Origin: Candidatus Syntrophocurvum alkaliphilum
GTDB lineage: Bacteria > Bacillota > Syntrophomonadia > Syntrophomonadales > Syntrophomonadaceae
Direction of reading: 5' to 3'
Length of the DNA stretch: 64,000 nt
NCBI RefSeq assembly: GCF_009734445.1
Contig: NZ_CP046457.1
Location: 1,296,001-1,360,000 of the forward strand
The notes below the pieces were generated by a model, which saw nothing but the letters and a program-made list of their open reading frames with translations, was not told where the DNA came from and made no database searches. This document shows positions 1 through 64,000 of this stretch, in pieces. Position numbers and translations under genes: made by a program. Numbering within the stretch: the stretch's first letter is position 1; each line of letters starts with the position of its first letter.

Positions 1-1
1 T

Positions 2-712
2 TTTAATTCTCCATATCAAACCGATTTATTCCCAGCTTACGCAGAGCCCTTTGGGGGTGAAACAACTAAGTTTTTATCAGAAATGGCTCGAGAACATAAG
101 GTTTTATTAGTTGGTGGTTCTATTGTAGAAAAAGACAATGATGATAAGATTTATAATACTAGCTATGTTTTTGATGCTAATGGTAATTTAGTTAATAAAC
201 ATCGCAAGGTTCATCTTTTTGATATTGATATACCTGGAAAGATAAAATTTCAAGAATCCGAAACTCTATCTGCCGGTAATACTATTGAAGTTTTTAAGTA
301 TAAAGGAATAGGAATAAGTGTAATGATTTGTTATGACGGTAGGTTTCCAGAGCTAGCAAGAATAGCTGCTTTAAACGGAGCACAGATTATAATTATTCCT
401 GGAGCTTTTAATCTAACTACTGGTCCACTTCACTGGGAATTAATTATGCGAAGCCGAGCTGTTGATAATCAAGTTTTTGTTGTAGCAGCTGCACCTTCTA
501 GAAATCCTGATGCTGGATATCAAGCATGGGGACACTCAATGATTGTTAATCCTTGGGGTACAATAATAGCACAAACTGATGAAGGTGAAGGAATTGTCAT
601 GGGTGAAATCGACTTAGATGTAGTCAATAAGGTAAGACAAGAAATACCTGTTTTAAGTCAAAGAAGAAATGACCTATATCAAGTAAACTATTACCCAAAG
701 GAGGATTTTTAA
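2..712 (+). CDS. Nitrilase/omega-amidase family carbon-nitrogen hydrolase (5'-truncated by window edge)
   Basis: The reading frame is open to the first bases of the window, so the gene starts upstream and the N-terminus is missing. The visible part begins FNSPYQTDLFPAYAEPF, which in this family directly follows the catalytic Glu. The catalytic Lys (HRKVHLFDIDIPGK) and the nucleophilic Cys (MICYDGRFPE) are both present. The SRNPDAGYQAWGHS stretch resembles the omega-amidase branch, which hydrolyses 2-oxoglutaramate or 2-oxosuccinamate. The protein should be cytoplasmic. The exact substrate is inferred from family resemblance only. The stop codon directly abuts the start of the next gene, so the two are probably cotranscribed. 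Confidence 0.85.
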   Translation, partial: FNSPYQTDLFPAYAEPFGGETTKFLSEMAREHKVLLVGGSIVEKDNDDKIYNTSYVFDANGNLVNKHRKVHLFDIDIPGKIKFQESETLSAGNTIEVFKYKGIGISVMICYDGRFPELARIAALNGAQIIIIPGAFNLTTGPLHWELIMRSRAVDNQVFVVAAAPSRNPDAGYQAWGHSMIVNPWGTIIAQTDEGEGIVMGEIDLDVVNKVRQEIPVLSQRRNDLYQVNYYPKEDF

Positions 713-1126
713 ATGAAGTTTTATACAGATTATTTATGGTTTAATACTGAGAAAAGAAGAGAGTATATACGTATCACCAATCAAGTACGTGATGCCTTAG
801 AAAAAAGCGGTATACAAGAAGGTATGATATTAGTTAGTGCTATGCATATAACTGCGGGAGTTTATGTAAATGATAATGAACCAGGGATAATTGAGGACTT
901 GGATAAAATGCTAGAAGAACTCGCACCATTTGGTCCTGAGTATCTACATCACAGAACTGGCGAAGATAATGGGGATGCTCATCTAAAAAGCCTTTTAATT
1001 CACCATCAAGTTATTCTTCCAGTTACAGATGGTAAACTAGATTTAGGTCCATGGCAGGAAGTATTTTATGCAGAATTTGATGGCAGACGAAAGAAAAGAG
1101 TAGTTATAAAGGTGATGGGTGAGTAA
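713..1126 (+). CDS. YjbQ/UPF0047 family protein
   Basis: The 137-residue product has the length and the conserved core of the YjbQ (UPF0047) family: [17 protein letters not shown] near residues 43-59, then a [17 protein letters not shown] block and [14 protein letters not shown] towards the end. Some members have been reported to have weak thiamin-phosphate-synthase-like activity, but the physiological role is unsettled, so no function is claimed. AAAGGAGG lies just upstream, inside the end of the preceding nitrilase gene, and the ATG follows that stop codon directly. This points to a two-gene operon. Confidence 0.85.
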
Positions 1127-1318
1127 ATACTTAATGTTGCTATGTACATAAAAAGCGCCAGACTCCGCAAGGTATATTAATCAACGATTCATGCTCCTAA
1201 CGTTAAGTGTATACATTAAATTATTCAACTATTGTTTATAATCCATAGTAATGGGCACGAAAAGGGATGTTTCCTTTTCGTGCTAAGCTTTCTACTAAGA
1301 TAAACACTACAGAAAAGC
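1127..1318. other. Intergenic region between convergent genes
   Basis: No gene was recognised here. The region holds a perfect 11-bp inverted repeat, GCACGAAAAGG ... CCTTTTCGTGC with a 7-base loop, at about 1256-1284. It lies downstream of the plus-strand pair and could act as their terminator, although no clean T-tract follows it. Confidence 0.4.
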
Positions 1319-1343
1319 AAAAAACCCCAGCTACGGGGTTTAA
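1319..1343 (-). terminator. Rho-independent terminator of the aroH operon
   Basis: On the minus strand AAACCCC-GTAGCT-GGGGTTT is followed by a T-run. It overlaps the aroH stop codon and closes the long minus-strand operon that begins near 7547. Confidence 0.8.
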
Positions 1344-1699
1344 TTAAGGTCTTTTCGTAATTTTTTAGCCTCACCTATATAAACATGTTTAATATCCTTT
1401 TGAAGTTTATTAGTATTTATATGTATTAATACCCTTATACACTTTGGTAGTGCTCCGGGCACCTCAATTTCTTGAAAACACAAAAGTGGAACGGCATCCC
1501 ACCCCATTGTTCTTGCTGCCTCTGCAGGAAAAACTGATTTTATATCAGAGGTAACTGTAAATAATACACTAGCTATATCACTAATTAAAAGTTCATTTTC
1601 TATAGTTATAGCATCAAGTAATTCACGGGTAGCTTTTAGTACTTCTTCTGCACTGTCGTTACTTACAGTAACAGCACCTCTTATGCCTCTTAATGCCAT
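1340..1699 (-). CDS. aroH: Chorismate mutase, AroH class
   Basis: The enzyme converts chorismate to prephenate, the branch point to phenylalanine and tyrosine. At 119 residues it has the size of the monofunctional AroH-type enzyme. It starts with the typical RGIRGAVTVSNDSAEEVLKATRELL and carries SVFPAEAARTMGWDAVPLLCFQEIEVPGALP and the late RVLIH segment that line the active site in this family. The fold is a trimeric pseudo-alpha/beta barrel, not the helical AroQ fold. It is the last gene of the minus-strand operon and a terminator overlaps its stop codon. No other aromatic pathway gene is nearby. Confidence 0.92.
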   Translation of the reverse strand: MALRGIRGAVTVSNDSAEEVLKATRELLDAITIENELLISDIASVLFTVTSDIKSVFPAEAARTMGWDAVPLLCFQEIEVPGALPKCIRVLIHINTNKLQKDIKHVYIGEAKKLRKDLN

Positions 1700-1723
1700 T
1701 TATGAACCTACTCCTTATTAAAA

Positions 1724-2140
1724 TTATGATACTGCCCTATGACCTAAGCCAATAGCTACTTCATCAAGATGTAGTAATCCTATACCCAAAAATATTGCTA
1801 CACTTACATGGTCAGCGTGACGGGCAACACCAATTTTTCCACCAACATTAAGTCCTAAAGCTTTGGGCATTATTTGCGAAATAGCTTCTCTGGCAGCACC
1901 AGCTACAGCCCCTTCATCTGCATGGCTATCTTTAATAACACCTTCTCGTTTTGCTGCAACTACAGATCTTTCCACTATTTTACCAACTGAATTAATAAAT
2001 TCTCCCCCATAATCAACTGCTACAGCTTTAACATTGTACTGATTTAAAAATTCCTTTTTCAAATCTGCCTCTTCCTGTCTTGAAGTTGTTAAGGCAATTT
2101 TTATTGCTGATGTTGCAACAATTTTACTTCCAATATCCAA
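1724..2140 (-). CDS. hutP: HutP family RNA-binding regulator
   Basis: This 138-residue protein matches HutP across its length: TSAIKIALTTSRQEEADLKKEF at the N-terminus, VDYGGEFINSVGKIVERSVVAAKREGVI in the middle, and the strongly conserved EGAVAGAAREAISQIMPKALGLNVGGKIG followed by FLGIGLLHLDEVAIGLGHRAV. In Bacillus, HutP is a hexameric antiterminator that binds L-histidine and Mg2+ and controls the histidine utilisation operon. No hut structural operon lies beside it here. The formiminotransferase and cyclodeaminase genes at 23.6-25.1 kb could belong to histidine breakdown but are far away. The target RNA is unknown. Confidence 0.88.
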   Translation of the reverse strand: MDIGSKIVATSAIKIALTTSRQEEADLKKEFLNQYNVKAVAVDYGGEFINSVGKIVERSVVAAKREGVIKDSHADEGAVAGAAREAISQIMPKALGLNVGGKIGVARHADHVSVAIFLGIGLLHLDEVAIGLGHRAVS

Positions 2141-2164
2141 GTAAAATCTCCCCCTATTTTTCTT

Positions 2165-2662
2165 TTATTTTACAACTACTTTCCCAATCATTACTACACT
2201 TTTATTAGTAATAAATGATTGTTGATCTTTAGGATAAGCAAGATTGTCTGATATATCTATTATATTAAAAGTAATGGGGAAGTTGTAGGCTGTTGAATCA
2301 ATTTTTATAATATCTCCTGCCATCACTTCTATCCTAACTTGATTACTTGCAAAACTATTATTTTTTTCTTCATTAATCATAACATAAGCTTTTGGTAATG
2401 ATGAAAATTCTTGTACTTCTATTGTTAAAGTTGCGTAAGGAGATGTTACTTCATCAGTAGATGGTTTGTTAGATGTATATATTTCAGAATCTTCTTCATT
2501 AACGGGAAAATTTATCGCTTGCCCCTCCATTCTTTCACTCCAACTTAGATACATCCTCATAGGTTCATGAGTCATTAACCCTTGAACTAAAACAGTTGCT
2601 ATAATTCCTAAAACAATAAACCTAATTAAGTATTTTTCAAGCAAGTTAAAAAAACGCTTCAA
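2165..2662 (-). CDS. Hypothetical membrane-anchored protein
   Basis: I do not recognise this family. The 165-residue product has one N-terminal transmembrane segment (about residues 13-30, YLIRFIVLGIIATVLVQGL). Behind it is an extracytoplasmic part rich in beta-strand-like sequence, with an acidic linker around residues 55-75. It lies between larB and the hutP-like gene in the same orientation with short gaps, so it is probably cotranscribed with them. I saw no catalytic motif. It might be a small cell-envelope or sporulation-related protein, but that is a guess. Confidence 0.6.
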   Translation of the reverse strand: MKRFFNLLEKYLIRFIVLGIIATVLVQGLMTHEPMRMYLSWSERMEGQAINFPVNEEDSEIYTSNKPSTDEVTSPYATLTIEVQEFSSLPKAYVMINEEKNNSFASNQVRIEVMAGDIIKIDSTAYNFPITFNIIDISDNLAYPKDQQSFITNKSVVMIGKVVVK

Positions 2663-2718
2663 TTTATCACCTCTCAGACAGTATTATCCTCTTCTATCTT
2701 ATGCCTGAGATAGTTTGT

Positions 2719-3474
2719 TTATCCATGAGAAATTGTCCTAAGAATCGAAAAAGCTAGTGCAGCTGCTCCATATCCATTATCTATATTAACCACTCCAACT
2801 CCGTTCGCACAAGAATTTAACATGCTAAGAAGAGCCGATAAACCATTAAAGTTGGCCCCATATCCAATGCTTGTGGGTACGGCTATCACTGGTTTTGGAG
2901 TTAAGCCCCCAACTACACTTGCAAGTGCCCCTTCCATACCAGCTACAACAATTATTACCGAAGATTGATTTATTAATTCTAGTTTATCAAACAACCTATG
3001 TATACCTGCAACACCAACATCATATACACGGTTAACCTCTGCACCCATAACTTCTAGTGATACTGCTGCTTCTTCAGCAACTGGTATATCTGCAGTACCT
3101 GCAGTTATTACAGCTATATTGCCGGAAGTTTTAAAAGTTTGATTTTTTTTATAAATTATTTGAGCTGTTTCATTATACATTAATTCAGGTATTAAACTTT
3201 TAATTTCATCATAAACATCTTTGGGTATACGAGTACCTAATAAAGAATTATTATTTTTTAAAAGAGTTTTGAAAATTTTAACTAACTGATCTGTTGTTTT
3301 GCCTTGGCAAAATACTACTTCAGGATAATTGCTAGTTATATATCTGTAATTATCTATCTTTGCAAAGCCTAAGTCATCATAAGGATTTGTTTTAATTAAA
3401 TCATAGGCTTCCTGTAAAGTTATTGTATTGCTTTGAACCTTTTGCAATATATCCATTACCTTTTTCTCATTCAT
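2719..3474 (-). CDS. larB: LarB, nickel-pincer cofactor biosynthesis (carboxylase/hydrolase)
   Basis: LarB carboxylates the pyridinium ring of nicotinic acid adenine dinucleotide and hydrolyses the phosphoanhydride. This is the first step towards the nickel-pincer nucleotide used by lactate racemase and related enzymes. The 251-residue protein has the family layout: an N-terminal helical part, then a PurE-like domain beginning IAVITAGTADIPVAEEAAVSLE (about 120-140), followed by VVAGMEGALASVVGGL and PVIAVPTSIGYGANFNGL. SD CAGGAG precedes the ATG. It follows larE by 6 bases. Neither larC nor larA is in the window. Confidence 0.92.
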   Translation of the reverse strand: MNEKKVMDILQKVQSNTITLQEAYDLIKTNPYDDLGFAKIDNYRYITSNYPEVVFCQGKTTDQLVKIFKTLLKNNNSLLGTRIPKDVYDEIKSLIPELMYNETAQIIYKKNQTFKTSGNIAVITAGTADIPVAEEAAVSLEVMGAEVNRVYDVGVAGIHRLFDKLELINQSSVIIVVAGMEGALASVVGGLTPKPVIAVPTSIGYGANFNGLSALLSMLNSCANGVGVVNIDNGYGAAALAFSILRTISHG

Positions 3475-3480
3475 ATTTCA

Positions 3481-4272
3481 CTACTCCTGATATCCATAAA
3501 GATCTAAAGATATTTTTTCAAACCCAATAACACTTAATCTTTCAATTATCTTTTTTCTTCTTAAAAATGCTTTATCAATATCCCAAGGTTTTAATTCTAA
3601 CCTAGCTTCATCACCATTAATCCTTACCCGTATAAAGTTAATACCTAATTCTTTAATATATTGTTCAGCTGCTTCTATTTTTTTCAGTAAATTAATTTCA
3701 ATTTTCTGTCCTGTTTTAATTCGTGTAGCTAGACATGATTCAGTTTCTAAATTAGCAAATGGTAATCCTTCTACTTTACTAATCTCCCTTATATCATTTT
3801 TATTCAAATCAGCTGCAATTAATGGACTTTTTATATTAAATTCTTTTATTGCTTTCATCCCTGGCCTATAATCATTTAAGTCATCAATTTGTGACCCTTC
3901 TAATATTATTGGGTTATCTAAATGAGTTTCTAAGCTGTATAAAAAAGCAAACCTTTCACGTTTGCAATAATAACAACGTAAAAGGTCATTTTTCATAAAA
4001 TCTTCACAATCTATCTCAGGTGTTTCTACTAAAAAATGGTTTACACCTAAGTATTTTGTCATTTTGTGTGCAGTTTTTATTTCTACAGAAGGAGTAATAG
4101 CTGAATAGCAAGTTATTGCTATTAAGTTATCTTTTTTTATTTCTTGTGATAATACCCATAATAAGAATGAGCTATCTAACCCGCCCGAATATGCTAAAAT
4201 AACTGAATCAAGCTTTTGTACTATTTTTTTTAAATTACTAAGTTTTTCTAATTTACCAGTTTTCTTTGGCAT
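3481..4272 (-). CDS. larE: LarE, ATP-dependent sulfur transferase
   Basis: LarE activates the carboxylated pyridinium nucleotide by adenylation and inserts sulfur to form the nickel-pincer ligand. The 263-residue product has the PP-loop signature SGGLDSS at residues 29-35. It also has the ESCLATR motif with Cys180, equivalent to the sacrificial cysteine of the Lactobacillus enzyme. Two further cysteines at 100 and 103 (RCYYCK) give three in total, so the sulfur might come from a cluster instead of a sacrificed side chain. That is inference. The start overlaps the end of the preceding oxidoreductase gene by 20 bases, with SD TGGAG correctly placed inside it. Confidence 0.92.
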   Translation of the reverse strand: MPKKTGKLEKLSNLKKIVQKLDSVILAYSGGLDSSFLLWVLSQEIKKDNLIAITCYSAITPSVEIKTAHKMTKYLGVNHFLVETPEIDCEDFMKNDLLRCYYCKRERFAFLYSLETHLDNPIILEGSQIDDLNDYRPGMKAIKEFNIKSPLIAADLNKNDIREISKVEGLPFANLETESCLATRIKTGQKIEINLLKKIEAAEQYIKELGINFIRVRINGDEARLELKPWDIDKAFLRRKKIIERLSVIGFEKISLDLYGYQE

Positions 4273-4804
4273 ATTTTACTCCAGCTAAAAAAGCCTCCTT
4301 ATTATTTTCTATCACACTTTCTTTTTTACCTTTAAAAATATCTTCAAAGTAATCTAGTGCGTCTTCAACATTTACAACACCAGTTTTTTGCAAATATGCT
4401 CCTATAAGTATCATGTTGGCAGATTTAGGATTACCCATTTCTTCTGCTAGTTTGTTAACTGGAAGTTCTAATACATTTAAATCATCACGACTAGGTTTTC
4501 GATCAACTAATGATGAATTAACTACTATAGTACCGTTAGGCTTAACCTTGGGCTCAAACTTATCTAATGAAGGACGATTCATAATAACTGCCATAGCAGG
4601 ACTATCGGTTAATGGTGAACTAATTTCATCTTCAGCAATAGTTACTAAGCAATTAGCTGTACCGCCTCTCATTTCTGCACCATATGATGGTACCCAAGAA
4701 ACATGTTTTCCAGAGCCCATTGCTGCATGTGTTAAAAATTGTCCCATTGATAAAACGCCTTGCCCTCCGAAACCAGCAAATAATACCTGTCTTTCCTTAG
4801 CCAT
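4253..4804 (-). CDS. 2-oxoacid:ferredoxin oxidoreductase, gamma subunit
   Basis: This is the gamma subunit of a four-subunit 2-oxoacid:ferredoxin oxidoreductase. The start VLFAGFGGQGVLSMGQFLTHAAM is the hallmark glycine-rich segment. It is followed by VSWVPSYGAEMRGGTANCLVTI (about 36-57) and an internal stretch closing with SANMILIGAYLQKTGVV. At 183 residues it is a complete stand-alone gamma domain. It is the last oxidoreductase gene in the cluster and overlaps larE. Whether the substrate is 2-oxoisovalerate, 2-oxoglutarate or another 2-oxoacid cannot be read from this subunit. Confidence 0.9.
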   Translation of the reverse strand: MAKERQVLFAGFGGQGVLSMGQFLTHAAMGSGKHVSWVPSYGAEMRGGTANCLVTIAEDEISSPLTDSPAMAVIMNRPSLDKFEPKVKPNGTIVVNSSLVDRKPSRDDLNVLELPVNKLAEEMGNPKSANMILIGAYLQKTGVVNVEDALDYFEDIFKGKKESVIENNKEAFLAGVKYAKENW

Positions 4805-4809
4805 ACTAC

Positions 4810-5550
4810 TTAATCCTCCTTAACTTTAAATTCCCCTAATGGATAATATGGTATCATTTTATCCTCTAGCCACTCTAGTGCGTCAAGAGGATTCATACCC
4901 CAGTTTGTTGGACAGGTAGATAAAATTTCTACCATAGAGAATCCTTTTTTGTTTATTTGATTATTAAAGGCTTTTTTTAATGATTTTTTAGCTTTAGCTA
5001 CATTAGCTGGCTTGTTAACTGCAACTCTACTAATATATGATGAACCTTCGTTCTGAGCTAATAATTCTGCCATTCTAATTGGATAACCTTCTTGCTCAAT
5101 TTTTCTTCCATAAGGTGAGGTTGAAGTTACTTGACCCAATAAAGTAGTTGGAGCCATTTGTCCACCTGTCATACCATATATAGCATTATTCACAAATACA
5201 ACTGTTATATTTTCACCACGTGCAGAGGCATGAACTATTTCAGCCATTCCTATTGATGCAAGATCACCATCACCTTGATAAGTAAATATTACATTATCAG
5301 GTTGAGTTCTTTTTAATCCCGTAGCTATAGCTGGTGCCCTGCCGTGAGCAGCTTCTATCATATCACAATTAAAATATTTATATGCCATTACGGCACAACC
5401 TACAGGACATATTCCTATAGTCTGTTCTCTAATATTTAATTCATCCATGCATTCTGCTACTACTCTATGAATTATACCATGTGTGCAACCAGGACAGTAG
5501 TGGTATCTTGTTTCTGTTAAACTTTCCGGTCTTTTTGCTACAATTTTCAT
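4810..5550 (-). CDS. 2-oxoacid:ferredoxin oxidoreductase, beta subunit (TPP-binding)
   Basis: The beta subunit binds thiamine pyrophosphate and is where the 2-oxoacid is decarboxylated. It starts with the conserved YCPGCTHGIIHRVVAE. The TPP motif follows as YQGDGDLASIGMAEIVHAS (about residues 90-108), with VFVNNAIYGMTGGQMAPTT just after it. The 246-residue length fits VorA/KorB-type subunits. The final base of the alpha-subunit gene overlaps its start, a classic translational coupling. The CPGC-type motif and Cys residues near 44-52 may ligate an iron-sulfur cluster, as in this family. Confidence 0.92.
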   Translation of the reverse strand: MKIVAKRPESLTETRYHYCPGCTHGIIHRVVAECMDELNIREQTIGICPVGCAVMAYKYFNCDMIEAAHGRAPAIATGLKRTQPDNVIFTYQGDGDLASIGMAEIVHASARGENITVVFVNNAIYGMTGGQMAPTTLLGQVTSTSPYGRKIEQEGYPIRMAELLAQNEGSSYISRVAVNKPANVAKAKKSLKKAFNNQINKKGFSMVEILSTCPTNWGMNPLDALEWLEDKMIPYYPLGEFKVKED

Positions 5551-6605
5551 TATGCTCCCTCCTTTTCGGCAACTAGCAATAATTGCTGTGTTATCTCTTC
5601 AGGATTAGGAGTCATTCCTATTCTTCCATAAAAATCCACTGGTACTTTGCCGTTAACAGCTAATCTAATATCTTCTACCATTTGTCCCATACTAATTTCT
5701 ATTGATAAGAATCTTTTCGCGGTTTCAGCAGCCTTTTTGATATGCTCATCAGGGAAAGGCCATAAAGTAATTGGTCTTATTAAACCAACCTTTACTCCTT
5801 GTTTCCTAGCTTCAATTACAGCCCTTTTTACTATTCTAAACATTAATCCAAAAGCAACAACAACTAGTTCTGCATCTTCAGTCATAAATGTTTCGGCTCT
5901 TTTTTCGTTAGCCTTAATTTCTTTATATTTATTTGCTAAGTAAATATTCCTATTTTCAATCTCATCTTGTGGCAAATGAAGTGTATTAATTATATTAGGT
6001 TCTCTACCTTTACATCCAGTGGTAGCCCAAGATTTATCATAAAAATCAGTTACTGGTTCTCTAACAATTATTGGCTCCATCATTTGACCTAAAGTCCCTT
6101 CAGCCATAAGCATAACCGGAATACGATAACGATCAGCTAACTCAAAACCTTCAATAGCAAAATCCATCATATCTTGTACACTTGCTGGAGCTAAGACCAT
6201 AATATGATAGTCACCATGTCCTCCACCTCTAGTGGCTTGAAAATAATCAGATTGAGCAGGCTGAATTCCACCTAATCCAGGACCTCCTCTAGATATATTA
6301 ACAATAACACTAGGTAGTTCACCTTCAGCTAAAAAGGATATTCCTTCTTGCTTCAAGCTTATTCCTGGACCTGATGATGCTGTCATTACTCTTTTCCCAG
6401 CTGAAGAAGCTCCATATACCATATTTATAGCAGAAACCTCACTTTCTGCCTGAACAAATGCTCCTCCTAGTTTAGGTAGTTTTTTTGCCATATATTCGGC
6501 AATTTCACTAGATGGTGTAATTGGATAACCAAAATAAGATCTACAACCTGCTATTAATGCACCTTCTCCAAGTGCTTCATTCCCTTTCATTAACACTTTG
6601 CTCAT
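5550..6605 (-). CDS. vorB: 2-oxoacid:ferredoxin oxidoreductase, alpha subunit (VorB-like)
   Basis: The alpha subunit carries the pyrimidine-binding and C-terminal domains of the oxidoreductase. The N-terminus MKGNEALGEGALIAGCRSYFGYPITPSSEI is characteristic, followed by AESEVSAINMVYGASSAGKRVMTASSGPGISLK (about residues 53-85). Length (351) and sequence flavour most resemble subunits annotated as 3-methyl-2-oxobutanoate dehydrogenase VorB, so oxidation of branched-chain 2-oxoacids is the favoured reading. 2-Oxoglutarate (KorA) is the main alternative. It is encoded between the ferredoxin-like subunit and the beta subunit in one tight operon. Confidence 0.88.
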   Translation of the reverse strand: MSKVLMKGNEALGEGALIAGCRSYFGYPITPSSEIAEYMAKKLPKLGGAFVQAESEVSAINMVYGASSAGKRVMTASSGPGISLKQEGISFLAEGELPSVIVNISRGGPGLGGIQPAQSDYFQATRGGGHGDYHIMVLAPASVQDMMDFAIEGFELADRYRIPVMLMAEGTLGQMMEPIIVREPVTDFYDKSWATTGCKGREPNIINTLHLPQDEIENRNIYLANKYKEIKANEKRAETFMTEDAELVVVAFGLMFRIVKRAVIEARKQGVKVGLIRPITLWPFPDEHIKKAAETAKRFLSIEISMGQMVEDIRLAVNGKVPVDFYGRIGMTPNPEEITQQLLLVAEKEGA

Positions 6606-6609
6606 ATCA

Positions 6610-6825
6610 TCACTCCCTTTCTACCGTAATAACAAGATCCGGACACATCAGTGCGCAAGTTGCACACCCATTACAATCATCTGGATTAATTGCTTTTACC
6701 GGATGGTAGCCTAAAACGTTGATGATATGCTTGTCCAATGATAAGACATCTTTAGGACAAAAACGAACACAAAGCTGACATGCTTTACAGAGTTCAGCAA
6801 CAAAACGAACTCTTCCCTTCGGCAT
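6610..6825 (-). CDS. 4Fe-4S ferredoxin-like delta subunit of 2-oxoacid oxidoreductase
   Basis: This 71-residue polyferredoxin has two complete 4Fe-4S motifs, CKACQLCVRFCP (residues 13-24) and CNGCATCALMCP (about 51-62). It is the first subunit gene of the oxidoreductase operon, four bases ahead of the alpha gene. It should pass electrons from the TPP/Fe-S core to soluble ferredoxin in the cytoplasm. Size, motif spacing and position all fit the delta subunit of Vor/Kor-type enzymes. Confidence 0.92.
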   Translation of the reverse strand: MPKGRVRFVAELCKACQLCVRFCPKDVLSLDKHIINVLGYHPVKAINPDDCNGCATCALMCPDLVITVERE

Positions 6826-6854
6826 CCTACATTCCTCCCCTTCTTCAACAAACC

Positions 6855-7547
6855 CTACAATATATTAGGCCTTAAGTATAATTTGATTTCTTTTACAACA
6901 CTGCCGTAATATTTAACAACATCGTTGTAAAACTGCTTTCCTACAGTTATAAAATTTACTGGCAACTCTAATATTTTAGCAAATTCCTCAACTTTTTTGT
7001 GACCATTTATTATAGTTTCTAAATTAGTTTCTTCAACTAAATTCGGGTTACTTATTATGCCGGTAAATTTAAGTTTACTTGCGTTTTCAAGCGTTTCTTT
7101 AAGCTCTATAATACTTTCTGCATCTTGAGCAAACGGCCGATAAGGATTTAATACTAGATAAAAATTATATGGTCTTGCCTTAATGTATTTGTTTAAATAT
7201 CCTAATATAAGTGATCCTACTTCATCGCCAGCTACATCTATAATAATATTACGATCTTGATTAAGAATCGAAATTATTTCTGAAGGAATATGTGGTACAT
7301 CTCCAAAGGTAAATTCCCCTCTAGGTGCTGATAAAGTTATACCATTTTCCTCAAGCATAATTTTTAAATCTCTTGAAACAAAATATGGGTTTACTAAATC
7401 TAAGTCTGAAAGCACTAAATCTTTTGAGTATTTAGCCTTGTCAACTGCATAGTTTAAGGCAATTTCTGATTTCCCACTTCCAAAACCACCAGCAAATATA
7501 TCTATATTACTTGTATAATCCAAATTATCTTTAACTGTTTTTTCCAA
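6855..7547 (-). CDS. P-loop ATP-binding protein of unknown role
   Basis: This 230-residue protein has a Walker A motif, FAGGFGSGKSEIALNYA (about residues 18-34), then LVLSDLDLVNPYFVSRD (47-63). A hydrophobic strand, NIIIDVAGDEVGS, could serve as Walker B. It has the feel of a small MinD/CobQ-like or kinase-like NTPase, but I cannot name its family. It is the first gene of the 2-oxoacid oxidoreductase operon, 29 bases ahead of the ferredoxin subunit, which suggests a linked job such as maturation or regulation. That is inference from position only. Confidence 0.7.
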   Translation of the reverse strand: MEKTVKDNLDYTSNIDIFAGGFGSGKSEIALNYAVDKAKYSKDLVLSDLDLVNPYFVSRDLKIMLEENGITLSAPRGEFTFGDVPHIPSEIISILNQDRNIIIDVAGDEVGSLILGYLNKYIKARPYNFYLVLNPYRPFAQDAESIIELKETLENASKLKFTGIISNPNLVEETNLETIINGHKKVEEFAKILELPVNFITVGKQFYNDVVKYYGSVVKEIKLYLRPNIL

Positions 7548-7748
7548 TATATTACCTACCTACTAATTAGTATTTTTCTTTGTAATATTAGAACAGAATT
7601 TGAGTAAAATCAATACATAATTATGTATTAGTAATAAAAAACAAAAATTTTACTTCTAATTAACATTGGTTTTAAGAAAAACACCATTAAACCAGAATAA
7701 TATATTTATTATACATGTTTAAACACATATCTTTATTTTGGAAAAACA

Positions 7749-7788
7749 TAAAAAAATAGACCTTAATCAACCAAATAGGCCTATTTAA
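7749..7788 (-). terminator. Probable terminator after the HDOD gene
   Basis: On the minus strand AAATAGGCC pairs with GGTCTATTT (one G-U pair) and is followed by a T-run. It lies about 25 bases beyond the stop codon of the HDOD gene. Confidence 0.65.
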
Positions 7789-7812
7789 AAGCAAATTATT
7801 TTTATTTATTTT

Positions 7813-8655
7813 TTAGAAACTTTGTTCATCAGCAATACTATCTGTGAGATCTGAAATAATTTTTTCTATATCTAGTTGATTTAAGTTAAGTATTTCAATT
7901 GGCTCGCTAGAAACTGACTGTAACATTCCATCTATCCCTATTCCTATGCCCATTGAAATACTAATAAAATCAGCTAGATGAACAATAGCTGTAAGCTTTT
8001 GGTTTACTTCTGCTTTTTCTGGAATATGATGATGTTGTATAGCTTCCACTAGTTCAGCTGGTAAATTCCACTTTTCGGCTACTTTTGCTCCCACTAAAGC
8101 ATGATTAAAACCAAGCACTTTATCTTCTGCCTCCATAAAAGTAATTCCATCATGCTCAACTAACTCAATAACTTTATGATAATCTTGTTTTAAAAAATCA
8201 TTCAAAACAACTTTACCAATATCATGTAAAAGAGCACCTGTATAAGCTAAATCTAAGGCTGGAAACTTAGCCTTTTTAGCTATTGCTCTTGCTGCCATAG
8301 CAGAAGTCTGTGAATGTCGCCATAATTCACCAGGTTCTAAGGCATAAGCCTCTATATCTTGATTTAATATATCACTAACAGATGCTGCCATTACAATACT
8401 ACGTACAGTCCTAAAACCTAACAATACTATAGCATCAGTTACAGTTGAAATTCTACGTGGAAAGCCATAGTATGCTGAGTTTGCCAGTTTTAATACACTA
8501 GCTGTCATTCCTTGGTCTTGATTAAGTACATTATTAATATCTTGTGCAGTAGAGTTGTGGTCTTCAGTAAGTTCTATTACCTGTACAACGATATGTGGCA
8601 AAGATGGTAAATGATCAACAGCTTTTACAATGGTATCCATCTCAAGCCTCCCCAT
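7813..8655 (-). CDS. HDOD domain signalling protein
   Basis: The 280-residue product is essentially one HDOD domain: LPSLPHIVVQVIELTEDHNSTAQDINNVLNQDQGMTASVLKLANSAYYG at the start, then TVTDAIVLLGFRTVRSIVMAAS. A degenerate HD-like core, ALLHDIGKVVL, lies near residue 142 and WNLPAELVEAIQHHHIPE further on. HDOD proteins occur in signalling and cell-cycle or motility control, often without phosphodiesterase activity. No specific role can be given. SD AAGGAGG sits 7 bases ahead of the chosen ATG. The gene follows an unknown small gene and cobT in the same direction. Confidence 0.88.
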   Translation of the reverse strand: MGRLEMDTIVKAVDHLPSLPHIVVQVIELTEDHNSTAQDINNVLNQDQGMTASVLKLANSAYYGFPRRISTVTDAIVLLGFRTVRSIVMAASVSDILNQDIEAYALEPGELWRHSQTSAMAARAIAKKAKFPALDLAYTGALLHDIGKVVLNDFLKQDYHKVIELVEHDGITFMEAEDKVLGFNHALVGAKVAEKWNLPAELVEAIQHHHIPEKAEVNQKLTAIVHLADFISISMGIGIGIDGMLQSVSSEPIEILNLNQLDIEKIISDLTDSIADEQSF

Positions 8656-8674
8656 GTTTTAACCTCCTTAAGGT

Positions 8675-9118
8675 TTATTTCCAACTATCTATTCGCCTTT
8701 CTAAGTAATTTTTATATTCTTTTAATTCTTCACTTGTTTTAAATATAAACCTTTCGATATCATGTTTGCTTAAAGTTATTTCTTGTGGTTCTAAAATTTC
8801 TATAGTTCTAAACTCCTCTTTCATCGTAAATCTAATCAGGTCTTCTATGGTATCTGCGCTTAAACTTATTATAACAGGTGCATATGTTACTCTTTTACCA
8901 GTAATATCATCATAAATAGAGTATATTTCTTGACTCATGTCTATATCTTCAATATGAATTCCTTGAACAGGTATATTCCTTATTAATGAAACTTTATGCT
9001 GTCTTATTTCTTCAGCTACATGCTCAGAATCTTTTCCACCCATAAACAACTTTCCACCTTTGCTTTTACCCATATAATCAAAACGCACCTTTATTTTAAG
9101 CTTTGACACTTCTATCAT
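8675..9118 (-). CDS. Hypothetical protein
   Basis: I do not recognise this 147-residue protein. It appears soluble and mixed alpha/beta, with a charged C-terminal helix (about residues 115-147, ERFIFKTSEELKEYKNYLERRI). There is no signal peptide, membrane segment or obvious catalytic motif. It lies 12 bases after cobT and 19 before the HDOD gene in the same direction, so it is likely cotranscribed with both. Confidence 0.6.
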   Translation of the reverse strand: MIEVSKLKIKVRFDYMGKSKGGKLFMGGKDSEHVAEEIRQHKVSLIRNIPVQGIHIEDIDMSQEIYSIYDDITGKRVTYAPVIISLSADTIEDLIRFTMKEEFRTIEILEPQEITLSKHDIERFIFKTSEELKEYKNYLERRIDSWK

Positions 9119-9130
9119 CTCCTAATGTTA

Positions 9131-10057
9131 TTATAATTTAAATTCGTTAATACCTGTAACCATTTCCGCCAAGAATAGAGCAATAGATGATCCTAATCCT
9201 TCTCCATAGTTGAGGTCTAAATCGATCAGTGGTTTTATATTTAACTTTTTTAGTATAATTTGATGACCAATTTCTTCAGTTAGATTTGAAGCAATAAGAT
9301 ATTTTAAACACCTATTGTCAACTTCAACCGCTAATAAGGCAGCTACGGTTGTAACAAAACCATCTAACATTATAAATGTTTGTTTTTCAGCTGCTTTTGA
9401 TATAAATCCTACTAAACTTGCTAATTCTAGCCCTCCAAATCGAGCTAAAATATCTACTATATTATTCGAATTAGGAGTTCGTATTTTTAAGGCTTTTTTT
9501 ATAATATCGTTTTTTTTATCTAATACTTTATTATCCGATGAACCTCTACCAACTACTTTTTGCGGTGATACTTTCAAAAAAGATGAAACAACAGCCGAAG
9601 CACATATTGTATCACCAACACCTATCTCCCCTACTCCTATTATATCAAAATTTGTACCATATATTGTATCCCATACTTTTTCTCCTATTTTAATTGCTTG
9701 AATTACTTCTTCTTTTGTTAATGCATCTTCATACAAAAAGTTTTTGGTACCTTTTTTTATATTTTTATAAATTATTTCATTATTGTTAACAGTAGTTGAT
9801 AGCCCTATATCAACAATATATTCTCTTTTATTAATTCTATTTAAAAAGAAGCTAGTAGGAGATTTTTTGTTTAGGTGCTTTAATACTATTTCGTGTGAAC
9901 TAAAAGGGGTATAACTACTTGTATGTTCATAACTTATTCCATTATCACCTGCAAAAACAACTACACAATAATTATTTATATTACTGCAGTTATGCTTTTT
10001 TAATATATCTTTTATTTCGTTTATTTTTCCTAAACCTATATTTTTAATAGGATTCAA
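9131..10057 (-). CDS. cobT: Nicotinate-nucleotide:dimethylbenzimidazole phosphoribosyltransferase
   Basis: CobT transfers phosphoribose from nicotinate mononucleotide to the lower-ligand base during cobalamin assembly. Supporting motifs are VVFAGDNGISYEHTSSYTP near the N-terminus, GVGEIGVGDTICASAV in the middle, IMLDGFVTTVAALLA, and the late YGEGLGSSIALFLAEM whose Glu is the expected catalytic base. The protein has 308 residues, shorter than the roughly 350 of typical CobT, with the N-terminal helices reduced. A cobalamin-dependent methionine synthase at 47-49.7 kb is one possible consumer. No other cobalamin gene is in the window. Confidence 0.88.
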   Translation of the reverse strand: MNPIKNIGLGKINEIKDILKKHNCSNINNYCVVVFAGDNGISYEHTSSYTPFSSHEIVLKHLNKKSPTSFFLNRINKREYIVDIGLSTTVNNNEIIYKNIKKGTKNFLYEDALTKEEVIQAIKIGEKVWDTIYGTNFDIIGVGEIGVGDTICASAVVSSFLKVSPQKVVGRGSSDNKVLDKKNDIIKKALKIRTPNSNNIVDILARFGGLELASLVGFISKAAEKQTFIMLDGFVTTVAALLAVEVDNRCLKYLIASNLTEEIGHQIILKKLNIKPLIDLDLNYGEGLGSSIALFLAEMVTGINEFKL

Positions 10058-10147
10058 TTTGTAATACCTCTTTTCTTAAACTATGTCTATATAGCTACAT
10101 AACACTGATAATGAAATCTCTATACATACACTTTGGTGTGAAAACTA

Positions 10148-10867
10148 TTATAGATTTTTAAAAGCTATTTTTTTTAGTTGGTTTATTTCATGCAATTTTA
10201 ATTTTCTATAATCCCCTTTCTTCAAACCTTCGGTAGTTAGAAATTCTATAGCAGTTCTTTCAAGCTTTAATAGAGGATGCCCAACCTCTTTACACATGCG
10301 CTTTATCTGACGTTTTCTTCCTTCGTGGATAGTTAGTTCTATTTCACTTGAATCTTTTATATTTTCTATAAAATTAACCTTTGCAGGTGCAGTAATACCG
10401 TCTTCTAGTTTCACTCCTTTTCGAAGCCTTTCTATTTTTTCTTTGTTTATTTTACCTTTAATTAAAGCTTTGTATTTCTTCCTTATTTTATATTTAGGAT
10501 GAATCATAAGGTTTGTAAATTCACCATCATTAGTTAAAATTATTAGCCCCTCTGTGTCAAAATCAAGTCTACCGACTGGGTATAATCTAGCATCTATATT
10601 TTTCACTAAGTTTAAAACAGTTGGCCTACCATGTGTGTCTTTCACACTACTCAAATAACCTGATGGTTTATTTAATAAAATATATGTCTTCTGTTCTGGT
10701 TTTAATAATTTACCATTAACTTCTATTTTATCTCTACTAGGATTAATCTTTATTCCCTGCTTTAGTATCGTCTCTCCATTTACTGTAACCTTTCCTTTAT
10801 CAATTAATTCCTCAGCTTTTCTTCGTGATACTAAACCAGCTTCCGCTATATATTTAGACAATCTCAC
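10148..10867 (-). CDS. RsuA/RluB/RluE-family pseudouridine synthase
   Basis: The product isomerises a uridine in ribosomal RNA. It has an N-terminal S4 RNA-binding domain (MRLSKYIAEAGLVSRRKAEELIDKGKVTVNG). The catalytic domain carries the family motif YPVGRLDFDTEGLIILTNDG, where the Asp of GRLD is the catalytic residue, followed later by EGRKRQIKRMCKEVGHPLLKLER. The 239-residue length is normal. It is probably the 23S rRNA enzyme RluB, commonly found in Firmicutes near scpB, but here scpB is elsewhere. The exact target uridine is not determined. Confidence 0.9.
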   Translation of the reverse strand: MRLSKYIAEAGLVSRRKAEELIDKGKVTVNGETILKQGIKINPSRDKIEVNGKLLKPEQKTYILLNKPSGYLSSVKDTHGRPTVLNLVKNIDARLYPVGRLDFDTEGLIILTNDGEFTNLMIHPKYKIRKKYKALIKGKINKEKIERLRKGVKLEDGITAPAKVNFIENIKDSSEIELTIHEGRKRQIKRMCKEVGHPLLKLERTAIEFLTTEGLKKGDYRKLKLHEINQLKKIAFKNL

Positions 10868-11138
10868 AGCTGTAACCTACCTTTGTTTTGTGTTAAATTA
10901 ATTGTGGTTTCATACAAAAAGTCAAACTTAAATACGGAAATCGGCTAGCAAACATGTTTCGCTTAGCACTTATTATCTAAAATTTTTTGTAGTTACTTTT
11001 TGCAGCAAAACCAACTGTAATTTTAAAATTAAGCTATATAATACTTGTTCTCATTTTTTTATATTATTTCCTTTTAAATGTATTACAAAGCATAAAAATA
11101 GTGTTAAATATTAATAGTAGGGTAAGGGGGATTTTTAA
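10868..11138. other. Intergenic region between divergent genes
   Basis: This spacer separates a minus-strand and a plus-strand gene and should hold both promoters. It also holds a decayed copy of the MITE-like element described separately at 10922-11012. The remaining sequence is AT-rich. A ribosome binding site, AAGGGGGAT, lies just upstream of the ATG at 11139. Confidence 0.5.
10922..11012 (-). mobile_element. Internally deleted remnant of the 232-bp MITE-like element
   Basis: Read against the full copies at 43577 and 49741, this stretch keeps both ends and part of the centre in reverse orientation. It has ACTTAAATACGG then ATCGGCTAGCAAACATGTTT, then GCTTAGCACTTATTATCTAA, and finally GTAGTTACTTTTTGCAGCA. 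The intervening segments are missing. It is an old, non-mobile derivative. Confidence 0.75.
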
Positions 11139-12347
11139 ATGAGTATTAATGATAAAGCCATGGGAGCAATTTTAGGATTAGCATGTGGTGATGCCTTAGG
11201 TGCTCAAATAGAAGGCTATCATAAAGCTGAAATAAAAAATAATTTTGGTCAGGTAACTGATATTAGAGAGAATGAAAATATAGAATTACTAATAAATAAT
11301 GCCAATGACGAAAAATCTTTAAATTTTTTACAAAGGAAATTAAAACAAAAACGTATGCCAGGTATTTATACTGATGATACTCAACAAGCACTAATTCTCT
11401 GTGAATGTTTTAATTTATATAGAAATGTTGATCTTTCTTTTATAGCTAATCAATATATTAAATTTGCAAAATTTAAACCTAATTACGAATTTGGTTTGTT
11501 CCGCGGTGTAGGACCTGGCTTTGTCCAGGCTGTTTCCAACCTTATGCAATTTACTCCTTATGATGTTTCTGGAGTGAATAGTGCTGGAAATGGGGCAGCA
11601 ATGCGTATTGCTCCCGTTGGAATTTTTTATCATGATAACCTTGATATGCAACAAAAAGCTGTTATTGATATTAGTCTATTAACACATCGTGATATACGTG
11701 GTATTGCCGCAGCTTGTATTATTTCGTATTCAATAAGTTATCTAATTAACAGCACAAATAATTTTTCTATATTTAATTTTTTGCAATCACTTTATTCTTT
11801 TGTTTATAATACTGAAGAATATATGGTTGCTAATTACCCCACTATTATGTGGGATTTAGAAACAAAGCATCAAGTATCAAAAGCAATCAAACTAGTTGAA
11901 CAACTTATGGATTTAGATTATAATACTGCAATTGAGCATATAGATAAATTAGCAGCATCAACTAGTAATAACCCTAATTGTAACCATACTAGTCCTTTTG
12001 TCTTAGGATCAGTATTGTTTAGTTTATATCATTTTATAAAAACTAAGGACAATTTAGAAAACAGTATTATTAAAGCGGTAAATGAAGGTGGCGATACTGA
12101 TACGATAGGAGCAATGGTTGGTTGTTTATGTGGTGCACTTCATGGAGCTAAAGAAATTCCAGATCGGTGGACAAAAGCACTATTAAATTGTAATTTTTTA
12201 AAATCTATAGGAAAAGAATTAATGGATAGTTTACCAGAATATTCTAATAATGAAACTCTATATGAAAATGAAAAAAAGTTATGTAATTTCGAAAAAAATT
12301 ACAGATTAAAGTATATAAACTTGCTAAACCAACGACTAGGTTTATAA
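11139..12347 (+). CDS. ADP-ribosylglycohydrolase family protein
   Basis: This 402-residue protein matches the DraG/ARH family of dimetal hydrolases that remove ADP-ribose from proteins or small molecules. The metal-binding motifs are visible: MGAILGLACGDALGAQIEG at the N-terminus, GIYTDDTQQALIL near residue 75, and EGGDTDTIGAMVGCLCGALHG near residue 320. AGNGAAMRIAPVGIFY and SLLTHRDIRGIAAACIIS complete the core. No ADP-ribosyltransferase gene is adjacent, so the substrate is unknown. A ribosome binding site, AAGGGGGAT, precedes the ATG. The gene heads a plus-strand island of three genes. Confidence 0.9.
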   Translation: MSINDKAMGAILGLACGDALGAQIEGYHKAEIKNNFGQVTDIRENENIELLINNANDEKSLNFLQRKLKQKRMPGIYTDDTQQALILCECFNLYRNVDLSFIANQYIKFAKFKPNYEFGLFRGVGPGFVQAVSNLMQFTPYDVSGVNSAGNGAAMRIAPVGIFYHDNLDMQQKAVIDISLLTHRDIRGIAAACIISYSISYLINSTNNFSIFNFLQSLYSFVYNTEEYMVANYPTIMWDLETKHQVSKAIKLVEQLMDLDYNTAIEHIDKLAASTSNNPNCNHTSPFVLGSVLFSLYHFIKTKDNLENSIIKAVNEGGDTDTIGAMVGCLCGALHGAKEIPDRWTKALLNCNFLKSIGKELMDSLPEYSNNETLYENEKKLCNFEKNYRLKYINLLNQRLGL

Positions 12348-12384
12348 TAGTAGCTATACTTTTATTTAAACTGAGGAGAATTAT

Positions 12385-13248
12385 ATGTCCTATACTAGAA
12401 ACCTTGTAATTTTAACAGTAACTTTAATACTATTGCTAGGAATTTTAGCTTTAATAATGCCTCAAAGTAATAGTGTTAATTCTTCTAATGGGAATAGTTA
12501 TATAAATATAATTACAGAAACAATAACAGATAATAATAAACTTAAATTTTCAGAAGAAAAAACGTTGTCAATATTAAACTTCTATCTTGGTGACCATTTA
12601 GATACCGACGACGAATTAAATATAAGTGTAAGCAATGTTGATATTTCTTCAGATATAATAGAACTAACATTCCTGATTCGTAATGAAAATAGATGGATTA
12701 CCATACCTTGGTATATTACAACTAACATTTCACCTTGTTGTAATGAAGGCATAATGCAATTTAAAATTAAAAATGCAAAAATAGGTTATTTACCTGTTCC
12801 CCATAAAATTATAGATTACGTTATTAACAAATTGTCTTTTTCAAATTTTGAATACATTACTGTAAAAAATAATATTGTTTATTTGGATACAACAAATTTT
12901 CCCTTTACAGTTAAAGATATTATGCTTGATGAAAAAAATATTATAATACTCCTTGATGCCAATAAGATTATTTTATTAAACCCAATAAAAGAATTACTTG
13001 ATCAGGGTGATATAAACTCAATTATAAGAGATCTAATTATACCTGAAGCAAAAGCATTTGCTATAGATGTTGCCGAGATGTTTGTTTTATCTGATACAGA
13101 AATCACATATAATGATGTTCATAATTTATATAGTCGTTTTATGGAGCTTAGCTTACCAGCTCAGTTAGAGCTTATTAATACTACATATAAATACATTGAT
13201 GAAGATGATATAAATCTTTTGTTGGATCTATATAACGATTATTTATAA
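12385..13248 (+). CDS. Hypothetical membrane-anchored protein
   Basis: I cannot name this 287-residue protein. It has an N-terminal hydrophobic segment (residues 8-25, [18 protein letters not shown]) that looks like a signal anchor. The rest is probably extracytoplasmic, with an [21 protein letters not shown] stretch and alternating strand-like segments. The C-terminal 80 residues look helical. ACTGAGGAGA provides a good ribosome binding site. It follows the ADP-ribosylglycohydrolase by 37 bases and may be cotranscribed, but no functional link is evident. Confidence 0.6.
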
Positions 13249-13367
13249 CCAAGTTTAATAAGTTTTTTGTTTATAATATTTTTCTTGTATTTTGTCTAAT
13301 TATTTTGTATTGTTTTAATTGTAGAAATAATCACAAAGTATTTCTAACATCAAATTTGGAGGAAAAA

Positions 13368-13943
13368 ATGAATCCTAAACCAATTAATAAACAAAAAATT
13401 GAAGAAGCAATAAAAATGATATTAGATGCTATAGGAGAAGATCCATCTAGAGAAGGCCTAGTAGACACACCTAAAAGAATAGCAAATATGTATGACGAAA
13501 TTTTTTGTGGTATAAATAATGATCCAGTTGAATTAATGGAAGTTTGTTTTACAGAACATCATGATGAATTAGTTTTAGTTAAAGATATTGCACTATATTC
13601 AATGTGCGAACATCACTTGCTGCCATTTTACGGAAAGGCTCATGTTGCTTACGTACCAAAAAAAGGCAAGATTGTAGGTATAAGTAAATTGGCCCGTGTT
13701 ACAGAAACCTATGCTAAGCGACCTCAACTCCAAGAAAGATTAACCTCTCAAATAGCAAACTGTATAAATGATACTATTGACCCTTTTGGGGTAGCAGTTG
13801 TAATTGAAGCTGAACATATGTGTATGACTATGCGCGGAGTTAAGAAACCAGGCTCTCTTACAGTAACATCTGCTGTAAGAGGAATTTTTCAAACACGTCC
13901 TGAAACTAGAGCTGAAGTTTTCTCACTAATTAATAAAAGATAA
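13368..13943 (+). CDS. folE: GTP cyclohydrolase I
   Basis: FolE converts GTP to 7,8-dihydroneopterin triphosphate, the first committed step to folate, and in many bacteria also to queuosine. The frame is open from 13305, but the ATG at 13368 is preferred because TTGGAGG lies just before it and because it gives the normal 191-residue length. Motifs: [19 protein letters not shown], the zinc and active-site segment [39 protein letters not shown], and [14 protein letters not shown] with the second zinc Cys. Folate matters here because ftcD, fchA, fhs and metH all use tetrahydrofolate. Confidence 0.95.
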
Positions 13944-13952
13944 ATTACCATA

Positions 13953-13989
13953 AAAAAACTCTAGCATTAAATTAAAGCTAGAGTTTTTT
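13953..13989. terminator. Bidirectional terminator between folE and fhs
   Basis: AAAAAACTCTAGC pairs perfectly with GCTAGAGTTTTTT around an 11-base loop. The flanks are A-rich on one side and T-rich on the other, so it can end transcription from both converging genes. Confidence 0.88.
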
Positions 13990-13997
13990 ATTTTAGA

Positions 13998-15665
13998 TTA
14001 AAATAGTCCTACTATTTCCCCGTCTGGTAATATATCTATTTTTTCTGCGGCAGGGGTTTTGCCTAACCCTGGCATTGTCATTATACTACCTGCTAAAGCT
14101 ACTATAAATCCTGCTCCAGCTGATAGCTTAACATCTTTTACTGTAATATCAAAATCTTTTGGTCTACCTTTTAGTGTAGGATCATCAGAGAAAGAAAATT
14201 GTGTTTTAGCCATACAAACTGGTAAATTTCCATAGCCTAGCTCTTCAAATTTTTCAATCATGTTTTGTGCATCTTTACTATATGTTACTGCATTAGCACC
14301 GTATATTTCTTTACATACTTTTTCGATTTTAGATGATATTGGTAATTCATCTTCATATAAGAAGTTAAATGTACTGTCCTTCTCTGCTGCTGCTACAACT
14401 TTATTCGCTAAATCTTCTCCACCTTTTCCACCTTCTGCCCAAACTCTTGATAAGGCAACTTCTGCTCCTAATGCCTTACATCTTTCAAAAATCATGTCTA
14501 TTTCTTCTGGTGTATCACTTGGGAATTCGTTAATAGCAACTACAACAGGAACACCAAATTTACTTAGGTTTTCTAAGTGTTTTTCTAGGTTTGTTAGACC
14601 TTCTGACAATGCTTCTAAGTTCTTTTCATTCAATTGACTTACAGCAACACCACCATGATTTTTAAGAGCTCTAGCTGTAGCAACTAATACTACTGCATCT
14701 GGTACTAAATTACCATAACGGCATTTTAAGTTAAAGAATTTTTCCGCTCCTAAATCTGCTCCAAATCCAGCTTCAGTAATCATGTAATCTGCAAGTTTTA
14801 TTCCTAGCTGAGTTGCCATTACGGTATTACAACCATGGGCTATATTAGCAAATGGTCCACCATGGACAAATGCTGGTGTGTTTTCTAATGTTTGTACCAA
14901 GTTAGGTTTTATGGCATCTTTCATTAAAAGTGCCATAGAACCTTCAGCTTTTAAATCACCTGCTGTAACTGGTTCTCCATCATAAGTATATGCAACTACT
15001 ATTCTCTTAAATCTTTCTTTTAAATCCATTAAATCATTAGCTAAACATAAAGCAGCCATGACTTCTGATGCCACACTTATATCAAATCCTGATTCTCTTG
15101 GAACACCGTTAACTTTTCCTCCAAGACCTACAATAATATTTCTAAGAGCCCTTTCATTTAAATCCATTACTCTTCTAAATACTATTTGACGAGGATCTAT
15201 GTTTAATGGATTACCTTGATGAATGCTATTATCCAATAATGCGGCTAGCAAATTATGTGCTGAACTAACAGCATGTATATCACCTGTAAAGTGTAAGTTT
15301 ATATCTTCCATAGGTAATAATTGAGAATATCCTCCACCAGCTGCCCCACCTTTAACACCAAAGCTAGGGCCTAAAGAAGGCTCGCGCAATGCAATAATTG
15401 TCTTTTTTCCAATCCTATTAAGAGCTTGTCCTAATCCAACTGTTGTTGTAGTTTTACCTTCTCCAGCAGGGGTAGGATTTATAGCTGTAACTAAAACAAG
15501 TTTTCCAGAAGGATTTGATTTTACTCTTTCACATGCGTCTAGAGTAACTTTAGCCTTATACTTACCATATAATTCAATATCATTTTCAGATAAACCTATT
15601 GTTGAGGCTATATCAGCAATTGGTTTCATTTCTGCATTTTGAGCAATTTGAATATCACTTTTCAT
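13998..15665 (-). CDS. fhs: Formate-tetrahydrofolate ligase
   Basis: This enzyme interconverts formate plus THF plus ATP with 10-formyl-THF. In glycine- and purine-fermenting anaerobes it runs towards formate and yields ATP. The start is set at the ATG at 15665, because GTGGAGGG just upstream is its ribosome binding site. A longer frame opens with GTG at 15680. The resulting 555 residues match the family. The ATP loop is [18 protein letters not shown] (about residues 62-79), followed by [19 protein letters not shown]. It is the last gene of the glycine reductase operon, 15 bases after grdD, which ties C1 metabolism to glycine reduction. Confidence 0.95.
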
Positions 15666-15680
15666 TTTTTTACCCTCCAC

Positions 15681-16823
15681 TTAAAAATATTGAGATGATT
15701 TTAGTATCTCCATAGCTTTTTCCTTATCATCAGCAGCTAATAAAATTACAGGACCAGTACACCCCATGCCACTTGTAGCATAGATATTATTCTTCCACAA
15801 TAACCTCACGGCATCATCTAATTCTAAAATATCTATTCCATCTATTTGACTATTGGTGGTTTTTTCTGGCGGACATGTTATGTTCTCTTGTTGGTTTAAG
15901 TGCTTAGTTTCTTTTGGTTTATTAATATATTTATCGGCATTGGTTATTAATTCTGTAGAAATCTTGTTTAAATTATTCCTTATCATTGAGGCACAATATT
16001 CTATGGCTCCACATACTACTGGCATTCCAGAAGCACGGGATACTATACATACTATATTATCAATATCGGGTCCAACTCCTGGTCCATAGCCATACCCCAT
16101 TGTTTCATACTCCCCTCCACTATTATAAGCACTAAATAGTTTCATGAGAATATTACCTGTTAGGGTATCAGTTATAACAACATCAACACTTCCCATTATT
16201 AAGTCATTCCCTCTTAAAATTTGCCCACCATCACTCCTTTTTGAATGGCCCCATGTAAAATTGAATCCATTTTTACGCATATTATTTAATTGTCTTTCTA
16301 CTTGCCTAGCACCCTCAATATTAAGAATGCCTACAGTAGGATTATCTATACCATCTGTTTTGGCAACTGCAATGCCATAAACAGTGTTTTTAACCATACT
16401 TTTTATTCTATCTGTGTCTGATGTACCTGTTGTTGTTGCAATATACATTGGTTTACCAGTAGCAGGAGCTATTACTTTACCAACAGTTGCAACACCTATA
16501 GGAAAGGAATAATTCATAGCAACTGCACCATCAATAACATTTGCTTTAAGAAGTTCATTTAATTTTTCATGGACTTCTTTTTCATCTGTTACATTGTAAA
16601 CCTGTAAGTTTGTTTCAAGCGACTCACCAATAATAATTACTTCTAAGCTAGGATCTTTTTTCATAACTAATTCTGCAGCTTTTATTAGTTCACTAGCATC
16701 TATTTCACTGCCAGATATTGTTAATCCTATTTTTATTCTTGATAAGTTTTGTCCGGTTCGTAGGTTATAAGCTAGTTCAGAAAATACTTCTAAAACTAAG
16801 TCTTTTTTTATACCACTTTTCAA
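15681..16823 (-). CDS. grdD: Glycine reductase complex protein C, subunit GrdD
   Basis: GrdD is the alpha subunit of protein C. Together with GrdC it takes the carboxymethyl group from selenoprotein A as an acetyl-enzyme thioester and releases acetyl phosphate. The 380-residue protein shows FSELAYNLRTGQNLSRIKIGLTISGSE at the N-terminus and ATSGMGCTGPVILLAADDKEKA at the C-terminus. It belongs to the PlsX-like/phosphotransacetylase-like family. A TTG at 16823 is chosen as start because GGAGGTGAT lies 3-4 bases before it. The open frame extends 9 codons upstream, but that extension would contain the ribosome binding site. It is coupled to grdC, whose stop lies 4 bases before. Confidence 0.92.
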   Translation of the reverse strand: MKSGIKKDLVLEVFSELAYNLRTGQNLSRIKIGLTISGSEIDASELIKAAELVMKKDPSLEVIIIGESLETNLQVYNVTDEKEVHEKLNELLKANVIDGAVAMNYSFPIGVATVGKVIAPATGKPMYIATTTGTSDTDRIKSMVKNTVYGIAVAKTDGIDNPTVGILNIEGARQVERQLNNMRKNGFNFTWGHSKRSDGGQILRGNDLIMGSVDVVITDTLTGNILMKLFSAYNSGGEYETMGYGYGPGVGPDIDNIVCIVSRASGMPVVCGAIEYCASMIRNNLNKISTELITNADKYINKPKETKHLNQQENITCPPEKTTNSQIDGIDILELDDAVRLLWKNNIYATSGMGCTGPVILLAADDKEKAMEILKSSQYF

Positions 16824-16827
16824 GATA

Positions 16828-18375
16828 TCACCTCCGGACGGTAGAATCAACTACATTTTCTAAAATTTCGGCAATTATTTCTCTAATTTGTTGTTTAGCA
16901 TCTTCATCACTAACGTATTGCTTGGAATCTATAACACCAGAGTTTTTTTCAATTATAAAACTTATGCCATCAAATAAATCTGTCATTCTACCTAAAAATA
17001 AACTTCCTTTGCCTATTATCATCGAATTATTTAAGTTATCATCAAGTATTGCTTGTCTTATGTGTCCAATTAAGGGGATTCCAGAAGGAATATGTCCCTG
17101 TGTAGGGGCAAAACCGATTACTCCATGTTTTTTAGCAAATTCTAATATATCATCTTTTTCTATTTCCCCATTTTTCACAGCCATAGCAGCTATCATTTTA
17201 TAATTTGCTAGTGGAACATCACCAGCTCCTGCAGGAACTGTTATTTCCGGATTTTGAAGCTCAGGAGCATATTTATTTATATCCGAAACTTTCATATTGT
17301 TTTTTTGTAAGGGATCTATTACAACTGCTTTTATAACTGCTTGGGGAGATGAACCTGAACCAATGGTATGAGTTCCAATATTATCGGTTCTGATTATAGG
17401 GTTAATCCCATCGTTTTCACTTACAAGTACTGCAAAACCAGCTACCATATCTTCTAATACTGGTATATCTTTATTAATATGGTCACGACTATTCATTCCA
17501 AGCTTAGCTGAAGAACCACCAGCCACTACAACTACATTTTTGAATATACCCGCTTTCACCAATGAAGCAGCCTTTAAAATCCCATGAGCTGGCGCGGCAC
17601 AAAAGGCTCTAATATCAGCCCCAGTAGCATTTTTCAGCATACAAACCTCGCCAATAGCTTTAGCCATATTACCTCCACCTCGTTGGTTCATATCACCAAT
17701 TGCTTCTTCTGAGGTTTCTATAATGTAATCAATTTCGTCAGGGTTTAAATTGTGCTTCGTTTTTAAATTATTAATAGCTAATATGCCTGATGCCTTTGAT
17801 ACTAAGTTTTCTAATATGACATGGGAATTTAAATTGGGATCTGTTTCATGAGCTTCTCTAACACACCCAATTAAATTACTACCTAAGTATAATCCTTGAG
17901 CTTTATTGGATGATACAAGCTCTTCAATTTCTGCAATGGGTTTTGATTTTTCTAAAACAGATAATCGTTTTTTAGAAAATAATTCTCTTGCATTAAGTTT
18001 TTCTAAAACTTTAGGTGAAAACTCTTCACTAAGCTCTACTAAGTTAAAGCTATCGGCTAGTTTTATTAAGCCATAAAACTCTGCTTCATCAATTATTTCT
18101 CCAAATTTACCATCTTTATTATTAGAAACAGAATTTTCATAACAAGGTTTTGATACTTCTTCTAGCTGTTCGGGGGGTAAATTTCCTATATAAACTTGAT
18201 TAGGAGCATAACCAACAGCAGTATCAAAGTCACGTATATGATTATTAATATCTATAAGAAATTTTGAGTGAGGGTTTTGTGCTCGCTCCATGGTTAAAGT
18301 TGTACCATTATTAATCATAATACTAGGTGCATGAACAAGCACATAAGATGCGGCTTTTATTACCGGATAATTCAT
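16828..18375 (-). CDS. grdC: Glycine reductase complex protein C, subunit GrdC
   Basis: GrdC is the beta subunit of protein C, a condensing-enzyme (FabH-like) homologue that forms the acetyl thioester and passes it to phosphate. The start at 18375 gives MNYPVIKAASYVLVHAPSIM, the usual family beginning, with AAAGGGGG as ribosome binding site. The 515-residue length is normal. ADIRAFCAAPAHGILKAASLVKAG carries the presumed active-site Cys. VVVVAGGSSAKLGMN and EVTVPAG-type loops later on are also typical (here PEITVPAGAGDVPLANYKM). The gene sits between grdB and grdD as in other glycine-reducing clostridia. Confidence 0.93.
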   Translation of the reverse strand: MNYPVIKAASYVLVHAPSIMINNGTTLTMERAQNPHSKFLIDINNHIRDFDTAVGYAPNQVYIGNLPPEQLEEVSKPCYENSVSNNKDGKFGEIIDEAEFYGLIKLADSFNLVELSEEFSPKVLEKLNARELFSKKRLSVLEKSKPIAEIEELVSSNKAQGLYLGSNLIGCVREAHETDPNLNSHVILENLVSKASGILAINNLKTKHNLNPDEIDYIIETSEEAIGDMNQRGGGNMAKAIGEVCMLKNATGADIRAFCAAPAHGILKAASLVKAGIFKNVVVVAGGSSAKLGMNSRDHINKDIPVLEDMVAGFAVLVSENDGINPIIRTDNIGTHTIGSGSSPQAVIKAVVIDPLQKNNMKVSDINKYAPELQNPEITVPAGAGDVPLANYKMIAAMAVKNGEIEKDDILEFAKKHGVIGFAPTQGHIPSGIPLIGHIRQAILDDNLNNSMIIGKGSLFLGRMTDLFDGISFIIEKNSGVIDSKQYVSDEDAKQQIREIIAEILENVVDSTVRR

Positions 18376-18396
18376 TTCAAGCCCCCTTTGCAAAGT

Positions 18397-19704
18397 TTAA
18401 AAAACTGTTTGTTCATTTACTTCAGTTGTTAAGGCTGTTAGTGCTTCATCAACAATTCTTTTTCTTAATGCAAACTCTTCGGCTTCTTCTAGATCTGGAT
18501 TTCCTAATGGATGGGGAATGGCTACTGCTGGCACTATTCTATTTGCACCTACTGTTTTTGAAATAGGGGTTATAGTACATATATGCACTGTTGGTATATC
18601 AACTATATCTTCTAATTCTTTTATCATCGTTGCACCACAACGAGTACATGTACCTCAGGTAGAGGTTAAAATTATGCCATCTATATTATCTTTTTTTAAT
18701 TCATTGCCAATCTCGTGGGCATATTTTTTGGCATTTGCTACAGAAGTTCCATTGCCAACTGTACTATAAAAGTAATCATGAAGTTCTCCAATAAGGTTTT
18801 CCTTTTCCATTTGTTTTAGTACATCTACAGGCAGCACTCTATCAGCATCTATATTGGCATAAACAGGGTCATAACCCCCATGTGCTGTTTCAAATTTTTC
18901 TTCTGTAAGGTTATCTATTGTAGAAATAGCATACTTACCATATTTAGATGCACTTGAAGATTCAATTTTATCAGGATTATCTTTAGGTACAATTCCTCCT
19001 GATGTTACTAATGCAATTTTAGCCGTAGTTATATCTTTAATCGGATTTCTTGGTGTTACCCGATCAAATTCAGGCATAGGATATTCAGTAGTAAACTCAT
19101 CACCATTAATTTTTTTTACCAACATATCTACAGCTCTAGTAGAGCCCCTAGTTGGATGGAATATATTCTTTCTAATACCTCTAGGTATATACTTTTCTTC
19201 TTCTGGAATACCTAGTTTTTCATTTTTAGCTATTTTTATAGCTAGCTTAGCCATATCAGGTAAGGCATTACGCATTTTTGCAGCTGAACTTCCTGTTTCT
19301 ACTATAAAAATACTTTTTTTATACAACTCTACTCCTGGATTTTCTTTGTACATACCAGTAACTACAGGTATATTTAATTTTTCTTGTACAGCAGCACATA
19401 CAGCACCACAAGCAATGCCATATCTACCAGCATTAAACGCTGGACCCGCTATTAATAAATCTGGTTTTAGCTGTTCAATCATTGATAGCAGTTGTTCAGT
19501 TGCTTTTTCAATATTTTCATTGAAATAAGAATCACCACAAATAACAGTTCCAACTATTTTAAATTCATTACCAAGTGCTTGTACTAGAGGATTACCAGGA
19601 CCAACAGCTTCTTCCTTAACAAATGGCTCTATATTAGCTTTTTCCTCACCACCTATTTGTCCAAAAAACTGATTTAAATAATGAACTACTCGGATTTGTT
19701 CCAT
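18397..19704 (-). CDS. grdB: Glycine reductase selenoprotein B, GrdB (Sec at codon 350)
   Basis: GrdB is the substrate-activating selenoprotein of glycine reductase. It carries the selenocysteine that receives the carboxymethyl group of glycine. The frame is interrupted only by a TGA at 18655-18657 (codon 350), in the context ILTSTUGTCTRCGATM. This is the family's UXXCXXC redox motif, so the TGA is read as selenocysteine and the gene is not broken. Both parts together give 435 residues, the normal length. The N-terminus MEQIRVVHYLNQFFGQIGGEEKA and FNAGRYGIACGAVCAAVQEKL are typical. AAAGGAG precedes the ATG. A SECIS hairpin is expected just 3' of the UGA but I could not fold it here. Confidence 0.95.
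18655..18657 (-). other. Selenocysteine UGA codon in grdB
   Basis: This is an in-frame TGA at codon 350 of grdB. It is followed by GGT ACA TGT ACT CGT TGT, so it encodes the U of a UGTCTRC motif. The reading frame continues for a further 85 codons with full family similarity. Confidence 0.93.
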
Positions 19705-19717
19705 ATTTCCAACTCCT

Positions 19718-20191
19718 TTAAGCAGGTTGTCCTGCTTGAGCTCTTATTTCATTCATTTCTTTTTTAATATCATCTACTTCTAAAACCATTTCCATCATTT
19801 CAATCTGCTCTTCGTAAACATCTTCAGATACTAAATCTTTTAATTCGAATATATGGTAAACCTTTAATTTAAGTGCTACGTTTGACAAGGGACCAGCAAA
19901 GGTTGGATCACCAGCTATACATGTTTCTGCAGTTAATCCAGCAGATTCCGCCTCAGCAGCACCAATAATTATTACTACATTTTCTGGAGAGTGTTTATCT
20001 GCTATTTCCTTAACTTTAGATTGATTAGCCATATCCATGGCTCCAGCTGCAGTTCAAACAAAGCATTCTGTACTACTAAAAAGTATTTCTCCACCAATTG
20101 TCTCCATACATTCTGCTATTGATGGTGCTGGTATTCCATCTCTATCTCCTAATACACATATTTTCTTATTTTCAAAAAATGTTTTATCCAT
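19718..20191 (-). CDS. grdA: Glycine reductase selenoprotein A, GrdA (Sec at codon 46)
   Basis: GrdA is the small selenoprotein that carries the carboxymethyl group between proteins B and C. Reading from the ATG at 20191 (ribosome binding site GAAAGGAAG) gives [20 protein letters not shown]. An in-frame TGA at 20054-20056 follows at codon 46, in the context [15 protein letters not shown], the invariant CXXU motif of GrdA. Read through, the protein is 157 residues, as expected. [32 protein letters not shown] supports the family. If UGA is treated as stop, only a 106-residue fragment remains, so automatic annotation may miss the start. It lies between grdE and grdB. Confidence 0.95.
20054..20056 (-). 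other. Selenocysteine UGA codon in grdA
   Basis: This is an in-frame TGA at codon 46 of grdA, directly after TGC TTT GTT. It gives the CFVU redox motif that is invariant in this family. Confidence 0.95.
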
Positions 20192-20207
20192 TAATCATCT
20201 TCCTTTC

Positions 20208-21491
20208 TTATGCTCCTATTGCTCCTAATTCATTAAATCCTAGTTCATTAGTAGCTCCTATTATTGCTTGTAATTCAACAATAATTGTTCCATTTTCTTT
20301 TAGTGATTTAGCAGAACCTCCTGCGATGACATTAGCAACATCTGCATAACCTAAGTACTTTTCCATTGGTGGTAGTTCAATTAATTCGTTAGCATTTCCA
20401 CAGCTTATTACAGCATTAGCAGCTTTATCTCCATCAGCTAAGGATTGCGAGGCACCATCTGTGCCAGCAAATTCATCAGTTATTAATACTGTTTTTATTC
20501 CAGCTGACTCCATTTTCTTACAGTTCATTATTAGATCAGTATCTGGATTACCAAAGCCCTCTTTACTTATAACTACACCATTAACACCTAAGTGTTTTAC
20601 AAGCTTAGTACAATAATCTGAACTACGTTCCTTATCTAATAGCGTTACATTTTCATTGGTTACTATTACTCCTAAAAAATTAATATCTTGACCATGTCTT
20701 TTATATAAATCATGAATTACAGGGTTGTTTTGATGGTGAAAGGTAGTGTTTTTATCACATGCAGATACACAGTTGCCACTAATTATAGCTCCATCCATTA
20801 TTTCTGTTGGATATACAAATGTTGGAAGGATTTTTTTCACATCTATTCCATAAAGGTAGGTATCATGAAGTAACCCTTGAGATTGAAGCATGTAAACATA
20901 AGCTACTTTAGGTAACTCTGGATATTGATTTATCTGCTCGATAACAGGTTTAGTTTCAAAAGTTAAAACTTCATCTGGCTCAATATTTTTACTTACTTCA
21001 GCTAGGTATTCAGAAGTCCTTAATCCAGCTTGTCTAATTGCATCTTCATGTTGATGCTGCTTTAATCCATTTGCTTTATCACTTAAAATAACTAGATTAA
21101 TTGTTTTGGAAAACGGGGAGTACTCAGCTCCAGGACCAGACATATCAATTATGCCTTCTTGAAATCCAACTATTTGTCCAACTGTTATTACAGCCATACC
21201 TTTTAATACATTAGTATTTCCTTCTCCTACAGTTGCAGGATTGTTACCTAAACCCGGAAATACTTTTGTATTACTGTCTATTTTAACCCTAGGTTCAATA
21301 ACATCTTTGACTGGACACAACCTGACAGACTCACCTGGTTTAACTATTTCAATATCCATGTTTATTAATCGGTCATCCTTAATAACCTCTAATAATTCTT
21401 GTTTGTTTATATACAATGTATTATTTTTTATTTCAGTTGTTTTTCCAAATTGGATATCATTAATTAGGATATTGCGTAGTTCTAGCTTCAT
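20208..21491 (-). CDS. grdE: Glycine reductase protein B proprotein GrdE
   Basis: GrdE is a proprotein that cleaves itself into two subunits and leaves a pyruvoyl-type carbonyl group, which binds the amino group of glycine in protein B. The expected cleavage segment is visible as IISGNCVSACDKNTTFHHQNNP, with the key Cys at residue 241 when the ATG at 21491 is used. That start is chosen because GAGGGGG precedes it by 6 bases. Five extra upstream codons would contain that ribosome binding site. The C-terminal part ends with the usual GATNELGFNELGAIGA. The 427-residue length is normal, and the gene directly follows trxA. Confidence 0.94.
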   Translation of the reverse strand: MKLELRNILINDIQFGKTTEIKNNTLYINKQELLEVIKDDRLINMDIEIVKPGESVRLCPVKDVIEPRVKIDSNTKVFPGLGNNPATVGEGNTNVLKGMAVITVGQIVGFQEGIIDMSGPGAEYSPFSKTINLVILSDKANGLKQHQHEDAIRQAGLRTSEYLAEVSKNIEPDEVLTFETKPVIEQINQYPELPKVAYVYMLQSQGLLHDTYLYGIDVKKILPTFVYPTEIMDGAIISGNCVSACDKNTTFHHQNNPVIHDLYKRHGQDINFLGVIVTNENVTLLDKERSSDYCTKLVKHLGVNGVVISKEGFGNPDTDLIMNCKKMESAGIKTVLITDEFAGTDGASQSLADGDKAANAVISCGNANELIELPPMEKYLGYADVANVIAGGSAKSLKENGTIIVELQAIIGATNELGFNELGAIGA

Positions 21492-21508
21492 GGTTTTCCC
21501 CCTCAATA

Positions 21509-21829
21509 TTAACTTGTATGTTTTTGTATTTTTTCTTCTATATCCTCTGGAACTATTTCTTGACCTGATAGTTCATCTATTTTTTCACCGTTTTTATAGA
21601 ATAGTATTGCAGGTAAGCCCATTATCTTTTGAGATATTGCTAATCTTCTATTACCAGATGTATCTACTTTACAAAACTTTATTTTATCATTATAAGTCTC
21701 AGCTAATTGTTCAACATGTGGCATTAACTCTAAACATTTTTCACATTTAGGCCCCCACCAATCAACTAAAACATAGCCATTATGCTCTAATACTTCTTGG
21801 TCAAAATTATCCTTAGAAACTTCTTGCAT
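21509..21829 (-). CDS. trxA: Thioredoxin of the glycine reductase operon
   Basis: This 106-residue thioredoxin should deliver electrons from TrxB to the selenoproteins of glycine reductase. The fold features are normal (VDWWGP, KVDTSGNRRLA, GLPAILFYKNGEKID). The active site reads WGPKCEKCLELMP instead of the textbook WCGPC. The redox pair is therefore CEKC, shifted by insertion of residues after the Trp. Atypical active sites are known for thioredoxins of other glycine-reducing clostridia. AAAGGAG precedes the ATG. It lies 13 bases after trxB. Confidence 0.92.
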   Translation of the reverse strand: MQEVSKDNFDQEVLEHNGYVLVDWWGPKCEKCLELMPHVEQLAETYNDKIKFCKVDTSGNRRLAISQKIMGLPAILFYKNGEKIDELSGQEIVPEDIEEKIQKHTS

Positions 21830-21842
21830 ATAATCATCTCCT

Positions 21843-23060
21843 TTAATGTTGTTTGTTTAATTTTTCAAGTTCTTCATAGGTTAAAGATTTTATTTCATCT
21901 ACTTTTGCACCATCTTTAAAAAGCCAAATAGTAGGTAATTTTTTAGAATCTATATCATATCTTGTTTTTATTAGCTCATTTCTTGTTGCATCTACTTTTA
22001 CTAATGCAAACCTTTCATTTTCTTTTATAAAGTTATCTACTATTCCTATTTTTTCCGTTCCTTTTAGATCTGTTGGATTATAAAAAGTAACTATTACTGG
22101 TTTTTTAACTTTCAAAACTTCTTTTTCCCAAATTTCAGTCTCGTGAACATACTTCTCTGCAGCAAATGCAGCTGTCGCACCATCTGAAGCTGCAGTTATT
22201 ACTTGGCGCAAATATTTTTCCCTAACATCTCCTGCTGCAAAAACACCTTCAATGTTAGTTCTCATTCTTTCATCGGTTATAATGTAACCTTGTTCATTAA
22301 GTTCTAGTTGATCCTTTACTAAATCACTGGTAGGTTTTATACCAATAAATATAAAAACTCCATGTGCTGGGTAGTCTTGTACTTCACCTGTTTTTATGTT
22401 TTTAACTGTTATACTTTCTACTATTTCATCTCCATTGATTGATTGAACTGTAGAGTTCCACAACCAGTTTAATTTAGGATTTTTAAAGGCTCGTTCTGCT
22501 GATACTTTATTAGCATCCACCTTACCTTCCTCATGTATGACTATCATAGTTACTTTGTCAGCAAACTTTGATAGGTATTCAGCCTCTTCAATTGCAGCAT
22601 CACCACTTCCCACAACTACAACTTCTAGCTCTTCAAAGAAGTCCGCATCACACGTTGCACAATAGCTGACACCTTTGCCTCTAAATTTACCTTCTCCTTC
22701 AACTTTTAATAATCTTGGTTCTGCACCTAGTGCATACACTATGGATTTTGCATAATACTCTTTCTTTTTACCAACAACCTTTTTGGGAGTGGAGTTTAAA
22801 TCTACAAATTCTATATTATCTTGTATAAATTCTGCACCAAATTCTTTTGCATGCTTGGCTATCTCTTCACTTAAACCTGGTCCCGTTGTTCCTTTCCCAA
22901 AGCCAGGATAATTTTCTAATTCTTCAGTAGTTGCTGCTTGTCCACCTGGTTTACCTTTTTCTAAAATAGCAGTTTTCATACGAGCTCTTGCTCCATATAC
23001 ACCTGCAGCTAAGCCAGCTGGTCCACCTCCAAGAATTAAAAGGTCATAAAAATTTTCCAT
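21843..23060 (-). CDS. trxB: Thioredoxin reductase with extra C-terminal thioredoxin-like domain
   Basis: Residues 1 to about 305 are a complete thioredoxin reductase: FAD motif ILGGGPAGLAAGVYGARA, redox pair CATCDADF (about residues 131-138), NAD(P) motif VVVGSGDAAIEEAEYL, and the GVFAAGDVREKYLRQVITAASDGATAAFAA end. It reduces TrxA. About 95 more residues follow (KKPVIVTFYNPTD...LPTIWLFKDGAKVDEI) that look like a thioredoxin fold whose CXXC position is replaced by NPTD. Ordinary enzymes of this type are about 305-320 residues, so the 405-residue length is unusual. It is the first gene of the grd operon. Confidence 0.92.
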   Translation of the reverse strand: MENFYDLLILGGGPAGLAAGVYGARARMKTAILEKGKPGGQAATTEELENYPGFGKGTTGPGLSEEIAKHAKEFGAEFIQDNIEFVDLNSTPKKVVGKKKEYYAKSIVYALGAEPRLLKVEGEGKFRGKGVSYCATCDADFFEELEVVVVGSGDAAIEEAEYLSKFADKVTMIVIHEEGKVDANKVSAERAFKNPKLNWLWNSTVQSINGDEIVESITVKNIKTGEVQDYPAHGVFIFIGIKPTSDLVKDQLELNEQGYIITDERMRTNIEGVFAAGDVREKYLRQVITAASDGATAAFAAEKYVHETEIWEKEVLKVKKPVIVTFYNPTDLKGTEKIGIVDNFIKENERFALVKVDATRNELIKTRYDIDSKKLPTIWLFKDGAKVDEIKSLTYEELEKLNKQH

Positions 23061-23179
23061 ACCTTACCTACCTTTCTCTCGTTGCATGTATAAATAAACT
23101 TATATATCGTTTTTATTTTTAACCATTGGATTATTTGTTATTAACAAAAACTCGCTGTCTGGCATGTAAAATTCTCCAT

Positions 23180-23214
23180 AAAAAAATAACAGAGAATAAA
23201 TCTTTCTCTGTTAT
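23180..23214 (-). terminator. Terminator separating the ftcD operon from the trxB-grd operon
   Basis: ATAACAGAGA pairs with TCTCTGTTAT around a 9-base loop. On the minus strand it is followed by a run of T. It lies downstream of the DUF4491 gene and upstream of trxB, so the grd genes should have their own promoter in the 120-base spacer 23061-23180. Confidence 0.8.
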
Positions 23215-23260
23215 TATGTACTTTATTAGATTGTTTTAATTATCAAGTATTAATGGTTTA

Positions 23261-23569
23261 TTATTTATCTTGGTTTTTTGATTTTGCAGGGTTAGCTGGA
23301 AACCAACCTTTTTGCACCCTTTTTTCTTGTTCGAATAATTCCATTATGCTCCAAAACAAGGAAAAACCTAATATAGCTAGCGGTATTGAGATAAGTATAT
23401 TATCAACCAAAACTGATGCTATACAACAAATAAGACCAGAAATAGCAAAAACCGGCCAGTAGTGTTTCCCAAAATAATATTCAACTTTTATTACGATTGG
23501 ATGCAATATGCCAATAATAAGAAAGGAAATTGCACCCACAATCAATCCAGTAAAATTCATTTTTACCAC
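23261..23569 (-). CDS. DUF4491 family small membrane protein
   Basis: This 102-residue protein has three predicted membrane segments (about residues 6-24, 36-55 and 57-80). It also has the family ending FSLFWSIMELFEQEKRVQKGWFPANPAK, which I recognise as DUF4491. Function is unknown. It is the last gene of the ftcD-fchA operon, 7 bases after fchA, and is followed by a terminator. Its presence next to folate-dependent enzymes may be accidental. Confidence 0.8.
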   Translation of the reverse strand: MVKMNFTGLIVGAISFLIIGILHPIVIKVEYYFGKHYWPVFAISGLICCIASVLVDNILISIPLAILGFSLFWSIMELFEQEKRVQKGWFPANPAKSKNQDK

Positions 23570-23576
23570 TTTCTAA

Positions 23577-24203
23577 TTAACTTAGCATTGTTAAAACCTT
23601 TTTATATGTATTTTCTTTTAACTGTGTACCTTCTTTTATAAGTTTATCTACCTCGTCACTCATTGTTTTTATGTAGGCTTCATCTTTTATAAAAACCAAA
23701 TTCACTCTAACGTTTAATACAGAACTTTCTAACCCTGATAGTGCAGATTGGACTGCTACTCCTACATCACTTATCACATTTTTATTTGATTTTTGTACTA
23801 TTTTTTCAGCAATCTTTAGTATCTCAAGACATTGTTCTGCAATTTCATAAGGTACCTCTGCTGCTTTTTTAAATCCAGCTTGAAGCGCCTCAGTTCTTTT
23901 GGCTTTTTCTTCTTCAGTAGATTTAGGGAGCTTGTACAAATCCATAACACCACTAAATGCTTTGGCATCCTCATCTATTAATACTAATAATTTATCTTTT
24001 ATTTTTTGACTTTGCTCTAATGCGTCTTGTATTTCTTCTTCAAAGTCTTTATAAGCTTCTTTTCCAGAAGTCAAATTACATACCATAGAAATAAGACTAG
24101 CACCTAATACTCCAGTAAGTGCAGCTGCAGCTCCTCCACCAGGTGCTGGTGAATCAGATGATAAATCATTTGCGAATTGTTTAACTGTTAAATCAGAAAG
24201 CAT
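23577..24203 (-). CDS. fchA: Formimidoyltetrahydrofolate cyclodeaminase
   Basis: FchA releases ammonia from 5-formimino-THF and forms 5,10-methenyl-THF. The 208-residue protein starts TVKQFANDLSSDSPAPGGGAAAALTGVLGASLISMVCNLT, the clear FTCD_C signature. It continues with a long helical body including KDEAYIKTMSDEVDKL near the end. It stands alone and is not fused to the transferase. It follows ftcD by 16 bases. Together the two feed C1 units from histidine or purine breakdown into folate. Confidence 0.93.
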   Translation of the reverse strand: MLSDLTVKQFANDLSSDSPAPGGGAAAALTGVLGASLISMVCNLTSGKEAYKDFEEEIQDALEQSQKIKDKLLVLIDEDAKAFSGVMDLYKLPKSTEEEKAKRTEALQAGFKKAAEVPYEIAEQCLEILKIAEKIVQKSNKNVISDVGVAVQSALSGLESSVLNVRVNLVFIKDEAYIKTMSDEVDKLIKEGTQLKENTYKKVLTMLS

Positions 24204-24219
24204 TTAAATTTTTCACTCC

Positions 24220-25119
24220 TTATAAATCAGCAAGGTGGTTTTCGATTATTTGATCGTAATTAAAGTTTTCTATTTTAAGGAAATATTCTGCACAATTTAT
24301 TAGTGCATCCTGATGTAAAGTCCCAACAAGTTGTGTTGAAACTATAGGTATACCATATCGTTCTGCTTCTAATTCTATAAGTTTTAAAACCCTATAAATT
24401 GGGGTTTTGTTCGTATCCAGCATGGTCATAGAAACAGCAGTTAGGTTTCTTTCTTCAAAATATATACCAAGAGAACGAACTGTACTAAAACCACCACTAG
24501 GACCACGTACAGCTTTAGCAATATTTTTTGCTATACTTAAATTATTAGTCCCTAATATAACATTTACTGATACGTGACCACTTTGGGAAGCACTAATGAT
24601 AGTTGCTCCTGCCTTTTTATGTAAAACTGGTTCCCCTAAATCTGGTGCCCTTTCAGGTTGATGTATAACTACTTTTAAACCTTCATACTGTCCTTTTCTT
24701 ATAAAATCTAAGTTTTTTCTTTCTTCAGTTCTAGCATTTTCTCCACTAAAATAGATAGGAACTTTATATCTATCATATATTTCTTTTCCTAATTCTTCAG
24801 CGAATTCTATACATTCTTCCAAAGAAATTCTTGCTAATGGAAATATAGGTAAAGTATCAAGTGCTCCAATTCTAGGATGGTTTCCAGTTTGTTTTTCCAT
24901 ATCTATTAGCTCAAAAACTTTACCTGCCATATTAAGTAGAGCTTCCTTGACAACCGCTGGTTTACCTATTAATTCCACAACAGTGCGATTAAAGTCTGGA
25001 TCTGGAAAATAATCAATCACTTTAATCCCTTCAATATCACGCACTTGATTTACAATTTCTTCTATTACATCTTTGTTACTACCCTCACTGAAGTTTGGTA
25101 CAGCATGTATGTATTTCAT
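24220..25119 (-). CDS. ftcD: Formiminotransferase (glutamate or glycine formimidoyltransferase)
   Basis: The enzyme moves a formimino group from formiminoglutamate (histidine breakdown) or formiminoglycine (purine breakdown) to THF. The 299-residue protein contains both subdomains of the transferase. It starts YIHAVPNFSEGSNKDVIEEI and carries QTGNHPRIGALDTLPIFPLARISLEEC and VNVILGTNNLSIAKNIAKAVRGPSGGFSTVRSLGI. It lacks a fused cyclodeaminase, which is encoded by the next gene. The adjacent glycine reductase and fhs genes make a glycine-specific role plausible. The sequence alone does not separate the two substrates. Confidence 0.92.
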   Translation of the reverse strand: MKYIHAVPNFSEGSNKDVIEEIVNQVRDIEGIKVIDYFPDPDFNRTVVELIGKPAVVKEALLNMAGKVFELIDMEKQTGNHPRIGALDTLPIFPLARISLEECIEFAEELGKEIYDRYKVPIYFSGENARTEERKNLDFIRKGQYEGLKVVIHQPERAPDLGEPVLHKKAGATIISASQSGHVSVNVILGTNNLSIAKNIAKAVRGPSGGFSTVRSLGIYFEERNLTAVSMTMLDTNKTPIYRVLKLIELEAERYGIPIVSTQLVGTLHQDALINCAEYFLKIENFNYDQIIENHLADL

Positions 25120-25374
25120 CTCATATCACCCTTTGTTTAAATATAAATTCAATTTTATTCTATCGCTAAAAACCTTATATTATTCACTATGGTAAGAGTA
25201 AAGGTTTATCCCTCTGGATACTTTCATTTGATTATAATAAGGGTAGTAGAATTTACTACTTATGTCTACTATTTTACTAATATATAGCCTTCATTTTCTG
25301 TTAAAAATATATTAAGAGATAATTATCATTACAATAACAAAACGGATTTTTGATTTTAATATCCTTTTGCTTTT
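25120..25374. other. Intergenic region upstream of ftcD
   Basis: This spacer should hold the promoter of ftcD. A short imperfect inverted repeat, GTAGTA-GAATT-TACTAC, is present at about 25246-25262. Near spmB, at about 25337-25372, a weak hairpin (CAAAAGGAT against ATCCGTTTTG with one bulge) might end the spm transcript. I saw no known riboswitch. Confidence 0.4.
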
Positions 25375-25911
25375 TTATCTAAATATCATATTGCAGATAT
25401 ATATAGCAGCTAATAATCCGACAATGTCAGCTGTTAAACCTGTGTAAAGTGAATATTTATATTTTTTTATTCCAACTGCTCCAAAGTAAACTGTTAAAAC
25501 AAAAAAGGTAGTATCTGTTGTTCCTTGCATTACTGAAGCTAATCTACCTATAAAAGAATCCGGTCCATAAACTCTCATTAGTTCAGTTGCTATGCCCAAA
25601 GTACCGCTTCCAGAAAGTGGTCGCATTACTGCCATAGGCAGTACTTCAGGAGGTGCACCTAAAGCTACCATAAGTGGAGCTATTGCTGCTATAAGATAAT
25701 CCATTGCTCCAGATGCTCTAAAAACTGAAATTGCCACCATCATGCCAACTAAAAATGGTATAATTTTTACTGCTGTCTTAAAGCCCTCTTCCGCACCTTC
25801 AACAAATGCTTCGTATACTGGCACTTTTTTTATATAGCCATATATAGGTATTGCTAATAATAAAAGGGGTATTGCCCATTTGGAAACAACTGTAAGAGAA
25901 TCAAGTAGCAT
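25375..25911 (-). CDS. spmB: Spore maturation protein B
   Basis: SpmB is a membrane protein of the nucleoside-recognition (Gate) fold, needed in Bacillus for proper dehydration of the spore core. The ATG at 25911 overlaps the last base of the spmA stop codon (TAATG) and has GGGGGAGG in front, so it is preferred to the TTG at 25929. The 178 residues include several membrane segments and the conserved VMRPLSGSGTLGIATELMRVYGPDSFIGRLASVMQGTTDTTFFVLTVYFG. It forms a two-gene operon with spmA. Confidence 0.93.
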   Translation of the reverse strand: MLLDSLTVVSKWAIPLLLLAIPIYGYIKKVPVYEAFVEGAEEGFKTAVKIIPFLVGMMVAISVFRASGAMDYLIAAIAPLMVALGAPPEVLPMAVMRPLSGSGTLGIATELMRVYGPDSFIGRLASVMQGTTDTTFFVLTVYFGAVGIKKYKYSLYTGLTADIVGLLAAIYICNMIFR

Positions 25912-26510
25912 TATTTTTTCCTCCCCCAAGGACTTTTAGTTCTAAACCAATAATCTAAAGATACAGCTATCGTCATTGCACAAAGGCTTGCGAAAATACA
26001 AGCACCTACTATTTCAGTTGGGTTTGCTGAATCAAAGGAAAGTCTCACTCCAATTATTGTTGCGGGTATTAATGTTATACATGAAGTGTTTAATGCCAAA
26101 AATGTACACATTGCCTCAGATGCAGTATCAGAATTTTTATTAAGCTTTTGTAATTCTTGCATTGCTTTCATCCCAAAAGGTGTAGCGGCATTCCCAAGCC
26201 CTAGCATATTAGCACTCAGGTTTAGTATTATAGCTCCCATTGCAGGATGATCATTGGGGACACTAGGAAACAAACGAACCATTATAGGTTTTAATAATCG
26301 TGCGAGGGTGTTAATTAGGCCACCATTTTCTGCTATTTTCATTATCCCAAGCCATAAAGCCATAATTCCTATTAGATCGAAGCAAACTTCAACTGCTCCT
26401 TTAGCTGCTCCAAGAGCAGCTTCGGTTACAACTTCTATATTGCCGTTAATTGCTGCAACAATAATTCCTGATGCTAAAAGTAGTAACCATATTAAATTAA
26501 GCAATATCAT
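25911..26510 (-). CDS. spmA: Spore maturation protein A
   Basis: SpmA is the partner of SpmB and has the same membrane fold family. The 199-residue protein shows the expected ALWLGIMKIAENGGLINTLARLLKPIMVRLFPSVP (about residues 51-85), then NLSANMLGLGNAATPFGMKAMQELQ, and a conserved TFLALNTSCITLIPATIIGVR. Four or five membrane helices are apparent. The two genes are translationally coupled. Their presence supports an endospore-forming host. Confidence 0.93.
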   Translation of the reverse strand: MILLNLIWLLLLASGIIVAAINGNIEVVTEAALGAAKGAVEVCFDLIGIMALWLGIMKIAENGGLINTLARLLKPIMVRLFPSVPNDHPAMGAIILNLSANMLGLGNAATPFGMKAMQELQKLNKNSDTASEAMCTFLALNTSCITLIPATIIGVRLSFDSANPTEIVGACIFASLCAMTIAVSLDYWFRTKSPWGRKK

Positions 26511-26577
26511 CCCTCCAAAAGCATATAAAACAGCTAGTCTACGTATATTCTTTTAGAAGGGTATGATTCCCAAATAA

Positions 26578-26613
26578 AAAATAGAACAAGTCAAAAGATG
26601 ACTTGTTCTATTA
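26578..26613 (-). terminator. Terminator of the ytfJ operon
   Basis: AATAGAACAAGTCA pairs perfectly with TGACTTGTTCTATT around a 5-base loop. On the minus strand it is followed by TTTTTTATTT. It ends the operon running from about 32.9 kb to ytfJ, just before spmA begins. Confidence 0.85.
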
Positions 26614-26640
26614 ATAATATTTTTTTGAATACAATTATTA

Positions 26641-26730
26641 CGAGTCAAAGGTGAGTCAAAGGGGACGGTTCCTTTTGACTCAAGTGAATGAGTCAAAAGG
26701 AACCGTCCCCTTTGACTCACCTTTGACTCG
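26641..26730. repeat. 90-bp perfect palindrome made of two GGGGACGGTTCC repeats
   Basis: Two 42-base arms, 26641-26682 and 26689-26730, are exact reverse complements around a 6-base centre (AGTGAA). Each arm holds the motif GAGTCAAAGGGGACGGTTCC followed by a second GAGTC unit. This is the largest member of the short repeat family seen at five other places in the window. Confidence 0.9.
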
Positions 26731-26765
26731 CTAAAGTGCTTTTTGCAATCGTAACAAGATTTAAT

Positions 26766-27182
26766 TTAGATATCTTTATGATGTTGAACATTACTTTTCT
26801 TTTGAATTAGTTGATCTATTTTATCAAATATCTGCGGTGCTACATCAACTACTCTTTCAGCTAACTGATTTCCATTTACCGAAATTAGCCTAACATCATT
26901 CATTCTTACTACTAAAAAACCCATGGGTTTAACTGATACACCAGCACCACTTCCACCAGCAAATGGCATATCATTTGGTTTGTCACCTTCACTTAATTCA
27001 TACTCTCCACCACCTGCAGCAAAACCACAAGCCACTTGTGAAATAGGGATGATTACGCTTCCATCATTCGTTTCTACTGCATCTCCAACAACTGTATTCA
27101 CATCAACCATATCTTTTATGCTTTGCATTGCAGTTTTCATTAATCCCTCAATGGGATGATTTTGTTTTTGTTCTGAGTCCAT
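26766..27182 (-). CDS. ytfJ: Sporulation protein YtfJ (GerW family)
   Basis: This 138-residue protein has the GerW/YtfJ hallmark layout: HPIEGLMKTAMQSIKDMVDVNTVVGDAVETNDGSVIIPISQVACGFAAGGGEY followed by a glycine-rich GGSGAGVSVKPMGFLVV. In Bacillus the family is linked to spore germination and is expressed in the forespore. Its start overlaps the end of the DUF2953 gene by 35 bases. It is the last gene of a long minus-strand operon, followed by a strong terminator. Confidence 0.92.
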   Translation of the reverse strand: MDSEQKQNHPIEGLMKTAMQSIKDMVDVNTVVGDAVETNDGSVIIPISQVACGFAAGGGEYELSEGDKPNDMPFAGGSGAGVSVKPMGFLVVRMNDVRLISVNGNQLAERVVDVAPQIFDKIDQLIQKKSNVQHHKDI

Positions 27183-27825
27183 TTAAATACCCCCTGACTT
27201 TTAGTGCAAATACAAGTATTAATATGATAATAATATGCACTATTCGCATTTTAATTATACTGTTTAAATAGGTAAAAAAATCAGTTTTAGTATAGTCAGG
27301 CTTAACATCTAATTCTATTTTATTGATTGTAGCAAAATTTGATAGTGTACTTATGATAATTCCTTTTATTGCCCAAAAGCCACCAACGCTTACTGCTGTA
27401 TGCATAGCATCATTTAAGCCCACTTTAGTTTTCCATATTATTTTGTCAAAAACTATAAACGATAGTATTAATGAAGTAAATTTATAGGTATCCTTTGCTT
27501 GTTGTAAAGCTACTTTAAAATTTGTATTAAATTTTAGTATCTTGTTTATAAGTGTTAATTGTTCTTCTTCAGAAACAGGTTCACCTTTAAAGTCTTCCTT
27601 TTCGATATTAGACTCTAAAGCGAACATCTTATATAAAAATTCAATATCTAAGTTATTGAACTTATATTCTTTTTTAAATTTTTTAACATTAGGAATAAAT
27701 TCAATAACTAAAGCTTTTGAATTATCTTCTTCTATTACTTTAATAGTTAACTGTATTTTTATATATAAAAACGATATAATTAATAGCTTTCCAAGTATAA
27801 TCCATAAAATTATTGTTTTAGACAC
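27148..27825 (-). CDS. DUF2953 family protein
   Basis: This 225-residue protein has an N-terminal membrane segment (about residues 5-25) and a second one near the C-terminus (IVHIIIILILVFALKV). The middle part, with a KTKVGLNDAMHTAVSVGGFWAIKGIIIS segment, matches the DUF2953 family, which commonly precedes ytfJ in spore-formers. Function is unknown, with sporulation the likely setting from context. It overlaps the next gene, which suggests translational coupling. Confidence 0.82.
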   Translation of the reverse strand: MSKTIILWIILGKLLIISFLYIKIQLTIKVIEEDNSKALVIEFIPNVKKFKKEYKFNNLDIEFLYKMFALESNIEKEDFKGEPVSEEEQLTLINKILKFNTNFKVALQQAKDTYKFTSLILSFIVFDKIIWKTKVGLNDAMHTAVSVGGFWAIKGIIISTLSNFATINKIELDVKPDYTKTDFFTYLNSIIKMRIVHIIIILILVFALKVRGYLNGLRTKTKSSH

Positions 27826-27893
27826 ACTAAAACTCCTGTTTTAGTATATCTTTTCCATTTTATATAAGTTTATACTTAATTATGACTTGTTAT

Positions 27894-28427
27894 CTATGGT
27901 TTTATCCTATTTCTTACTTTTTCCATTTCGTTTATTACATTTAAGTTATGTCTAGTTAAGTGAAAGGCCGGACAGTGTAAATTAAAATCTGTTATTTTTT
28001 TATTTATATTTTGTAATATAGCTTTTCTTTCTTCTAAAAAACGGTTTTGCTTATTTTCAAATCTCTTTATTGATATACGATTATTTTTTCCACTAAAAAA
28101 TAATCTGGTGTATTTTTCAAATTTTTCTACTTCCTGCCAAAACTTTTCTATATCAGCATCTATATCGTTTCCAAGTTCAATCCAATAAGGAGCATAGTTG
28201 TTTCTTTTTAAAATTCGAAAAACCATTCTAACTTCATCTGGTTCAAATGGGTTTTCTTCTAAGTTTAAAGGTTCACCCATACCTTCTAAGTTATCAAATT
28301 TACCAGCTTTTTGAGCTTTTAGGATTTGTTCCTCCACTAAGCTTTGAGTACTAACCATATGCTTAGCTATACCTTTGTTTTTTTCAGCTTTTATTTTTAT
28401 TTGCTCTTCTATTGATTTTCTAGTCAT
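27894..28427 (-). CDS. DUF1992 (DnaJ-homologue subfamily C28-like) protein
   Basis: The 177-residue product contains the DUF1992 core VEEQILKAQKAGKFDNLEGMGEPLNLEENPFEPDEVRMVFRILKRNNYAPYWIELG (about residues 31-86) followed by a charged, helical C-terminal half. Members are related to the C28 group of DnaJ-like proteins but lack a J domain here. Function is unknown. The gene overlaps the scpB stop by one base and is cotranscribed with it. Confidence 0.85.
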   Translation of the reverse strand: MTRKSIEEQIKIKAEKNKGIAKHMVSTQSLVEEQILKAQKAGKFDNLEGMGEPLNLEENPFEPDEVRMVFRILKRNNYAPYWIELGNDIDADIEKFWQEVEKFEKYTRLFFSGKNNRISIKRFENKQNRFLEERKAILQNINKKITDFNLHCPAFHLTRHNLNVINEMEKVRNRIKP

Positions 28428-28945
28428 TATGATATCCCCTCTTTAATATCCGGCAAATCATCTAATGATGTCAGACCAAAGACTTTTAAAAACTCATCGG
28501 TTGTAGAGTACATAGCTGGCTTACCAACTGTTTGCTTTTTACCAGTTTCCACTATAAGACCTTGTTCAATAAGGTTATTTACTATTTTTTCAACCTTTAC
28601 TCCTCTTATTTGCTCTATTTCAGCTTTAGTTACTGGTTGTTTATAAGCTATAATAGCTAAAGTTTCTAATGCAGCTTGTGACAGTCTTCTTATGGCTGGT
28701 TTTGTCATGTTGGAAAGCAGTTCTGAAAATTCTGGTTTAGTACACATTATATAGCTATTTTTATCCTTAATAATTTGTATTCCTCTTGATGAATTATTAT
28801 ATTCATTAATCATTTCATTAATAATTATATGTAGTTCTGCTTGTTCTAAATCTAATAGCTCGGTAAATTCACTAATAGTAACTTTTTCTGAGCGTATAAA
28901 TAAAATTGCTTCTATAGCAGCTTTAACTTCATTTTTCATTAACAT
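28427..28945 (-). CDS. scpB: Segregation and condensation protein B
   Basis: ScpB is the winged-helix (kite) subunit of the SMC-ScpA-ScpB condensin that organises and segregates chromosomes. The 172-residue protein shows KAAIEAILFIRSEKVTISEFTELL at the start. The conserved RRLSQAALETLAIIAYKQPVTKAEIEQIRGVKVEKIVNNLIEQGLIVETG runs in the second half. It overlaps the scpA stop codon (TAATG). The order scpA-scpB is standard. Confidence 0.94.
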   Translation of the reverse strand: MLMKNEVKAAIEAILFIRSEKVTISEFTELLDLEQAELHIIINEMINEYNNSSRGIQIIKDKNSYIMCTKPEFSELLSNMTKPAIRRLSQAALETLAIIAYKQPVTKAEIEQIRGVKVEKIVNNLIEQGLIVETGKKQTVGKPAMYSTTDEFLKVFGLTSLDDLPDIKEGIS

Positions 28946-29667
28946 TATATCACCCGTAAATAAACAGTTATTTCACCAAACCTTGAAGCTTGAAAAGCTT
29001 CTACTTTTTTTAAACGTATCAATTCCAAAAGTGCTAAAAATAAAACTACTGCTTCTCTTTTATTTTTCACTGCAGAAAAAAGACCCTGAAATATAAAACC
29101 TTTCTTACCTCTTAAATGCAACTCTGATAGTATATCTTCAATTTTTTCGTCTATACTTACATTATTTTGTGGCATTTCATATTTTTCTTCTGTCGTGTTA
29201 TCTTTTAAAGATAATTTATGAAATGCTTTTACAAGAAGTTTGACATCTGCTAATAAAACTTCTTTTTCGTTTTTTTCCAAAACATTGTTTTTAAAAAATA
29301 CCCTTTGTAAATTACCATGCTGTTTTTGCTCTAAATATTCAGCACATTTTTTAAATCTTTTATAATCTAGCAATCGGTTGACTAACTCTTGCCTAGGATC
29401 GATTTGATCTTCTTCTATATTATCTTGTTCCTCAATATTTTTAGGTAGTAGCAAGCTTGACTTTAAGTTTAATAAATATGATGCCAAAACTAAAAATTCT
29501 CCTAATTTATCTAAATGTATTTGTCCATCATCTCTTAAATAATCAATATATTGGTTAGTTATTTCTGCGATTGGTATATCATAAATATCAATTTCATTTT
29601 TTTCTATTAGATATAGAAGTAAATCAAGTGGTCCATGGAAAGTTTCAAGATCGACTATATAAGCCAT
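28945..29667 (-). CDS. scpA: Segregation and condensation protein A
   Basis: ScpA is the kleisin that bridges the SMC head domains. The 240-residue protein starts with YIVDLETFHGPLDLLLYLIEKNEIDIYDIPIAEITNQYIDYL, the family signature. It ends with FLALLELIRLKKVEAFQASRFGEITVYL, the winged helix that binds the SMC head. It lies 16 bases after the M50 protease gene. It is the third gene of the operon that starts at 32928. Confidence 0.94.
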   Translation of the reverse strand: MAYIVDLETFHGPLDLLLYLIEKNEIDIYDIPIAEITNQYIDYLRDDGQIHLDKLGEFLVLASYLLNLKSSLLLPKNIEEQDNIEEDQIDPRQELVNRLLDYKRFKKCAEYLEQKQHGNLQRVFFKNNVLEKNEKEVLLADVKLLVKAFHKLSLKDNTTEEKYEMPQNNVSIDEKIEDILSELHLRGKKGFIFQGLFSAVKNKREAVVLFLALLELIRLKKVEAFQASRFGEITVYLRVI

Positions 29668-29683
29668 AACCTACTCACCCCAC

Positions 29684-30304
29684 TTAGAAAACTATAAAAT
29701 ATAAAATACTATATAAAAACTCTACTATGGGCCAAATAATTGCTCCAACTGCACCTGTAAAAATTAATAGTAGTAAAATCAGTGGTCCATATTGTTCTAA
29801 AGAATATAATGTGTTTGCTCCAGCATCTGAAAGAAATCCAGCTAATATTTTGGATCCATCTAAAGGTGGTAATGGTATTAAGTTAAAAACAGCTAAAATT
29901 AAGTTTATTAAGATTAGGGGCTCTAATAATTGAATAAACATACTTACGGTTTCCACTTGATAAAAAGGTAGTAATATTCTAGTTAAAAGCATACCTACAA
30001 GGGCTACGAAGATATTCATTGCTGGTCCTGCTATAGAAACTAACATCATACCTTTTTTGATACTAACATTTCTAAAGTTATGAGGATTTACTAAAACAGG
30101 TTTTGCCCATCCAAATTTAAATATTAAAAGCATTATGAAACCTACCCAATCAATGTGGGGTAATGGATTTAATGTTAATCTTCCTTGATTATAGGGAGTG
30201 CTATCACCTAAATAATCAGCAGCTTTTCCATGAGCAAATTCATGAAACGTAAGTCCAATTAATATACCTGGTAACCAAAATAAAGTTTGAATTATCCAAT
30301 CCAT
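29684..30304 (-). CDS. Site-2 protease family (M50) membrane metalloprotease
   Basis: This 206-residue intramembrane protease has the zinc-binding motif LTFHEFAHGKAADYLGD (HEXXH, about residues 19-36) and the second motif NLIPLPPLDGSKIL near residue 140. At least four membrane helices are visible. It resembles the stand-alone YwhC/rhomboid-like group of M50 enzymes commonly found next to scpA. No PDZ domain is present and the substrate is unknown. Its start overlaps the previous gene's end by one base. Confidence 0.9.
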   Translation of the reverse strand: MDWIIQTLFWLPGILIGLTFHEFAHGKAADYLGDSTPYNQGRLTLNPLPHIDWVGFIMLLIFKFGWAKPVLVNPHNFRNVSIKKGMMLVSIAGPAMNIFVALVGMLLTRILLPFYQVETVSMFIQLLEPLILINLILAVFNLIPLPPLDGSKILAGFLSDAGANTLYSLEQYGPLILLLLIFTGAVGAIIWPIVEFLYSILYFIVF

Positions 30305-32928
30305 TAATTTATTCTTCCTTCCTTAATCCATTTTTTTACTACTTTAATTTCTTCGGCTTTAGTAGATATTTGCTGATCTAACTTTAAATTATATATTTCT
30401 TTTAATATAGTCTTAAATTCAGGTCCTTCTTTAAGTCCTAAAGCCTTTAAATCATGACCATTTATTTCTACTTTTATATTATCCTTTAAATCAATGTATT
30501 TTACAATTTTTTCCCATACTGTTTCATCTTTTATGCAGAATAAAAGATATACTGTTGTTTCAAGAGTAAAGTTTCCAATTAATTTATCAATTACACTAGG
30601 GGAGATGCTATAATTGCTATTAATTTTCTCTAATGCTTTAGGCACCTTTTCTAACTCTAAAATTGATTTTTTTGATTCTTTATCAAATGGATATCTCTCC
30701 AAAACATCAGCAACTTGATCTTTGTTTAAGGTTGCAAGAAAAACTAGTATATATATAAGCCATCCCTTAACATTAGTTTTATAGTATCTTTCCTTCCACC
30801 AGCCTAAAATGATAGGTATCCTTCGCAATTCATTTTTATTTAATGCTTCTATTTTTACTTCTGGTAGTATAAATCTCCACACACCTATTTCTCTCATACG
30901 CTCAAGCGATGATACGGAGTCTTTTTCTGATAATATTAAAATTAATTCTTGTAAAATACGCTTGTATGAAAGTTTTCCTAGTAGTCTTCTTTGTACAGCA
31001 TCAGTAGCAAACCTAAAGGTGTCAGGCTCTATTTTAAAATTATATCTTTGTTCAAATCTTATTGCCCTTAGAATTCTAGTAGGATCTTCTACAAAGCTAA
31101 AGTTATATAATACTCGTATATAACCTGCCTGAAGATCTTTACGTCCACCAAAGTAATCTATCAAATTACCAAATCTATCAGGATTTAAACAAATAGCTAA
31201 TGTGTTTATGGTAAAATCTCTTCTGTACATATCTTCCCTAATAGAAGAGCGTTCAACCTTTGGTAGTGCTGCAGGAAATTCATAATACTCGGTACGTGCA
31301 GCTGCTACATCGATTTTCATACCATCTGGAAGAATAACCACTCCAGTTTGAAATCTTTCATGTAACCGTGCTTTGCCCCCCAAACGAGAAGCTAGGTTTT
31401 CAGCTAAGTCTTTTGCATTTCCTTCAACAACTAAATCAATGTCAAAATTAGGTACATTTAAAAATAAATCTCTTACAAACCCACCTACACTATAAACTGA
31501 AGACCCTATCTCATCCGCTACCTGTCCGGCTATTTCTAATATAGTAACTAATTTAGATGGAAGTCTTTCATATAGTAGCTGATTACAGTTCTCAATTTTT
31601 TCATCATGTGTAGTATATAGCATCTGATGGTCGTCATTAAACTCATCTCCATGAAGGGTCCTTAAGATATCTGTTCTAGAAACTATACCTACTAACCTAC
31701 CTTTTTCTACTACTGGAAGTCGACCAATATCATATTCAACCATCAGATTTTGAATTTCATTAACACTTGTATCTGGTGATATAGTTAAAACATCAGTAGT
31801 CATAAAACCCTTAATAGGTGCATGTTCTAAGTTGTGTATTCTAGCCTTATCTACATCACGTCTAGATATAATCCCCACTATGTTATCTTTTTCAACTACT
31901 GGCATGCCAGTATGACCATACCTTAAAAGCAATTTCCCTGCTTCTTCCATTGGTTTATCTTTGGAGATTGTTTTAACTGGAGTTGACATAATATCTTTAG
32001 CAGTAATTCCAGGCAAAACTATTCCTTTTATAGCTTCAATAATAATATTTATTACTTTATTAATATCATTATCTTTAATTATAGCAGATGCTGCTTTTTC
32101 ATGACCCCTCCCCCCTAAAGGTTTCAGTATATCATTAATTTTAACATTATTATTTTTGCTCCTGCCTATTACATATATTTTTCCTTCCATAAAAGCAACA
32201 ACAAATAGAGCATCACAATTTTCAACTTCAAACAACCTATGACTTACTATATCAAGTCCAGGAATGAAGTGGTTATTTTTAGCTTGTGCAATAACTATAT
32301 CAGAATTATTAATATTATAATGTTTCGAGGAATTTAAAAGAGTCTGTAAAATTTGTCTTTGTTCACTAGTAAACGGTCTTTCCATGAAATTAGCAACTAC
32401 TGCTAAATTAGCACCTTTCTCTAATAAATATGCTGCTACATAGGCATCTCTAGGTGTTGTAGAAGAAAAAAGTAGACTTCCTGTATCTTCATAAATACCT
32501 AGAGCAAGTATAGTTGCTTCAAACGGGTTGATATTTATTTCTTTTTCTATTATTTTTTCTACTAATATGGTAGTAGCTGCCCCTGTCAAATGTAGCTCCA
32601 TTACACTACCTTTTATATCATCCGGTGCTGATGGATGATGGTCATATACATGAAAATCAATCGCTTTTTTTTCTATTATTTTCTTTAACTTTCCTAATCT
32701 ATTAGCATTAGCTGTATCAACAACTATTACTCTATCTACATCATTTAGATTTATTTCCTTAGCTGACTTTATTTCTAGTGAGTCTTTGTATAATGCTAAA
32801 AACTGTCTCACATTTTTTGATAAGGTACCAGAAAAAACTTTAACTGCTGCTGGATAAAGTTTACCTGCAGCAACTATACTAGCTAAACCATCAAAGTCTA
32901 ATGAGTTATGTGAAGTAATTATTTCCAT
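30304..32928 (-). CDS. DHH / CBS / tRNA nucleotidyltransferase-type fusion protein
   Basis: This 874-residue protein has three parts. Residues 1 to about 300 form a DHH/DHHA1 phosphoesterase domain (HNSLDFDGLASIVAAGKLYP, later VYDHHPSAP and GGRGHEKAASAII). Residues about 312-435 hold two CBS domains (DIMSTPVKTIS..., FMTTDVLTIS...). The rest is a class II nucleotidyltransferase with YSVGGFVRDLFLNVPNFDIDLVVEG and the RRDFTINTLAI and RAIRFEQRYNF motifs. Such fusions in clostridia and deltaproteobacteria are thought to act on tRNA 3' ends, perhaps as A-adding enzymes. The DHH role is unknown. It heads the operon. Confidence 0.9.
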   Translation of the reverse strand: MEIITSHNSLDFDGLASIVAAGKLYPAAVKVFSGTLSKNVRQFLALYKDSLEIKSAKEINLNDVDRVIVVDTANANRLGKLKKIIEKKAIDFHVYDHHPSAPDDIKGSVMELHLTGAATTILVEKIIEKEININPFEATILALGIYEDTGSLLFSSTTPRDAYVAAYLLEKGANLAVVANFMERPFTSEQRQILQTLLNSSKHYNINNSDIVIAQAKNNHFIPGLDIVSHRLFEVENCDALFVVAFMEGKIYVIGRSKNNNVKINDILKPLGGRGHEKAASAIIKDNDINKVINIIIEAIKGIVLPGITAKDIMSTPVKTISKDKPMEEAGKLLLRYGHTGMPVVEKDNIVGIISRRDVDKARIHNLEHAPIKGFMTTDVLTISPDTSVNEIQNLMVEYDIGRLPVVEKGRLVGIVSRTDILRTLHGDEFNDDHQMLYTTHDEKIENCNQLLYERLPSKLVTILEIAGQVADEIGSSVYSVGGFVRDLFLNVPNFDIDLVVEGNAKDLAENLASRLGGKARLHERFQTGVVILPDGMKIDVAAARTEYYEFPAALPKVERSSIREDMYRRDFTINTLAICLNPDRFGNLIDYFGGRKDLQAGYIRVLYNFSFVEDPTRILRAIRFEQRYNFKIEPDTFRFATDAVQRRLLGKLSYKRILQELILILSEKDSVSSLERMREIGVWRFILPEVKIEALNKNELRRIPIILGWWKERYYKTNVKGWLIYILVFLATLNKDQVADVLERYPFDKESKKSILELEKVPKALEKINSNYSISPSVIDKLIGNFTLETTVYLLFCIKDETVWEKIVKYIDLKDNIKVEINGHDLKALGLKEGPEFKTILKEIYNLKLDQQISTKAEEIKVVKKWIKEGRIN

Positions 32929-33122
32929 TTTAACTCTCCTGTTTATTTCATTTTTCTAGTAAGAATTTTAATAAAACCACTATTTAAATAGCGACTAGCT
33001 TTATGCTAGCCTAATTAATGCAAAAACTTATTCGCCAGTGCGTATTTTTCAATTTTATGAAATTATAACATATGCAGTTACTATATATTAATACTACAGC
33101 TAACCAAATACGCAATTATAGC
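32929..33122. other. Intergenic region downstream of lysA
   Basis: This AT-rich spacer should hold the promoter of the DHH/CBS gene. A short inverted repeat, GCGACTAGC-TTTAT-GCTAGCC, is seen at about 32991-33013. No RNA family was recognised. Confidence 0.4.
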
Positions 33123-33123
33123 G

Positions 33124-33161
33124 CAAAAAAAGTCGATGCCTTTAAGCATCGACTTTTTTTT
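33124..33161 (-). terminator. Terminator of lysA
   Basis: AAAAAAAGTCGATGC pairs perfectly with GCATCGACTTTTTTT around a 6-base loop, 8 bases beyond the lysA stop. Confidence 0.92.
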
Positions 33162-33168
33162 GCTAGTT

Positions 33169-34479
33169 TTATTTGAATTTATCGAGCAGGATTTCGTTTC
33201 TTACTAAATCTTCATAGGTTTCCCGTTTTATTATAAGTTCTGCAGAACCATTATTAACTAAAACCATTGCTGGTTTAGGTATTTTATTATAGTTATTAGC
33301 CATTGAGTAATTATAGGCTCCTGTTGCAAATGTTACAAGAATATCTCCTGAATCAAGTTTTGGAAGGTCTATATCCCATATAAGCATATCTCCTGATTCA
33401 CAACACTTTCCAGCTATAGATACTGTCTCTTTAGGTTCTTTGTCTGCTTTATTACCAACCATTGCTATATAATTAGCATCATATAATGCAGGTCGTAAAT
33501 TATCTGTCATTCCTCCATCTACTGCTACATATTTTCTGACTTCGGGAATTTCTTTAAATGTTCCTACTGTATATAGTGTAACTCCTGCTGGTCCAGCAAT
33601 TGACCTACCTGGCTCAACCACCACCTTAGGAACCTTTATTCCAATTTCTTTTGCTTTTTCAATTACTGTTACCATAACAGCTTCAGCCCATTCCTCAGGA
33701 TCACATGGTTCATCACCATGGTAATAAAAAATTCCAAAGCCACCACCCATATCAAGCTCATCAAACTCATAACCAGTAGCATTTTTCACTTCTCTGCAAA
33801 AGTCCATCATCAATAATGTAGCATGTTTAAATGAATTCATTTCAAAAATTTGCGAACCAATATGACAATGTAATCCAACAAGATTTACATTAGGAATGTT
33901 CAGTGCTGCCTTTACACCCTCCATAGCTTGACCATCTGTTAATGTAAAACCAAATTTTGAGTCAATTTGCCCTGTTTTTATATGTTCATGAGTATGTGCC
34001 TCAATTCCCGGAGTAATTCTTAACATTATATCTTGTTTTACATTTAAATCATCACATACTTTGGTTAAAAGATCTAGTTCTGAAAAGTTATCAACTACTA
34101 TTCTTCCGATATTAGATTCTATTGCAAAAGTAATTTCTTCCCTGCTTTTATTATTTCCATGAAAATAAATTTTCTCCATTGGAAAACCAGCTTTTAAAGC
34201 AGTATAAATCTCTCCACCTGATACAACATCTAATCCTAAACCTTCTTCATTTATCATTGCATAAACTGATAAACAAGATAAGGTTTTACTTGCATATATT
34301 ACAAGTGAATCACCATATTTAGCAAAGGCATTTTTAAAACTAGCACAATTTTGTCTAAAGCCTGCCTCATCAAGCACATATAGAGGTGTATCAAAATCTC
34401 TAGCCAAATCTGTGCAATCCACTCCACCTATTTCTAGGTTCCCTTTATCATTAATTTTCATTGTGCCGGTTAAACGCAA
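33169..34479 (-). CDS. lysA: Diaminopimelate decarboxylase
   Basis: LysA is the PLP enzyme that makes lysine from meso-diaminopimelate in the cytoplasm. The 436-residue protein begins with the typical TGTMKINDKGNLEIGGVDCTDLARDFDTPLYVLDE. It carries the PLP lysine motif VIYASKTLSC (near residue 65), LHCHIGSQI, DMGGGFGIFY, EPGRSIAGPAG, and the substrate-binding ESGDMLIWD-type Cys loop (KCCESGDML). A TTG at 34479 is taken as start because family members begin this way and GAGGAG lies upstream. An in-frame ATG six codons later is possible. Confidence 0.94.
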   Translation of the reverse strand: MRLTGTMKINDKGNLEIGGVDCTDLARDFDTPLYVLDEAGFRQNCASFKNAFAKYGDSLVIYASKTLSCLSVYAMINEEGLGLDVVSGGEIYTALKAGFPMEKIYFHGNNKSREEITFAIESNIGRIVVDNFSELDLLTKVCDDLNVKQDIMLRITPGIEAHTHEHIKTGQIDSKFGFTLTDGQAMEGVKAALNIPNVNLVGLHCHIGSQIFEMNSFKHATLLMMDFCREVKNATGYEFDELDMGGGFGIFYYHGDEPCDPEEWAEAVMVTVIEKAKEIGIKVPKVVVEPGRSIAGPAGVTLYTVGTFKEIPEVRKYVAVDGGMTDNLRPALYDANYIAMVGNKADKEPKETVSIAGKCCESGDMLIWDIDLPKLDSGDILVTFATGAYNYSMANNYNKIPKPAMVLVNNGSAELIIKRETYEDLVRNEILLDKFK

Positions 34480-34607
34480 AATTTCACACTCTCCTCAATC
34501 ATCTTTAAAATTGTCGTTTATTCTACCACTAGTAAATCATATCGTCAATTGTATCTAGTACAATATACACTATACTTTAATAATATGAAACTTTAGCTAT
34601 ATTTTGT

Positions 34608-34940
34608 TTATGTATCTAGTGCTTCTTTTTCATTTTTGTTTGTATTGTCTTCAGGCTTTGTTTGATCTGTTTTAGGTTTTAGATTATTTATTTCTTGTTT
34701 CAAACTTTTATTTTGCTGTTTTAATTCTTGTACTTGCTTAGTTAAAGAAAAATTTCTTATACTGTCAAATAAAAACGTTATTAATGCACCTACACATAAA
34801 GATAAAAGTAAAACAATTGCTAATGATGTTTCTGATGAAGTCCAATTTAAAAAGCTTATTGTCACCGGTGCCGTATTTTGACTTACAAATATTGTTACCA
34901 AAATAATAACAACTATTATTCCTATTAAATACCCTCTCAT
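34608..34940 (-). CDS. LapA family membrane protein
   Basis: This 110-residue protein has two membrane helices (about residues 2-22 and 42-63) with a short SQNTAPVTISFLNWTSS loop between them. A coiled-coil tail follows (TKQVQELKQQNKSLKQEINNL). This is the LapA/DUF1049 layout. The ATG at 34940 is chosen because AAAGGGGA lies before it. A longer frame starts at 34991. In enterobacteria LapA helps tune lipopolysaccharide synthesis. A Gram-positive role is unknown. Confidence 0.82.
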   Translation of the reverse strand: MRGYLIGIIVVIILVTIFVSQNTAPVTISFLNWTSSETSLAIVLLLSLCVGALITFLFDSIRNFSLTKQVQELKQQNKSLKQEINNLKPKTDQTKPEDNTNKNEKEALDT

Positions 34941-35051
34941 CTTAAATCCCCTTTTTCCTTTAATATATAAAAATAATTCTATTTTTAACAAAATTTTTCC
35001 TTTTGTATAAGCATAATTAATTTATTATTAATTAACTAAGTGACCACAAAT

Positions 35052-35088
35052 AAAAATCCGCTTTTAAGCATTCACTTAAAAGCGGATA
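35052..35088 (-). terminator. Terminator of the ruvC-secF operon
   Basis: ATCCGCTTTTAAG pairs perfectly with CTTAAAAGCGGAT around a 6-base loop. On the minus strand TTTTTATTTG follows. It lies just beyond the secF stop. Confidence 0.88.
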
Positions 35089-35109
35089 AATATTTGCTTA
35101 GTAATAAAA

Positions 35110-35970
35110 CTATACCCTTTTGGTTTTAAACTTATTTGATAGATCATGCCAAAGTGGTGTAGCTATAAATAGTGATGAATATGCCCCTACTATAAATCCA
35201 ACTAGCATTGCTATTGCTATTATCTCTAAAGTTACTCCTCCAAGTAATAAAACAGCAAATAATACAACCGAAGTTGTTAATACCGTATTTAAAGACCTAA
35301 CTATAGTCTGCATTATACTTCTATTTAACATAGTTATGGTATCTTCTCTACGCTCCATACTTATATTTTCTCTTATTCTATCGAAAACAACTATGGTGTC
35401 ATTTATAGAGTAACCAATAACGGTTAACATTGCAGCGATAAAGGGCATACCTGCCTCTAACTGGAATATTGAAAAGACTCCTAAAACTAGAATGACATTG
35501 TGAAGTATAGCCAGTATTGCTGCTATTCCAAAATATAGTTCAAATCTAATTGTTATATATAATAGCATTAATACACTAGCAATAATAAGAGCTAATATAG
35601 CGTCTCTTGCTAATTCACTACTAATTATACCCCCAACCATTTCAGTTTCTAATAATTCAACTCCACCTAGGGCAGTATCAAGACCAGAAATAATTGCTTC
35701 TGTATCTTGTTGAGTTAATTCAGTAGTTCTTATAAAAAAGTCATTATCACTTTGTTGCACATTATATTCTATGCCTAATTCTAAATCATGCAGTGCTGCT
35801 CTAACATCTGCTGATGTTGTTTCTTCAGCTTCTACTCTTACTTGTAGGAGAGTGCCACCTTGAAAATCAATACCTAGATTTAATCCTTGGAACATTAATG
35901 AAATTATACTAGGAACAAGTATAATGAGAGATATTATATAATAAATTTTTCGTCTTTGAATAATTTGCAT
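35110..35970 (-). CDS. secF: Protein translocase subunit SecF
   Basis: SecF and SecD form the proton-driven accessory complex of the Sec translocon. The 286-residue product shows a first membrane segment, then LGIDFQGGTLLQVRVE, and after a periplasm-like loop the five-helix block with AAMLTVIGYSINDTIVVFDRIREN (about residues 178-202), the diagnostic SecF motif. It lies 12 bases after secD in the same operon. SecD and SecF are separate genes here, unlike the fused SecDF of Bacillus. Confidence 0.95.
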   Translation of the reverse strand: MQIIQRRKIYYIISLIILVPSIISLMFQGLNLGIDFQGGTLLQVRVEAEETTSADVRAALHDLELGIEYNVQQSDNDFFIRTTELTQQDTEAIISGLDTALGGVELLETEMVGGIISSELARDAILALIIASVLMLLYITIRFELYFGIAAILAILHNVILVLGVFSIFQLEAGMPFIAAMLTVIGYSINDTIVVFDRIRENISMERREDTITMLNRSIMQTIVRSLNTVLTTSVVLFAVLLLGGVTLEIIAIAMLVGFIVGAYSSLFIATPLWHDLSNKFKTKRV

Positions 35971-35982
35971 TGACTACCCTCC

Positions 35983-37188
35983 TTACACACCATACAACTT
36001 TTTGTTCTGCGATATATTGCCAGATAGGTATAGTAAAGCACGTGTAAAGGTTAATACAACAACCAAGCTTGTTATAATACCTATTGTTAAGGTTACTGCA
36101 AACCCTTGAATCGGCCCTGTGCCAAAGTACATTAATACTAAGGCTGCAATTAAAGTTGTTATATTAGCATCTAAAATTGTAGATAGTGCTCGTTTGTATC
36201 CTGCTTCAATGGCAGCTTTTAATGACTTCCCATGACGTAATTCTTCTCTTAATCTTTCATAAATAATTATATTAGCATCAACAGCCATACCTATAGACAA
36301 AACTAAACCAAGTATCCCAGGTAATGTTAGTACTGCTCCTATAGAATTCATTACAGCTATAACAATCAATATATATACAACTAAAGATAAGTTTGCAATT
36401 AGGCCAGGTAGGCGATAATAACCAAGCATGAATATTAACACCGCTATAAGACCTACAAGACCTGCTATTAAGCTACTCTCTAGTGACTCAGCACCTAGGG
36501 TTGGTCCTACAGTTCTCTTTTGTAAAATTTCAAAAGATACTGGCAAAGCACCTGAACGAAGTAAAACTGCTAATTCTTGCGCTTCATCTGCAGTAAAATT
36601 ACCAGTAATTACAGCTCGACCATCAGTAATTACACTATTAACAATGGGAGAACTAATAACCTCTTCGTCTATAGCTATAGGTAGAGGTTGATTTATATTA
36701 GCAGCAGTAGCTTCGGCAAAGAGCTCAGTACCTTTGTCGTCAAATGTTAGTTGAACTTCAGCCACGTTATAACCTTGCTGCATTGCAGCTCTTGCATCTG
36801 TTAGATGTTCACCAGTTAATAAAACATTGCCATCTTCATCCCAAAACTCTAGCTGGGCAGTATTAATTAAAATGTTTACTGCTTCCTCTGGGTCATCTAC
36901 ACCAGCAAGTTCTATTACTATCCTATCATCACCCTGGGGATAAAGATTAGGTTCGGTTACACCCAGGCCATCAACTCTTTGCCTTAAGATACCTATAGAT
37001 TTAGTAATAGTATCTTCTTGAAGTTCTTGTCCTTCTATTTCTTGCGCTTCTAAAACAACATGCAATCCACCTTGTAAATCAAGGCCAAGATTAACATCTT
37101 CTATTACTGGTTCATACGTATAATAAACAAGCACACCTAAAACCACAATTAGTACTGCCGCTAAAAGGCCACTAGTACTTTTCTTCAC
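35983..37188 (-). CDS. secD: Protein translocase subunit SecD
   Basis: The 401-residue SecD has an N-terminal membrane helix, the motif VNLGLDLQGGLHVVLEAQ (about residues 32-49) and the P1 loop with RQRVDGLGVTEPNLYPQGDDRIVIELAGV. The C-terminal membrane block contains LPGILGLVLSIGMAVDANIIIYERLREE. It is shorter than the Escherichia coli protein (about 615 residues), as normal for Firmicutes with a reduced external domain. It sits between an HD-domain gene and secF. Confidence 0.95.
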   Translation of the reverse strand: MKKSTSGLLAAVLIVVLGVLVYYTYEPVIEDVNLGLDLQGGLHVVLEAQEIEGQELQEDTITKSIGILRQRVDGLGVTEPNLYPQGDDRIVIELAGVDDPEEAVNILINTAQLEFWDEDGNVLLTGEHLTDARAAMQQGYNVAEVQLTFDDKGTELFAEATAANINQPLPIAIDEEVISSPIVNSVITDGRAVITGNFTADEAQELAVLLRSGALPVSFEILQKRTVGPTLGAESLESSLIAGLVGLIAVLIFMLGYYRLPGLIANLSLVVYILIVIAVMNSIGAVLTLPGILGLVLSIGMAVDANIIIYERLREELRHGKSLKAAIEAGYKRALSTILDANITTLIAALVLMYFGTGPIQGFAVTLTIGIITSLVVVLTFTRALLYLSGNISQNKKLYGV

Positions 37189-37226
37189 ACGTGTGCCCTC
37201 CTTCCAACATCAAAAAATATATATTA

Positions 37227-37886
37227 CTACAACAACCTAGCTTCATTTATTATTAATTCGAATTCACAACCTAAATAGTTCGCTGCCCTACGACACATTA
37301 ACATTCTACTTAAAAATATTTCGAAATACTCCATTACCGGGCAGATTTCTATATCAATTGTTAAATCCATAGTTATAACTTTCCTGTTTTCATCGATAAT
37401 AAGCTGTGAATGCTCAACAGCATAATTCACACGGTCATGAATATCAAATGTAGCAACATCAGTATTTCTTACTCTATTACGATGAACATGAGATTTGTCA
37501 GCTAATATGAGGGCTGCTGCCACATAATTCACAGGATGACCACTACCTTCGTCATGATTACCAATAGCGGCAGCAATTATTGATACTTCTTTTGTTTCCA
37601 TCCCCATACCACCAAGTATTTCCATTGACATTAATGCACCACTCTGACTATGGCGCTCACGATTAACGACATTACCAATATCATGCATATAGCCAGCTAT
37701 GCCAGCCAGTTCAGCCAATCTTTCATCATGTTTTAGTTTTTTTAAAATTACATAGCTTAGCTCAGCAACAAGGCTAACATGAGGTTTACCATGATCAGTA
37801 AATCCCATTTCACCTAAGTGCTCATTTCCTTTAGCTATAAAAGTATTTATTAAATCACTATTTTTTACATCTTTAAGTGTAATCAT
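37227..37886 (-). CDS. HD domain phosphohydrolase-like protein
   Basis: This 219-residue protein has an HD domain: DHGKPHVSLVAELSYVILKKL, then LAGIAGYMHDIGNVVNRERHSQSGALMS (HD pair near residue 69), and a later AAIGNHDEGSG. Such proteins hydrolyse phosphate esters of nucleotides or signalling molecules, but the substrate is not known. The gene is regularly placed between yajC and secD in clostridia. Its start overlaps the yajC stop (ATGA), so it is translationally coupled. Confidence 0.85.
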   Translation of the reverse strand: MITLKDVKNSDLINTFIAKGNEHLGEMGFTDHGKPHVSLVAELSYVILKKLKHDERLAELAGIAGYMHDIGNVVNRERHSQSGALMSMEILGGMGMETKEVSIIAAAIGNHDEGSGHPVNYVAAALILADKSHVHRNRVRNTDVATFDIHDRVNYAVEHSQLIIDENRKVITMDLTIDIEICPVMEYFEIFLSRMLMCRRAANYLGCEFELIINEARLL

Positions 37887-38158
37887 TGTTGTTGATCCTC
37901 AGCTCTATATGCTATAGCTTTTTTTAAAAACTCAATTTCAGTGCCATCATGAACTTTCAGAATAACACTATCATCCTTGATTTTACTAATTTCTCCGTGC
38001 ATTCCACCAATAGTTACAACTTTTTCCCTTGTACGTAAACCATCTAGTAATTCATTATGTGCTTTTTCTTGTTTTTTCCTGGGGAAAATAATTAAAAAAT
38101 AAAAAACCAATAAGAAAAATGCAAAGTAAATAGCTACTGTAATCCAACCGCCGTCCAT
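37883..38158 (-). CDS. yajC: Preprotein translocase subunit YajC
   Basis: YajC is a small inner-membrane partner of SecDF. The 91-residue protein has one N-terminal helix (about residues 5-24, VAIYFAFFLLVFYFLIIFP) followed by the conserved RKKQEKAHNELLDGLRTREKVVTIGGMHGEISKI. It follows tgt and precedes the HD gene and secD, the usual order. Confidence 0.94.
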   Translation of the reverse strand: MDGGWITVAIYFAFFLLVFYFLIIFPRKKQEKAHNELLDGLRTREKVVTIGGMHGEISKIKDDSVILKVHDGTEIEFLKKAIAYRAEDQQQ

Positions 38159-38224
38159 CTTTAATCACTCCTTAATTTTGTCAAACTTTAAATGATTTCG
38201 CTAATTAAAGGTAAATTCCTGCTC

Positions 38225-39349
<1,125 letters not shown>

Positions 39350-39358
39350 TTACAGTTC

Positions 39359-40405
39359 TTATTTTATAAGCATTGAGTCACCATAACTAAAAAAACGATA
39401 TTTATTTTCTACAGCATGGTTATATGCTTGCATAGTATTATCCATACCTGCAAAAGCTGCAACTAGCATTAATAAAGATGATTCAGGCAGATGAAAATTA
39501 GTAATTAGTTTATCAATAGCTTTAAATTTAAAACCTGGATAAATAAATTTATTGGTTTCTCCACTACAAGGTTTAAAACCATAATCTTCATTATATACTG
39601 TTTCTAAGGTTCTTACCACAGTAGTTCCTACTGCAATAATACTTTTTTTATTATTTTTTGTTTCATTTAATAGTTGGGCTGTTTTTTCTTCAACTTCATA
39701 ATATTCATAATGCATCTTATGGTCTCTAATATCAGCACTATTTACCGGTCTAAATGTTCCTATCCCTACGTGAAGTAAAATTCGCACAATATTTATTCCT
39801 TTGTCTTGTACTTTAGTAAATAATTCATCAGTAAAATGAAGACCCGCTGTAGGTGCTGCTACAGAGCCAGTTTTATTGGCAAAAATAGTCTGATATGTTA
39901 GTTTATCTTTTTCATTTGCCGACCTGTTTATGTAAGGAGGCAATGGTACTTCACCATGTTTTTCTATAAATTCTTCTAAATTAGAGGTATTTAAAAATTG
40001 TATTAACTTAGCCCCTGGAGTCTCTAGGTCTTCTATGACTTTAACTTCCACTGAACTATTTTCAAAGTTTATTATTGCACCTTTTTTAAGTCTTTTTGCT
40101 GGTCTTACTAATGCTTCCCAAAATTGATCTCGCTTTTTTAGTAAGAATACTTCAACTTTTGCCCCAGTTGGCTTGTATCCATATAACCTTGCCGGCATAA
40201 CTCTGGTCTCATTTAAAACTAGGGTATCGCCAGTTTCCAGATATTCAATAACATCTTTAAAAACTTCATCTTTTATCTGACCAGATTCTTTGTCTAATAC
40301 TAAGAGCCTAGAACTATCACGAGGGCTCACAGGATGTTGGGCAATAAGCTCTGAAGGTAATTCAAATTTGTAAGTTGACAAGTCGTATATATTTTTTGTA
40401 ACCAT
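39359..40405 (-). CDS. queA: S-adenosylmethionine:tRNA ribosyltransferase-isomerase
   Basis: QueA moves the ribose of S-adenosylmethionine onto preQ1 in tRNA to form epoxyqueuosine. The 348-residue protein begins YDLSTYKFELPSELIAQHPVSPRDSSRLLVLD. It contains NETRVMPARLYGYKPTGAKVEVFLL, APTAGLHFTDELF and TNFHLPESSLLMLVAAFAG, all typical. The gene order queA-tgt-yajC-secD-secF is conserved in many bacteria. Confidence 0.96.
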   Translation of the reverse strand: MVTKNIYDLSTYKFELPSELIAQHPVSPRDSSRLLVLDKESGQIKDEVFKDVIEYLETGDTLVLNETRVMPARLYGYKPTGAKVEVFLLKKRDQFWEALVRPAKRLKKGAIINFENSSVEVKVIEDLETPGAKLIQFLNTSNLEEFIEKHGEVPLPPYINRSANEKDKLTYQTIFANKTGSVAAPTAGLHFTDELFTKVQDKGINIVRILLHVGIGTFRPVNSADIRDHKMHYEYYEVEEKTAQLLNETKNNKKSIIAVGTTVVRTLETVYNEDYGFKPCSGETNKFIYPGFKFKAIDKLITNFHLPESSLLMLVAAFAGMDNTMQAYNHAVENKYRFFSYGDSMLIK

Positions 40406-40411
40406 TTATAG

Positions 40412-40645
40412 TTATCTCCTGAAAAAAATATTTAATAATATGGATAATACAATACTTAAGATTAAAAATGTAGTTAAAGGAAAAAAGAAGGTAAAGTTTT
40501 CTCTTTTTATTAATATATCACCAGGCATTTTAAACCCAGCTCCCCCTAACTTAGATAGAATAAAAATCATCCCACCCATTAGTATTATTAAAAAGCCAAT
40601 AGTTATTAAAAGCTTTGCTAGTCCCTCAAGATGCAAAGACTTCAC
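40412..40645 (-). CDS. DUF2905 family small membrane protein
   Basis: This 77-residue protein has two membrane helices (about residues 10-30 and 52-74) with the GGAGFKMPGDILIKRENFTFFFPLTT segment between them, which marks the DUF2905 family. Its function is unknown. It is often found beside ruvB and queA, as here, and is 6 bases upstream of queA. Confidence 0.85.
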   Translation of the reverse strand: MKSLHLEGLAKLLITIGFLIILMGGMIFILSKLGGAGFKMPGDILIKRENFTFFFPLTTFLILSIVLSILLNIFFRR

Positions 40646-40669
40646 CCTTTCTTAATTTTCACTTTGTAC

Positions 40670-41227
40670 CTACGAAAATATTTTGTTTTTAATTTCTTTG
40701 GGAGCAAATCTTTCTATTTCACTATATAGACAACCACAATATTGTTGTCTATACATACCCATTTCTTTAGAAATTTTAACTGTTTCTGAAAATCCTTCTC
40801 TAAAATCTTTATATAGAAATTTTATAGAATACCTTTGGGCTATTAACTCTCCAACCTCTCGTATTACTTCATGTTTTTGGTATTTGCTCACTAGTAATGT
40901 AGTAGTAAAATAATCAAATTTACCTTTTTTTGCTATATGTGCTGCTTGTTCTAATCTCATTTGATAACAAATAAAGCATCGTCTTATTTCTCTATAAGAT
41001 ATGTTTTTAAAGTAATCAACTGGATTGTAGTTTTCGTCAAATATCACTTTTAAATCAATTTTTTTTGAATATTGTTCTAGCCATTCTTTCCTTTTAGCAA
41101 ATTCACTATATGGATGTATATTAGGATTATAAAAATAACCCATAACTTCATACCCGTCACTACGTAGCTCCTCAACCGGATAAGTAGCACAAGGTGCACA
41201 ACATATATGTAATAGTACTTTTTCCAT
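40670..41227 (-). CDS. queH: Epoxyqueuosine reductase QueH
   Basis: QueH reduces epoxyqueuosine in tRNA to queuosine, replacing the unrelated QueG. The 185-residue protein has the CC motif at the start (VLLHICCAPCATYPVEEL) and a second set of cysteines near residues 103-106 (RRCFICYQMRLEQAA), then SKYQKHEVI and YRQQYCGCLYSE near the end. These cysteines hold a 4Fe-4S cluster in the family. The ATG at 41227 is preferred to a GTG three codons upstream because of GGTGG spacing. With queA and tgt the late queuosine steps are complete in one operon. Confidence 0.92.
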   Translation of the reverse strand: MEKVLLHICCAPCATYPVEELRSDGYEVMGYFYNPNIHPYSEFAKRKEWLEQYSKKIDLKVIFDENYNPVDYFKNISYREIRRCFICYQMRLEQAAHIAKKGKFDYFTTTLLVSKYQKHEVIREVGELIAQRYSIKFLYKDFREGFSETVKISKEMGMYRQQYCGCLYSEIERFAPKEIKNKIFS

Positions 41228-41277
41228 ATTTACCACCAGCTTTTCTATTGTTAATGTTTGCCTAATTACTAGTATTT

Positions 41278-42321
41278 TTATTCATCAAATAATTGGTTTG
41301 CATATTTACTACCAGCTTTATACCCTAAATGTTTATAAGCTAATTCAGTTGCAATCCTTCCTCGCGGTGTTTTTTGCAACAATCCTACTTTTAGAAGAAA
41401 TGGTTCATAAACATCAGTTATTGTATCTGATTCTTCGGAAACAGAAGCTGCTAATGTGTCTAACCCCACTGGTCCACCACCAAATTTGACAATTATAGAG
41501 TCTAATATCATTCTATCCACATTATCTAAACCATATTTATCTATTTCAAATAATTCTAAGGCCTTTACAGTAACATCTTTATTAATTAATCCACTAGCTT
41601 TTACCATTGCATAATCCCTAACTCTTTTAAGTAAACGATTAGCTATTCTAGGAGTCCCCCGTGAGCGCTTTGCTATTTCTGACGCACCTTCTAATTCAAT
41701 TTCAATACTTAATATATTAGCAGCTCTTTTAACAATGCCCATTAATTCTTTTTCATTGTAATAATCTAGGCGAGAACTAATGCCAAATCTATCTCTTAGT
41801 GGAGAGCTTAATAAACCTGGTCTAGTTGTAGCACCTATTAAAGTAAAAGGCGGGAGATCAATCCTTAGAGTTCTAGCAGCAGGCCCCTTGCCAATAACTA
41901 TATCTAAAGCAAAGTCCTCCATTGCAGGATATACAATTTCTTCAATACTTCTATGTAGTCTATGTATTTCATCTATAAATAGTATTTCTCCAGGCTCAAG
42001 ATTGGTTAATATAGCCGCTAAATCTCCTGGCCTTTCTATAGCTGGACCAGAAGTTTTTCTAATGGGTTTACCCATTTCATTAGCTATAATAACAGCAAGA
42101 GTAGTTTTACCTAATCCTGGAGGTCCACTTAACAGGACATGGTCGAGAGACTCTTCACGTCCTTTTGCTGCTGAGATAAATATATTTATATTCTCCTTAA
42201 TCTTTTCCTGTCCTATGTAATCGTTTAACTTTAAAGGTCTAAGTGATGTATCTGTATTTTCTTCTTCATTTAATGCTAATGATGAAACTAAACGCTCTTC
42301 ACTCAAAATAAACTCCTCCAT
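41278..42321 (-). CDS. ruvB: Holliday junction branch migration helicase RuvB
   Basis: RuvB is the hexameric AAA+ motor that drives branch migration of Holliday junctions with RuvA. The 347-residue protein shows Walker [22 protein letters not shown] (about residues 63-83), Walker [17 protein letters not shown], the sensor [21 protein letters not shown], and the C-terminal winged helix [16 protein letters not shown]. It abuts ruvA directly. Confidence 0.97.
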
Positions 42322-42921
42322 CTATAAGACTTTATTAGCAATATTGCGTAAAACTACTTTTAAGTCTTTTTGTATGTCTCCACTTAATTCTCCTGCTTTT
42401 TCCATCTTAACAATTACAGGGTATACTTCACTACGTGAATAACCTAAAGTCTCCATAGCTTCTATTAATTCTTCATCTTGTTTTACTTTCTGGTCGTTTT
42501 GTTTTACAGTAGGCATTTCATGATTTTTAAGCTTATCTTTTAATTCAAAAATAATTCTTTGGGCACTTTTCTTCCCAATGCCTGGAATTTTAGTAAGGGT
42601 TTTTTCATCTGAACTCATTATTGCATTATAAAAATTTATAGGATTTATAGTACCCAACACATTTAAGGCAGCTTTTGCTCCTATTCCAGATACACTTATT
42701 AATAACTTAAATAATTCTAAATCTTCCTTGTTTTCAAAGCCATAAAGCTTAAATTCATTATCTAAAACCTGAAGATATGTATGTATAAGAACTTCTTTTC
42801 CCAAATTAACACTTAGCTGATTAACATTGGGGATATATACTTCATAACCTACCCCATTTACTTCTATAGTTACTGTTTCAGTATTTAAAGCGTAAAGCTC
42901 CCCCCTAAGAAATGAAATCAT
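42322..42921 (-). CDS. ruvA: Holliday junction DNA helicase subunit RuvA
   Basis: RuvA binds the four-way junction and loads RuvB. The ATG at 42921 gives MISFLRGELYALNTETVTIEVNGVGYEVYIP, the usual beginning. A frame extended by four codons to a GTG would overlap the ribosome binding site AGAGGTGG. Helix-hairpin-helix motifs are seen in LISVSGIGAKAALNVLG and LTKIPGIGKKSAQRIIFELKDKL. The C-terminal domain that touches RuvB is present. Length 199 residues. Confidence 0.96.
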   Translation of the reverse strand: MISFLRGELYALNTETVTIEVNGVGYEVYIPNVNQLSVNLGKEVLIHTYLQVLDNEFKLYGFENKEDLELFKLLISVSGIGAKAALNVLGTINPINFYNAIMSSDEKTLTKIPGIGKKSAQRIIFELKDKLKNHEMPTVKQNDQKVKQDEELIEAMETLGYSRSEVYPVIVKMEKAGELSGDIQKDLKVVLRNIANKVL

Positions 42922-42922
42922 T

Positions 42923-43420
42923 TCATCTACCACCTCTACTAATGTTTAACATTTTTTTTGAGTGTACATGGCATATTGCTACTGCTAAAGCATCAGCTGC
43001 ATCATCAGGACGAGGGATTTTAGACATATTTAATATCTTTTGAACCATAACCTGTACCTGTCTTTTATCTGCACTACCATATCCAACAACTGCTTGTTTT
43101 ACTTGTAGTGGTGTGTATTCAAAAACATCAAGTCCATTTTTAGCACTAGTAACCATTGCTACTCCTCTAGCTTGAGCAACAGTTATAACAGTTTTAGCAT
43201 TTTTATGATAAAAAATCTGCTCTATAGCAATAGCTTCTGGTCTATATTTATTTATAAGTAAGTTAAGTTGATTACTTATTGTTAATAGTCTTAAAGACAT
43301 ATCAGTATTTGATGGGGTTGAAATTACTCCATAATCAATCAATGATTCACGACCAGACTTGTAATCAATTACCCCATACCCAGTTGTTGCTGTACCTGGG
43401 TCTATCCCAATAGTTATCAT
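42923..43420 (-). CDS. ruvC: Crossover junction endodeoxyribonuclease RuvC
   Basis: RuvC cuts Holliday junctions. The 165-residue protein has the four acidic catalytic positions of the RNase H-like fold: Asp in ITIGIDPGTATTGYGVI, Glu in AIAIEQIFYHKNAKT, and the pair in PRPDDAADALAVAICH. It is the first gene of the ruv operon, and its stop codon lies one base ahead of the ruvA start. Confidence 0.96.
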   Translation of the reverse strand: MITIGIDPGTATTGYGVIDYKSGRESLIDYGVISTPSNTDMSLRLLTISNQLNLLINKYRPEAIAIEQIFYHKNAKTVITVAQARGVAMVTSAKNGLDVFEYTPLQVKQAVVGYGSADKRQVQVMVQKILNMSKIPRPDDAADALAVAICHVHSKKMLNISRGGR

Positions 43421-43487
43421 AAATTTAAACCTCTAAATGCAAAATTTAACTATTTCTTAATAAGTTATTATAACAAAAAAATAAAGA

Positions 43488-43530
43488 ATTAGTCTAAGTT
43501 TAGGTTTTTGCATTAAAAGCATGAATCAAT
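43488..43530 (+). repeat. Fragment resembling the right end of the MITE-like element
   Basis: TCTAAGTTTAGGTTTTTGCA followed by an 11-base insertion and GAATCAA matches the last 30 bases of the complete element (TCTAAGTTTAGCTTTTTGCA then GTGGAATCAA). It lies 47 bases from the complete copy and may be a remnant of an older insertion. Confidence 0.5.
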
Positions 43531-43576
43531 TTTAAATTTTATTGCTGATATTTTATTTACTTATAGAAATAAAGCT

Positions 43577-43807
43577 TTGATTCTGCTGCAAAAAGTAACT
43601 ACAACAAACTTAAGGCTGAGCAAACATGTTTATCTAAGTCCCGAATAGCAAGGCGTGGTGCATAGATCACGGCTAAGTATAAATAAAAAATCATTTTAGA
43701 TAATAAGTGCTAAGCTAAAATGAAGGTAAAGACCGATGAGTGGCGTGATAAACATGTTTGCTCAGCCGATTCCATACTCTAAGTTTAGCTTTTTGCAGTG
43801 GAATCAA
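43577..43807 (+). mobile_element. MITE-like inverted-repeat element, copy 1 (231 bp)
   Basis: It begins TTGATTC and ends GAATCAA. The outer 20 bases of the two ends match imperfectly. A longer internal inverted repeat (GCTGAGCAAACATGTTTATC near 43615 and its reverse complement near 43747) is exact. There is no open reading frame. It is almost identical to the copy at 49741-49972, differing by a few bases and one indel in the left-centre. The flanks show no clear direct target duplication. They extend the palindrome instead. Confidence 0.8.
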
Positions 43808-43914
43808 CTTTATATTTCTTAATTAATTAATTCTTATATGCTTTCATGTTATTGATTAGCTGTGTTTATATCTCTTATTAAAAATTACTAAGTTAACATT
43901 TGGTTGATATATTG

Positions 43915-43946
43915 AATTTAATTGTGAACATATTTACAATTAAATT
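43915..43946. promoter_or_regulatory. Inverted repeat upstream of the gene at 44015
   Basis: AATTTAATTGT and ACAATTAAATT are perfect reverse complements around a 10-base loop, about 70 bases before the ATG at 44015. It could be an operator or part of the 5' leader. Confidence 0.45.
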
Positions 43947-44014
43947 AAGAAGATTTTTGTCGTATTTTGCAGTTCGGACTGATTGGTTTATCGTTTGAAA
44001 GGAGGGCTTAATAT

Positions 44015-44620
44015 ATGTTAGCAGAACAAAACATTATTTCTCAGAATTCTGTTATCCAATCTCTAAGTTGCCCATATCCCAAAAGGCCCAGCGAGGTTTA
44101 TGACCTAGGACTTTCAATTAATTATTTAAACTTAAGCATTTTCCAAGATATTATTGTTTTATGTAAAAATACAAATAGTGTGGAAATAATTAATAAAATC
44201 ATTTCTTTTGAGAAAAGCGAAGAACAAAAACTTTTTAAAGATTACCTATTTTTATTAAACATTGAGTTAGGAGATTTTTATTATTCGGGCGGATTGAAAA
44301 TATCAAACAGTGTTGATGAAACAGAAATAGAATTTATTAAACCATTAATCGATCAAAATCTTGAAAATCTTTATCTAAAAGTAAACAAGATTAAAAATGA
44401 TTTAAGTATTAACAGTTTTGCATCTAGAAGTAACGGAATTAGTGAGCTCAATTATAAGGATGTCTTTGAAACCTGTATGAGTATTCGTGAAAACATAAGT
44501 GTTTTATATCATGAACTTTATAAAATATACCCACACGGAAGAGTTCGAGATACCTTTATGGAATTAGCGATATTTACACAGGAGGGTAGTATGAAATTAA
44601 GGAAAATATGCACTAATTAA
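44015..44620 (+). CDS. Hypothetical helical protein
   Basis: I do not recognise this 201-residue protein. It is predicted to be mostly helical and cytoplasmic, with two long helical stretches around residues 55-90 and 105-130. The third region ISVLYHELYKIYPHGRVRDTFMELAIFTQEGSMKLRKI loosely recalls ferritin-like four-helix proteins. The metal-binding residue pattern is not convincing. AAAGGAGGG gives a strong ribosome binding site. It is one of few plus-strand genes and stands alone between an element copy and a hairpin. Confidence 0.6.
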   Translation: MLAEQNIISQNSVIQSLSCPYPKRPSEVYDLGLSINYLNLSIFQDIIVLCKNTNSVEIINKIISFEKSEEQKLFKDYLFLLNIELGDFYYSGGLKISNSVDETEIEFIKPLIDQNLENLYLKVNKIKNDLSINSFASRSNGISELNYKDVFETCMSIRENISVLYHELYKIYPHGRVRDTFMELAIFTQEGSMKLRKICTN

Positions 44621-44639
44621 TTATCAATTAAATAATTAA

Positions 44640-44674
44640 GGATAAGGTTGGAGTTTATAAGCCCAACCTTATCC
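44640..44674. terminator. Hairpin between convergent genes
   Basis: GGATAAGGTTGG pairs perfectly with CCAACCTTATCC around an 11-base loop. It lies between the ends of two converging genes and probably ends both transcripts, although the T-tracts are weak. Confidence 0.6.
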
Positions 44675-44686
44675 ACACTAAATTTC

Positions 44687-45262
44687 TTATAGGTATTCAT
44701 CTAAATTCTGTAGCGCATCATGAAGAGTTTGTTTATCGGAAAATTCGTATTTGTTTTCAAGTATATCTTTTTTAATGTAATCTGGAAGAGTTTCAAAAGA
44801 GATACCTGTACTAAAATATAAGCTATCATGGTCCTTATCAGGTCCCTTAAAGACTGTCACTCTACCATTATATTCTTTTAATCGGTATTTTTCTTTATCC
44901 TTAGCACACCAATCATCTATTTTTTGTTGTATGATTACATCATCATTTTTAACATATATATCAAAACCCTGTTCTTCAGTATAAATTTGCTTTACTTCGT
45001 CAATATTTAAACCAATTATTTTTTGGTGATCTTTAAACTCAGATATTATTGTATGACCACATCGAAGAAACTTCTGTTCATGAATTAAAGCCGTTTCTTC
45101 AGTTATTGCTTTTTTATCATCTACTTGAACAACAGGTTCCTTTGGTTTCCGATCAGCGACTTTATTTTCTACATTATTGTTTAAGTTTGCAAATAGAACT
45201 CCGGCACCAAATCCTGTTAACAAAAATAATGTTAAGACGATTACAATTTTGCTTTTTACCAC
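44687..45262 (-). CDS. BofC-like intercompartmental sporulation signalling protein
   Basis: This 191-residue protein has an N-terminal membrane or signal segment (about residues 5-23, IVIVLTLFLLTGFGAGVLFA) followed by an exported domain. In its C-terminal part, DKEKYRLKEYNGRVTVFKGPDKDHDSLYFSTGI recalls the BofC C-terminal domain, and a TLPDYIKKDILENKYEFSDKQTLHDALQNLDEYL tail follows. In Bacillus, BofC tunes the SpoIVB checkpoint that activates sigma-K. A GTG at 45262 with AGAGGTGG before it is taken as start, because an upstream ATG at 45316 would add an odd Cys/Trp-rich stretch before the signal segment. Confidence 0.7.
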   Translation of the reverse strand: MVKSKIVIVLTLFLLTGFGAGVLFANLNNNVENKVADRKPKEPVVQVDDKKAITEETALIHEQKFLRCGHTIISEFKDHQKIIGLNIDEVKQIYTEEQGFDIYVKNDDVIIQQKIDDWCAKDKEKYRLKEYNGRVTVFKGPDKDHDSLYFSTGISFETLPDYIKKDILENKYEFSDKQTLHDALQNLDEYL

Positions 45263-45410
45263 ATTGCACCACCTCTCACTACAACAATATTGCCAACATG
45301 AGAGGTTTTTATACATCTATCTTGTTTATTTTTTCTTATTATGCGAATTTATGGTGTATTTTTGTAAAGCTTTGACATTAATTATCATCCAATGTTGTAT
45401 ATAAAAGAAT

Positions 45411-45444
45411 TATAAAAAAGCGGGGTTCCCCCGCTTTTTTATAA
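45411..45444 (-). terminator. Terminator of yebC
   Basis: AAAAAAGCGGGG pairs with CCCCGCTTTTTT around a 3-base loop. It overlaps the yebC stop region and is symmetric, so it could also work on the other strand. Confidence 0.9.
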
Positions 45445-46191
45445 TTTTTCAACTATTTCGTCAGGTAATGTGAAATTTGCATACACATTTTGAACATCAT
45501 CATGATCTTCTAAGGCTTCTATTAGTTTTAGAATTTTTTGAGCTGTTGAAACCTCATTAATTTCAATTGAATTTTCTGGTACCATTTCTATATCAGCCGC
45601 CTCAAATTGTATCCCATAATTTTCCAAGGATTCCTTTACACTTAAAAATTGTTCTGGCATAGTTACTATTTCTAAAGCTTCATTTTCCTCTTTTACATCC
45701 TCGGCTCCTAGTTCAATAGCTTGCAACATCAGTTCTTCATTATCTATATTTAAAGTTTCTTTATTTACAACGAGTACTCCTGACCTGTTAAACATCCAAG
45801 ATACACAGCCTGTTTCCCCCAAGTTGCCATCGTTTTTAGAAAATAAATGTCTTATTTCAGGGGCAGTACGAGTTCTTTTATCTGTAGCTATTTCAAGCAT
45901 TATTGCTACTCCACCTGGAGCATATCCTTCATAAACAATTTCTTCTAAAACTTCACTATCAAGTTCCCCAGTTCCTTTTTTAATAGCTCTAGTTATATTA
46001 TCATTAGGCATATTTATAGTTTTTGCTTTTTGTATGGCTAACCTTAAATTAGAATTAGCATCAGGATCTCCCCCACCTGTTCTAGCAGCTATTGATATCT
46101 CTTTGGCAACTTTGGTAAATTCCTTGCCTCTTTTCTCGTCAGTTTTAGCTTTTTTGTGTTTAATATTTGCCCATTTAGAGTGTCCTGCCAC
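45439..46191 (-). CDS. yebC: YebC/PmpR family protein
   Basis: The 250-residue product begins AGHSKWANIKHKKAKTDEKRGKEFTKVAKEISIAARTGGGDPDANSNLRLAIQKAKTINMPNDNITRAI, the unmistakable YebC/TACO1 start. It continues with YEGYAPGGVAIMLEIATDKRTRT. The family was named a transcription regulator and has more recently been linked to translation of proline-rich stretches. No target can be read here. It is preceded by nadE in the same direction. Confidence 0.95.
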   Translation of the reverse strand: MAGHSKWANIKHKKAKTDEKRGKEFTKVAKEISIAARTGGGDPDANSNLRLAIQKAKTINMPNDNITRAIKKGTGELDSEVLEEIVYEGYAPGGVAIMLEIATDKRTRTAPEIRHLFSKNDGNLGETGCVSWMFNRSGVLVVNKETLNIDNEELMLQAIELGAEDVKEENEALEIVTMPEQFLSVKESLENYGIQFEAADIEMVPENSIEINEVSTAQKILKLIEALEDHDDVQNVYANFTLPDEIVEKL

Positions 46192-46235
46192 AGTACCCTA
46201 TCCCCCTTTACAACAATAATTTATAATAACATATG

Positions 46236-46976
46236 TTAATCCCTAGGTATTTTCGCTATTAATGGTTGTCTTCTTTTGTGTTCACTACTAGTTATCATTT
46301 TTTCTATCTTCTCAATAACCTCGGGTGAACCAGTTCCATATTCAATATATCTGTCAAGTTCTTCATAACTGACACCCATTTCCCCTTCATCAGTTTGACC
46401 TTTCCATAATCCTCCTGATGGAGGTTTATCTATAATTACTTGAGGAATATTTAAATAATAAGCTAATTCATAAACTTCTCTTTTAAGAAAATCTCCAATT
46501 AATTGAATATCAACAGCGTTATCACCATATTTGGTTGAATAACCTACCATTAATTCAACCTTATTACTTGCCCCTAAAACAAGATAGTTTCTAGCTTGAG
46601 CAGAATAATAAAGTGTTGTCATTCTTAATCTCGGTTTGATATTTCCTCGCAATAGCCTGCCTTTTTCTCCATCTAACTTTATATACGATTCATATTGTGT
46701 TAGTAAAAGCTTATAAGCATTATCTAATTCTACTATTCTATATCTCATGTTAATTTCTTCTGCTAATAATTGGGCATGCATTAAATCAGATACATGACTT
46801 TCACAAGGCAATAATAGTGCAATAGAATCATCTGGAAATGCCTTTTTTGCAATAGCAGCTACCACTGCAGAATCTATCCCACCACTCAAACCTAATACAA
46901 CTCCAGAAGCACCAGCATCTTTGACTTTTTCCCTAAGCCAATTCACAAGGTAGTTTACAACATGCTCAGCATTCAT
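46236..46976 (-). CDS. nadE: NH3-dependent NAD+ synthetase
   Basis: NadE amidates nicotinic acid adenine dinucleotide to NAD+. The 246-residue protein has the PP-loop GVVLGLSGGIDSAVVAAIAK (about residues 22-41), LRMTTLYYSAQARNYLVLGASNKVELMVGYSTKYGDNAVDIQLIGDFLKREVYELA, and the late PSGGLWKGQTDEGEMG loop. There is no glutaminase domain, so it uses free ammonia, consistent with an amino-acid fermenter. AAAGGAGG precedes the ATG. Confidence 0.95.
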   Translation of the reverse strand: MNAEHVVNYLVNWLREKVKDAGASGVVLGLSGGIDSAVVAAIAKKAFPDDSIALLLPCESHVSDLMHAQLLAEEINMRYRIVELDNAYKLLLTQYESYIKLDGEKGRLLRGNIKPRLRMTTLYYSAQARNYLVLGASNKVELMVGYSTKYGDNAVDIQLIGDFLKREVYELAYYLNIPQVIIDKPPSGGLWKGQTDEGEMGVSYEELDRYIEYGTGSPEVIEKIEKMITSSEHKRRQPLIAKIPRD

Positions 46977-47154
46977 TCGGACTTACCTCCTTTAATTAAG
47001 ACAATAAATTTACAAGCTTTATCTTATATAAATTATTTATAGTATTAATACCTAAATTATATATTTTCAACACTATTAAAGTTAAATCCTGCAACTTATT
47101 ACTCATTACTATATAATAATTTAATAAATATGATACCTATATCTCTGGTTTATA

Positions 47155-49680
47155 TCATAATTTATTTTCCCCTTCAATTATAGAGGAAAGTCCTAGAAGT
47201 CTTTGGGCTGTAATAACTGCTTGCCTAGCATCTTCCGAATATGCATCTGCTCCTATTTTATCTGCATATTCCTGATTTAACACTGCTCCTCCTACCATCA
47301 CTCTGCAATTTAACTGCTTTTCTTTAACACCTTCTATAATTTCCTTCATACGAGGCATAGTTGTTGTCATTAATGCACTTAAGCCAATAATATCAGCTTT
47401 TTCTTCTTCTGCTCTTTGTAGTATTGTTTCAGCGGGGACATCTTTACCTAAGTCTATAATTTTAAAACCATAGTTTTCCAATAATACACATACAATATTT
47501 TTACCAATATCATGTATGTCCCCTTCAACTGTAGCCATAACTATTACTCCCTGGTTACTAGTATCTGAATCATCAAAGTATGATTTTATAACTGCAAAAG
47601 CTTTTTTCATGCTTTCAGCAGCCATCATTAGTTGAGGGAGAAAATATTGCTTTTTATCATATAACTCCCCAGCTTTTTCAATACCAGGAATTAAGGCTTG
47701 ATTTACAACTTCAAGAGCCGGTATATTTTCTTTCTCTACTGCATTTATTACTAAAGATTGTATGTTATCTACGTTTCCTTCTAAAATGGCTTTACTTAAA
47801 TTATTCTTTACATTATTTTCAACTATAGTATTTTTATCATCTGTTATTTTTACTTCCTTTTGTTCTGCTTTATTTTCACTTATGATATCTGGTAAATTGC
47901 ATTTTTCACATATTGTGTGTCTTAAACCAATATTATCACTTGGTTGGTATTCTTTATAATTTTCAATATATTGAGTAGCATTAGTATCACGATTTAATAG
48001 TACGGCTGCTGCTCTTGTTGCTTCCATCATTTTTTGGTCAAAAGGATTAATTATTGGTAAATCAACTCCTCCATACCAAGCCATTGATAAATAAGTAGAG
48101 TTTAATATATCTCTAGCTGGAAGTCCATGTGATACATTACTAATACCTAATACAGTTCTTACATTTAAATTTTCTTTGATAGATTGAAGTGCCTTGATTG
48201 TCTCCATTACCTGAGTCTGTTCAGCACTAGCTGTTTTAACCAAACAATCTATATATATATCCTCATCACGAAGACCATATTCTTTTGCCCTCTGATATAT
48301 TTTTCCTGCTATTTTAACTCTATCCTCTGCCTTATCGGGTATCCCAGTTTCATCTAAACATAACCCAAGTATTGCGGCTCCATATTTTTTTGCTATAGGC
48401 AATAGTTCAGATAAAGCCTTTTCCTCACCAGTGGTTGAATTTATTAAAGGTCTACCAATAAAGTTTTTTAATCCTTCTTCCACTGCATTTAAATTGGTAG
48501 AATCTATAACTAGTGGCACATCTATCGCCGATTGTATAGACATAATTGCTTTTTTCATAGCTTCAGCCTCGTCTATACCAGGTACCCCCATATTTACATC
48601 TAAAATAGGAGTTCCTACTTGTACCTGTTTCTTGGCTTCTTCTATAACCATTTGCATTTTTCCATCTTTTATATCTTGGGCTAAATTTTTTCTAGCTGTT
48701 GGATTTATTCTCTCTCCAATAAAGGCTAAGGGCTTATCATCTCCAATTATTAAGTGTTGAGATCTAGAAGCAAATGCAAATAACTTTTTAGATGTATGCT
48801 TTCTTGGTGATAAACCTTTAACAGCATTTGACATAGCTTTAACATGGGTAGGAGTAGAACCACAACAACCTCCAATAATGTTAGCACCGGCATCACTTAA
48901 TCTTATTGCATATTCAGCCATTTCTTCAGGTGAATCTGGAAATATAGTTTTATCGTCAATCAATCTAGGTAAACCAGCATTTGGTTCAACAGATAAATAA
49001 CCACTAGTATAATTAGCCATGGTAGATATGATAGGTAATAACTCTTTTGCACCACCAGAGCAATTTGCACCTATAGCAAGCGGGGATAATGCCTCTAATA
49101 TGATTAAGGCAGTTACTGGATCAGTTCCCATCATAGTTCTTTCGCCATCTTCAAAAGTCATATGTGCTAAAACTGGTAAGCTAGTATTTGAGCGGATGGC
49201 TATTAGTGCTGCACGCATTTCACCTATATCAGTCATAGTTTCAATAGATATTAAATCAGCCCCAGCTTTTTCACATGCAATAGCTTGTTCTTTATAAACA
49301 TTATATAAATCATTAAATTCTACCTCTCCTACTGGTTTTAACAATTTTCCAGTAGGACCTATAGAGGCAGCAACAAATGCTTTATTATTTGCACTTTGTT
49401 TTGCTATTCTTACTGCTTCTGTATTTATTTCAACAACACGTTCTCCAAGTCCAAATTCATCAAGCTTGTATCTGTTCCCTCCAAATGTATTAGTTTGAAT
49501 TATATCTGAACCAGCTTCCACATACTGCTTATGTATTTCAAATAAAACTTGTGCATTTTCAATTCCATATAATTCAGGGCACATACCCGGCTCTAATCCA
49601 TTTTCCTGGAGCATTGTTCCCATTGCGCCATCTAGTATTAAAATTCTCTCTTTTAATAATTGTTGTATATCTGTTTTCAA
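47155..49680 (-). CDS. metH: Cobalamin-dependent methionine synthase lacking the reactivation domain
   Basis: The 841-residue protein transfers the methyl group of methyl-THF to homocysteine through cobalamin. Domains: homocysteine methyltransferase (residues 1 to about 290, with LDGAMGTMLQENGL and the zinc ligands NCSGG and GGCCGSTPTH), pterin-binding domain (about 310-590, FIGERINPTARKN), B12 cap domain (about 630-710), and B12-binding domain with the DXHXXG motif VEGDIHDIGKNIV. It stops at about 841 residues, so the C-terminal AdoMet reactivation domain of the E. coli enzyme is absent, as in several anaerobes. A separate reactivase would be needed and none is nearby. Confidence 0.93.
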   Translation of the reverse strand: MKTDIQQLLKERILILDGAMGTMLQENGLEPGMCPELYGIENAQVLFEIHKQYVEAGSDIIQTNTFGGNRYKLDEFGLGERVVEINTEAVRIAKQSANNKAFVAASIGPTGKLLKPVGEVEFNDLYNVYKEQAIACEKAGADLISIETMTDIGEMRAALIAIRSNTSLPVLAHMTFEDGERTMMGTDPVTALIILEALSPLAIGANCSGGAKELLPIISTMANYTSGYLSVEPNAGLPRLIDDKTIFPDSPEEMAEYAIRLSDAGANIIGGCCGSTPTHVKAMSNAVKGLSPRKHTSKKLFAFASRSQHLIIGDDKPLAFIGERINPTARKNLAQDIKDGKMQMVIEEAKKQVQVGTPILDVNMGVPGIDEAEAMKKAIMSIQSAIDVPLVIDSTNLNAVEEGLKNFIGRPLINSTTGEEKALSELLPIAKKYGAAILGLCLDETGIPDKAEDRVKIAGKIYQRAKEYGLRDEDIYIDCLVKTASAEQTQVMETIKALQSIKENLNVRTVLGISNVSHGLPARDILNSTYLSMAWYGGVDLPIINPFDQKMMEATRAAAVLLNRDTNATQYIENYKEYQPSDNIGLRHTICEKCNLPDIISENKAEQKEVKITDDKNTIVENNVKNNLSKAILEGNVDNIQSLVINAVEKENIPALEVVNQALIPGIEKAGELYDKKQYFLPQLMMAAESMKKAFAVIKSYFDDSDTSNQGVIVMATVEGDIHDIGKNIVCVLLENYGFKIIDLGKDVPAETILQRAEEEKADIIGLSALMTTTMPRMKEIIEGVKEKQLNCRVMVGGAVLNQEYADKIGADAYSEDARQAVITAQRLLGLSSIIEGENKL

Positions 49681-49683
49681 GTT

Positions 49684-50003
49684 ACACTCCCCCTTATAGA
49701 GACATCAAATTTATGTATATTATTTTTAGTAATCCAAAATTTGATTCTGCTGCAAAAAGTAACTACAACAAACTTAAGGCTGAGCAAACATGTTTATCTA
49801 AGTCCTTAAGTAGCAAGGCGTGATGCATAGATCACGGCTAAGTATAAATAAAAAATCATTTTAGATAATAAGTACTAAGCTAAAATGAAGGTAAAGACCG
49901 ATGAGTGGCGTGATAAACATGTTTGCTCAGCCGATTCCATACTCTAAGTTTAGCTTTTTGCAGTGGAATCAAATTTATATAAATTTTAACAATTTTAACC
50001 TCT
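49684..50003. other. Intergenic region between metH and tatA containing element copy 2
   Basis: Most of this spacer is the MITE-like element at 49741-49972. About 57 bases remain before the metH start with GGGGGAG as ribosome binding site, so the element lies close to, or within, the metH promoter region. Confidence 0.6.
49741..49972 (+). mobile_element. MITE-like inverted-repeat element, copy 2 (232 bp)
   Basis: It is nearly identical to 43577-43807, from TTGATTC to GAATCAA, with the same internal inverted repeats and no reading frame. The flanking AAAT and ATTT extend the terminal palindrome (AAATTTGATTC ... GAATCAAATTT). The high identity points to recent spread or a constraint on the sequence. 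Confidence 0.82.
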
Positions 50004-50034
50004 AAAAAAAACCCCTCTCAAGAGGGGTTTTTTA
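50004..50034 (-). terminator. Terminator of tatA
   Basis: AAAACCCCTCT pairs with AGAGGGGTTTT around a 2-3 base loop with A/T runs on both sides, just beyond the tatA stop. Confidence 0.88.
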
Positions 50035-50038
50035 GGTC

Positions 50039-50284
50039 TTAACTTTTATCTGTATCTTTATCTTTGTTTTCTGAAGTTTTTGTTTCTTCTTCAGGTGGGT
50101 CTTCAAATTTCATAGCATCTTCTACTTCTTTTTTAACACCAGTACTTGATTTTCTAAACTCTGTTACTGCTTTACCAAGTGATTTAGCTGCATCTGGTAA
50201 TTTACCTGGCCCAATAACTATTAATGCAATTAATAAAACTAATATTAGTTCCCATGGTCCAATATTACCTATAAATCCAAACAT
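50039..50284 (-). CDS. tatA: Twin-arginine translocase subunit TatA/TatE
   Basis: TatA forms the channel of the system that exports folded proteins. The 81-residue protein starts MFGFIGNIGPWELILVLLIALIVIGPGKLPDAAKSLGKAVTEFRKSS, with one membrane helix, the FGPxKLP-type hinge and an amphipathic helix, then a charged tail. The ATG at 50284 follows a GGGGGT ribosome binding site. The upstream TTG at 50299 lies within that site and is disfavoured. No tatC is in the window. Confidence 0.94.
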   Translation of the reverse strand: MFGFIGNIGPWELILVLLIALIVIGPGKLPDAAKSLGKAVTEFRKSSTGVKKEVEDAMKFEDPPEEETKTSENKDKDTDKS

Positions 50285-50390
50285 GTTTTTGACCCCCAAT
50301 TAAGTAGTTCTTTTATTATTATGCACTATTATTATTGCATATATTTTAGTAAATTGTAATACATAATTTTTTTCTTTAATTAAGTAAAAT

Positions 50391-50428
50391 AAAAAAGGTC
50401 AATACTTACTTAAAGTTTGACCTTTTTT
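50391..50428 (-). terminator. Terminator of the kamA-like gene
   Basis: AAAAAAGGTCAA pairs with TTGACCTTTTTT around a 14-base loop, directly beyond the stop at 50436. Confidence 0.8.
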
Positions 50429-50435
50429 ATTATAT

Positions 50436-51587
50436 TTAATGAATTGTAGGTAAAGAAGTAACTTCACCCCGATGATTTTGCAATATATATTCTTTTTCAT
50501 TTTTATCCTTGATATAGTAATCAGGCATTAAAGGAATCTTCCCAATATTAGTAGCTATTACATACATTGGTTGAGCAAGACCAGATGTGTGACCTCTAAG
50601 GGCATCTCTTATTAATTCAGCCCCTTTTTCAATAGGAGTTCGCAAGTGATCTATTCCTGGTGCTGCTTCTAAATAAAAAACATAATAAGGCCTAATTCTA
50701 ATATTTAAAAGACTCTCGTGTAACTGTTTAAATGATTCTACATCATCATTAATACCTTTTATTAATACAGCTTGGTTTCCTACATTGATACCGCATGTTA
50801 ATAAATCCCAAACAGCTTTAGCTAATTCATTTGTTATCTCTTTTGCATGATTGCATTGAGTATTCAACCAAATAGGTACTCTATGATATTCACCTAAAAC
50901 CTTTCTAAGACCTGGTGTAACTCTATGAGGTAATACTACAGGTAATCTACTACCAAATCTTATCATTTCTATATGAGGTATTTCTCTTAATTTTCTAATA
51001 ACATATTCAATTCTATCATCAGGTAATAAAAGGGGGTCTCCACCTGTAACTAATACTTCTCTTATTTCATTGTGTTCACTTATCCATTCTAGACCTTCGT
51101 CTATATCAAAACGTAATTCTAAAGATTCATCTACTACTAACTCTTTTCTAAAACAATGTCTACAATAAATACCACAAGCATTAACGACTGTAAATGCTAC
51201 TCTATTTTGATATTGTCTAGCAATAGTATCTGGTCTTTCTTCTTCACCTGATCTATTTTCTTTGAATATTAGATAATCTTCAATACCATATTTATTTTCT
51301 TGTTCATATTTAGATGGTACAACTTGCTTACGAATTGGACAATTAGGGTCATTTCTATCCATTAAAGATGCAAAGTAAGGAGTAGTCCCCCATTTTGCAG
51401 TTGTATGGATTATAGCTTCATGTTCTTCATCTGTAATATTAATATATTTTTCTAATTTCTCTAATGTATTAACTTGATTTCTATATTGATATTTCCATTC
51501 TTCTATTGTATCATTTTCTTCTTTTAGATAATTATTAAAATTATAGTTTTCTGTGTAAGTGGGAACATTTAATTGACATTCTAACAT
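50436..51587 (-). CDS. KamA-family radical SAM aminomutase
   Basis: This 383-residue protein belongs to the lysine 2,3-aminomutase family. The radical SAM cluster motif is CGIYCRHCFRKEL (CX3CX2C, about residues 137-149). It is followed by EVLVTGGDPLLLPDDRIEYVIRKLREIPHIEMIRFGSRLPVVLPHRVT. The PLP lysine is probably in TNIGKIPLMPDYYI near residue 352. It is about 30 residues shorter than the clostridial lysine enzyme. The substrate could be lysine, glutamate or another amino acid. No lysine fermentation genes (kamD, kamE, kdd) or beta-lysine acetyltransferase gene lie nearby. Confidence 0.88.
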   Translation of the reverse strand: MLECQLNVPTYTENYNFNNYLKEENDTIEEWKYQYRNQVNTLEKLEKYINITDEEHEAIIHTTAKWGTTPYFASLMDRNDPNCPIRKQVVPSKYEQENKYGIEDYLIFKENRSGEEERPDTIARQYQNRVAFTVVNACGIYCRHCFRKELVVDESLELRFDIDEGLEWISEHNEIREVLVTGGDPLLLPDDRIEYVIRKLREIPHIEMIRFGSRLPVVLPHRVTPGLRKVLGEYHRVPIWLNTQCNHAKEITNELAKAVWDLLTCGINVGNQAVLIKGINDDVESFKQLHESLLNIRIRPYYVFYLEAAPGIDHLRTPIEKGAELIRDALRGHTSGLAQPMYVIATNIGKIPLMPDYYIKDKNEKEYILQNHRGEVTSLPTIH

Positions 51588-51607
51588 TATATACCCCCTT
51601 TCAATAA

Positions 51608-51645
51608 TTTTAAAAATACCTCCGTTTATGCAACGGAGGTATTTT
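51608..51645 (-). terminator. Terminator after the glutamine-rich gene
   Basis: AAAATACCTCCG pairs perfectly with CGGAGGTATTTT around a 9-base loop, 18 bases beyond the stop of the glutamine-rich gene. It isolates that gene from the kamA-like gene downstream. Confidence 0.85.
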
Positions 51646-51662
51646 CAAGATTTTTTTGTTAA

Positions 51663-51854
51663 CTATTGTTGTTGTTGTAACTGTTGTACTTGTTTTTGTG
51701 CTTGTTGCAATTGTTGTTGTAGCTGGCCATATTGTTGTTGTTGCTGTTGTTGTAGTCCACCTTGTTGTTTTAATTGCTCCATTTGTTGTTGAGCTTGTTG
51801 TAGCTCTTGTTGAATTTGTTGTTCGATTTGCTTCTTTTGTTGTTGATTCATCAT
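51663..51854 (-). CDS. Glutamine-rich low-complexity small protein
   Basis: The 63-residue product contains 37 glutamines (59%), with short runs of up to seven Q broken by Leu, Lys, Glu, Ala and a single Tyr. It has no membrane segment. A ribosome binding site GGAGGA stands about 11 bases before the ATG, and a perfect terminator follows the stop, so it is probably a true gene. Its low complexity arises from CAA/CAG triplets. Heptad-like spacing of Leu and Ile could give a coiled coil or aggregation-prone fibre. Function is unknown. A small spore-coat or assembly protein is one possibility. Confidence 0.7.
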   Translation of the reverse strand: MMNQQQKKQIEQQIQQELQQAQQQMEQLKQQGGLQQQQQQQYGQLQQQLQQAQKQVQQLQQQQ

Positions 51855-52025
51855 TGTTAAATCATTCCTCCATTTTTTTATTTTTTGTTTGTGTTACGTT
51901 TATATAGTCTGTAATTTTGCTAAATCATATTCAAAATAATAAACGAAAAAATATAAAGTTTTTGCTACAATATACATATTTGTAATTTTTTTCTGTATGG
52001 AGGAGGAGTTGTAACTACTTTTCAA

Positions 52026-53555
52026 CTAAATATTCCAATACTTGCGATCAAGGCTTCTATACTGAATTGCTTCTGCTATATGATCAACTTTTATATTTTT
52101 AATATTATTTAAATCTGCTATTGTACGAGCAATTTTGAGAACTCTATCATATGCTCTAGCTGTCATATTTAGTTTAGTAAAAGAAATTTTTAATAATTGC
52201 TCTGATTTTTCATCTAATTTACAATGATTTCTTACTTGTGCTGGATTCATTTGAGAATTTAAGTTAATATTGGTATTTTTAAATCTTTTAATTTGAATAT
52301 CTCGTGCATATACTATATCTTCTCTAATATTTTTTGAAGTATCTTCACTTTTTTCTTCAGTGTTAGTTAATTCTTCATATTTAATTCTAGGCACCTCAAC
52401 ATGTAAATCCATTCGGTCTAATAAAGGGCCACTAATACGACTAAGATATCGATGAATTTGAAGAGGAGAACAGCGGCATTCTATATCAGAACCAAAATTG
52501 CCACACGGACAAGGGTTCATACTACCAATCAAGGAAAAATTTGCAGGATAAGTATAGGTCGAGTGAGTTCTAGCAATAGTGACAGTTTTATCTTCTAATG
52601 GTTGCCTCAAGGATTCTAAAACATCCCGATTAAATTCAGGCAATTCATCTAAAAACAAAACTCCATTTTGGGCTAGACTAATTTCACCTGGTCTAGGAAC
52701 TCTTCCACCACCGATAATACTAGCAGCTGATGCATTTTTGTGAGGGGAACGAAATGGTCTTGTTGTTATTAAAGGAGTATCAGAATTAAGCAGATTAGCA
52801 ACTGAATATATTTTTGTGGTTTCTAAAATTTCGTTTCTAGTCATTTCTGGCATTATACCTGGTAATCTTTTAGCTAACATTGTTTTTCCACCCCCCGGCG
52901 GACCTATTAACAATGCATTATGTTGGCCTGCAGCCGCTATTTTCAAAGCCCTTTTAGCTGACTCTTGACCTTTTACCTCTGCAAAATCCAGAGGGAATTT
53001 GTTAGTAGTTGTTATTTGAGGAGATTTTACGATTTGTAAACTTGTATTACCATATAGAAAATTAATCAGTTCTGTTAAATGGGATAATCGATAAATATTT
53101 GTATCATTTATTAGTGCAGCTTCTTCTTCATTTTCATAGGGTACAACTAATTTGTTATCGTCATACTTAGCTAACTCAATAGCCATAGGTAAGACACCTG
53201 GAACTTTTCTTACACTTCCATCTAGAGATAATTCACCTACAAAAAAATAGTTGCTAATATTATTATCCAATTCTTGCCATGACATAATAATCCCAGCTGC
53301 TATTGCTAAATCAAAATGACTACCTTCTTTTTTCATATCAGCTGGAGCTAAATTAACTATTATCTTTCTGTTGGGAAACTTTAAACCTGAATTTTTTATA
53401 GCTAGTTTAACTCTATCTCTAGCTTCTTTAACCGCAGTTGAGGCAAGACCAACTATCTCAAAACCAGGAAGTGCATTCTGAATATCTACCTCTACTTTAA
53501 CTGGTTCGGCTTCAACACCATTTAAAACCATAGTATTAACTGTTGCTAACATCAC
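52026..53555 (-). CDS. comM: YifB/ComM-type Mg-chelatase-like AAA+ ATPase
   Basis: The 509-residue protein begins with the Lon-like domain VNTMVLNGVEAEPVKVEVDIQNALPGFEIVGLASTAVKEARDRVKLAIKNSGLKFPNRKIIVNLAPADMKKEGSHFDLAIA. The AAA+ module has Walker A LLIGPPGGGKTMLAKRLPGIMP and EISLAQNGVLFLDELPEFNRDVLESLRQPLED. The zinc-like GSMNPCPCGNFGSDIECRC segment follows, and a C-terminal helical domain closes it. In Vibrio and Haemophilus, ComM drives branch migration during natural transformation. Here the role is inferred. Confidence 0.94.
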   Translation of the reverse strand: MMLATVNTMVLNGVEAEPVKVEVDIQNALPGFEIVGLASTAVKEARDRVKLAIKNSGLKFPNRKIIVNLAPADMKKEGSHFDLAIAAGIIMSWQELDNNISNYFFVGELSLDGSVRKVPGVLPMAIELAKYDDNKLVVPYENEEEAALINDTNIYRLSHLTELINFLYGNTSLQIVKSPQITTTNKFPLDFAEVKGQESAKRALKIAAAGQHNALLIGPPGGGKTMLAKRLPGIMPEMTRNEILETTKIYSVANLLNSDTPLITTRPFRSPHKNASAASIIGGGRVPRPGEISLAQNGVLFLDELPEFNRDVLESLRQPLEDKTVTIARTHSTYTYPANFSLIGSMNPCPCGNFGSDIECRCSPLQIHRYLSRISGPLLDRMDLHVEVPRIKYEELTNTEEKSEDTSKNIREDIVYARDIQIKRFKNTNINLNSQMNPAQVRNHCKLDEKSEQLLKISFTKLNMTARAYDRVLKIARTIADLNNIKNIKVDHIAEAIQYRSLDRKYWNI

Positions 53556-53633
53556 TTCACCCCGAATAAATGTTTGGGGTATTATTTCGATATTGTTCTA
53601 CCATTTTCCTGTATTAGAGGAAATTTTTTGTTT

Positions 53634-53663
53634 GAGTCAAAGGGGACGGTTCCTTTTGACTCA
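53634..53663. repeat. GGGGACGGTTCC palindromic repeat
   Basis: GAGTCAAAGGGGACGGTTCC followed by TTTTGACTCA forms a near-perfect hairpin (GAGTCAAA against TTTTGACTC). It lies between comM and the DUF3784 gene, within about 30 bases of the stop of the latter. Confidence 0.85.
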
Positions 53664-53691
53664 CTTTTAAATCCTTTTCAAATGCTAATAT

Positions 53692-54006
53692 CTATTTTTG
53701 AGGAGTAAATTTTTGAGCTTTTATTACCATTAAAATAGTTACAATAATAAATAAAATCCAAGATATTGTTATACTATAATTAAGGTCAAAACTATAGCCA
53801 ATAGATCCAAGTATGATTATTGCAGCTAGTAGGTAGAGATAATCACCAATAAATCTCCCTATACCCTTTGCTCTCATGTAGTCTTGGGCTTCTTTTGATG
53901 CAGTATTATATCCAGCAATTAGGCTTTCTCCACCAAAATGCTTAATAATGATACCCATTCCAACTAATAATAATGCAATAACTCCATGTATTATTAATAA
54001 TCCCAC
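53692..54006 (-). CDS. DUF3784 family membrane protein
   Basis: This 104-residue protein has three membrane segments (about residues 3-20, 53-70 and 77-96). The DUF3784 signature SLIAGYNTASKEAQDYMRAKGIGRFIGDYLYLLA lies between the first two. Function is unknown. It is followed closely by a GGGGACGGTTCC repeat and preceded by a strong terminator, so it is probably a single-gene unit. Confidence 0.8.
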   Translation of the reverse strand: MGLLIIHGVIALLLVGMGIIIKHFGGESLIAGYNTASKEAQDYMRAKGIGRFIGDYLYLLAAIIILGSIGYSFDLNYSITISWILFIIVTILMVIKAQKFTPQK

Positions 54007-54090
54007 AATTATATCCTCCCTGAATTAATTCTTAAGTTATTTAATTAAATTATACTACATAATCAAAAAATGCTTTTAATCTTTGTCACT

Positions 54091-54122
54091 AAAAAAAAGC
54101 TTGGCAATGCCAAGCTTTTTTG
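54091..54122 (-). terminator. Terminator between the M15 peptidase and DUF3784 genes
   Basis: AAAAAAGCTTGGC pairs with GCCAAGCTTTTTT around a 3-base loop. It is placed 60 bases beyond the peptidase gene and upstream of the DUF3784 gene. Confidence 0.88.
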
Positions 54123-54150
54123 AACACCGGAATATATACCAATCTGAAAG

Positions 54151-54180
54151 TGAGTCAGAAGGAACCGTCCCCTTTGACTC
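54151..54180. repeat. GGGGACGGTTCC palindromic repeat (inverted orientation)
   Basis: TGAGTCAGAAGGAACCGTCC followed by CCTTTGACTC abuts the stop codon of the peptidase gene. One base differs in the left arm (CAGAAGG for CAAAAGG). Confidence 0.85.
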
Positions 54181-54181
54181 G

Positions 54182-55336
54182 TTATCTTATTATTTCGTAG
54201 TGCATTGCATCATTGAATCTGTTGCCCCAACTGAATCCTGCAGGTTTGAAGGCTTTTTCCCAAAGGATTAAGTTAGGGTGATTTGGTTCATTTGTTGGAC
54301 AGACGTATCTAAGATTACCAGCCGCATTTATGTCTATAGCGGTTCCCCAAGAATGGTTACTTAAACCTCTTGAAGGGTTCCACATAACATGTCTAGGAAC
54401 CCATGTCCCATCCATAGTTTCAATAAGACTTAGTAATGGTACTTCTCGCCCATTTATATTGGCAGTACCTTTTTTGATCAATGTAAATGCATGTATAAAG
54501 TTTGGAGCAGCATTTTTATGTACCTGCACTTGTCTATTTAAACCAGGTAGTGTTATTGTTACTATATTTTCCTGTACCCATACTGGATCTATTTCTATTC
54601 TACCACCCTGTAATGACCTGTACCTAAATTGGCCAAATTCTCCATTTACTTTACTTAAATGTGGATATCTATGAATATCTGTGCGACTTCCTCTAGAAAC
54701 AGTTGTATTGGTGTTATTATTTGTATTAGCATTATAAGTTAGTGAAGCTCTATAAGCATTACTTTTTGCTACTTCTTCTTGTAAAGCTAATTTTGTTTGT
54801 GGACCTACAATACCATCAGCTTGTATCCCTTTAGCTCTTTGAAAGTTCTCAACTGCATTATGGGTATTTTGACCAAATATACCATCTACACCATATGTAT
54901 TAAAACCTTGTCTTGTTAAGTCGTCTTGTAATGCACTAACTGCCTCCCCTCTGCTACCTATAGATAATGTTTGGTCACTATACCTAAGTGAAGCTCTTAA
55001 TGCAATACTTTTAGCTACTTCTTCCTGCAAAGCTGATTTTGTTTGTGACCCTACAATACCATCAACTTGTATCCCTTTAGCTCTTTGAAAGTTCTCAACT
55101 GCATTATGGGTATTTTGATCAAATATACCATCTACACCATATGTATTAAAACCTTGTCTTGTTAAATCATTTTGTAAGACACTGACAGCAGCTCCTCTAC
55201 TTCCTACAGATAATGTCTGGTCACCATACACACTAGCTTCTGCCTTTGGTAAAAAAGCAAATACTAGTAAAATAAAAATACTTAAAAATAAGACCTGTTT
55301 ATGTTGTAATGTAAACGTAAAAACACTTCCTTTCAT
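54182..55336 (-). CDS. Secreted peptidoglycan-binding D,D-carboxypeptidase (M15 family)
   Basis: The protein has an N-terminal signal-like segment (VLFLSIFILLVFAFLPKAEA). Two nearly identical peptidoglycan-binding repeats of about 80 residues follow, each with LSxGSRGxAVSxLQNDLTRQGFNTYGVDGIF and AVENFQRAKGIQxDGIVGxQTK. A C-terminal VanY/M15-type peptidase domain carries SNHSWGTAIDINAAGN and a final AMHYEIIR, holding the zinc His/Asp/His ligands. It should trim wall peptides outside the cell. The start is uncertain. MKGSVFTF at 55336 is chosen, and the frame continues upstream to 55390. Two GGGGACGGTTCC repeats lie at its borders. Confidence 0.88.
   Translation of the reverse strand: MKGSVFTFTLQHKQVLFLSIFILLVFAFLPKAEASVYGDQTLSVGSRGAAVSVLQNDLTRQGFNTYGVDGIFDQNTHNAVENFQRAKGIQVDGIVGSQTKSALQEEVAKSIALRASLRYSDQTLSIGSRGEAVSALQDDLTRQGFNTYGVDGIFGQNTHNAVENFQRAKGIQADGIVGPQTKLALQEEVAKSNAYRASLTYNANTNNNTNTTVSRGSRTDIHRYPHLSKVNGEFGQFRYRSLQGGRIEIDPVWVQENIVTITLPGLNRQVQVHKNAAPNFIHAFTLIKKGTANINGREVPLLSLIETMDGTWVPRHVMWNPSRGLSNHSWGTAIDINAAGNLRYVCPTNEPNHPNLILWEKAFKPAGFSWGNRFNDAMHYEIIR
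54760..55235 (-). repeat. Tandem duplication encoding the two peptidoglycan-binding domains
   Basis: Two copies of about 240 bases, roughly 54760-54995 and 55000-55235, are almost identical in DNA, including silent positions (for example CTTTAGCTCTTTGAAAGTTC in both). This indicates a recent in-frame duplication within the peptidase gene. Confidence 0.75.
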
Positions 55337-55390
55337 TATTTTATAATAGGCGATTATTAAAAGTTTAACTATTTCGACATTATAGGACAA

Positions 55391-55779
55391 ACAGCCAATT
55401 GACTACTAATAAACCCTCACCTTGCTTCATTCATTAATTAAGGCAGTATTGTAAAATCACTATAATTTTGTTTGTTTTTTAATAATAGTGGTTTTTTATG
55501 CTAACATGTCCATTTATCACAAAAGAAAAAAAGAGTCAAAGGGGACGGGTTGGAGTGACCCCACATGATGGTGTTTGGAGGGGTGAATTTTTGTATTCTA
55601 CATTATTATTGTAGCTAATAAAAATATAATTCAAAATACAGTTATACTATATTCAACGTCGATAATTTGAAGCTATATATATATATATAAGCATCTATAA
55701 AACATTTTTTGTTCCTTGTTATTGTATAATAGAAAAAAGCATAATAAAGATTTTTAACATTTTGAATGAGGGTGATAAT
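55391..55779. other. Intergenic region between divergent genes
   Basis: About 390 bases. It holds the promoter regions of the M15 peptidase gene (minus) and the small gene at 55780 (plus), a truncated copy of the GGGGACGGTTCC repeat at 55533-55549, and a TA dinucleotide run at about 55675-55689. I see no known RNA element. Confidence 0.5.
55533..55549 (+). repeat. Truncated GGGGACGGTTCC repeat
   Basis: Only the left half, GAGTCAAAGGGGACGGG, is kept. The sequence then departs into GTTGGAGTGACCCC and the closing arm is missing. Confidence 0.7.
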
Positions 55780-56076
55780 ATGGACGGGTCAAGTTTATTT
55801 ATATTTATTCTAGGTGGGATTGCATATATAATAATAGTCATTCAAGATAAATTAGGATGGGTAGATGTATATGGAGGTTCGCAAAGTAACCTACCAGAAG
55901 TTAATGCTAGATATTCTTATTTAAAAGCTAAAGGAGTAAAATGCAGATTAAAAACTAAGACTCATCCTTTTAGCCGCATGCAACTTTCTCAAACTACTAC
56001 AGCTGTTATAGAAGTTAAAAAAAGTCATGAAGCTAAAGCTCGAGATTTGTTAAATGAATTTTATTTTAATTGTTAA
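55780..56076 (+). CDS. Hypothetical membrane-anchored small protein
   Basis: This 98-residue protein has one N-terminal membrane helix (about residues 5-22, LFIFILGGIAYIIIVIQD). A small alpha/beta domain follows, in which ARYSYLKAKGVKCRLKTKTH and TTAVIEVKKSHEAKARDLLNEF resemble the betaalphabeta layout of DUF2007-type domains. That likeness is weak. The ATG at 55780 is preferred because GAGGGTGAT precedes it by 5 bases. An in-frame ATG lies six codons upstream. Function is unknown. Confidence 0.6.
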   Translation: MDGSSLFIFILGGIAYIIIVIQDKLGWVDVYGGSQSNLPEVNARYSYLKAKGVKCRLKTKTHPFSRMQLSQTTTAVIEVKKSHEAKARDLLNEFYFNC

Positions 56077-56084
56077 AATAAAAA

Positions 56085-56115
56085 TGAGTCAAAAGGAACC
56101 GTCCCTTTTGACTCA
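56085..56115. repeat. GGGACGGTTCC palindromic repeat acting as likely bidirectional terminator
   Basis: TGAGTCAAAAGG pairs perfectly with CCTTTTGACTCA around AACCGTC. On the minus strand it is followed by TTTTTATTTT. It lies between the converging ends of the gene at 55780 and the binding-protein gene at 56132, where no other terminator is present. Confidence 0.85.
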
Positions 56116-56131
56116 CTGTTTTTAATTCTGA

Positions 56132-57085
56132 TTATCTTTCATTTATATGATCTGCAAGATCGCTTATTGATTCAATTCCTAATGCATCAGCATCAGCTTG
56201 GCGCATCATTATTGTATAAGTGTTGTTAAATGGAGCATAGTCTAACCATACTAAATCATTTTTCTCTAAGTCTTCTTGTTTAACTGCTTCATAACACTCT
56301 TGAGAATCTGTAATTGCTTCTTCGTGCTCAAGGTAGGTTAACCATGCAGTTCCAGTGTATTCCCAATAAATATCTACATCACCATTTAGTAATGCTTCAC
56401 GTACTACTACGCTTCCACTTAAGTTTGTATTATCTTCAACATCAAAACCCGCATCTTCTAATACTGCTATAGTAATTGCTCCAAGTAATAGCTGCTCAGT
56501 AAATTCTTTAGAACCAACTGAAATTTCACCTGCATTTTCAGCCTGTTCTCCGGTTAGGATTCCTTCACTATTTAACCAATCTACAGCAACCTGTGTTACA
56601 TCTTTACCATCTACATCTACTGAAGCATTTAGTTCAAGCATGGTATCTGTGTCTAAAGCATCACTTACTGGTTGCATTAATTCTTCTAACTCAGGATATT
56701 GTTCAATTACGTCTGTACGTACTACTGGCGCAGGATTGTAAACCGGGAAGAAGTTTTTATCATCTACAAGGTTTACTAAATCAAAGGCTGCTATACGTCC
56801 ATCAGTTGAGAATCCCATAGCTGCTGCTACCTGGTGCTCTCTTAAGGCACCATATGTAATACCTAAGTCCATAACTTCAACATCATCAAATTCAAAACCA
56901 TATACTTGTACTAGCTCAGGAAGTCCATCTGGTCTTACTGAAAATTCATGGTCCGTAGCAAATACCCAGTCATCAATTTCACCTGGTGCACCAGCTTGAC
57001 CAGCACAGCCAACTAATAGTAGTGCAAAAACACTAATGATAGCTACTAAAGTTGTCATCTTTTTGGATTGTTTTAAAGATAGCAT
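56132..57085 (-). CDS. Glycine betaine/osmolyte-binding lipoprotein, circularly permuted (copy 1)
   Basis: This 317-residue lipoprotein (lipobox LLLVGC, Cys27) is the ligand-binding part of an OpuC/ProX-type osmolyte transporter, held outside the membrane. The lobes are in swapped order. Residues about 38-177 (FSVRPDGLPELVQVYGFEF, FSTDGRIAAFDLVNLVDDKNFFPVYNPAPVVR) correspond to the usual C-terminal half. Residues about 187-317 (ISVGSKEFTEQLLLGA, DIYWEYTGTAWLTYL, YAPFNNTYTIMMRQADA, ISDLA) correspond to the usual N-terminal half. A short linker, LTGEQAENAGE, joins them. The start at 57085 is set by GGAGGGG. It is the last gene of its four-gene operon. Confidence 0.9.
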   Translation of the reverse strand: MLSLKQSKKMTTLVAIISVFALLLVGCAGQAGAPGEIDDWVFATDHEFSVRPDGLPELVQVYGFEFDDVEVMDLGITYGALREHQVAAAMGFSTDGRIAAFDLVNLVDDKNFFPVYNPAPVVRTDVIEQYPELEELMQPVSDALDTDTMLELNASVDVDGKDVTQVAVDWLNSEGILTGEQAENAGEISVGSKEFTEQLLLGAITIAVLEDAGFDVEDNTNLSGSVVVREALLNGDVDIYWEYTGTAWLTYLEHEEAITDSQECYEAVKQEDLEKNDLVWLDYAPFNNTYTIMMRQADADALGIESISDLADHINER

Positions 57086-57107
57086 ATAAATCCCCTCCAT
57101 TTTTAAA

Positions 57108-57839
57108 TTAAGTAATCTTTATACCCCTTTGTTCTAGAATTGCTAATAAATGATCGAAAGTTAGTGCTAATAATGCACTTAATATACATCCTACTAACAG
57201 TAATGATAATCGTTGTACCTGAATCCCAGTTACTATTAAGTGTCCTAGTCCTCCAGCGCCTATGAATGTAGCCAAGGTTGCGGTTCCAACATTTATTACT
57301 ACAGCGTTACGAATACCTGCCATTATTACAGGAAATGCTAATGGCATTTCTATTTGGTATAATATCCTATAGTTTGGCATTCCCATACCTTTAGCTGCTT
57401 CAATTACACCTGGTGGTACACTTTTTATTCCAGCATATGTGTTTCTTAAAATTGGTAGTAATGAATAACACCATAGAGCAAAAACTGCTGTATAAAATCC
57501 TAGGCCAAATATTGTGAAAAATAATGCTATGATTGCTAAACTCGGTACTGTTTGAGCTACATTAACTGTATTCTCAATAAATGGGCCTATTGCTCCTACT
57601 TTTTCCCTGCTTATTATTATTCCTAGAGGAATAGCTGTTAGGATAGCTGCTATGGAAGATACTAATACCATGGTTATGTGTTCCTGAGTCAATCGCAATA
57701 TATAGTCATAACTCAACACCCTAGCTGCCATAGCACCTCCGGGATTGTTTACAAAGTAAATTGTTATTCCTATTCCTAAACCAATAAATAATATTACAGG
57801 AATAAATTTTAACCATAAGTTATTACTATGCTGCATCAT
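57108..57839 (-). CDS. Osmolyte ABC transporter permease (copy 1, promoter-distal)
   Basis: This 243-residue membrane protein has five or six helices and the permease coupling motif EAAKGMGMPNYRILYQIEMPLAFPVIMAGIRNAVVINVGTATLATFIGAGGLG, typical of OpuBB/OpuCB/OsmW-type subunits for glycine betaine, choline or carnitine. Its start overlaps the end of the ATPase gene by 14 bases. It is nearly identical in DNA to the copy at 61059-61790. Confidence 0.93.
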   Translation of the reverse strand: MMQHSNNLWLKFIPVILFIGLGIGITIYFVNNPGGAMAARVLSYDYILRLTQEHITMVLVSSIAAILTAIPLGIIISREKVGAIGPFIENTVNVAQTVPSLAIIALFFTIFGLGFYTAVFALWCYSLLPILRNTYAGIKSVPPGVIEAAKGMGMPNYRILYQIEMPLAFPVIMAGIRNAVVINVGTATLATFIGAGGLGHLIVTGIQVQRLSLLLVGCILSALLALTFDHLLAILEQRGIKIT

Positions 57840-58938
57840 CTTTCATCAGCTCCAATATATATGCTATGGTTAGTACTCCTTTAGGTTCTTGGTTGTCGTT
57901 TAATACTACAGCATATTTTTCTCCTGTATTTAACATTGCAGATAGTGCATCTCCTAATGTTGCTTCATCTTGAACTAAGCTACTGCATGGTTTTATTAAG
58001 CTTTCTAAGGCTTTATTTTCCTTGTTGTTTAGTATGTGCTTAGTTTCTAAGATTCCACAAAATCTTAAGTTTTCATCAGTTACCGGTAAAGCTTTTGCTT
58101 TGCTATCTAGTAGTTGTTTGGATGTTATTTCTGATATGGTGTTTAGGTTTATGCTTGGTAATTTTGTATTTAGTACATCTTTTACTTTGATTAAGTTTAA
58201 TCTTTTGATTGAGCGATTGCTTCCAATTAATGATTCTACAAAGCTATCTGCTGGAGAACTTAATAAGTTGTTGGGTTCATCATACTGTATAAGGTTGCCT
58301 TCGCGCATTACCGCAATTTTATCTCCCATTTTTATTGCCTCATCTATATCATGAGTTACAAATATTATGGTTTTGTTTATCTCTTTTTGTAGTCTTATAA
58401 ACTCATTTTGTAAGTGGGTTCTTGTTATTGGATCAACTGCTCCAAATGGTTCATCCATTAATAATATAGGTGGATCAGCTGCTAAGGCTCTTGCTACTCC
58501 CACTCGTTGCCTTTGACCACCACTTAGTGCATCTGGTTTCCTGTTTCTATAAATTTCAGGATCTAATCCAACTAAATTTAATAGTTCATCTATCCTTGAA
58601 TTTATTTTTGATTGCGACCACTTTTTCTCTTTTGGTACTGTTGCAATGTTTTCTGCTATTGTCATATGTGGAAATAAGCCTATTTCTTGTATTACATAAC
58701 CTATGTTTTGGCGCAGTTCTATTGGGTTTAGATTGGTTGTATCAGAATCATTTATTTTTATTATTCCTGATGTTGGTTTTACTAAGCGATTTATCATCTT
58801 CATCGTGGTTGTTTTACCACAACCTGATGGACCTACAAATACACATGTTTCTCCTTCGTTTATTTGCATATTTAAATTATTAACTGCTGGTACTTCTGAA
58901 CCCGGAAAAACTTTATGCAGATTCTCTAGTTTTATCAA
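57826..58938 (-). CDS. Osmolyte ABC transporter ATP-binding subunit with CBS domains (copy 1)
   Basis: The 370-residue ATPase has Walker A GPSGCGKTTTMKMI (about residues 37-50), signature ALSGGQRQRVGVARALA, and Walker B ILLMDEPFGAVDPITRTHLQNEF, followed by the switch TIIFVTHDIDEA. A C-terminal tandem CBS region (about residues 245-370, including LPVTDENLRFCGILETKHIL and DALSAMLNTGEKYAVVLNDNQEPKGVLTIAYIL) is the usual ionic-strength or c-di-AMP sensing module of OpuA/OpuC ATPases. It is identical in protein sequence to copy 2. Confidence 0.95.
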   Translation of the reverse strand: MIKLENLHKVFPGSEVPAVNNLNMQINEGETCVFVGPSGCGKTTTMKMINRLVKPTSGIIKINDSDTTNLNPIELRQNIGYVIQEIGLFPHMTIAENIATVPKEKKWSQSKINSRIDELLNLVGLDPEIYRNRKPDALSGGQRQRVGVARALAADPPILLMDEPFGAVDPITRTHLQNEFIRLQKEINKTIIFVTHDIDEAIKMGDKIAVMREGNLIQYDEPNNLLSSPADSFVESLIGSNRSIKRLNLIKVKDVLNTKLPSINLNTISEITSKQLLDSKAKALPVTDENLRFCGILETKHILNNKENKALESLIKPCSSLVQDEATLGDALSAMLNTGEKYAVVLNDNQEPKGVLTIAYILELMKDDAA

Positions 58939-58957
58939 AGCACTACACCTCCTTTTT

Positions 58958-59578
58958 TTAGACTCTAGTGCGATGTTCTGCCCACTTTAATAGTCGGTCT
59001 GCTACTATTGCTACAATTGAAACAAAAATTGCTCCTACTAGTACTGAGTTCATATTCCACTGTGAGATTCCTCGGAATATGAATTCTCCTAATCCACCTG
59101 CTCCTACAAAGGATGCTATGGCTCCTATTCCTATTATCATTACTACTGATGTTCTAATTCCTGCCATTATAATAGGCCATGCAAGTGGTAGTTTGATTTT
59201 GCGCAATATATTAGTTTCATTCATTCCCATACCTTGTGCAGCTTGTATTACAGCAGGATCTATCTCCTCTATACCTGTATATGTGTTACGTACTATTGGT
59301 AATAAAGAGTATAGAACCAATGCTATTACACCTGTTTTAAAACCTATGCCAAATAGGGGTATTAACAGGCCAAATACTGCTAAGCTTGGTATGGTCATTA
59401 TTACTTGGCATATGTAAAGTACACCTCTTGCCAAGACTTGGTAATAGCTAATTAGGACACCTAATCCTACTCCTATTAGCACTGCAAAACCTACAGATAC
59501 TCCGACTAATACAATATGCTCTGCTGTTAATCTGATTACATTGTCTAGATTGTTAATAAAGTAATACCATAAATCCAT
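58958..59578 (-). CDS. Osmolyte ABC transporter permease (copy 1, promoter-proximal)
   Basis: This 206-residue permease is the first gene of the operon and pairs with the second permease to form the channel. It carries IQAAQGMGMNETNILRKIKLPLAWPIIMAGIRTSVVMIIGIGAIASFVGAGGLGEFIFRG, the coupling segment of the family, and five helices. The gene is preceded by a long leader that holds a riboswitch-like structure. Ribosome binding site sequence is weak (GGTGAT). Confidence 0.93.
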   Translation of the reverse strand: MDLWYYFINNLDNVIRLTAEHIVLVGVSVGFAVLIGVGLGVLISYYQVLARGVLYICQVIMTIPSLAVFGLLIPLFGIGFKTGVIALVLYSLLPIVRNTYTGIEEIDPAVIQAAQGMGMNETNILRKIKLPLAWPIIMAGIRTSVVMIIGIGAIASFVGAGGLGEFIFRGISQWNMNSVLVGAIFVSIVAIVADRLLKWAEHRTRV

Positions 59579-59696
59579 ATAATCACCATTTTTGTGTGAA
59601 GCGGGTAAGAAAATAAAGAAAGAAAGGCATAGAGCGTATGAACCTAGACCTATTGTTTAGTCTAGACCTTAAAGTATGTATCACATTCTTTCTCAC

Positions 59697-59812
59697 AACG
59701 CCTACGAAGTTAGCTGACGGATTCGGACTGTAAGGTAGCCCTACCACTTACGTGGACTCACCCCATTAATTCGGTTCCCCCGCTTCTCATATTTTTGAGA
59801 ACTCGGCGTTTA
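59697..59812 (-). promoter_or_regulatory. ydaO-type c-di-AMP riboswitch aptamer upstream of operon 1
   Basis: Read on the minus strand, the leader starts AACGCCGAG, runs through GGGGGAACCGA, GGGGTGAGTCC, GGTAGGGCTACC and TCCGAATCCGTCAGCTAAC, and closes with TTCGTAGGCGTT. It shows the conserved blocks of the ydaO/yuaA family, including the outer AACGCC/GGCGTT stem and the GUAGG/CUAAC core. This family binds cyclic di-AMP and usually switches expression off. Control of an osmolyte importer fits known targets well. A downstream stem with a T-rich end (59600-59696) could be the switching terminator. Confidence 0.85.
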
Positions 59813-59822
59813 ATTCATAAGT

Positions 59823-59860
59823 AATGTTAGCATAATCTATTTGAATAATGGAAATCATAA
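59823..59860 (-). promoter_or_regulatory. Probable promoter of operon 1
   Basis: On the minus strand TATGCTAACAT, an extended -10 like sequence, lies just upstream of the aptamer. The equivalent TATGCTAATAT is found at the same distance in operon 2 (about 63769-63779). The -35 region is not clear. Confidence 0.45.
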
Positions 59861-59974
59861 TTCTTTCATATCTTTAAATATCATATTGTTTTTGACTATG
59901 AGAGTTTATTTTATATATTTTCAACTATAAATTCTTTATAAATCTTTAAAATATTGTTTGTATCGTACTTAACT

Positions 59975-60012
59975 AAAAAAAACCTGTTCTTAAAAAAGAA
60001 CAGGTTTTTTTT
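59975..60012 (-). terminator. Terminator of operon 2
   Basis: AAAAAAAACCTGTTCT pairs with AGAACAGGTTTTTTTT around a 6-base loop. It lies 58 bases beyond the binding-protein stop of operon 2. Confidence 0.92.
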
Positions 60013-60032
60013 TAGTTTTATATATTGTTAAG

Positions 60033-60062
60033 TGAGTCAATAGGAACCGTCCCATTTGACTC
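60033..60062. repeat. GGGACGGTTCC palindromic repeat, slightly diverged
   Basis: TGAGTCAATAGGAACCGTCC followed by CATTTGACTC. Two compensating changes keep the stem nearly intact. It is placed between the operon 2 stop and its terminator. Confidence 0.8.
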
Positions 60063-60070
60063 GATTTTGA

Positions 60071-61036
60071 TTATTGTCTTTGATTAATAAGTTCAGCAAG
60101 ATCGCTTATTGATTCAATTCCTAATGCATCAGCATCAGCTTGGCGCATCATTATTGTATAAGTGTTGTTAAATGGAGCATAGTCTAACCATACTAAATCA
60201 TTTTTCTCTAAGTCTTCTTGTTTAACTGCTTCATAACACTCTACAGGATCGGTAATTGCTTCTTCGTGCTCAAGATAGGTTAGCCATGCAGTTCCTGTGT
60301 ATTCCCAATAAATATCTACATCACCATTTAGTAAGGATTCACGGACAACTACACTTCCACTTAAGTTAGTGTTATCTTCAACATCAAAGCCAGCATCTTC
60401 TAATACTGCTATAGTAATTGCTCCAAGTAATAGCTGCTCAGTAAATTCTTTAGAACCAACTGAAATTTCGCCTGCATTTTCAACTTGTTCGCCAGTTAAA
60501 ATTCCTTCACTATTTAACCAGTCTACAGCAACCTGTGTTACATCTTTATCATCTACATCAACTGCTCTATTTAGTTCAATCATGGTATCTGTGTCTAAAG
60601 CCTCACTTACTGGTTGCATTAATTCTTCTAACTCAGGATATTGTTCAATTACGTCTGTACGTACTACTGGTGCAGGATTGTAAACCGGGAAGAAGTTTTT
60701 ATCATCTACTAGGTTTACTAAATCAAAAGCTGCTATACGTCCATCTGTTCCAAACCCCATTGCTGCAGAGACTCTGTTTTCCTGTAAGGCACCATATGTA
60801 ATGCCTAAATCCATAACCTCAACATTATCAAACTCAAAGTCATATACTTGTACTAGCTCAGGAAGTCCATCTGGTCTTACTGAGAATTCATGGTTCGTAG
60901 CAAATGTCCATTCATCAATTTCACCTGGTTCACCTGGTGCACCAGCTTGACCAGCACAGCCAACTAATAGTAGTGCAAAAACACTAATGATAGCTACTAA
61001 AGTTGTCATCTTTTTGGATTGTTTTAAAGATAGCAT
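60071..61036 (-). CDS. Glycine betaine/osmolyte-binding lipoprotein, circularly permuted (copy 2)
   Basis: This 321-residue paralogue of the protein at 56132-57085 has the same lipoprotein signal and the same swapped lobe order. Compared with copy 1 it has about 25 substitutions and a 4-residue insertion after the lipid anchor (a GEPGE repeat). Differences cluster in the first lobe (for example GALREHQVAAAMGFST against GALQENRVSAAMGFGT), and the C-terminus ends LAELINQRQ instead of LADHINER. The changes could shift ligand affinity or choice. The start at 61036 is set by GGAGGGG. Last gene of operon 2. Confidence 0.9.
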   Translation of the reverse strand: MLSLKQSKKMTTLVAIISVFALLLVGCAGQAGAPGEPGEIDEWTFATNHEFSVRPDGLPELVQVYDFEFDNVEVMDLGITYGALQENRVSAAMGFGTDGRIAAFDLVNLVDDKNFFPVYNPAPVVRTDVIEQYPELEELMQPVSEALDTDTMIELNRAVDVDDKDVTQVAVDWLNSEGILTGEQVENAGEISVGSKEFTEQLLLGAITIAVLEDAGFDVEDNTNLSGSVVVRESLLNGDVDIYWEYTGTAWLTYLEHEEAITDPVECYEAVKQEDLEKNDLVWLDYAPFNNTYTIMMRQADADALGIESISDLAELINQRQ

Positions 61037-61058
61037 ATAAATCCCCTCCATTTAAAAA

Positions 61059-61790
61059 TTAAGTAATCTTTATACCCCTTTGTTCTAAAATTGCTAATAA
61101 ATGATCGAAAGTTAGTGCTAATAATGCACTTAATATACATCCTACTAACAGTAATGATAATCGTTGTACCTGAATCCCAGTTACTATTAAGTGTCCTAGT
61201 CCTCCAGCGCCTATGAATGTAGCCAAGGTTGCGGTTCCAACATTTATTACTACAGCGTTACGAATACCTGCCATTATTACAGGAAATGCTAATGGCATTT
61301 CTATTTGGTATAATATCCTATAGTTTGGCATTCCCATACCTTTAGCTGCTTCAATTACACCTGGTGGTACACTTTTTATTCCAGCATATGTGTTTCTTAA
61401 AATTGGTAGTAATGAATAACACCATAGAGCAAAAACTGCTGTATAAAATCCTAGGCCAAATATTGTGAAAAATAATGCTATGATTGCTAAACTCGGTACT
61501 GTTTGAGCTACATTAACTGTATTCTCAATAAATGGGCCTATTGCTCCTACTTTTTCCCTGCTTATTATTATTCCTAGAGGAATAGCTGTTAGGATAGCTG
61601 CTATGGAAGATACTAATACCATGGTTATGTGTTCCTGAGTCAATCGCAATATATAGTCATAACTCAACACCCTAGCTGCCATAGCACCTCCGGGATTGTT
61701 TACAAAGTAAATTGTTATTCCTATTCCTAAACCAATAAATAATATTACAGGAATAAATTTTAACCATAAGTTATTACTATGCTGCATCAT
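61059..61790 (-). CDS. Osmolyte ABC transporter permease (copy 2, promoter-distal)
   Basis: The protein sequence is identical to that at 57108-57839 (243 residues, same permease motif). The DNA differs at very few positions. The start overlaps the ATPase gene by 14 bases exactly as in operon 1. Confidence 0.93.
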   Translation of the reverse strand: MMQHSNNLWLKFIPVILFIGLGIGITIYFVNNPGGAMAARVLSYDYILRLTQEHITMVLVSSIAAILTAIPLGIIISREKVGAIGPFIENTVNVAQTVPSLAIIALFFTIFGLGFYTAVFALWCYSLLPILRNTYAGIKSVPPGVIEAAKGMGMPNYRILYQIEMPLAFPVIMAGIRNAVVINVGTATLATFIGAGGLGHLIVTGIQVQRLSLLLVGCILSALLALTFDHLLAILEQRGIKIT

Positions 61791-62889
61791 CTTTCATCAG
61801 CTCCAATATATATGCTATGGTTAGTACTCCTTTAGGTTCTTGGTTGTCGTTTAATACTACAGCATATTTTTCTCCTGTATTTAACATTGCAGATAGTGCA
61901 TCTCCTAATGTTGCTTCATCTTGAACTAAGCTACTGCATGGTTTTATTAAGCTTTCTAAGGCTTTATTTTCCTTGTTGTTTAGTATGTGCTTAGTTTCTA
62001 AGATTCCACAAAATCTTAAGTTTTCATCAGTTACCGGTAAAGCTTTTGCTTTGCTATCTAGTAGTTGTTTGGATGTTATTTCTGATATGGTGTTTAGGTT
62101 TATGCTTGGTAATTTTGTATTTAGTACATCTTTTACTTTGATTAAGTTTAATCTTTTGATTGAGCGATTGCTTCCAATTAATGATTCTACAAAGCTATCT
62201 GCTGGAGAACTTAATAAGTTGTTGGGTTCATCATACTGTATAAGGTTGCCTTCGCGCATTACCGCAATTTTATCTCCCATTTTTATTGCCTCATCTATAT
62301 CATGAGTTACAAATATTATGGTTTTGTTTATCTCTTTTTGTAGTCTTATAAACTCATTTTGTAAGTGGGTTCTTGTTATTGGATCAACTGCTCCAAATGG
62401 TTCATCCATTAATAATATAGGTGGATCAGCTGCTAAGGCTCTTGCTACTCCCACTCGTTGCCTTTGACCACCACTTAGTGCATCTGGTTTCCTGTTTCTA
62501 TAAATTTCAGGATCTAATCCAACTAAATTTAATAGTTCATCTATCCTTGAATTTATTTTTGATTGCGACCACTTTTTCTCTTTTGGTACTGTTGCAATGT
62601 TTTCTGCTATTGTCATATGTGGAAATAAGCCTATTTCTTGTATTACATAACCTATGTTTTGGCGCAGTTCTATTGGGTTTAGATTGGTTGTATCAGAATC
62701 ATTTATTTTTATTATTCCTGATGTTGGTTTTACTAAGCGATTTATCATCTTCATCGTGGTTGTTTTACCACAACCTGATGGACCTACAAATACACATGTT
62801 TCTCCTTCGTTTATTTGCATATTTAAATTATTAACTGCTGGTACTTCTGAACCCGGAAAAACTTTATGCAGATTCTCTAGTTTTATCAA
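61777..62889 (-). CDS. Osmolyte ABC transporter ATP-binding subunit with CBS domains (copy 2)
   Basis: This 370-residue protein is identical in sequence to that at 57826-58938, with the same Walker A, LSGGQ signature, Walker B and C-terminal CBS pair. Because the two ATPases and permeases are interchangeable, the binding proteins could in principle share either membrane complex. Confidence 0.95.
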   Translation of the reverse strand: MIKLENLHKVFPGSEVPAVNNLNMQINEGETCVFVGPSGCGKTTTMKMINRLVKPTSGIIKINDSDTTNLNPIELRQNIGYVIQEIGLFPHMTIAENIATVPKEKKWSQSKINSRIDELLNLVGLDPEIYRNRKPDALSGGQRQRVGVARALAADPPILLMDEPFGAVDPITRTHLQNEFIRLQKEINKTIIFVTHDIDEAIKMGDKIAVMREGNLIQYDEPNNLLSSPADSFVESLIGSNRSIKRLNLIKVKDVLNTKLPSINLNTISEITSKQLLDSKAKALPVTDENLRFCGILETKHILNNKENKALESLIKPCSSLVQDEATLGDALSAMLNTGEKYAVVLNDNQEPKGVLTIAYILELMKDDAA

Positions 62890-62908
62890 AGCACTACACC
62901 TCCTTTTT

Positions 62909-63529
62909 TTAGACTCTAGTGCGATGTTCTGCCCACTTTAATAGTCGGTCTGCTACTATTGCTACAATTGAAACAAAAATTGCTCCTACTAGTACTGAGT
63001 TCATATTCCACTGTGAGATTCCTCGGAATATGAATTCTCCTAATCCACCTGCTCCTACAAAGGATGCTATGGCTCCTATTCCTATTATCATTACTACTGA
63101 TGTTCTAATTCCTGCCATTATAATAGGCCATGCAAGTGGTAGTTTGATTTTGCGCAATATATTAGTTTCATTCATTCCCATACCTTGTGCAGCTTGTATT
63201 ACAGCAGGATCTATCTCCTCTATACCTGTATATGTGTTACGTACTATTGGTAATAAAGAGTATAGAACCAATGCTATTACACCTGTTTTAAAACCTATGC
63301 CAAATAGGGGTATTAACAGGCCAAATACTGCTAAGCTTGGTATGGTCATTATTACTTGGCATATGTAAAGTACACCTCTTGCCAAGACTTGGTAATAGCT
63401 AATTAGGACACCTAATCCTACTCCTATTAGCACTGCAAAACCTACAGATACTCCGACTAATACAATATGCTCTGCTGTTAATCTGATTACATTGTCTAGA
63501 TTGTTAATAAAGTAATACCATAAATCCAT
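62909..63529 (-). CDS. Osmolyte ABC transporter permease (copy 2, promoter-proximal)
   Basis: This 206-residue protein is identical to that at 58958-59578. The open frame extends 17 codons further upstream here (to 63580) because the leader has diverged. The homologous ATG at 63529 is taken as start since the corresponding upstream frame in operon 1 is closed. First gene of operon 2. Confidence 0.93.
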   Translation of the reverse strand: MDLWYYFINNLDNVIRLTAEHIVLVGVSVGFAVLIGVGLGVLISYYQVLARGVLYICQVIMTIPSLAVFGLLIPLFGIGFKTGVIALVLYSLLPIVRNTYTGIEEIDPAVIQAAQGMGMNETNILRKIKLPLAWPIIMAGIRTSVVMIIGIGAIASFVGAGGLGEFIFRGISQWNMNSVLVGAIFVSIVAIVADRLLKWAEHRTRV

Positions 63530-63639
63530 ATAATCACCATTTATACAGGAAACGGGTAAAAAAAGAAAAAAGGCATGCAATAAATTCAGTCTAGATTATA
63601 TTTTAAAAATCTAAACCTAGAGTATGTACATTCTTCACC

Positions 63640-63760
63640 AAATGCCTACAAATAACTAGTTAACAAATGAGTTGTAAACTAGCCCTACCACTTTACGTGG
63701 ATATCCCCCCCTATATAAATTCATTCCCCCTGCTTTTTAAATTTTTTAACTTAGCGTTTC
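63640..63760 (-). promoter_or_regulatory. Degenerate c-di-AMP riboswitch-like leader upstream of operon 2
   Basis: It lines up with the aptamer of operon 1 and keeps the central ATCCACGTAAAGTGGTAGGGCTA block and the closing GTAGGC. Many conserved bases are changed. The outer stem has a mismatch (AACGCT against GGCATT), GGGTGAGTCC has become GGGGGATATCC, and TCCGAATCCGTCAGCTAAC has become a run lacking these motifs. It may be a decayed or altered sensor. Ligand binding is doubtful. Confidence 0.65.
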
Positions 63761-63768
63761 TATAAAGT

Positions 63769-63790
63769 AATATTAGCATATTTTTCTATT
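63769..63790 (-). promoter_or_regulatory. Probable promoter of operon 2
   Basis: On the minus strand TATGCTAATAT, an extended -10 like motif, is conserved with operon 1 (TATGCTAACAT) at the same distance from the leader. Its retention suggests both operons are still transcribed. Confidence 0.45.
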
Positions 63791-63907
63791 TTTTTCTATT
63801 TTTTGGCATTAGTATGTTTTATTTAAATTATTGTTGTTTTAACCTGTGTTAAAATTAGCTTGCAGTAAACTTATAAAAACTCTAAAACATTGTATGTATT
63901 ATAGTGA

Positions 63908-63947
63908 AATAAAAAAACCTGTTCTTTAAAAAAAGATCAGGTTTTTA
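63908..63947 (-). terminator. Terminator of a gene to the right of the window
   Basis: AAAAACCTGTTCTTT pairs with AAAGATCAGGTTTTT (one mismatch) around a short A-rich loop. It closely resembles the terminator of operon 2 at 59975-60012 and lies at the matching place relative to the leader, so it probably ends another minus-strand transcript coming from beyond the window. Confidence 0.75.
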
Positions 63948-64000
63948 TTTCTATATCACTTTAAATTTAAAAAATACACTTTATAAATGGTTTCTTATGC

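Follow-up and report, generated by a model that had tools for sequence, protein, structure and literature searches.

SspE, the gamma-type SASP of spore-forming hosts, is a small, Gln-rich protein encoded by a single gene. Bacterial LEA-like proteins and hydrophilins are small, hydrophilic, low-complexity amphipathic helices linked to water stress, and the Com_YlbF-domain proteins, Qrp/YheA among them, are helical. Part of the text of one report calls the Com_YlbF-domain protein Qrp/YheA of Staphylococcus aureus a 'glutamine-rich protein' (PMC12445100), and for eukaryotic polyQ and polyQ/polyA sequences a passage of another proposes coiled coils from Gln-rich heptads (PMC4049302). Low-complexity regions are described as uncommon in bacteria in a section of a further paper (PMC8004648).

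Here we describe a 63-residue, Gln-dominated protein of "Candidatus Syntrophocurvum alkaliphilum" B(2M), a syntroph of the Syntrophomonadaceae that comes from a hypersaline soda lake and was cultivated at pH 9.5 in 2 M Na+ (PMC7005122). The genome is closed (2,360,781 bases), and the gene lies in a 64,000-nucleotide stretch of it, hereafter the window. Like SspE, the protein is small, Gln-rich, the product of a single gene and found in a spore-forming host, but no SASP family match, protease site or sporulation promoter was seen and it carries a strict coiled-coil heptad. It shares small size, hydrophilicity and low-complexity amphipathic helices with LEA-like proteins and hydrophilins, yet has a heptad rather than an 11-mer repeat, almost no charge and no LEA match in Pfam. 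Like Qrp/YheA, as portrayed in the part of the source cited above, it is small, Gln-rich and (by prediction here) helical, whereas none of the ten Q-rich proteins considered below matches Com_YlbF in Pfam and their Gln content is far higher. With the eukaryotic coiled coils, as set out in the passage cited, it has in common Gln-rich heptads with a Leu/Ala seam; the bacterial proteins, however, are free-standing and 63 to 126 residues long rather than tracts inside large proteins, and the tract in the window is an imperfect repeat in which expansion was not seen. Finally, the locus recalls leader-peptide attenuators, since in the window a codon-biased small ORF is followed by a hairpin and then an amino-acid enzyme gene, but the orientation to that enzyme gene, kamA, is not kept in relatives.

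The Q-rich gene and its expression signals

The features of the locus, all on the minus strand, are as follows.

52026..53555, minus: yifB (Mg chelatase-like AAA ATPase), upstream neighbour, given as context (TIGR00368 above cut-off)
51867..51871, minus: ribosome-binding site GGAGG, 12 nt from the first ATG and 15 from the second (sequence)
51663..51854, minus: Q-rich ORF, 63 aa with 37 Gln, stop codon counted (ORF list, relatives)
51765..51845, minus: predicted helix 1, residues 4-30, with I10, I14, L18, A21, M25 and L28 (AlphaFold2, heptad test)
51750..51764, minus: turn with Gly32-Gly33, residues 31-35 (sequence, AlphaFold2 model)
51672..51749, minus: predicted helix 2, residues 36-61, with Y42, L45, L49, A52, V56 and L59 (AlphaFold2, heptad test)
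51613..51645, minus: terminator-like hairpin between the Q-rich ORF and kamA (folding; the sequence occurs once in the window)
50436..51587, minus: kamA-family radical SAM aminomutase, 383 aa, next gene downstream (Pfam LAM_C and Radical_SAM; TIGR00238)

The first-pass annotation had given 37 Gln among 63 residues (59%) at 51663-51854, which is exact, though it was silent on the strand; the ORF runs from 51854 to 51663, and yifB, the Q-rich ORF and kamA follow one another on the minus strand. It had also credited the gene with its own expression signals. Those for translation and termination were found, the GGAGG standing a little far from the start at 12 nt, and a hairpin of 14 pairs with a 5-nt loop beginning 17 nt past the TAG stop codon. 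None of 200 shuffled sequences folds equally well (z -5.0); T runs are present on both sides of the hairpin, while the T-tail rule of the terminator scanner is satisfied on the plus strand only. A promoter did not emerge, as the minus strand from yifB to the Q-rich ORF yielded no sigma-70-like sequence. Searches against Rfam gave nothing at gathering score near the Q-rich ORF and no riboswitch reaching cut-off beside kamA.

The Gln codons of the ORF comprise 34 CAA and 3 CAG, compared with 277 CAA and 73 CAG in those frames of the window that run for 250 codons or more from stop to stop, so that the ORF shows the local bias in a somewhat stronger form. Other frames of the tract are open as well, including those on the plus strand, antisense, and at +1; ORF length by itself therefore proves nothing, because a CAA repeat stays open in other frames. 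The repeat is very imperfect (58-70% matches in TRF), and the whole genome has only one CAR-hexamer place, at this ORF. The ORF is a real small gene: the heptad spacing of its hydrophobic residues and the existence of relatives with the same gene plan, both described below, take it beyond chance.

Several other features of the window were recorded. Two near-duplicate osmoprotectant-type ABC transporter clusters, named from reading of their ORFs, occupy 56132-59578 and 60071-61790 (minus strand), with a c-di-AMP riboswitch between them, upstream of the first, at 59683-59818 (minus; 98.3 bits); together with kamA they form a salt-related neighbourhood within a few kb of the Q-rich gene. Selenoprotein genes resembling subunits of glycine/betaine/sarcosine reductase, each with one in-frame TGA, lie at 18397-20191 (minus), with a SECIS_4 match at 18617-18654 (minus) inside the larger. 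An 841-aa ORF at 47155-49680 (minus) resembles, by reading, a cobalamin-dependent methionine synthase without an obvious C-terminal reactivation domain.

A coiled-coil heptad around a Gly-Gly turn

The hydrophobic residues of the window protein fall in the 3-4 spacing of a heptad on both sides of Gly32-Gly33. Shuffling the sequence reproduced this order with p 0.00012 when two registers were allowed (12 of 100,000 shuffles) and with p 0.00043 for a single register, and the ten Q-rich proteins tested each show a heptad as well, unmatched in 5,000 shuffles apiece. A single-sequence AlphaFold2 model places two helices around the GG turn (mean pLDDT 82, pTM 0.54), and a model of the 126-aa relative L037 contains helices at residues 2-25, 29-83 and 94-125 (pLDDT 81). 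We give these models little weight, because Gln/Ala/Leu heptads folded without an alignment readily yield helices. Comparison with the PDB gave no match by fold (Foldseek) and nothing convincing by sequence.

The protein thus has the 3-4 hydrophobic heptad that marks the coiled-coil class. The heptad, the predicted helices and a single Asn set it apart from disordered Gln/Asn-rich domains, which lack amphipathic order. Its longest pure Gln run is seven residues, it contains four Lys and no Ser, Thr or Phe, and its N terminus shows no signal-like sequence or other secretion signal.

A small family of Q-rich proteins

Protein searches with the window ORF against sets of 41, 63 and 398 genomes, the last being a sample of the phylum, returned the ORF itself and, in the 398, one convincing match, G108 (E 0.008). 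This genome belongs to another family than the window host, encodes a 91-aa Q-rich ORF and was found before kamA entered the question. Five further loci with matches at E up to 0.01 were dropped: no small Q-rich ORF was found at L181, L184 and L186, and the ORF at L182 and L183 was of a different kind.

Further members were sought with a DNA pattern for QQAQ[QE][QE][LIVMF][QE]Q. It was written after four kamA-linked members had been seen, and the counts carry that choice. It matched 12 of the 398 phylum genomes, in agreement with the first-pass statement that such proteins are rare in bacteria; four of the 12 (G167, G092, G416 and G139) clearly hold something else. Translation yielded proteins of the window kind, which we call A-type, in G000 (the window genome), G108, G419, G355 and G435, a second type (B-type) in G140 and G175, and an unplaced protein in G170. 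The same pattern was run on the 48 genomes behind 50 of 80 named kamA loci, the genomes of the remaining 30 loci lying outside the scan, and matched three: G445, which is L037, the MAG Anaerovorax odorimutans BM5_bin.11; G447, Clostridiaceae bacterium BRH_c20a; and G450, at the same contig position as G140. Besides the window protein, A-type proteins are thus known from six Bacillota-type genomes. These are 88-126 aa long and built on QQAQQQL heptads, including proteins of 90 aa in G419, 91 aa in G447 and 126 aa (within a 158-aa open frame) in L037, so that length across species ranges from 63 to 126 aa, the species of the window being represented by one genome.

Homology was assessed by alignment against shuffles that preserve the heptad, permuting hydrophobic and non-Q polar residues inside their respective positions. 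No shuffle in 1,000 aligned as well as G419 with each of G108, L037, G447, G355 and G435, nor did any in 2,000 for the window protein with G108. Against the other five A-type members the window protein is marginal (p 0.02-0.10), and it is without the central NPQ(Q/K) motif common to the six longer members. Gene plan recurs along with sequence. A hairpin just past the stop follows all ten Q-rich genes (z -2.4 to -8.5), and GGAGG stands 7-12 nt before the start in nine; among the A-type, whose plan is a Shine-Dalgarno sequence, a short ORF and a hairpin after the stop, the corresponding counts are seven of seven and six of seven (G419 being the exception). CAA:CAG ratios range from 34:3 at a GC content of 0.33 to 20:29 at 0.45 with the protein pattern constant. 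Because the Gln codons drift with genome GC while the residue stays, selection acts on the protein and not on the DNA repeat. The alignments and heptad tests place the window gene in a small family of predicted helical, Gln-coated proteins whose likeness goes beyond composition and heptad. In the first-pass annotation, loss of the frame in related genomes was to count against a gene; frame, composition, heptad and gene plan all recur in relatives. Its suggestion that Q-rich small genes would be found at the same locus held for their existence, beside kamA or elsewhere, and failed for the position, as none of 29 yifB loci of relatives is adjoined by a Q-rich ORF.

The B-type proteins of G140 and G175 (L211:1321-1593 and L212:1354-1590 (+); about 78-90 aa, 'MDKI..ANQ.VQ.ALQ.SQQYMQEIG') are homologous to each other (0 of 1,000 shuffles) but were not counted as members, with heptad-preserving p values against the window protein of 0.94 and 0.04, respectively; the G170 protein was also unsupported and was left aside. 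In G092, the pattern marks a 61-aa, 48% Gln ORF beside rpsT (L207:1471-1656, minus), perhaps a small spore protein, with no match in Pfam or NCBIfam. A CAR-hexamer scan of 54 family genomes gave matches in 18, those translated lying in unrelated proteins. Short Q-rich tails occur on proteins read as ferritin-like or CotF-like in other Syntrophomonadaceae (L151, L152, L155 and L163). A phage origin found no backing, with no match by tblastn in phages and no relative in viral contigs, where the pattern fell within Q-rich parts of large phage proteins.

None of the ten Q-rich proteins reaches cut-off for any Pfam or NCBIfam model. DUF2564 gives weak, sub-cut-off matches to three members (E 0.005-0.05), which we treat as a lead only. 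No description of a Q-rich coiled-coil family was found in the open-licence literature, and going by these three sources the family is undescribed.

Linkage to one clade of kamA

The downstream neighbour scores above cut-off for Pfam LAM_C and Radical_SAM and for NCBIfam TIGR00238 and below the cut-offs of the NCBIfam lysine, glutamate and arginine aminomutase equivalogs. Asp293 and Asp330, lysine-binding residues of lysine 2,3-aminomutase (2A5H), align with Glu307 and Ala345 of the window KamA, and we therefore refrain from naming lysine or glutamate as its substrate.

We scanned 80 named kamA loci, nine further ones and the window, which after removal of five duplicates leave 85 distinct loci. 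An A-type gene stands next door in four of these (window, G108, G419 and L037), whose hosts are several unrelated anaerobes. The two genes are co-directional in the window, divergent in G108 and G419 and convergent in L037. In the kamA tree all four loci fall inside one Bacillota clade of 12 rows (support 100/99) without forming a single sub-clade, the four changes required being no better than with labels shuffled over the whole tree. By genome, five of the 12 rows have an A-type gene, two the second type and five neither; the pattern was absent from the 40 other named-kamA genomes scanned, which lie outside this clade. Genomes with a second-type protein also hold a kamA of the clade. In G355, G435 and G447 the A-type gene is not adjacent to kamA.

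Association by genome points the same way. A kamA match at E below 1e-150 is present in nine of the 398 phylum genomes. With the window genome excluded, A-type genes occur in two of eight genomes with such a kamA and two of 389 without (Fisher p 0.002), and Q-rich genes of all types in four of eight and three of 389 (p 2e-6); both tests ignore relatedness and rest on a DNA pattern written after the four linked members were known. The kamA of G108, 177 bp from its Q-rich ORF, is 78% identical to that of the window, whereas other genomes of the window host's family mostly have only copies of 36-45% identity; because of this difference, kamA has probably been passed between lineages. Beta-amino acids are described as osmolytes, and Na+ riboswitches as present on ablA and eam genes of some bacteria, in parts of two reports (PMC1224877, PMC9337991).

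A candidate Gln-faced helical bundle

How might such a protein work? The product would be a cytoplasmic, almost uncharged alpha-helical hairpin with a narrow Leu/Ile/Val/Met/Ala seam at heptad positions a and d and Gln at all others. The seam could drive self-association, giving helical bundles or filaments that expose nothing but Gln on the outside; being neutral and strongly hydrated, that surface would keep the protein in solution and folded even where sodium is very high. Because of that solubility, we think its role would most likely be structural or protective, in salt stress or dormancy. The reading we favour, tentatively and at somewhat less than even confidence, is accordingly an independently transcribed small gene for a self-associating, Gln-faced helical bundle with such a role.

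Alternative readings

We consider it unlikely, though worth weighing, that the protein is instead an amino-acid reserve for dormancy, a clostridial counterpart of the gamma-type SASP that would be made in the forespore and degraded at germination to glutamine and glutamate. Small size, a very high Gln content and few other residues would suit a store, and Spo0A is present in the window host and in all eight candidate hosts of the 398-genome sample; it is, however, present in 345 of the 398 anyway and does not discriminate. The Q-rich ORF of G092 lies between rpsT and a holA-like gene, near a gene read as spoIIP. Against this, Pfam and NCBIfam yielded no SASP family match, whether with the window protein (E up to 1) or with nine relatives (E up to 0.1), and no GPR-type cleavage site, judged by that protease's recognition motif, was seen by eye in the window protein, with its lack of Ser, Thr and Phe. 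Nor does a sporulation sigma promoter recur upstream of nine of the genes, where a scan for a sigma-G-like consensus gave one site, in G108 (0.07 expected), and none in the window. A strict heptad would be needless for a store. The positive evidence for a spore reserve amounts to the Gln content and the spore-forming hosts.

The prion-like or coat-forming resemblance proposed in the first-pass annotation, here taken as a functional Gln-rich amyloid, fits the structural analysis poorly. Its appeal lies in the 59% Gln and in Gln runs, which extend to seven residues and no further; we judge it improbable because the hydrophobics keep a coiled-coil heptad, to which are added the Gly-Gly turn and the helices predicted for both the window protein and L037. 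No secretion signal was seen, and neither the window protein nor its relatives match a coat family in Pfam.

Attenuation of kamA by a Gln-sensing leader peptide is very improbable as a family function. The window does present the expected layout, an ORF rich in one codon with a hairpin 17 nt past its stop and kamA 25 nt beyond the hairpin, and where the hairpin lies Thr_leader scores 29.4 bits, a weak match short of its gathering score of 55. Yet co-direction with kamA is confined to the window, the other three linked loci being divergent or convergent, and homologues reach 126 aa. Those loci retain a hairpin just past the Q-rich stop, as do members far from kamA; since it persists whatever the orientation or distance, it belongs to the Q-rich gene, and the attenuator reading fails. 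Attenuator use restricted to the window genome alone may occur.

A spurious ORF in a CAA microsatellite from which no protein is made, suggested by the self-opening repeat with its open antisense and +1 frames and by the missing sigma-70-like promoter up to yifB, is hardly credible given the imperfection of the repeat, its single place genome-wide, the heptad order, and a protein pattern and gene plan conserved in other families with synonymous drift.

Implications

The tentatively favoured Gln-faced bundle can be extended to include the neighbouring enzyme: the family would have travelled, by inheritance or by transfer, with one clade of KamA enzymes that form beta-amino acids and would work with them in osmotic adaptation, the bundle protecting the cytoplasm at high Na+ or organising the enzyme or its product. 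We regard this extension as quite doubtful. Whatever the role, a clean Leu/Ala seam under a near-pure Gln surface would offer a compact test bed for the choice between coiled coil and amyloid, and genes of such a kind are likely to be missed by gene finders and by similarity searches that filter low complexity. If the link to kamA is functional, the salt response built on beta-amino acids would gain a protein component in this family.

Follow-up and report, generated by a model that had tools for sequence, protein, structure and literature searches.

Circularly permuted OpuC/OsmF-type osmolyte-binding lipoproteins in Bacillota, with repeated changes of half order at one connector

Both osmolyte-binding lipoproteins encoded in the window, the whole 64,000-nucleotide stretch of Candidatus Syntrophocurvum alkaliphilum DNA that was analyzed, belong to the OpuC/OsmF type and carry their C-terminal half first. 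Among OpuC-type proteins, this swap arose about seven times or more, at one point. A previous sequence-only reading of this DNA had proposed the circular permutation; its repetition, always at one place, was not part of that reading. We consider it probable (about 0.82) that these proteins are permuted but functional receptors of betaine-type OpuC/OsmF importers, generated by a recurrent, duplication-derived swap at a permissive connector, with the anchor on lobe 2.

Tandem operons in the window

On the minus strand of the window, two tandem four-gene operons were found, each in the order permease A, ATPase, permease B, and binding protein, with the following features.

56132..57085 (-), swapped-order osmolyte-binding lipoprotein, copy A; longest ORF 56132-57100, ATG at 57085 backed by a ribosome site
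57005..57085 (-), copy A signal peptide with lipobox LLVGC; its cysteine is residue 32 of the longest ORF
56555..56962 (-), copy A C-half, first in the chain; PF04069 profile 114-256
56525..56554 (-), copy A linker TGEQAENAGE, which connects the former C- and N-termini
56141..56524 (-), copy A N-half, second in the chain, followed by the tail ER and the stop; PF04069 profile 2-114
57108..57839 (-), copy A OpuC-type permease B
57826..58938 (-), copy A OpuC-type ATPase
58958..59578 (-), copy A OpuC-type permease A
60071..61036 (-), swapped-order osmolyte-binding lipoprotein, copy B; protein 93% identical to copy A; longest ORF 60071-61051
60497..60907 (-), copy B C-half
60467..60496 (-), copy B linker TGEQVENAGE
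60083..60466 (-), copy B N-half
61059..61790 (-), copy B permease B; one DNA difference from copy A
61777..62889 (-), copy B ATPase; no DNA difference from the copy A gene
62909..63529 (-), copy B permease A; likewise no DNA difference

A GGAGGGG ribosome site lies among the opening codons of the longer ORFs; it favors starts at the ATGs of 57085 and 61036 and so supports the gene boundaries drawn previously. The whole operon is tandemly duplicated (window positions 56082-59630 and 60030-63576). The DNA of the permease and ATPase genes is nearly identical between the copies, but the binding-protein genes differ at 7% of their bases (35 silent and 22 replacement codons), suggesting that the latter were exchanged or were spared from conversion. 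The swapped gene is accompanied by genes for an OpuC-type ATPase and two permeases and, in the window's clade, sits at the usual binding-protein position of a four-gene OpuC operon. No relic half was found adjoining the window genes, and no collinear OpuC-type binding protein was recognized in this genome.

Tandem binding-protein genes and tandem operons are present in these genomes, and the swapped proteins might on that account be taken for broken, non-functional by-products or assembly artifacts of tandem genes. This is hardly credible: a complete one-contig genome holds two copies, their signal peptide, lipobox, and ligand residues are intact, the codon differences between them are mostly silent, and swapped proteins occur in many genera. 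The judgment that the order is not a sequencing error stands, given the two copies and the eight or so further genomes with proteins of the window protein's own clade.

Order of the halves and ligand residues

The PF04069 (OpuAC) profile matched the copy A protein with 207.6 bits in total (curated cut-off, 21.2), covering both halves in two stretches. Residues 44-177 matched profile positions 114-256, and positions 2-114 matched later in the same ORF, the reverse of the standard N-half to C-half order of the family. Among solved structures, the best match was E. coli OsmF (4wep; E = 3.5e-48), again as two exchanged stretches, and Archaeoglobus ProX (AfProX; 1sw1) and OpuCC/OpuBC likewise matched as two exchanged halves, with no end-to-end collinear alignment. 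A sequence search with the window protein did not bring up B. subtilis OpuAC (2b4l), so a close same-order kinship with the permuted OpuA-type proteins was not found. The NCBIfam OsmF model NF049931 also matched in two stretches with 212.9 bits, below its equivalog cut-off of 400; the collinear relative L029 scored 196.6 bits, below 400 as well. Collinear profile models split or under-score permuted proteins, and their scores should be read with this caution.

We take the ligand residues of AfProX to be K13, Y63, T66, Y111, R149, Y190, and Y214. Their counterparts in the window protein are K198, Y248, T251, Y295, R56, F97, and Y121, respectively; all are kept except for the change Y190F, and phenylalanine occupies this position in all 11 sampled proteins nearest the window protein. 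Judging from sequence and gene context, the role of the protein is most likely the capture of glycine betaine or a similar osmolyte, which it would hand over to the heterodimeric permease.

Predicted fold

An AlphaFold2 model of the mature window protein, built with 33 swapped relatives, had a pLDDT of 95.3 and a pTM of 0.91. An earlier model from five swapped sequences was poor (pLDDT 58.9) and was set aside. In structure comparisons, the predicted fold gave a full-chain, high-Z match only to B. subtilis OpuAC (Z 17.7-18.8 over 242-246 residues, 14-15% identity); the next-best match had a Z of 9.8. Sequence relatives of normal order, at 33-38% identity, superposed on the model one half at a time, whereas the permuted B. 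subtilis OpuAC superposed end to end. Thus, each half is homologous to the exchanged half of collinear proteins within the same predicted fold. Sequence, predicted fold, and a comparison against 77-79 collinear relatives all support the proposed circular permutation.

Breakpoint, hinge, and lipid anchor

All 37 swapped OpuC-type proteins break in one and the same connector, which leads from the ISDLA helix to the FATDHEF strand a short way into lobe 2; in a collinear example it reads EGVEAPEPGEWV. In the lineages closest to the collinear examples, the swapped tails correspond to the left part of the connector (EGVPAP, SGVPAP, and EGTPVP), and the starts after the lipobox correspond to its right part (EGWV, GGGWV, and SDGWV). 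Both ends of the parental connector survive in L077, L015, L103, and L104, for example as the tail EGVPAP and the start EGWV.

The hinge residues of L. lactis OpuAC are Lys404 and Ser508 (PMC2861598), and the break falls at 423/426 in the alignment to 7ahc. The cut would therefore lie about 20 residues past the hinge, inside lobe 2. This corrects one detail of the sequence-only reading, according to which the chain stops exactly where it would cross to the second lobe: the chain appears to have crossed already and to break about 20 residues later. With the new N-terminus in lobe 2, the lipid anchor would have moved from lobe 1 to lobe 2, in line with the earlier suggestion that it is attached to the other lobe. 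A lipobox matching the strict pattern was found in 35 of the 37 swapped proteins, the remaining two having a signal peptide that ends in Gly-Cys, and in 54 of 78 collinear proteins (Fisher p = 0.002); as the proteins compared are related by descent, this excess is only a hint.

In type II binding proteins, the old N- and C-termini both belong to lobe 1 and can easily be joined, and the connector, being exposed, offers a site at which the chain can be opened. A plausible course of events would begin with duplication of the gene, followed by truncation through a new start and a new stop arising inside the same connector. The 10-residue linker would then join the original termini in lobe 1, the new termini would be at the surface, in the connector that links the first helix of lobe 2 to its first strand, and the lipid anchor would hang from lobe 2. 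OpuC-type binding proteins in Bacillota would have undergone this event, or its reverse, repeatedly, and OpuA-type proteins would have done so independently; a connector that is permissive to cutting and the short distance between the old termini would account for this.

Repeated changes of order

For phylogenetic analysis, the halves of 92 proteins were put into one register. On the resulting tree, the swapped proteins required at least 8 order changes (8-9 in the bootstrap), 7 of which were forced by well-supported branches, and a single swapped clade was rejected (dlnL 677; AU p = 7.6e-56). The halves agreed when analyzed separately: the N-halves alone gave 10 changes and the C-halves alone gave 8, with a single clade rejected at p = 1.1e-6 and p = 1.2e-37, respectively. 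Protein L119 is 79-86% identical to the collinear L131/L132 in both halves and at most 67% identical to any other swapped protein, and the swapped L078 groups with collinear spirochete proteins. Further separate swapped groups are the L113 group, the L015/L077 pair, L103/L104, and the window's clade; in addition, there is a mostly orphan swapped clade (L086, L106-L112, L116-L118, L121, L122, and L143). Intermediates (tandem fused proteins or proteins with more than two halves) and genes for separate halves were sought in the survey, and none were found.

One case is a switch in place. The swapped L104 operon (L166, G498) and the collinear L029 operon share 86% DNA identity from permease A through the signal peptide. 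Past the signal peptide, the halves are exchanged and are 81% and 79% identical; the downstream flanks are 88% identical, and the neighboring proteins are 92-96% identical. L104 looks like a mosaic, with its N-half nearest the collinear L029, its C-half nearest the swapped L103, and its linker and tail in common with L103. It may thus have arisen by recombination with a swapped donor instead of a fresh permutation, or L029 may have reverted to collinear order.

The mosaic appearance of L104, together with the identical permease A and ATPase genes and the 7% divergence of the binding-protein genes in the window operons, could be explained by a single ancient permutation: the swapped gene scaffold would have been preserved while gene conversion from collinear paralogues subsequently replaced its halves, making the recurrence illusory. 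We regard this as quite improbable. In L119, L078, the L113 group, and L015/L077, each of the two halves places independently with collinear groups, which would demand two conversions in each case; in L104, the signal peptide would need to have been converted too; and linkers vary between groups in length and sequence.

The direction of change, gain or reversion, is read solely from the collinear outgroups. If the swapped order were ancestral in part of the family, some collinear genes would be reversions and the mechanism would work both ways. In the clade of L079, L113, L119, and L125-L133, a gain and a loss together take no more steps than two gains, and L029 is a candidate reversion; however, the outgroups (Desulfobacterota proteins, AfProX, OsmF, and OpuCC) are all collinear, and we consider this history rather unlikely, albeit the least so of the alternatives. 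A bolder version, in which the halves toggle back and forth at one fixed connector, possibly adaptively, with the anchor shifted to tune docking on the heterodimeric permease, is doubtful; if true, a lobe-to-lobe shift of the anchor would be a means of tuning how a tethered receptor docks on its permease.

A related pair was found among the OpuA-type proteins of the same genome. A collinear protein (G000:C1 431718-432608; L063 5719-6609) is encoded directly upstream of a swapped copy (432923-433846; L063 6924-7847), with transporter genes upstream of the collinear copy. The two proteins share 75% and 68% identity in their halves, and the DNA encoding their signal peptides is homologous, while swapped OpuA-type relatives in the class are 55-60% identical. 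The tree places the two neighbors as sisters (96/83), and a single clade comprising the swapped OpuA-type proteins was rejected at p = 0.0026, with the caveat of gene conversion. The pair is what duplication followed by permutation, with both copies kept, would look like. The swapped copy aligned with 2b4l in one end-to-end stretch and with L. lactis OpuAC in two, from which it follows that B. subtilis OpuAC is itself swapped.

Recurrent permutation, our preferred reading, would bear on a wider question, since a natural permutation is usually regarded as a one-time event of the distant past, whereas here one small receptor family contains many order changes at the same site. Some order changes separate genes that are 80-90% identical, and one occurred in place in an otherwise matching operon; these provide matched natural pairs. 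These are suited to tests of how permutation affects folding, ligand affinity, and docking, and of whether tethering favors permutation.

Distribution among genomes

A search for the same order recovered 37 distinct swapped OpuC-type proteins, all in Bacillota and spread over many genera, versus 77-79 collinear ones. A scan of species genomes yielded 50 loci, including three further swapped and 46 collinear proteins. Carriers of swapped OpuC-type proteins made up at least 2 of 63 genomes in the window's class, at least 8 of 398 genomes sampled in its phylum (its own genome counted), and at least 19 of 71 genomes in one order; these counts are lower bounds, as at most five candidates were scored per genome in the phylum searches, and many of the carriers are metagenome assemblies.

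Several other arrangements were seen in the survey. In a divergent swapped clade (L168, L169, L170, L173, L175, L176, and L097), no permease or ATPase was recognized nearby; L170 and L173 share neighbors that, by eye, resemble a PAP2-like phosphatase, a rubrerythrin-like protein, and a Trk-like protein. Several ligand residues are changed in this permease-less clade, which may serve sensing rather than transport. The ORF from base 3 of L150 (642 aa) appears by eye to combine a Ser/Thr protein kinase domain, a membrane helix, and a collinear OpuC-type binding domain, and its product is a possible osmolyte receptor kinase. In L062 (2-1264; Oligoflexia), a single chain seems by eye to carry a binding domain followed by a permease, whereas in the usual fusion the permease comes before the binding domain. 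L149 (G467:C130) and L101 (G001:C4) contain collinear binding-protein genes in tandem, and duplicates of this kind could give rise to a permutation.

Comparison with known systems

DNA methyltransferases and saposin/swaposin are the classic cases of permutation by duplication (reviewed in PMC3320104). They are unrelated to the window protein, and intermediates are documented for the methyltransferases, whereas none were found for the OpuC type. TpMglB-2 of Treponema pallidum is a tethered ABC binding protein of permuted topology that still binds its ligand, and its authors suggest a possible link to anchoring (PMC4990184). Unlike the window protein, it has a type I sugar-binding fold, and repeated separate origins among close relatives do not figure in the parts of that report considered here. 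The repeated permutation of OpuC-type proteins may be simply tolerated, or may be favored in tethered receptors as suggested for TpMglB-2.

OsmF/YehZ (4WEP), Archaeoglobus ProX (1SW1), and OpuCC/OpuBC (3PPQ and 6EYG) resemble the window protein in subfamily, ligand residues, and kind of operon, and their halves are about 32-38% identical to its own. They differ in being collinear and match it solely as two exchanged stretches. For the OpuC/OsmF type, no description of a permutation was found in the open-license literature searched.

For OpuA-type proteins, permutation at this place is already known: a circular-permutation relation among glycine-betaine-binding proteins has been reported (PMC2395249), and the OpuA-type precedent named in the sequence-only reading is correct, namely B. 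subtilis OpuAC (PDB 2B4L). B. subtilis OpuAC (2B4L/2B4M) shares with the window protein the swapped order, the break in the same topological connector, and the full-length fold (Z 18.8). In contrast, it belongs, with its site, to the OpuA-type subfamily and is only about 15% identical to the window protein, which is of the OpuC/OsmF type and was permuted separately.
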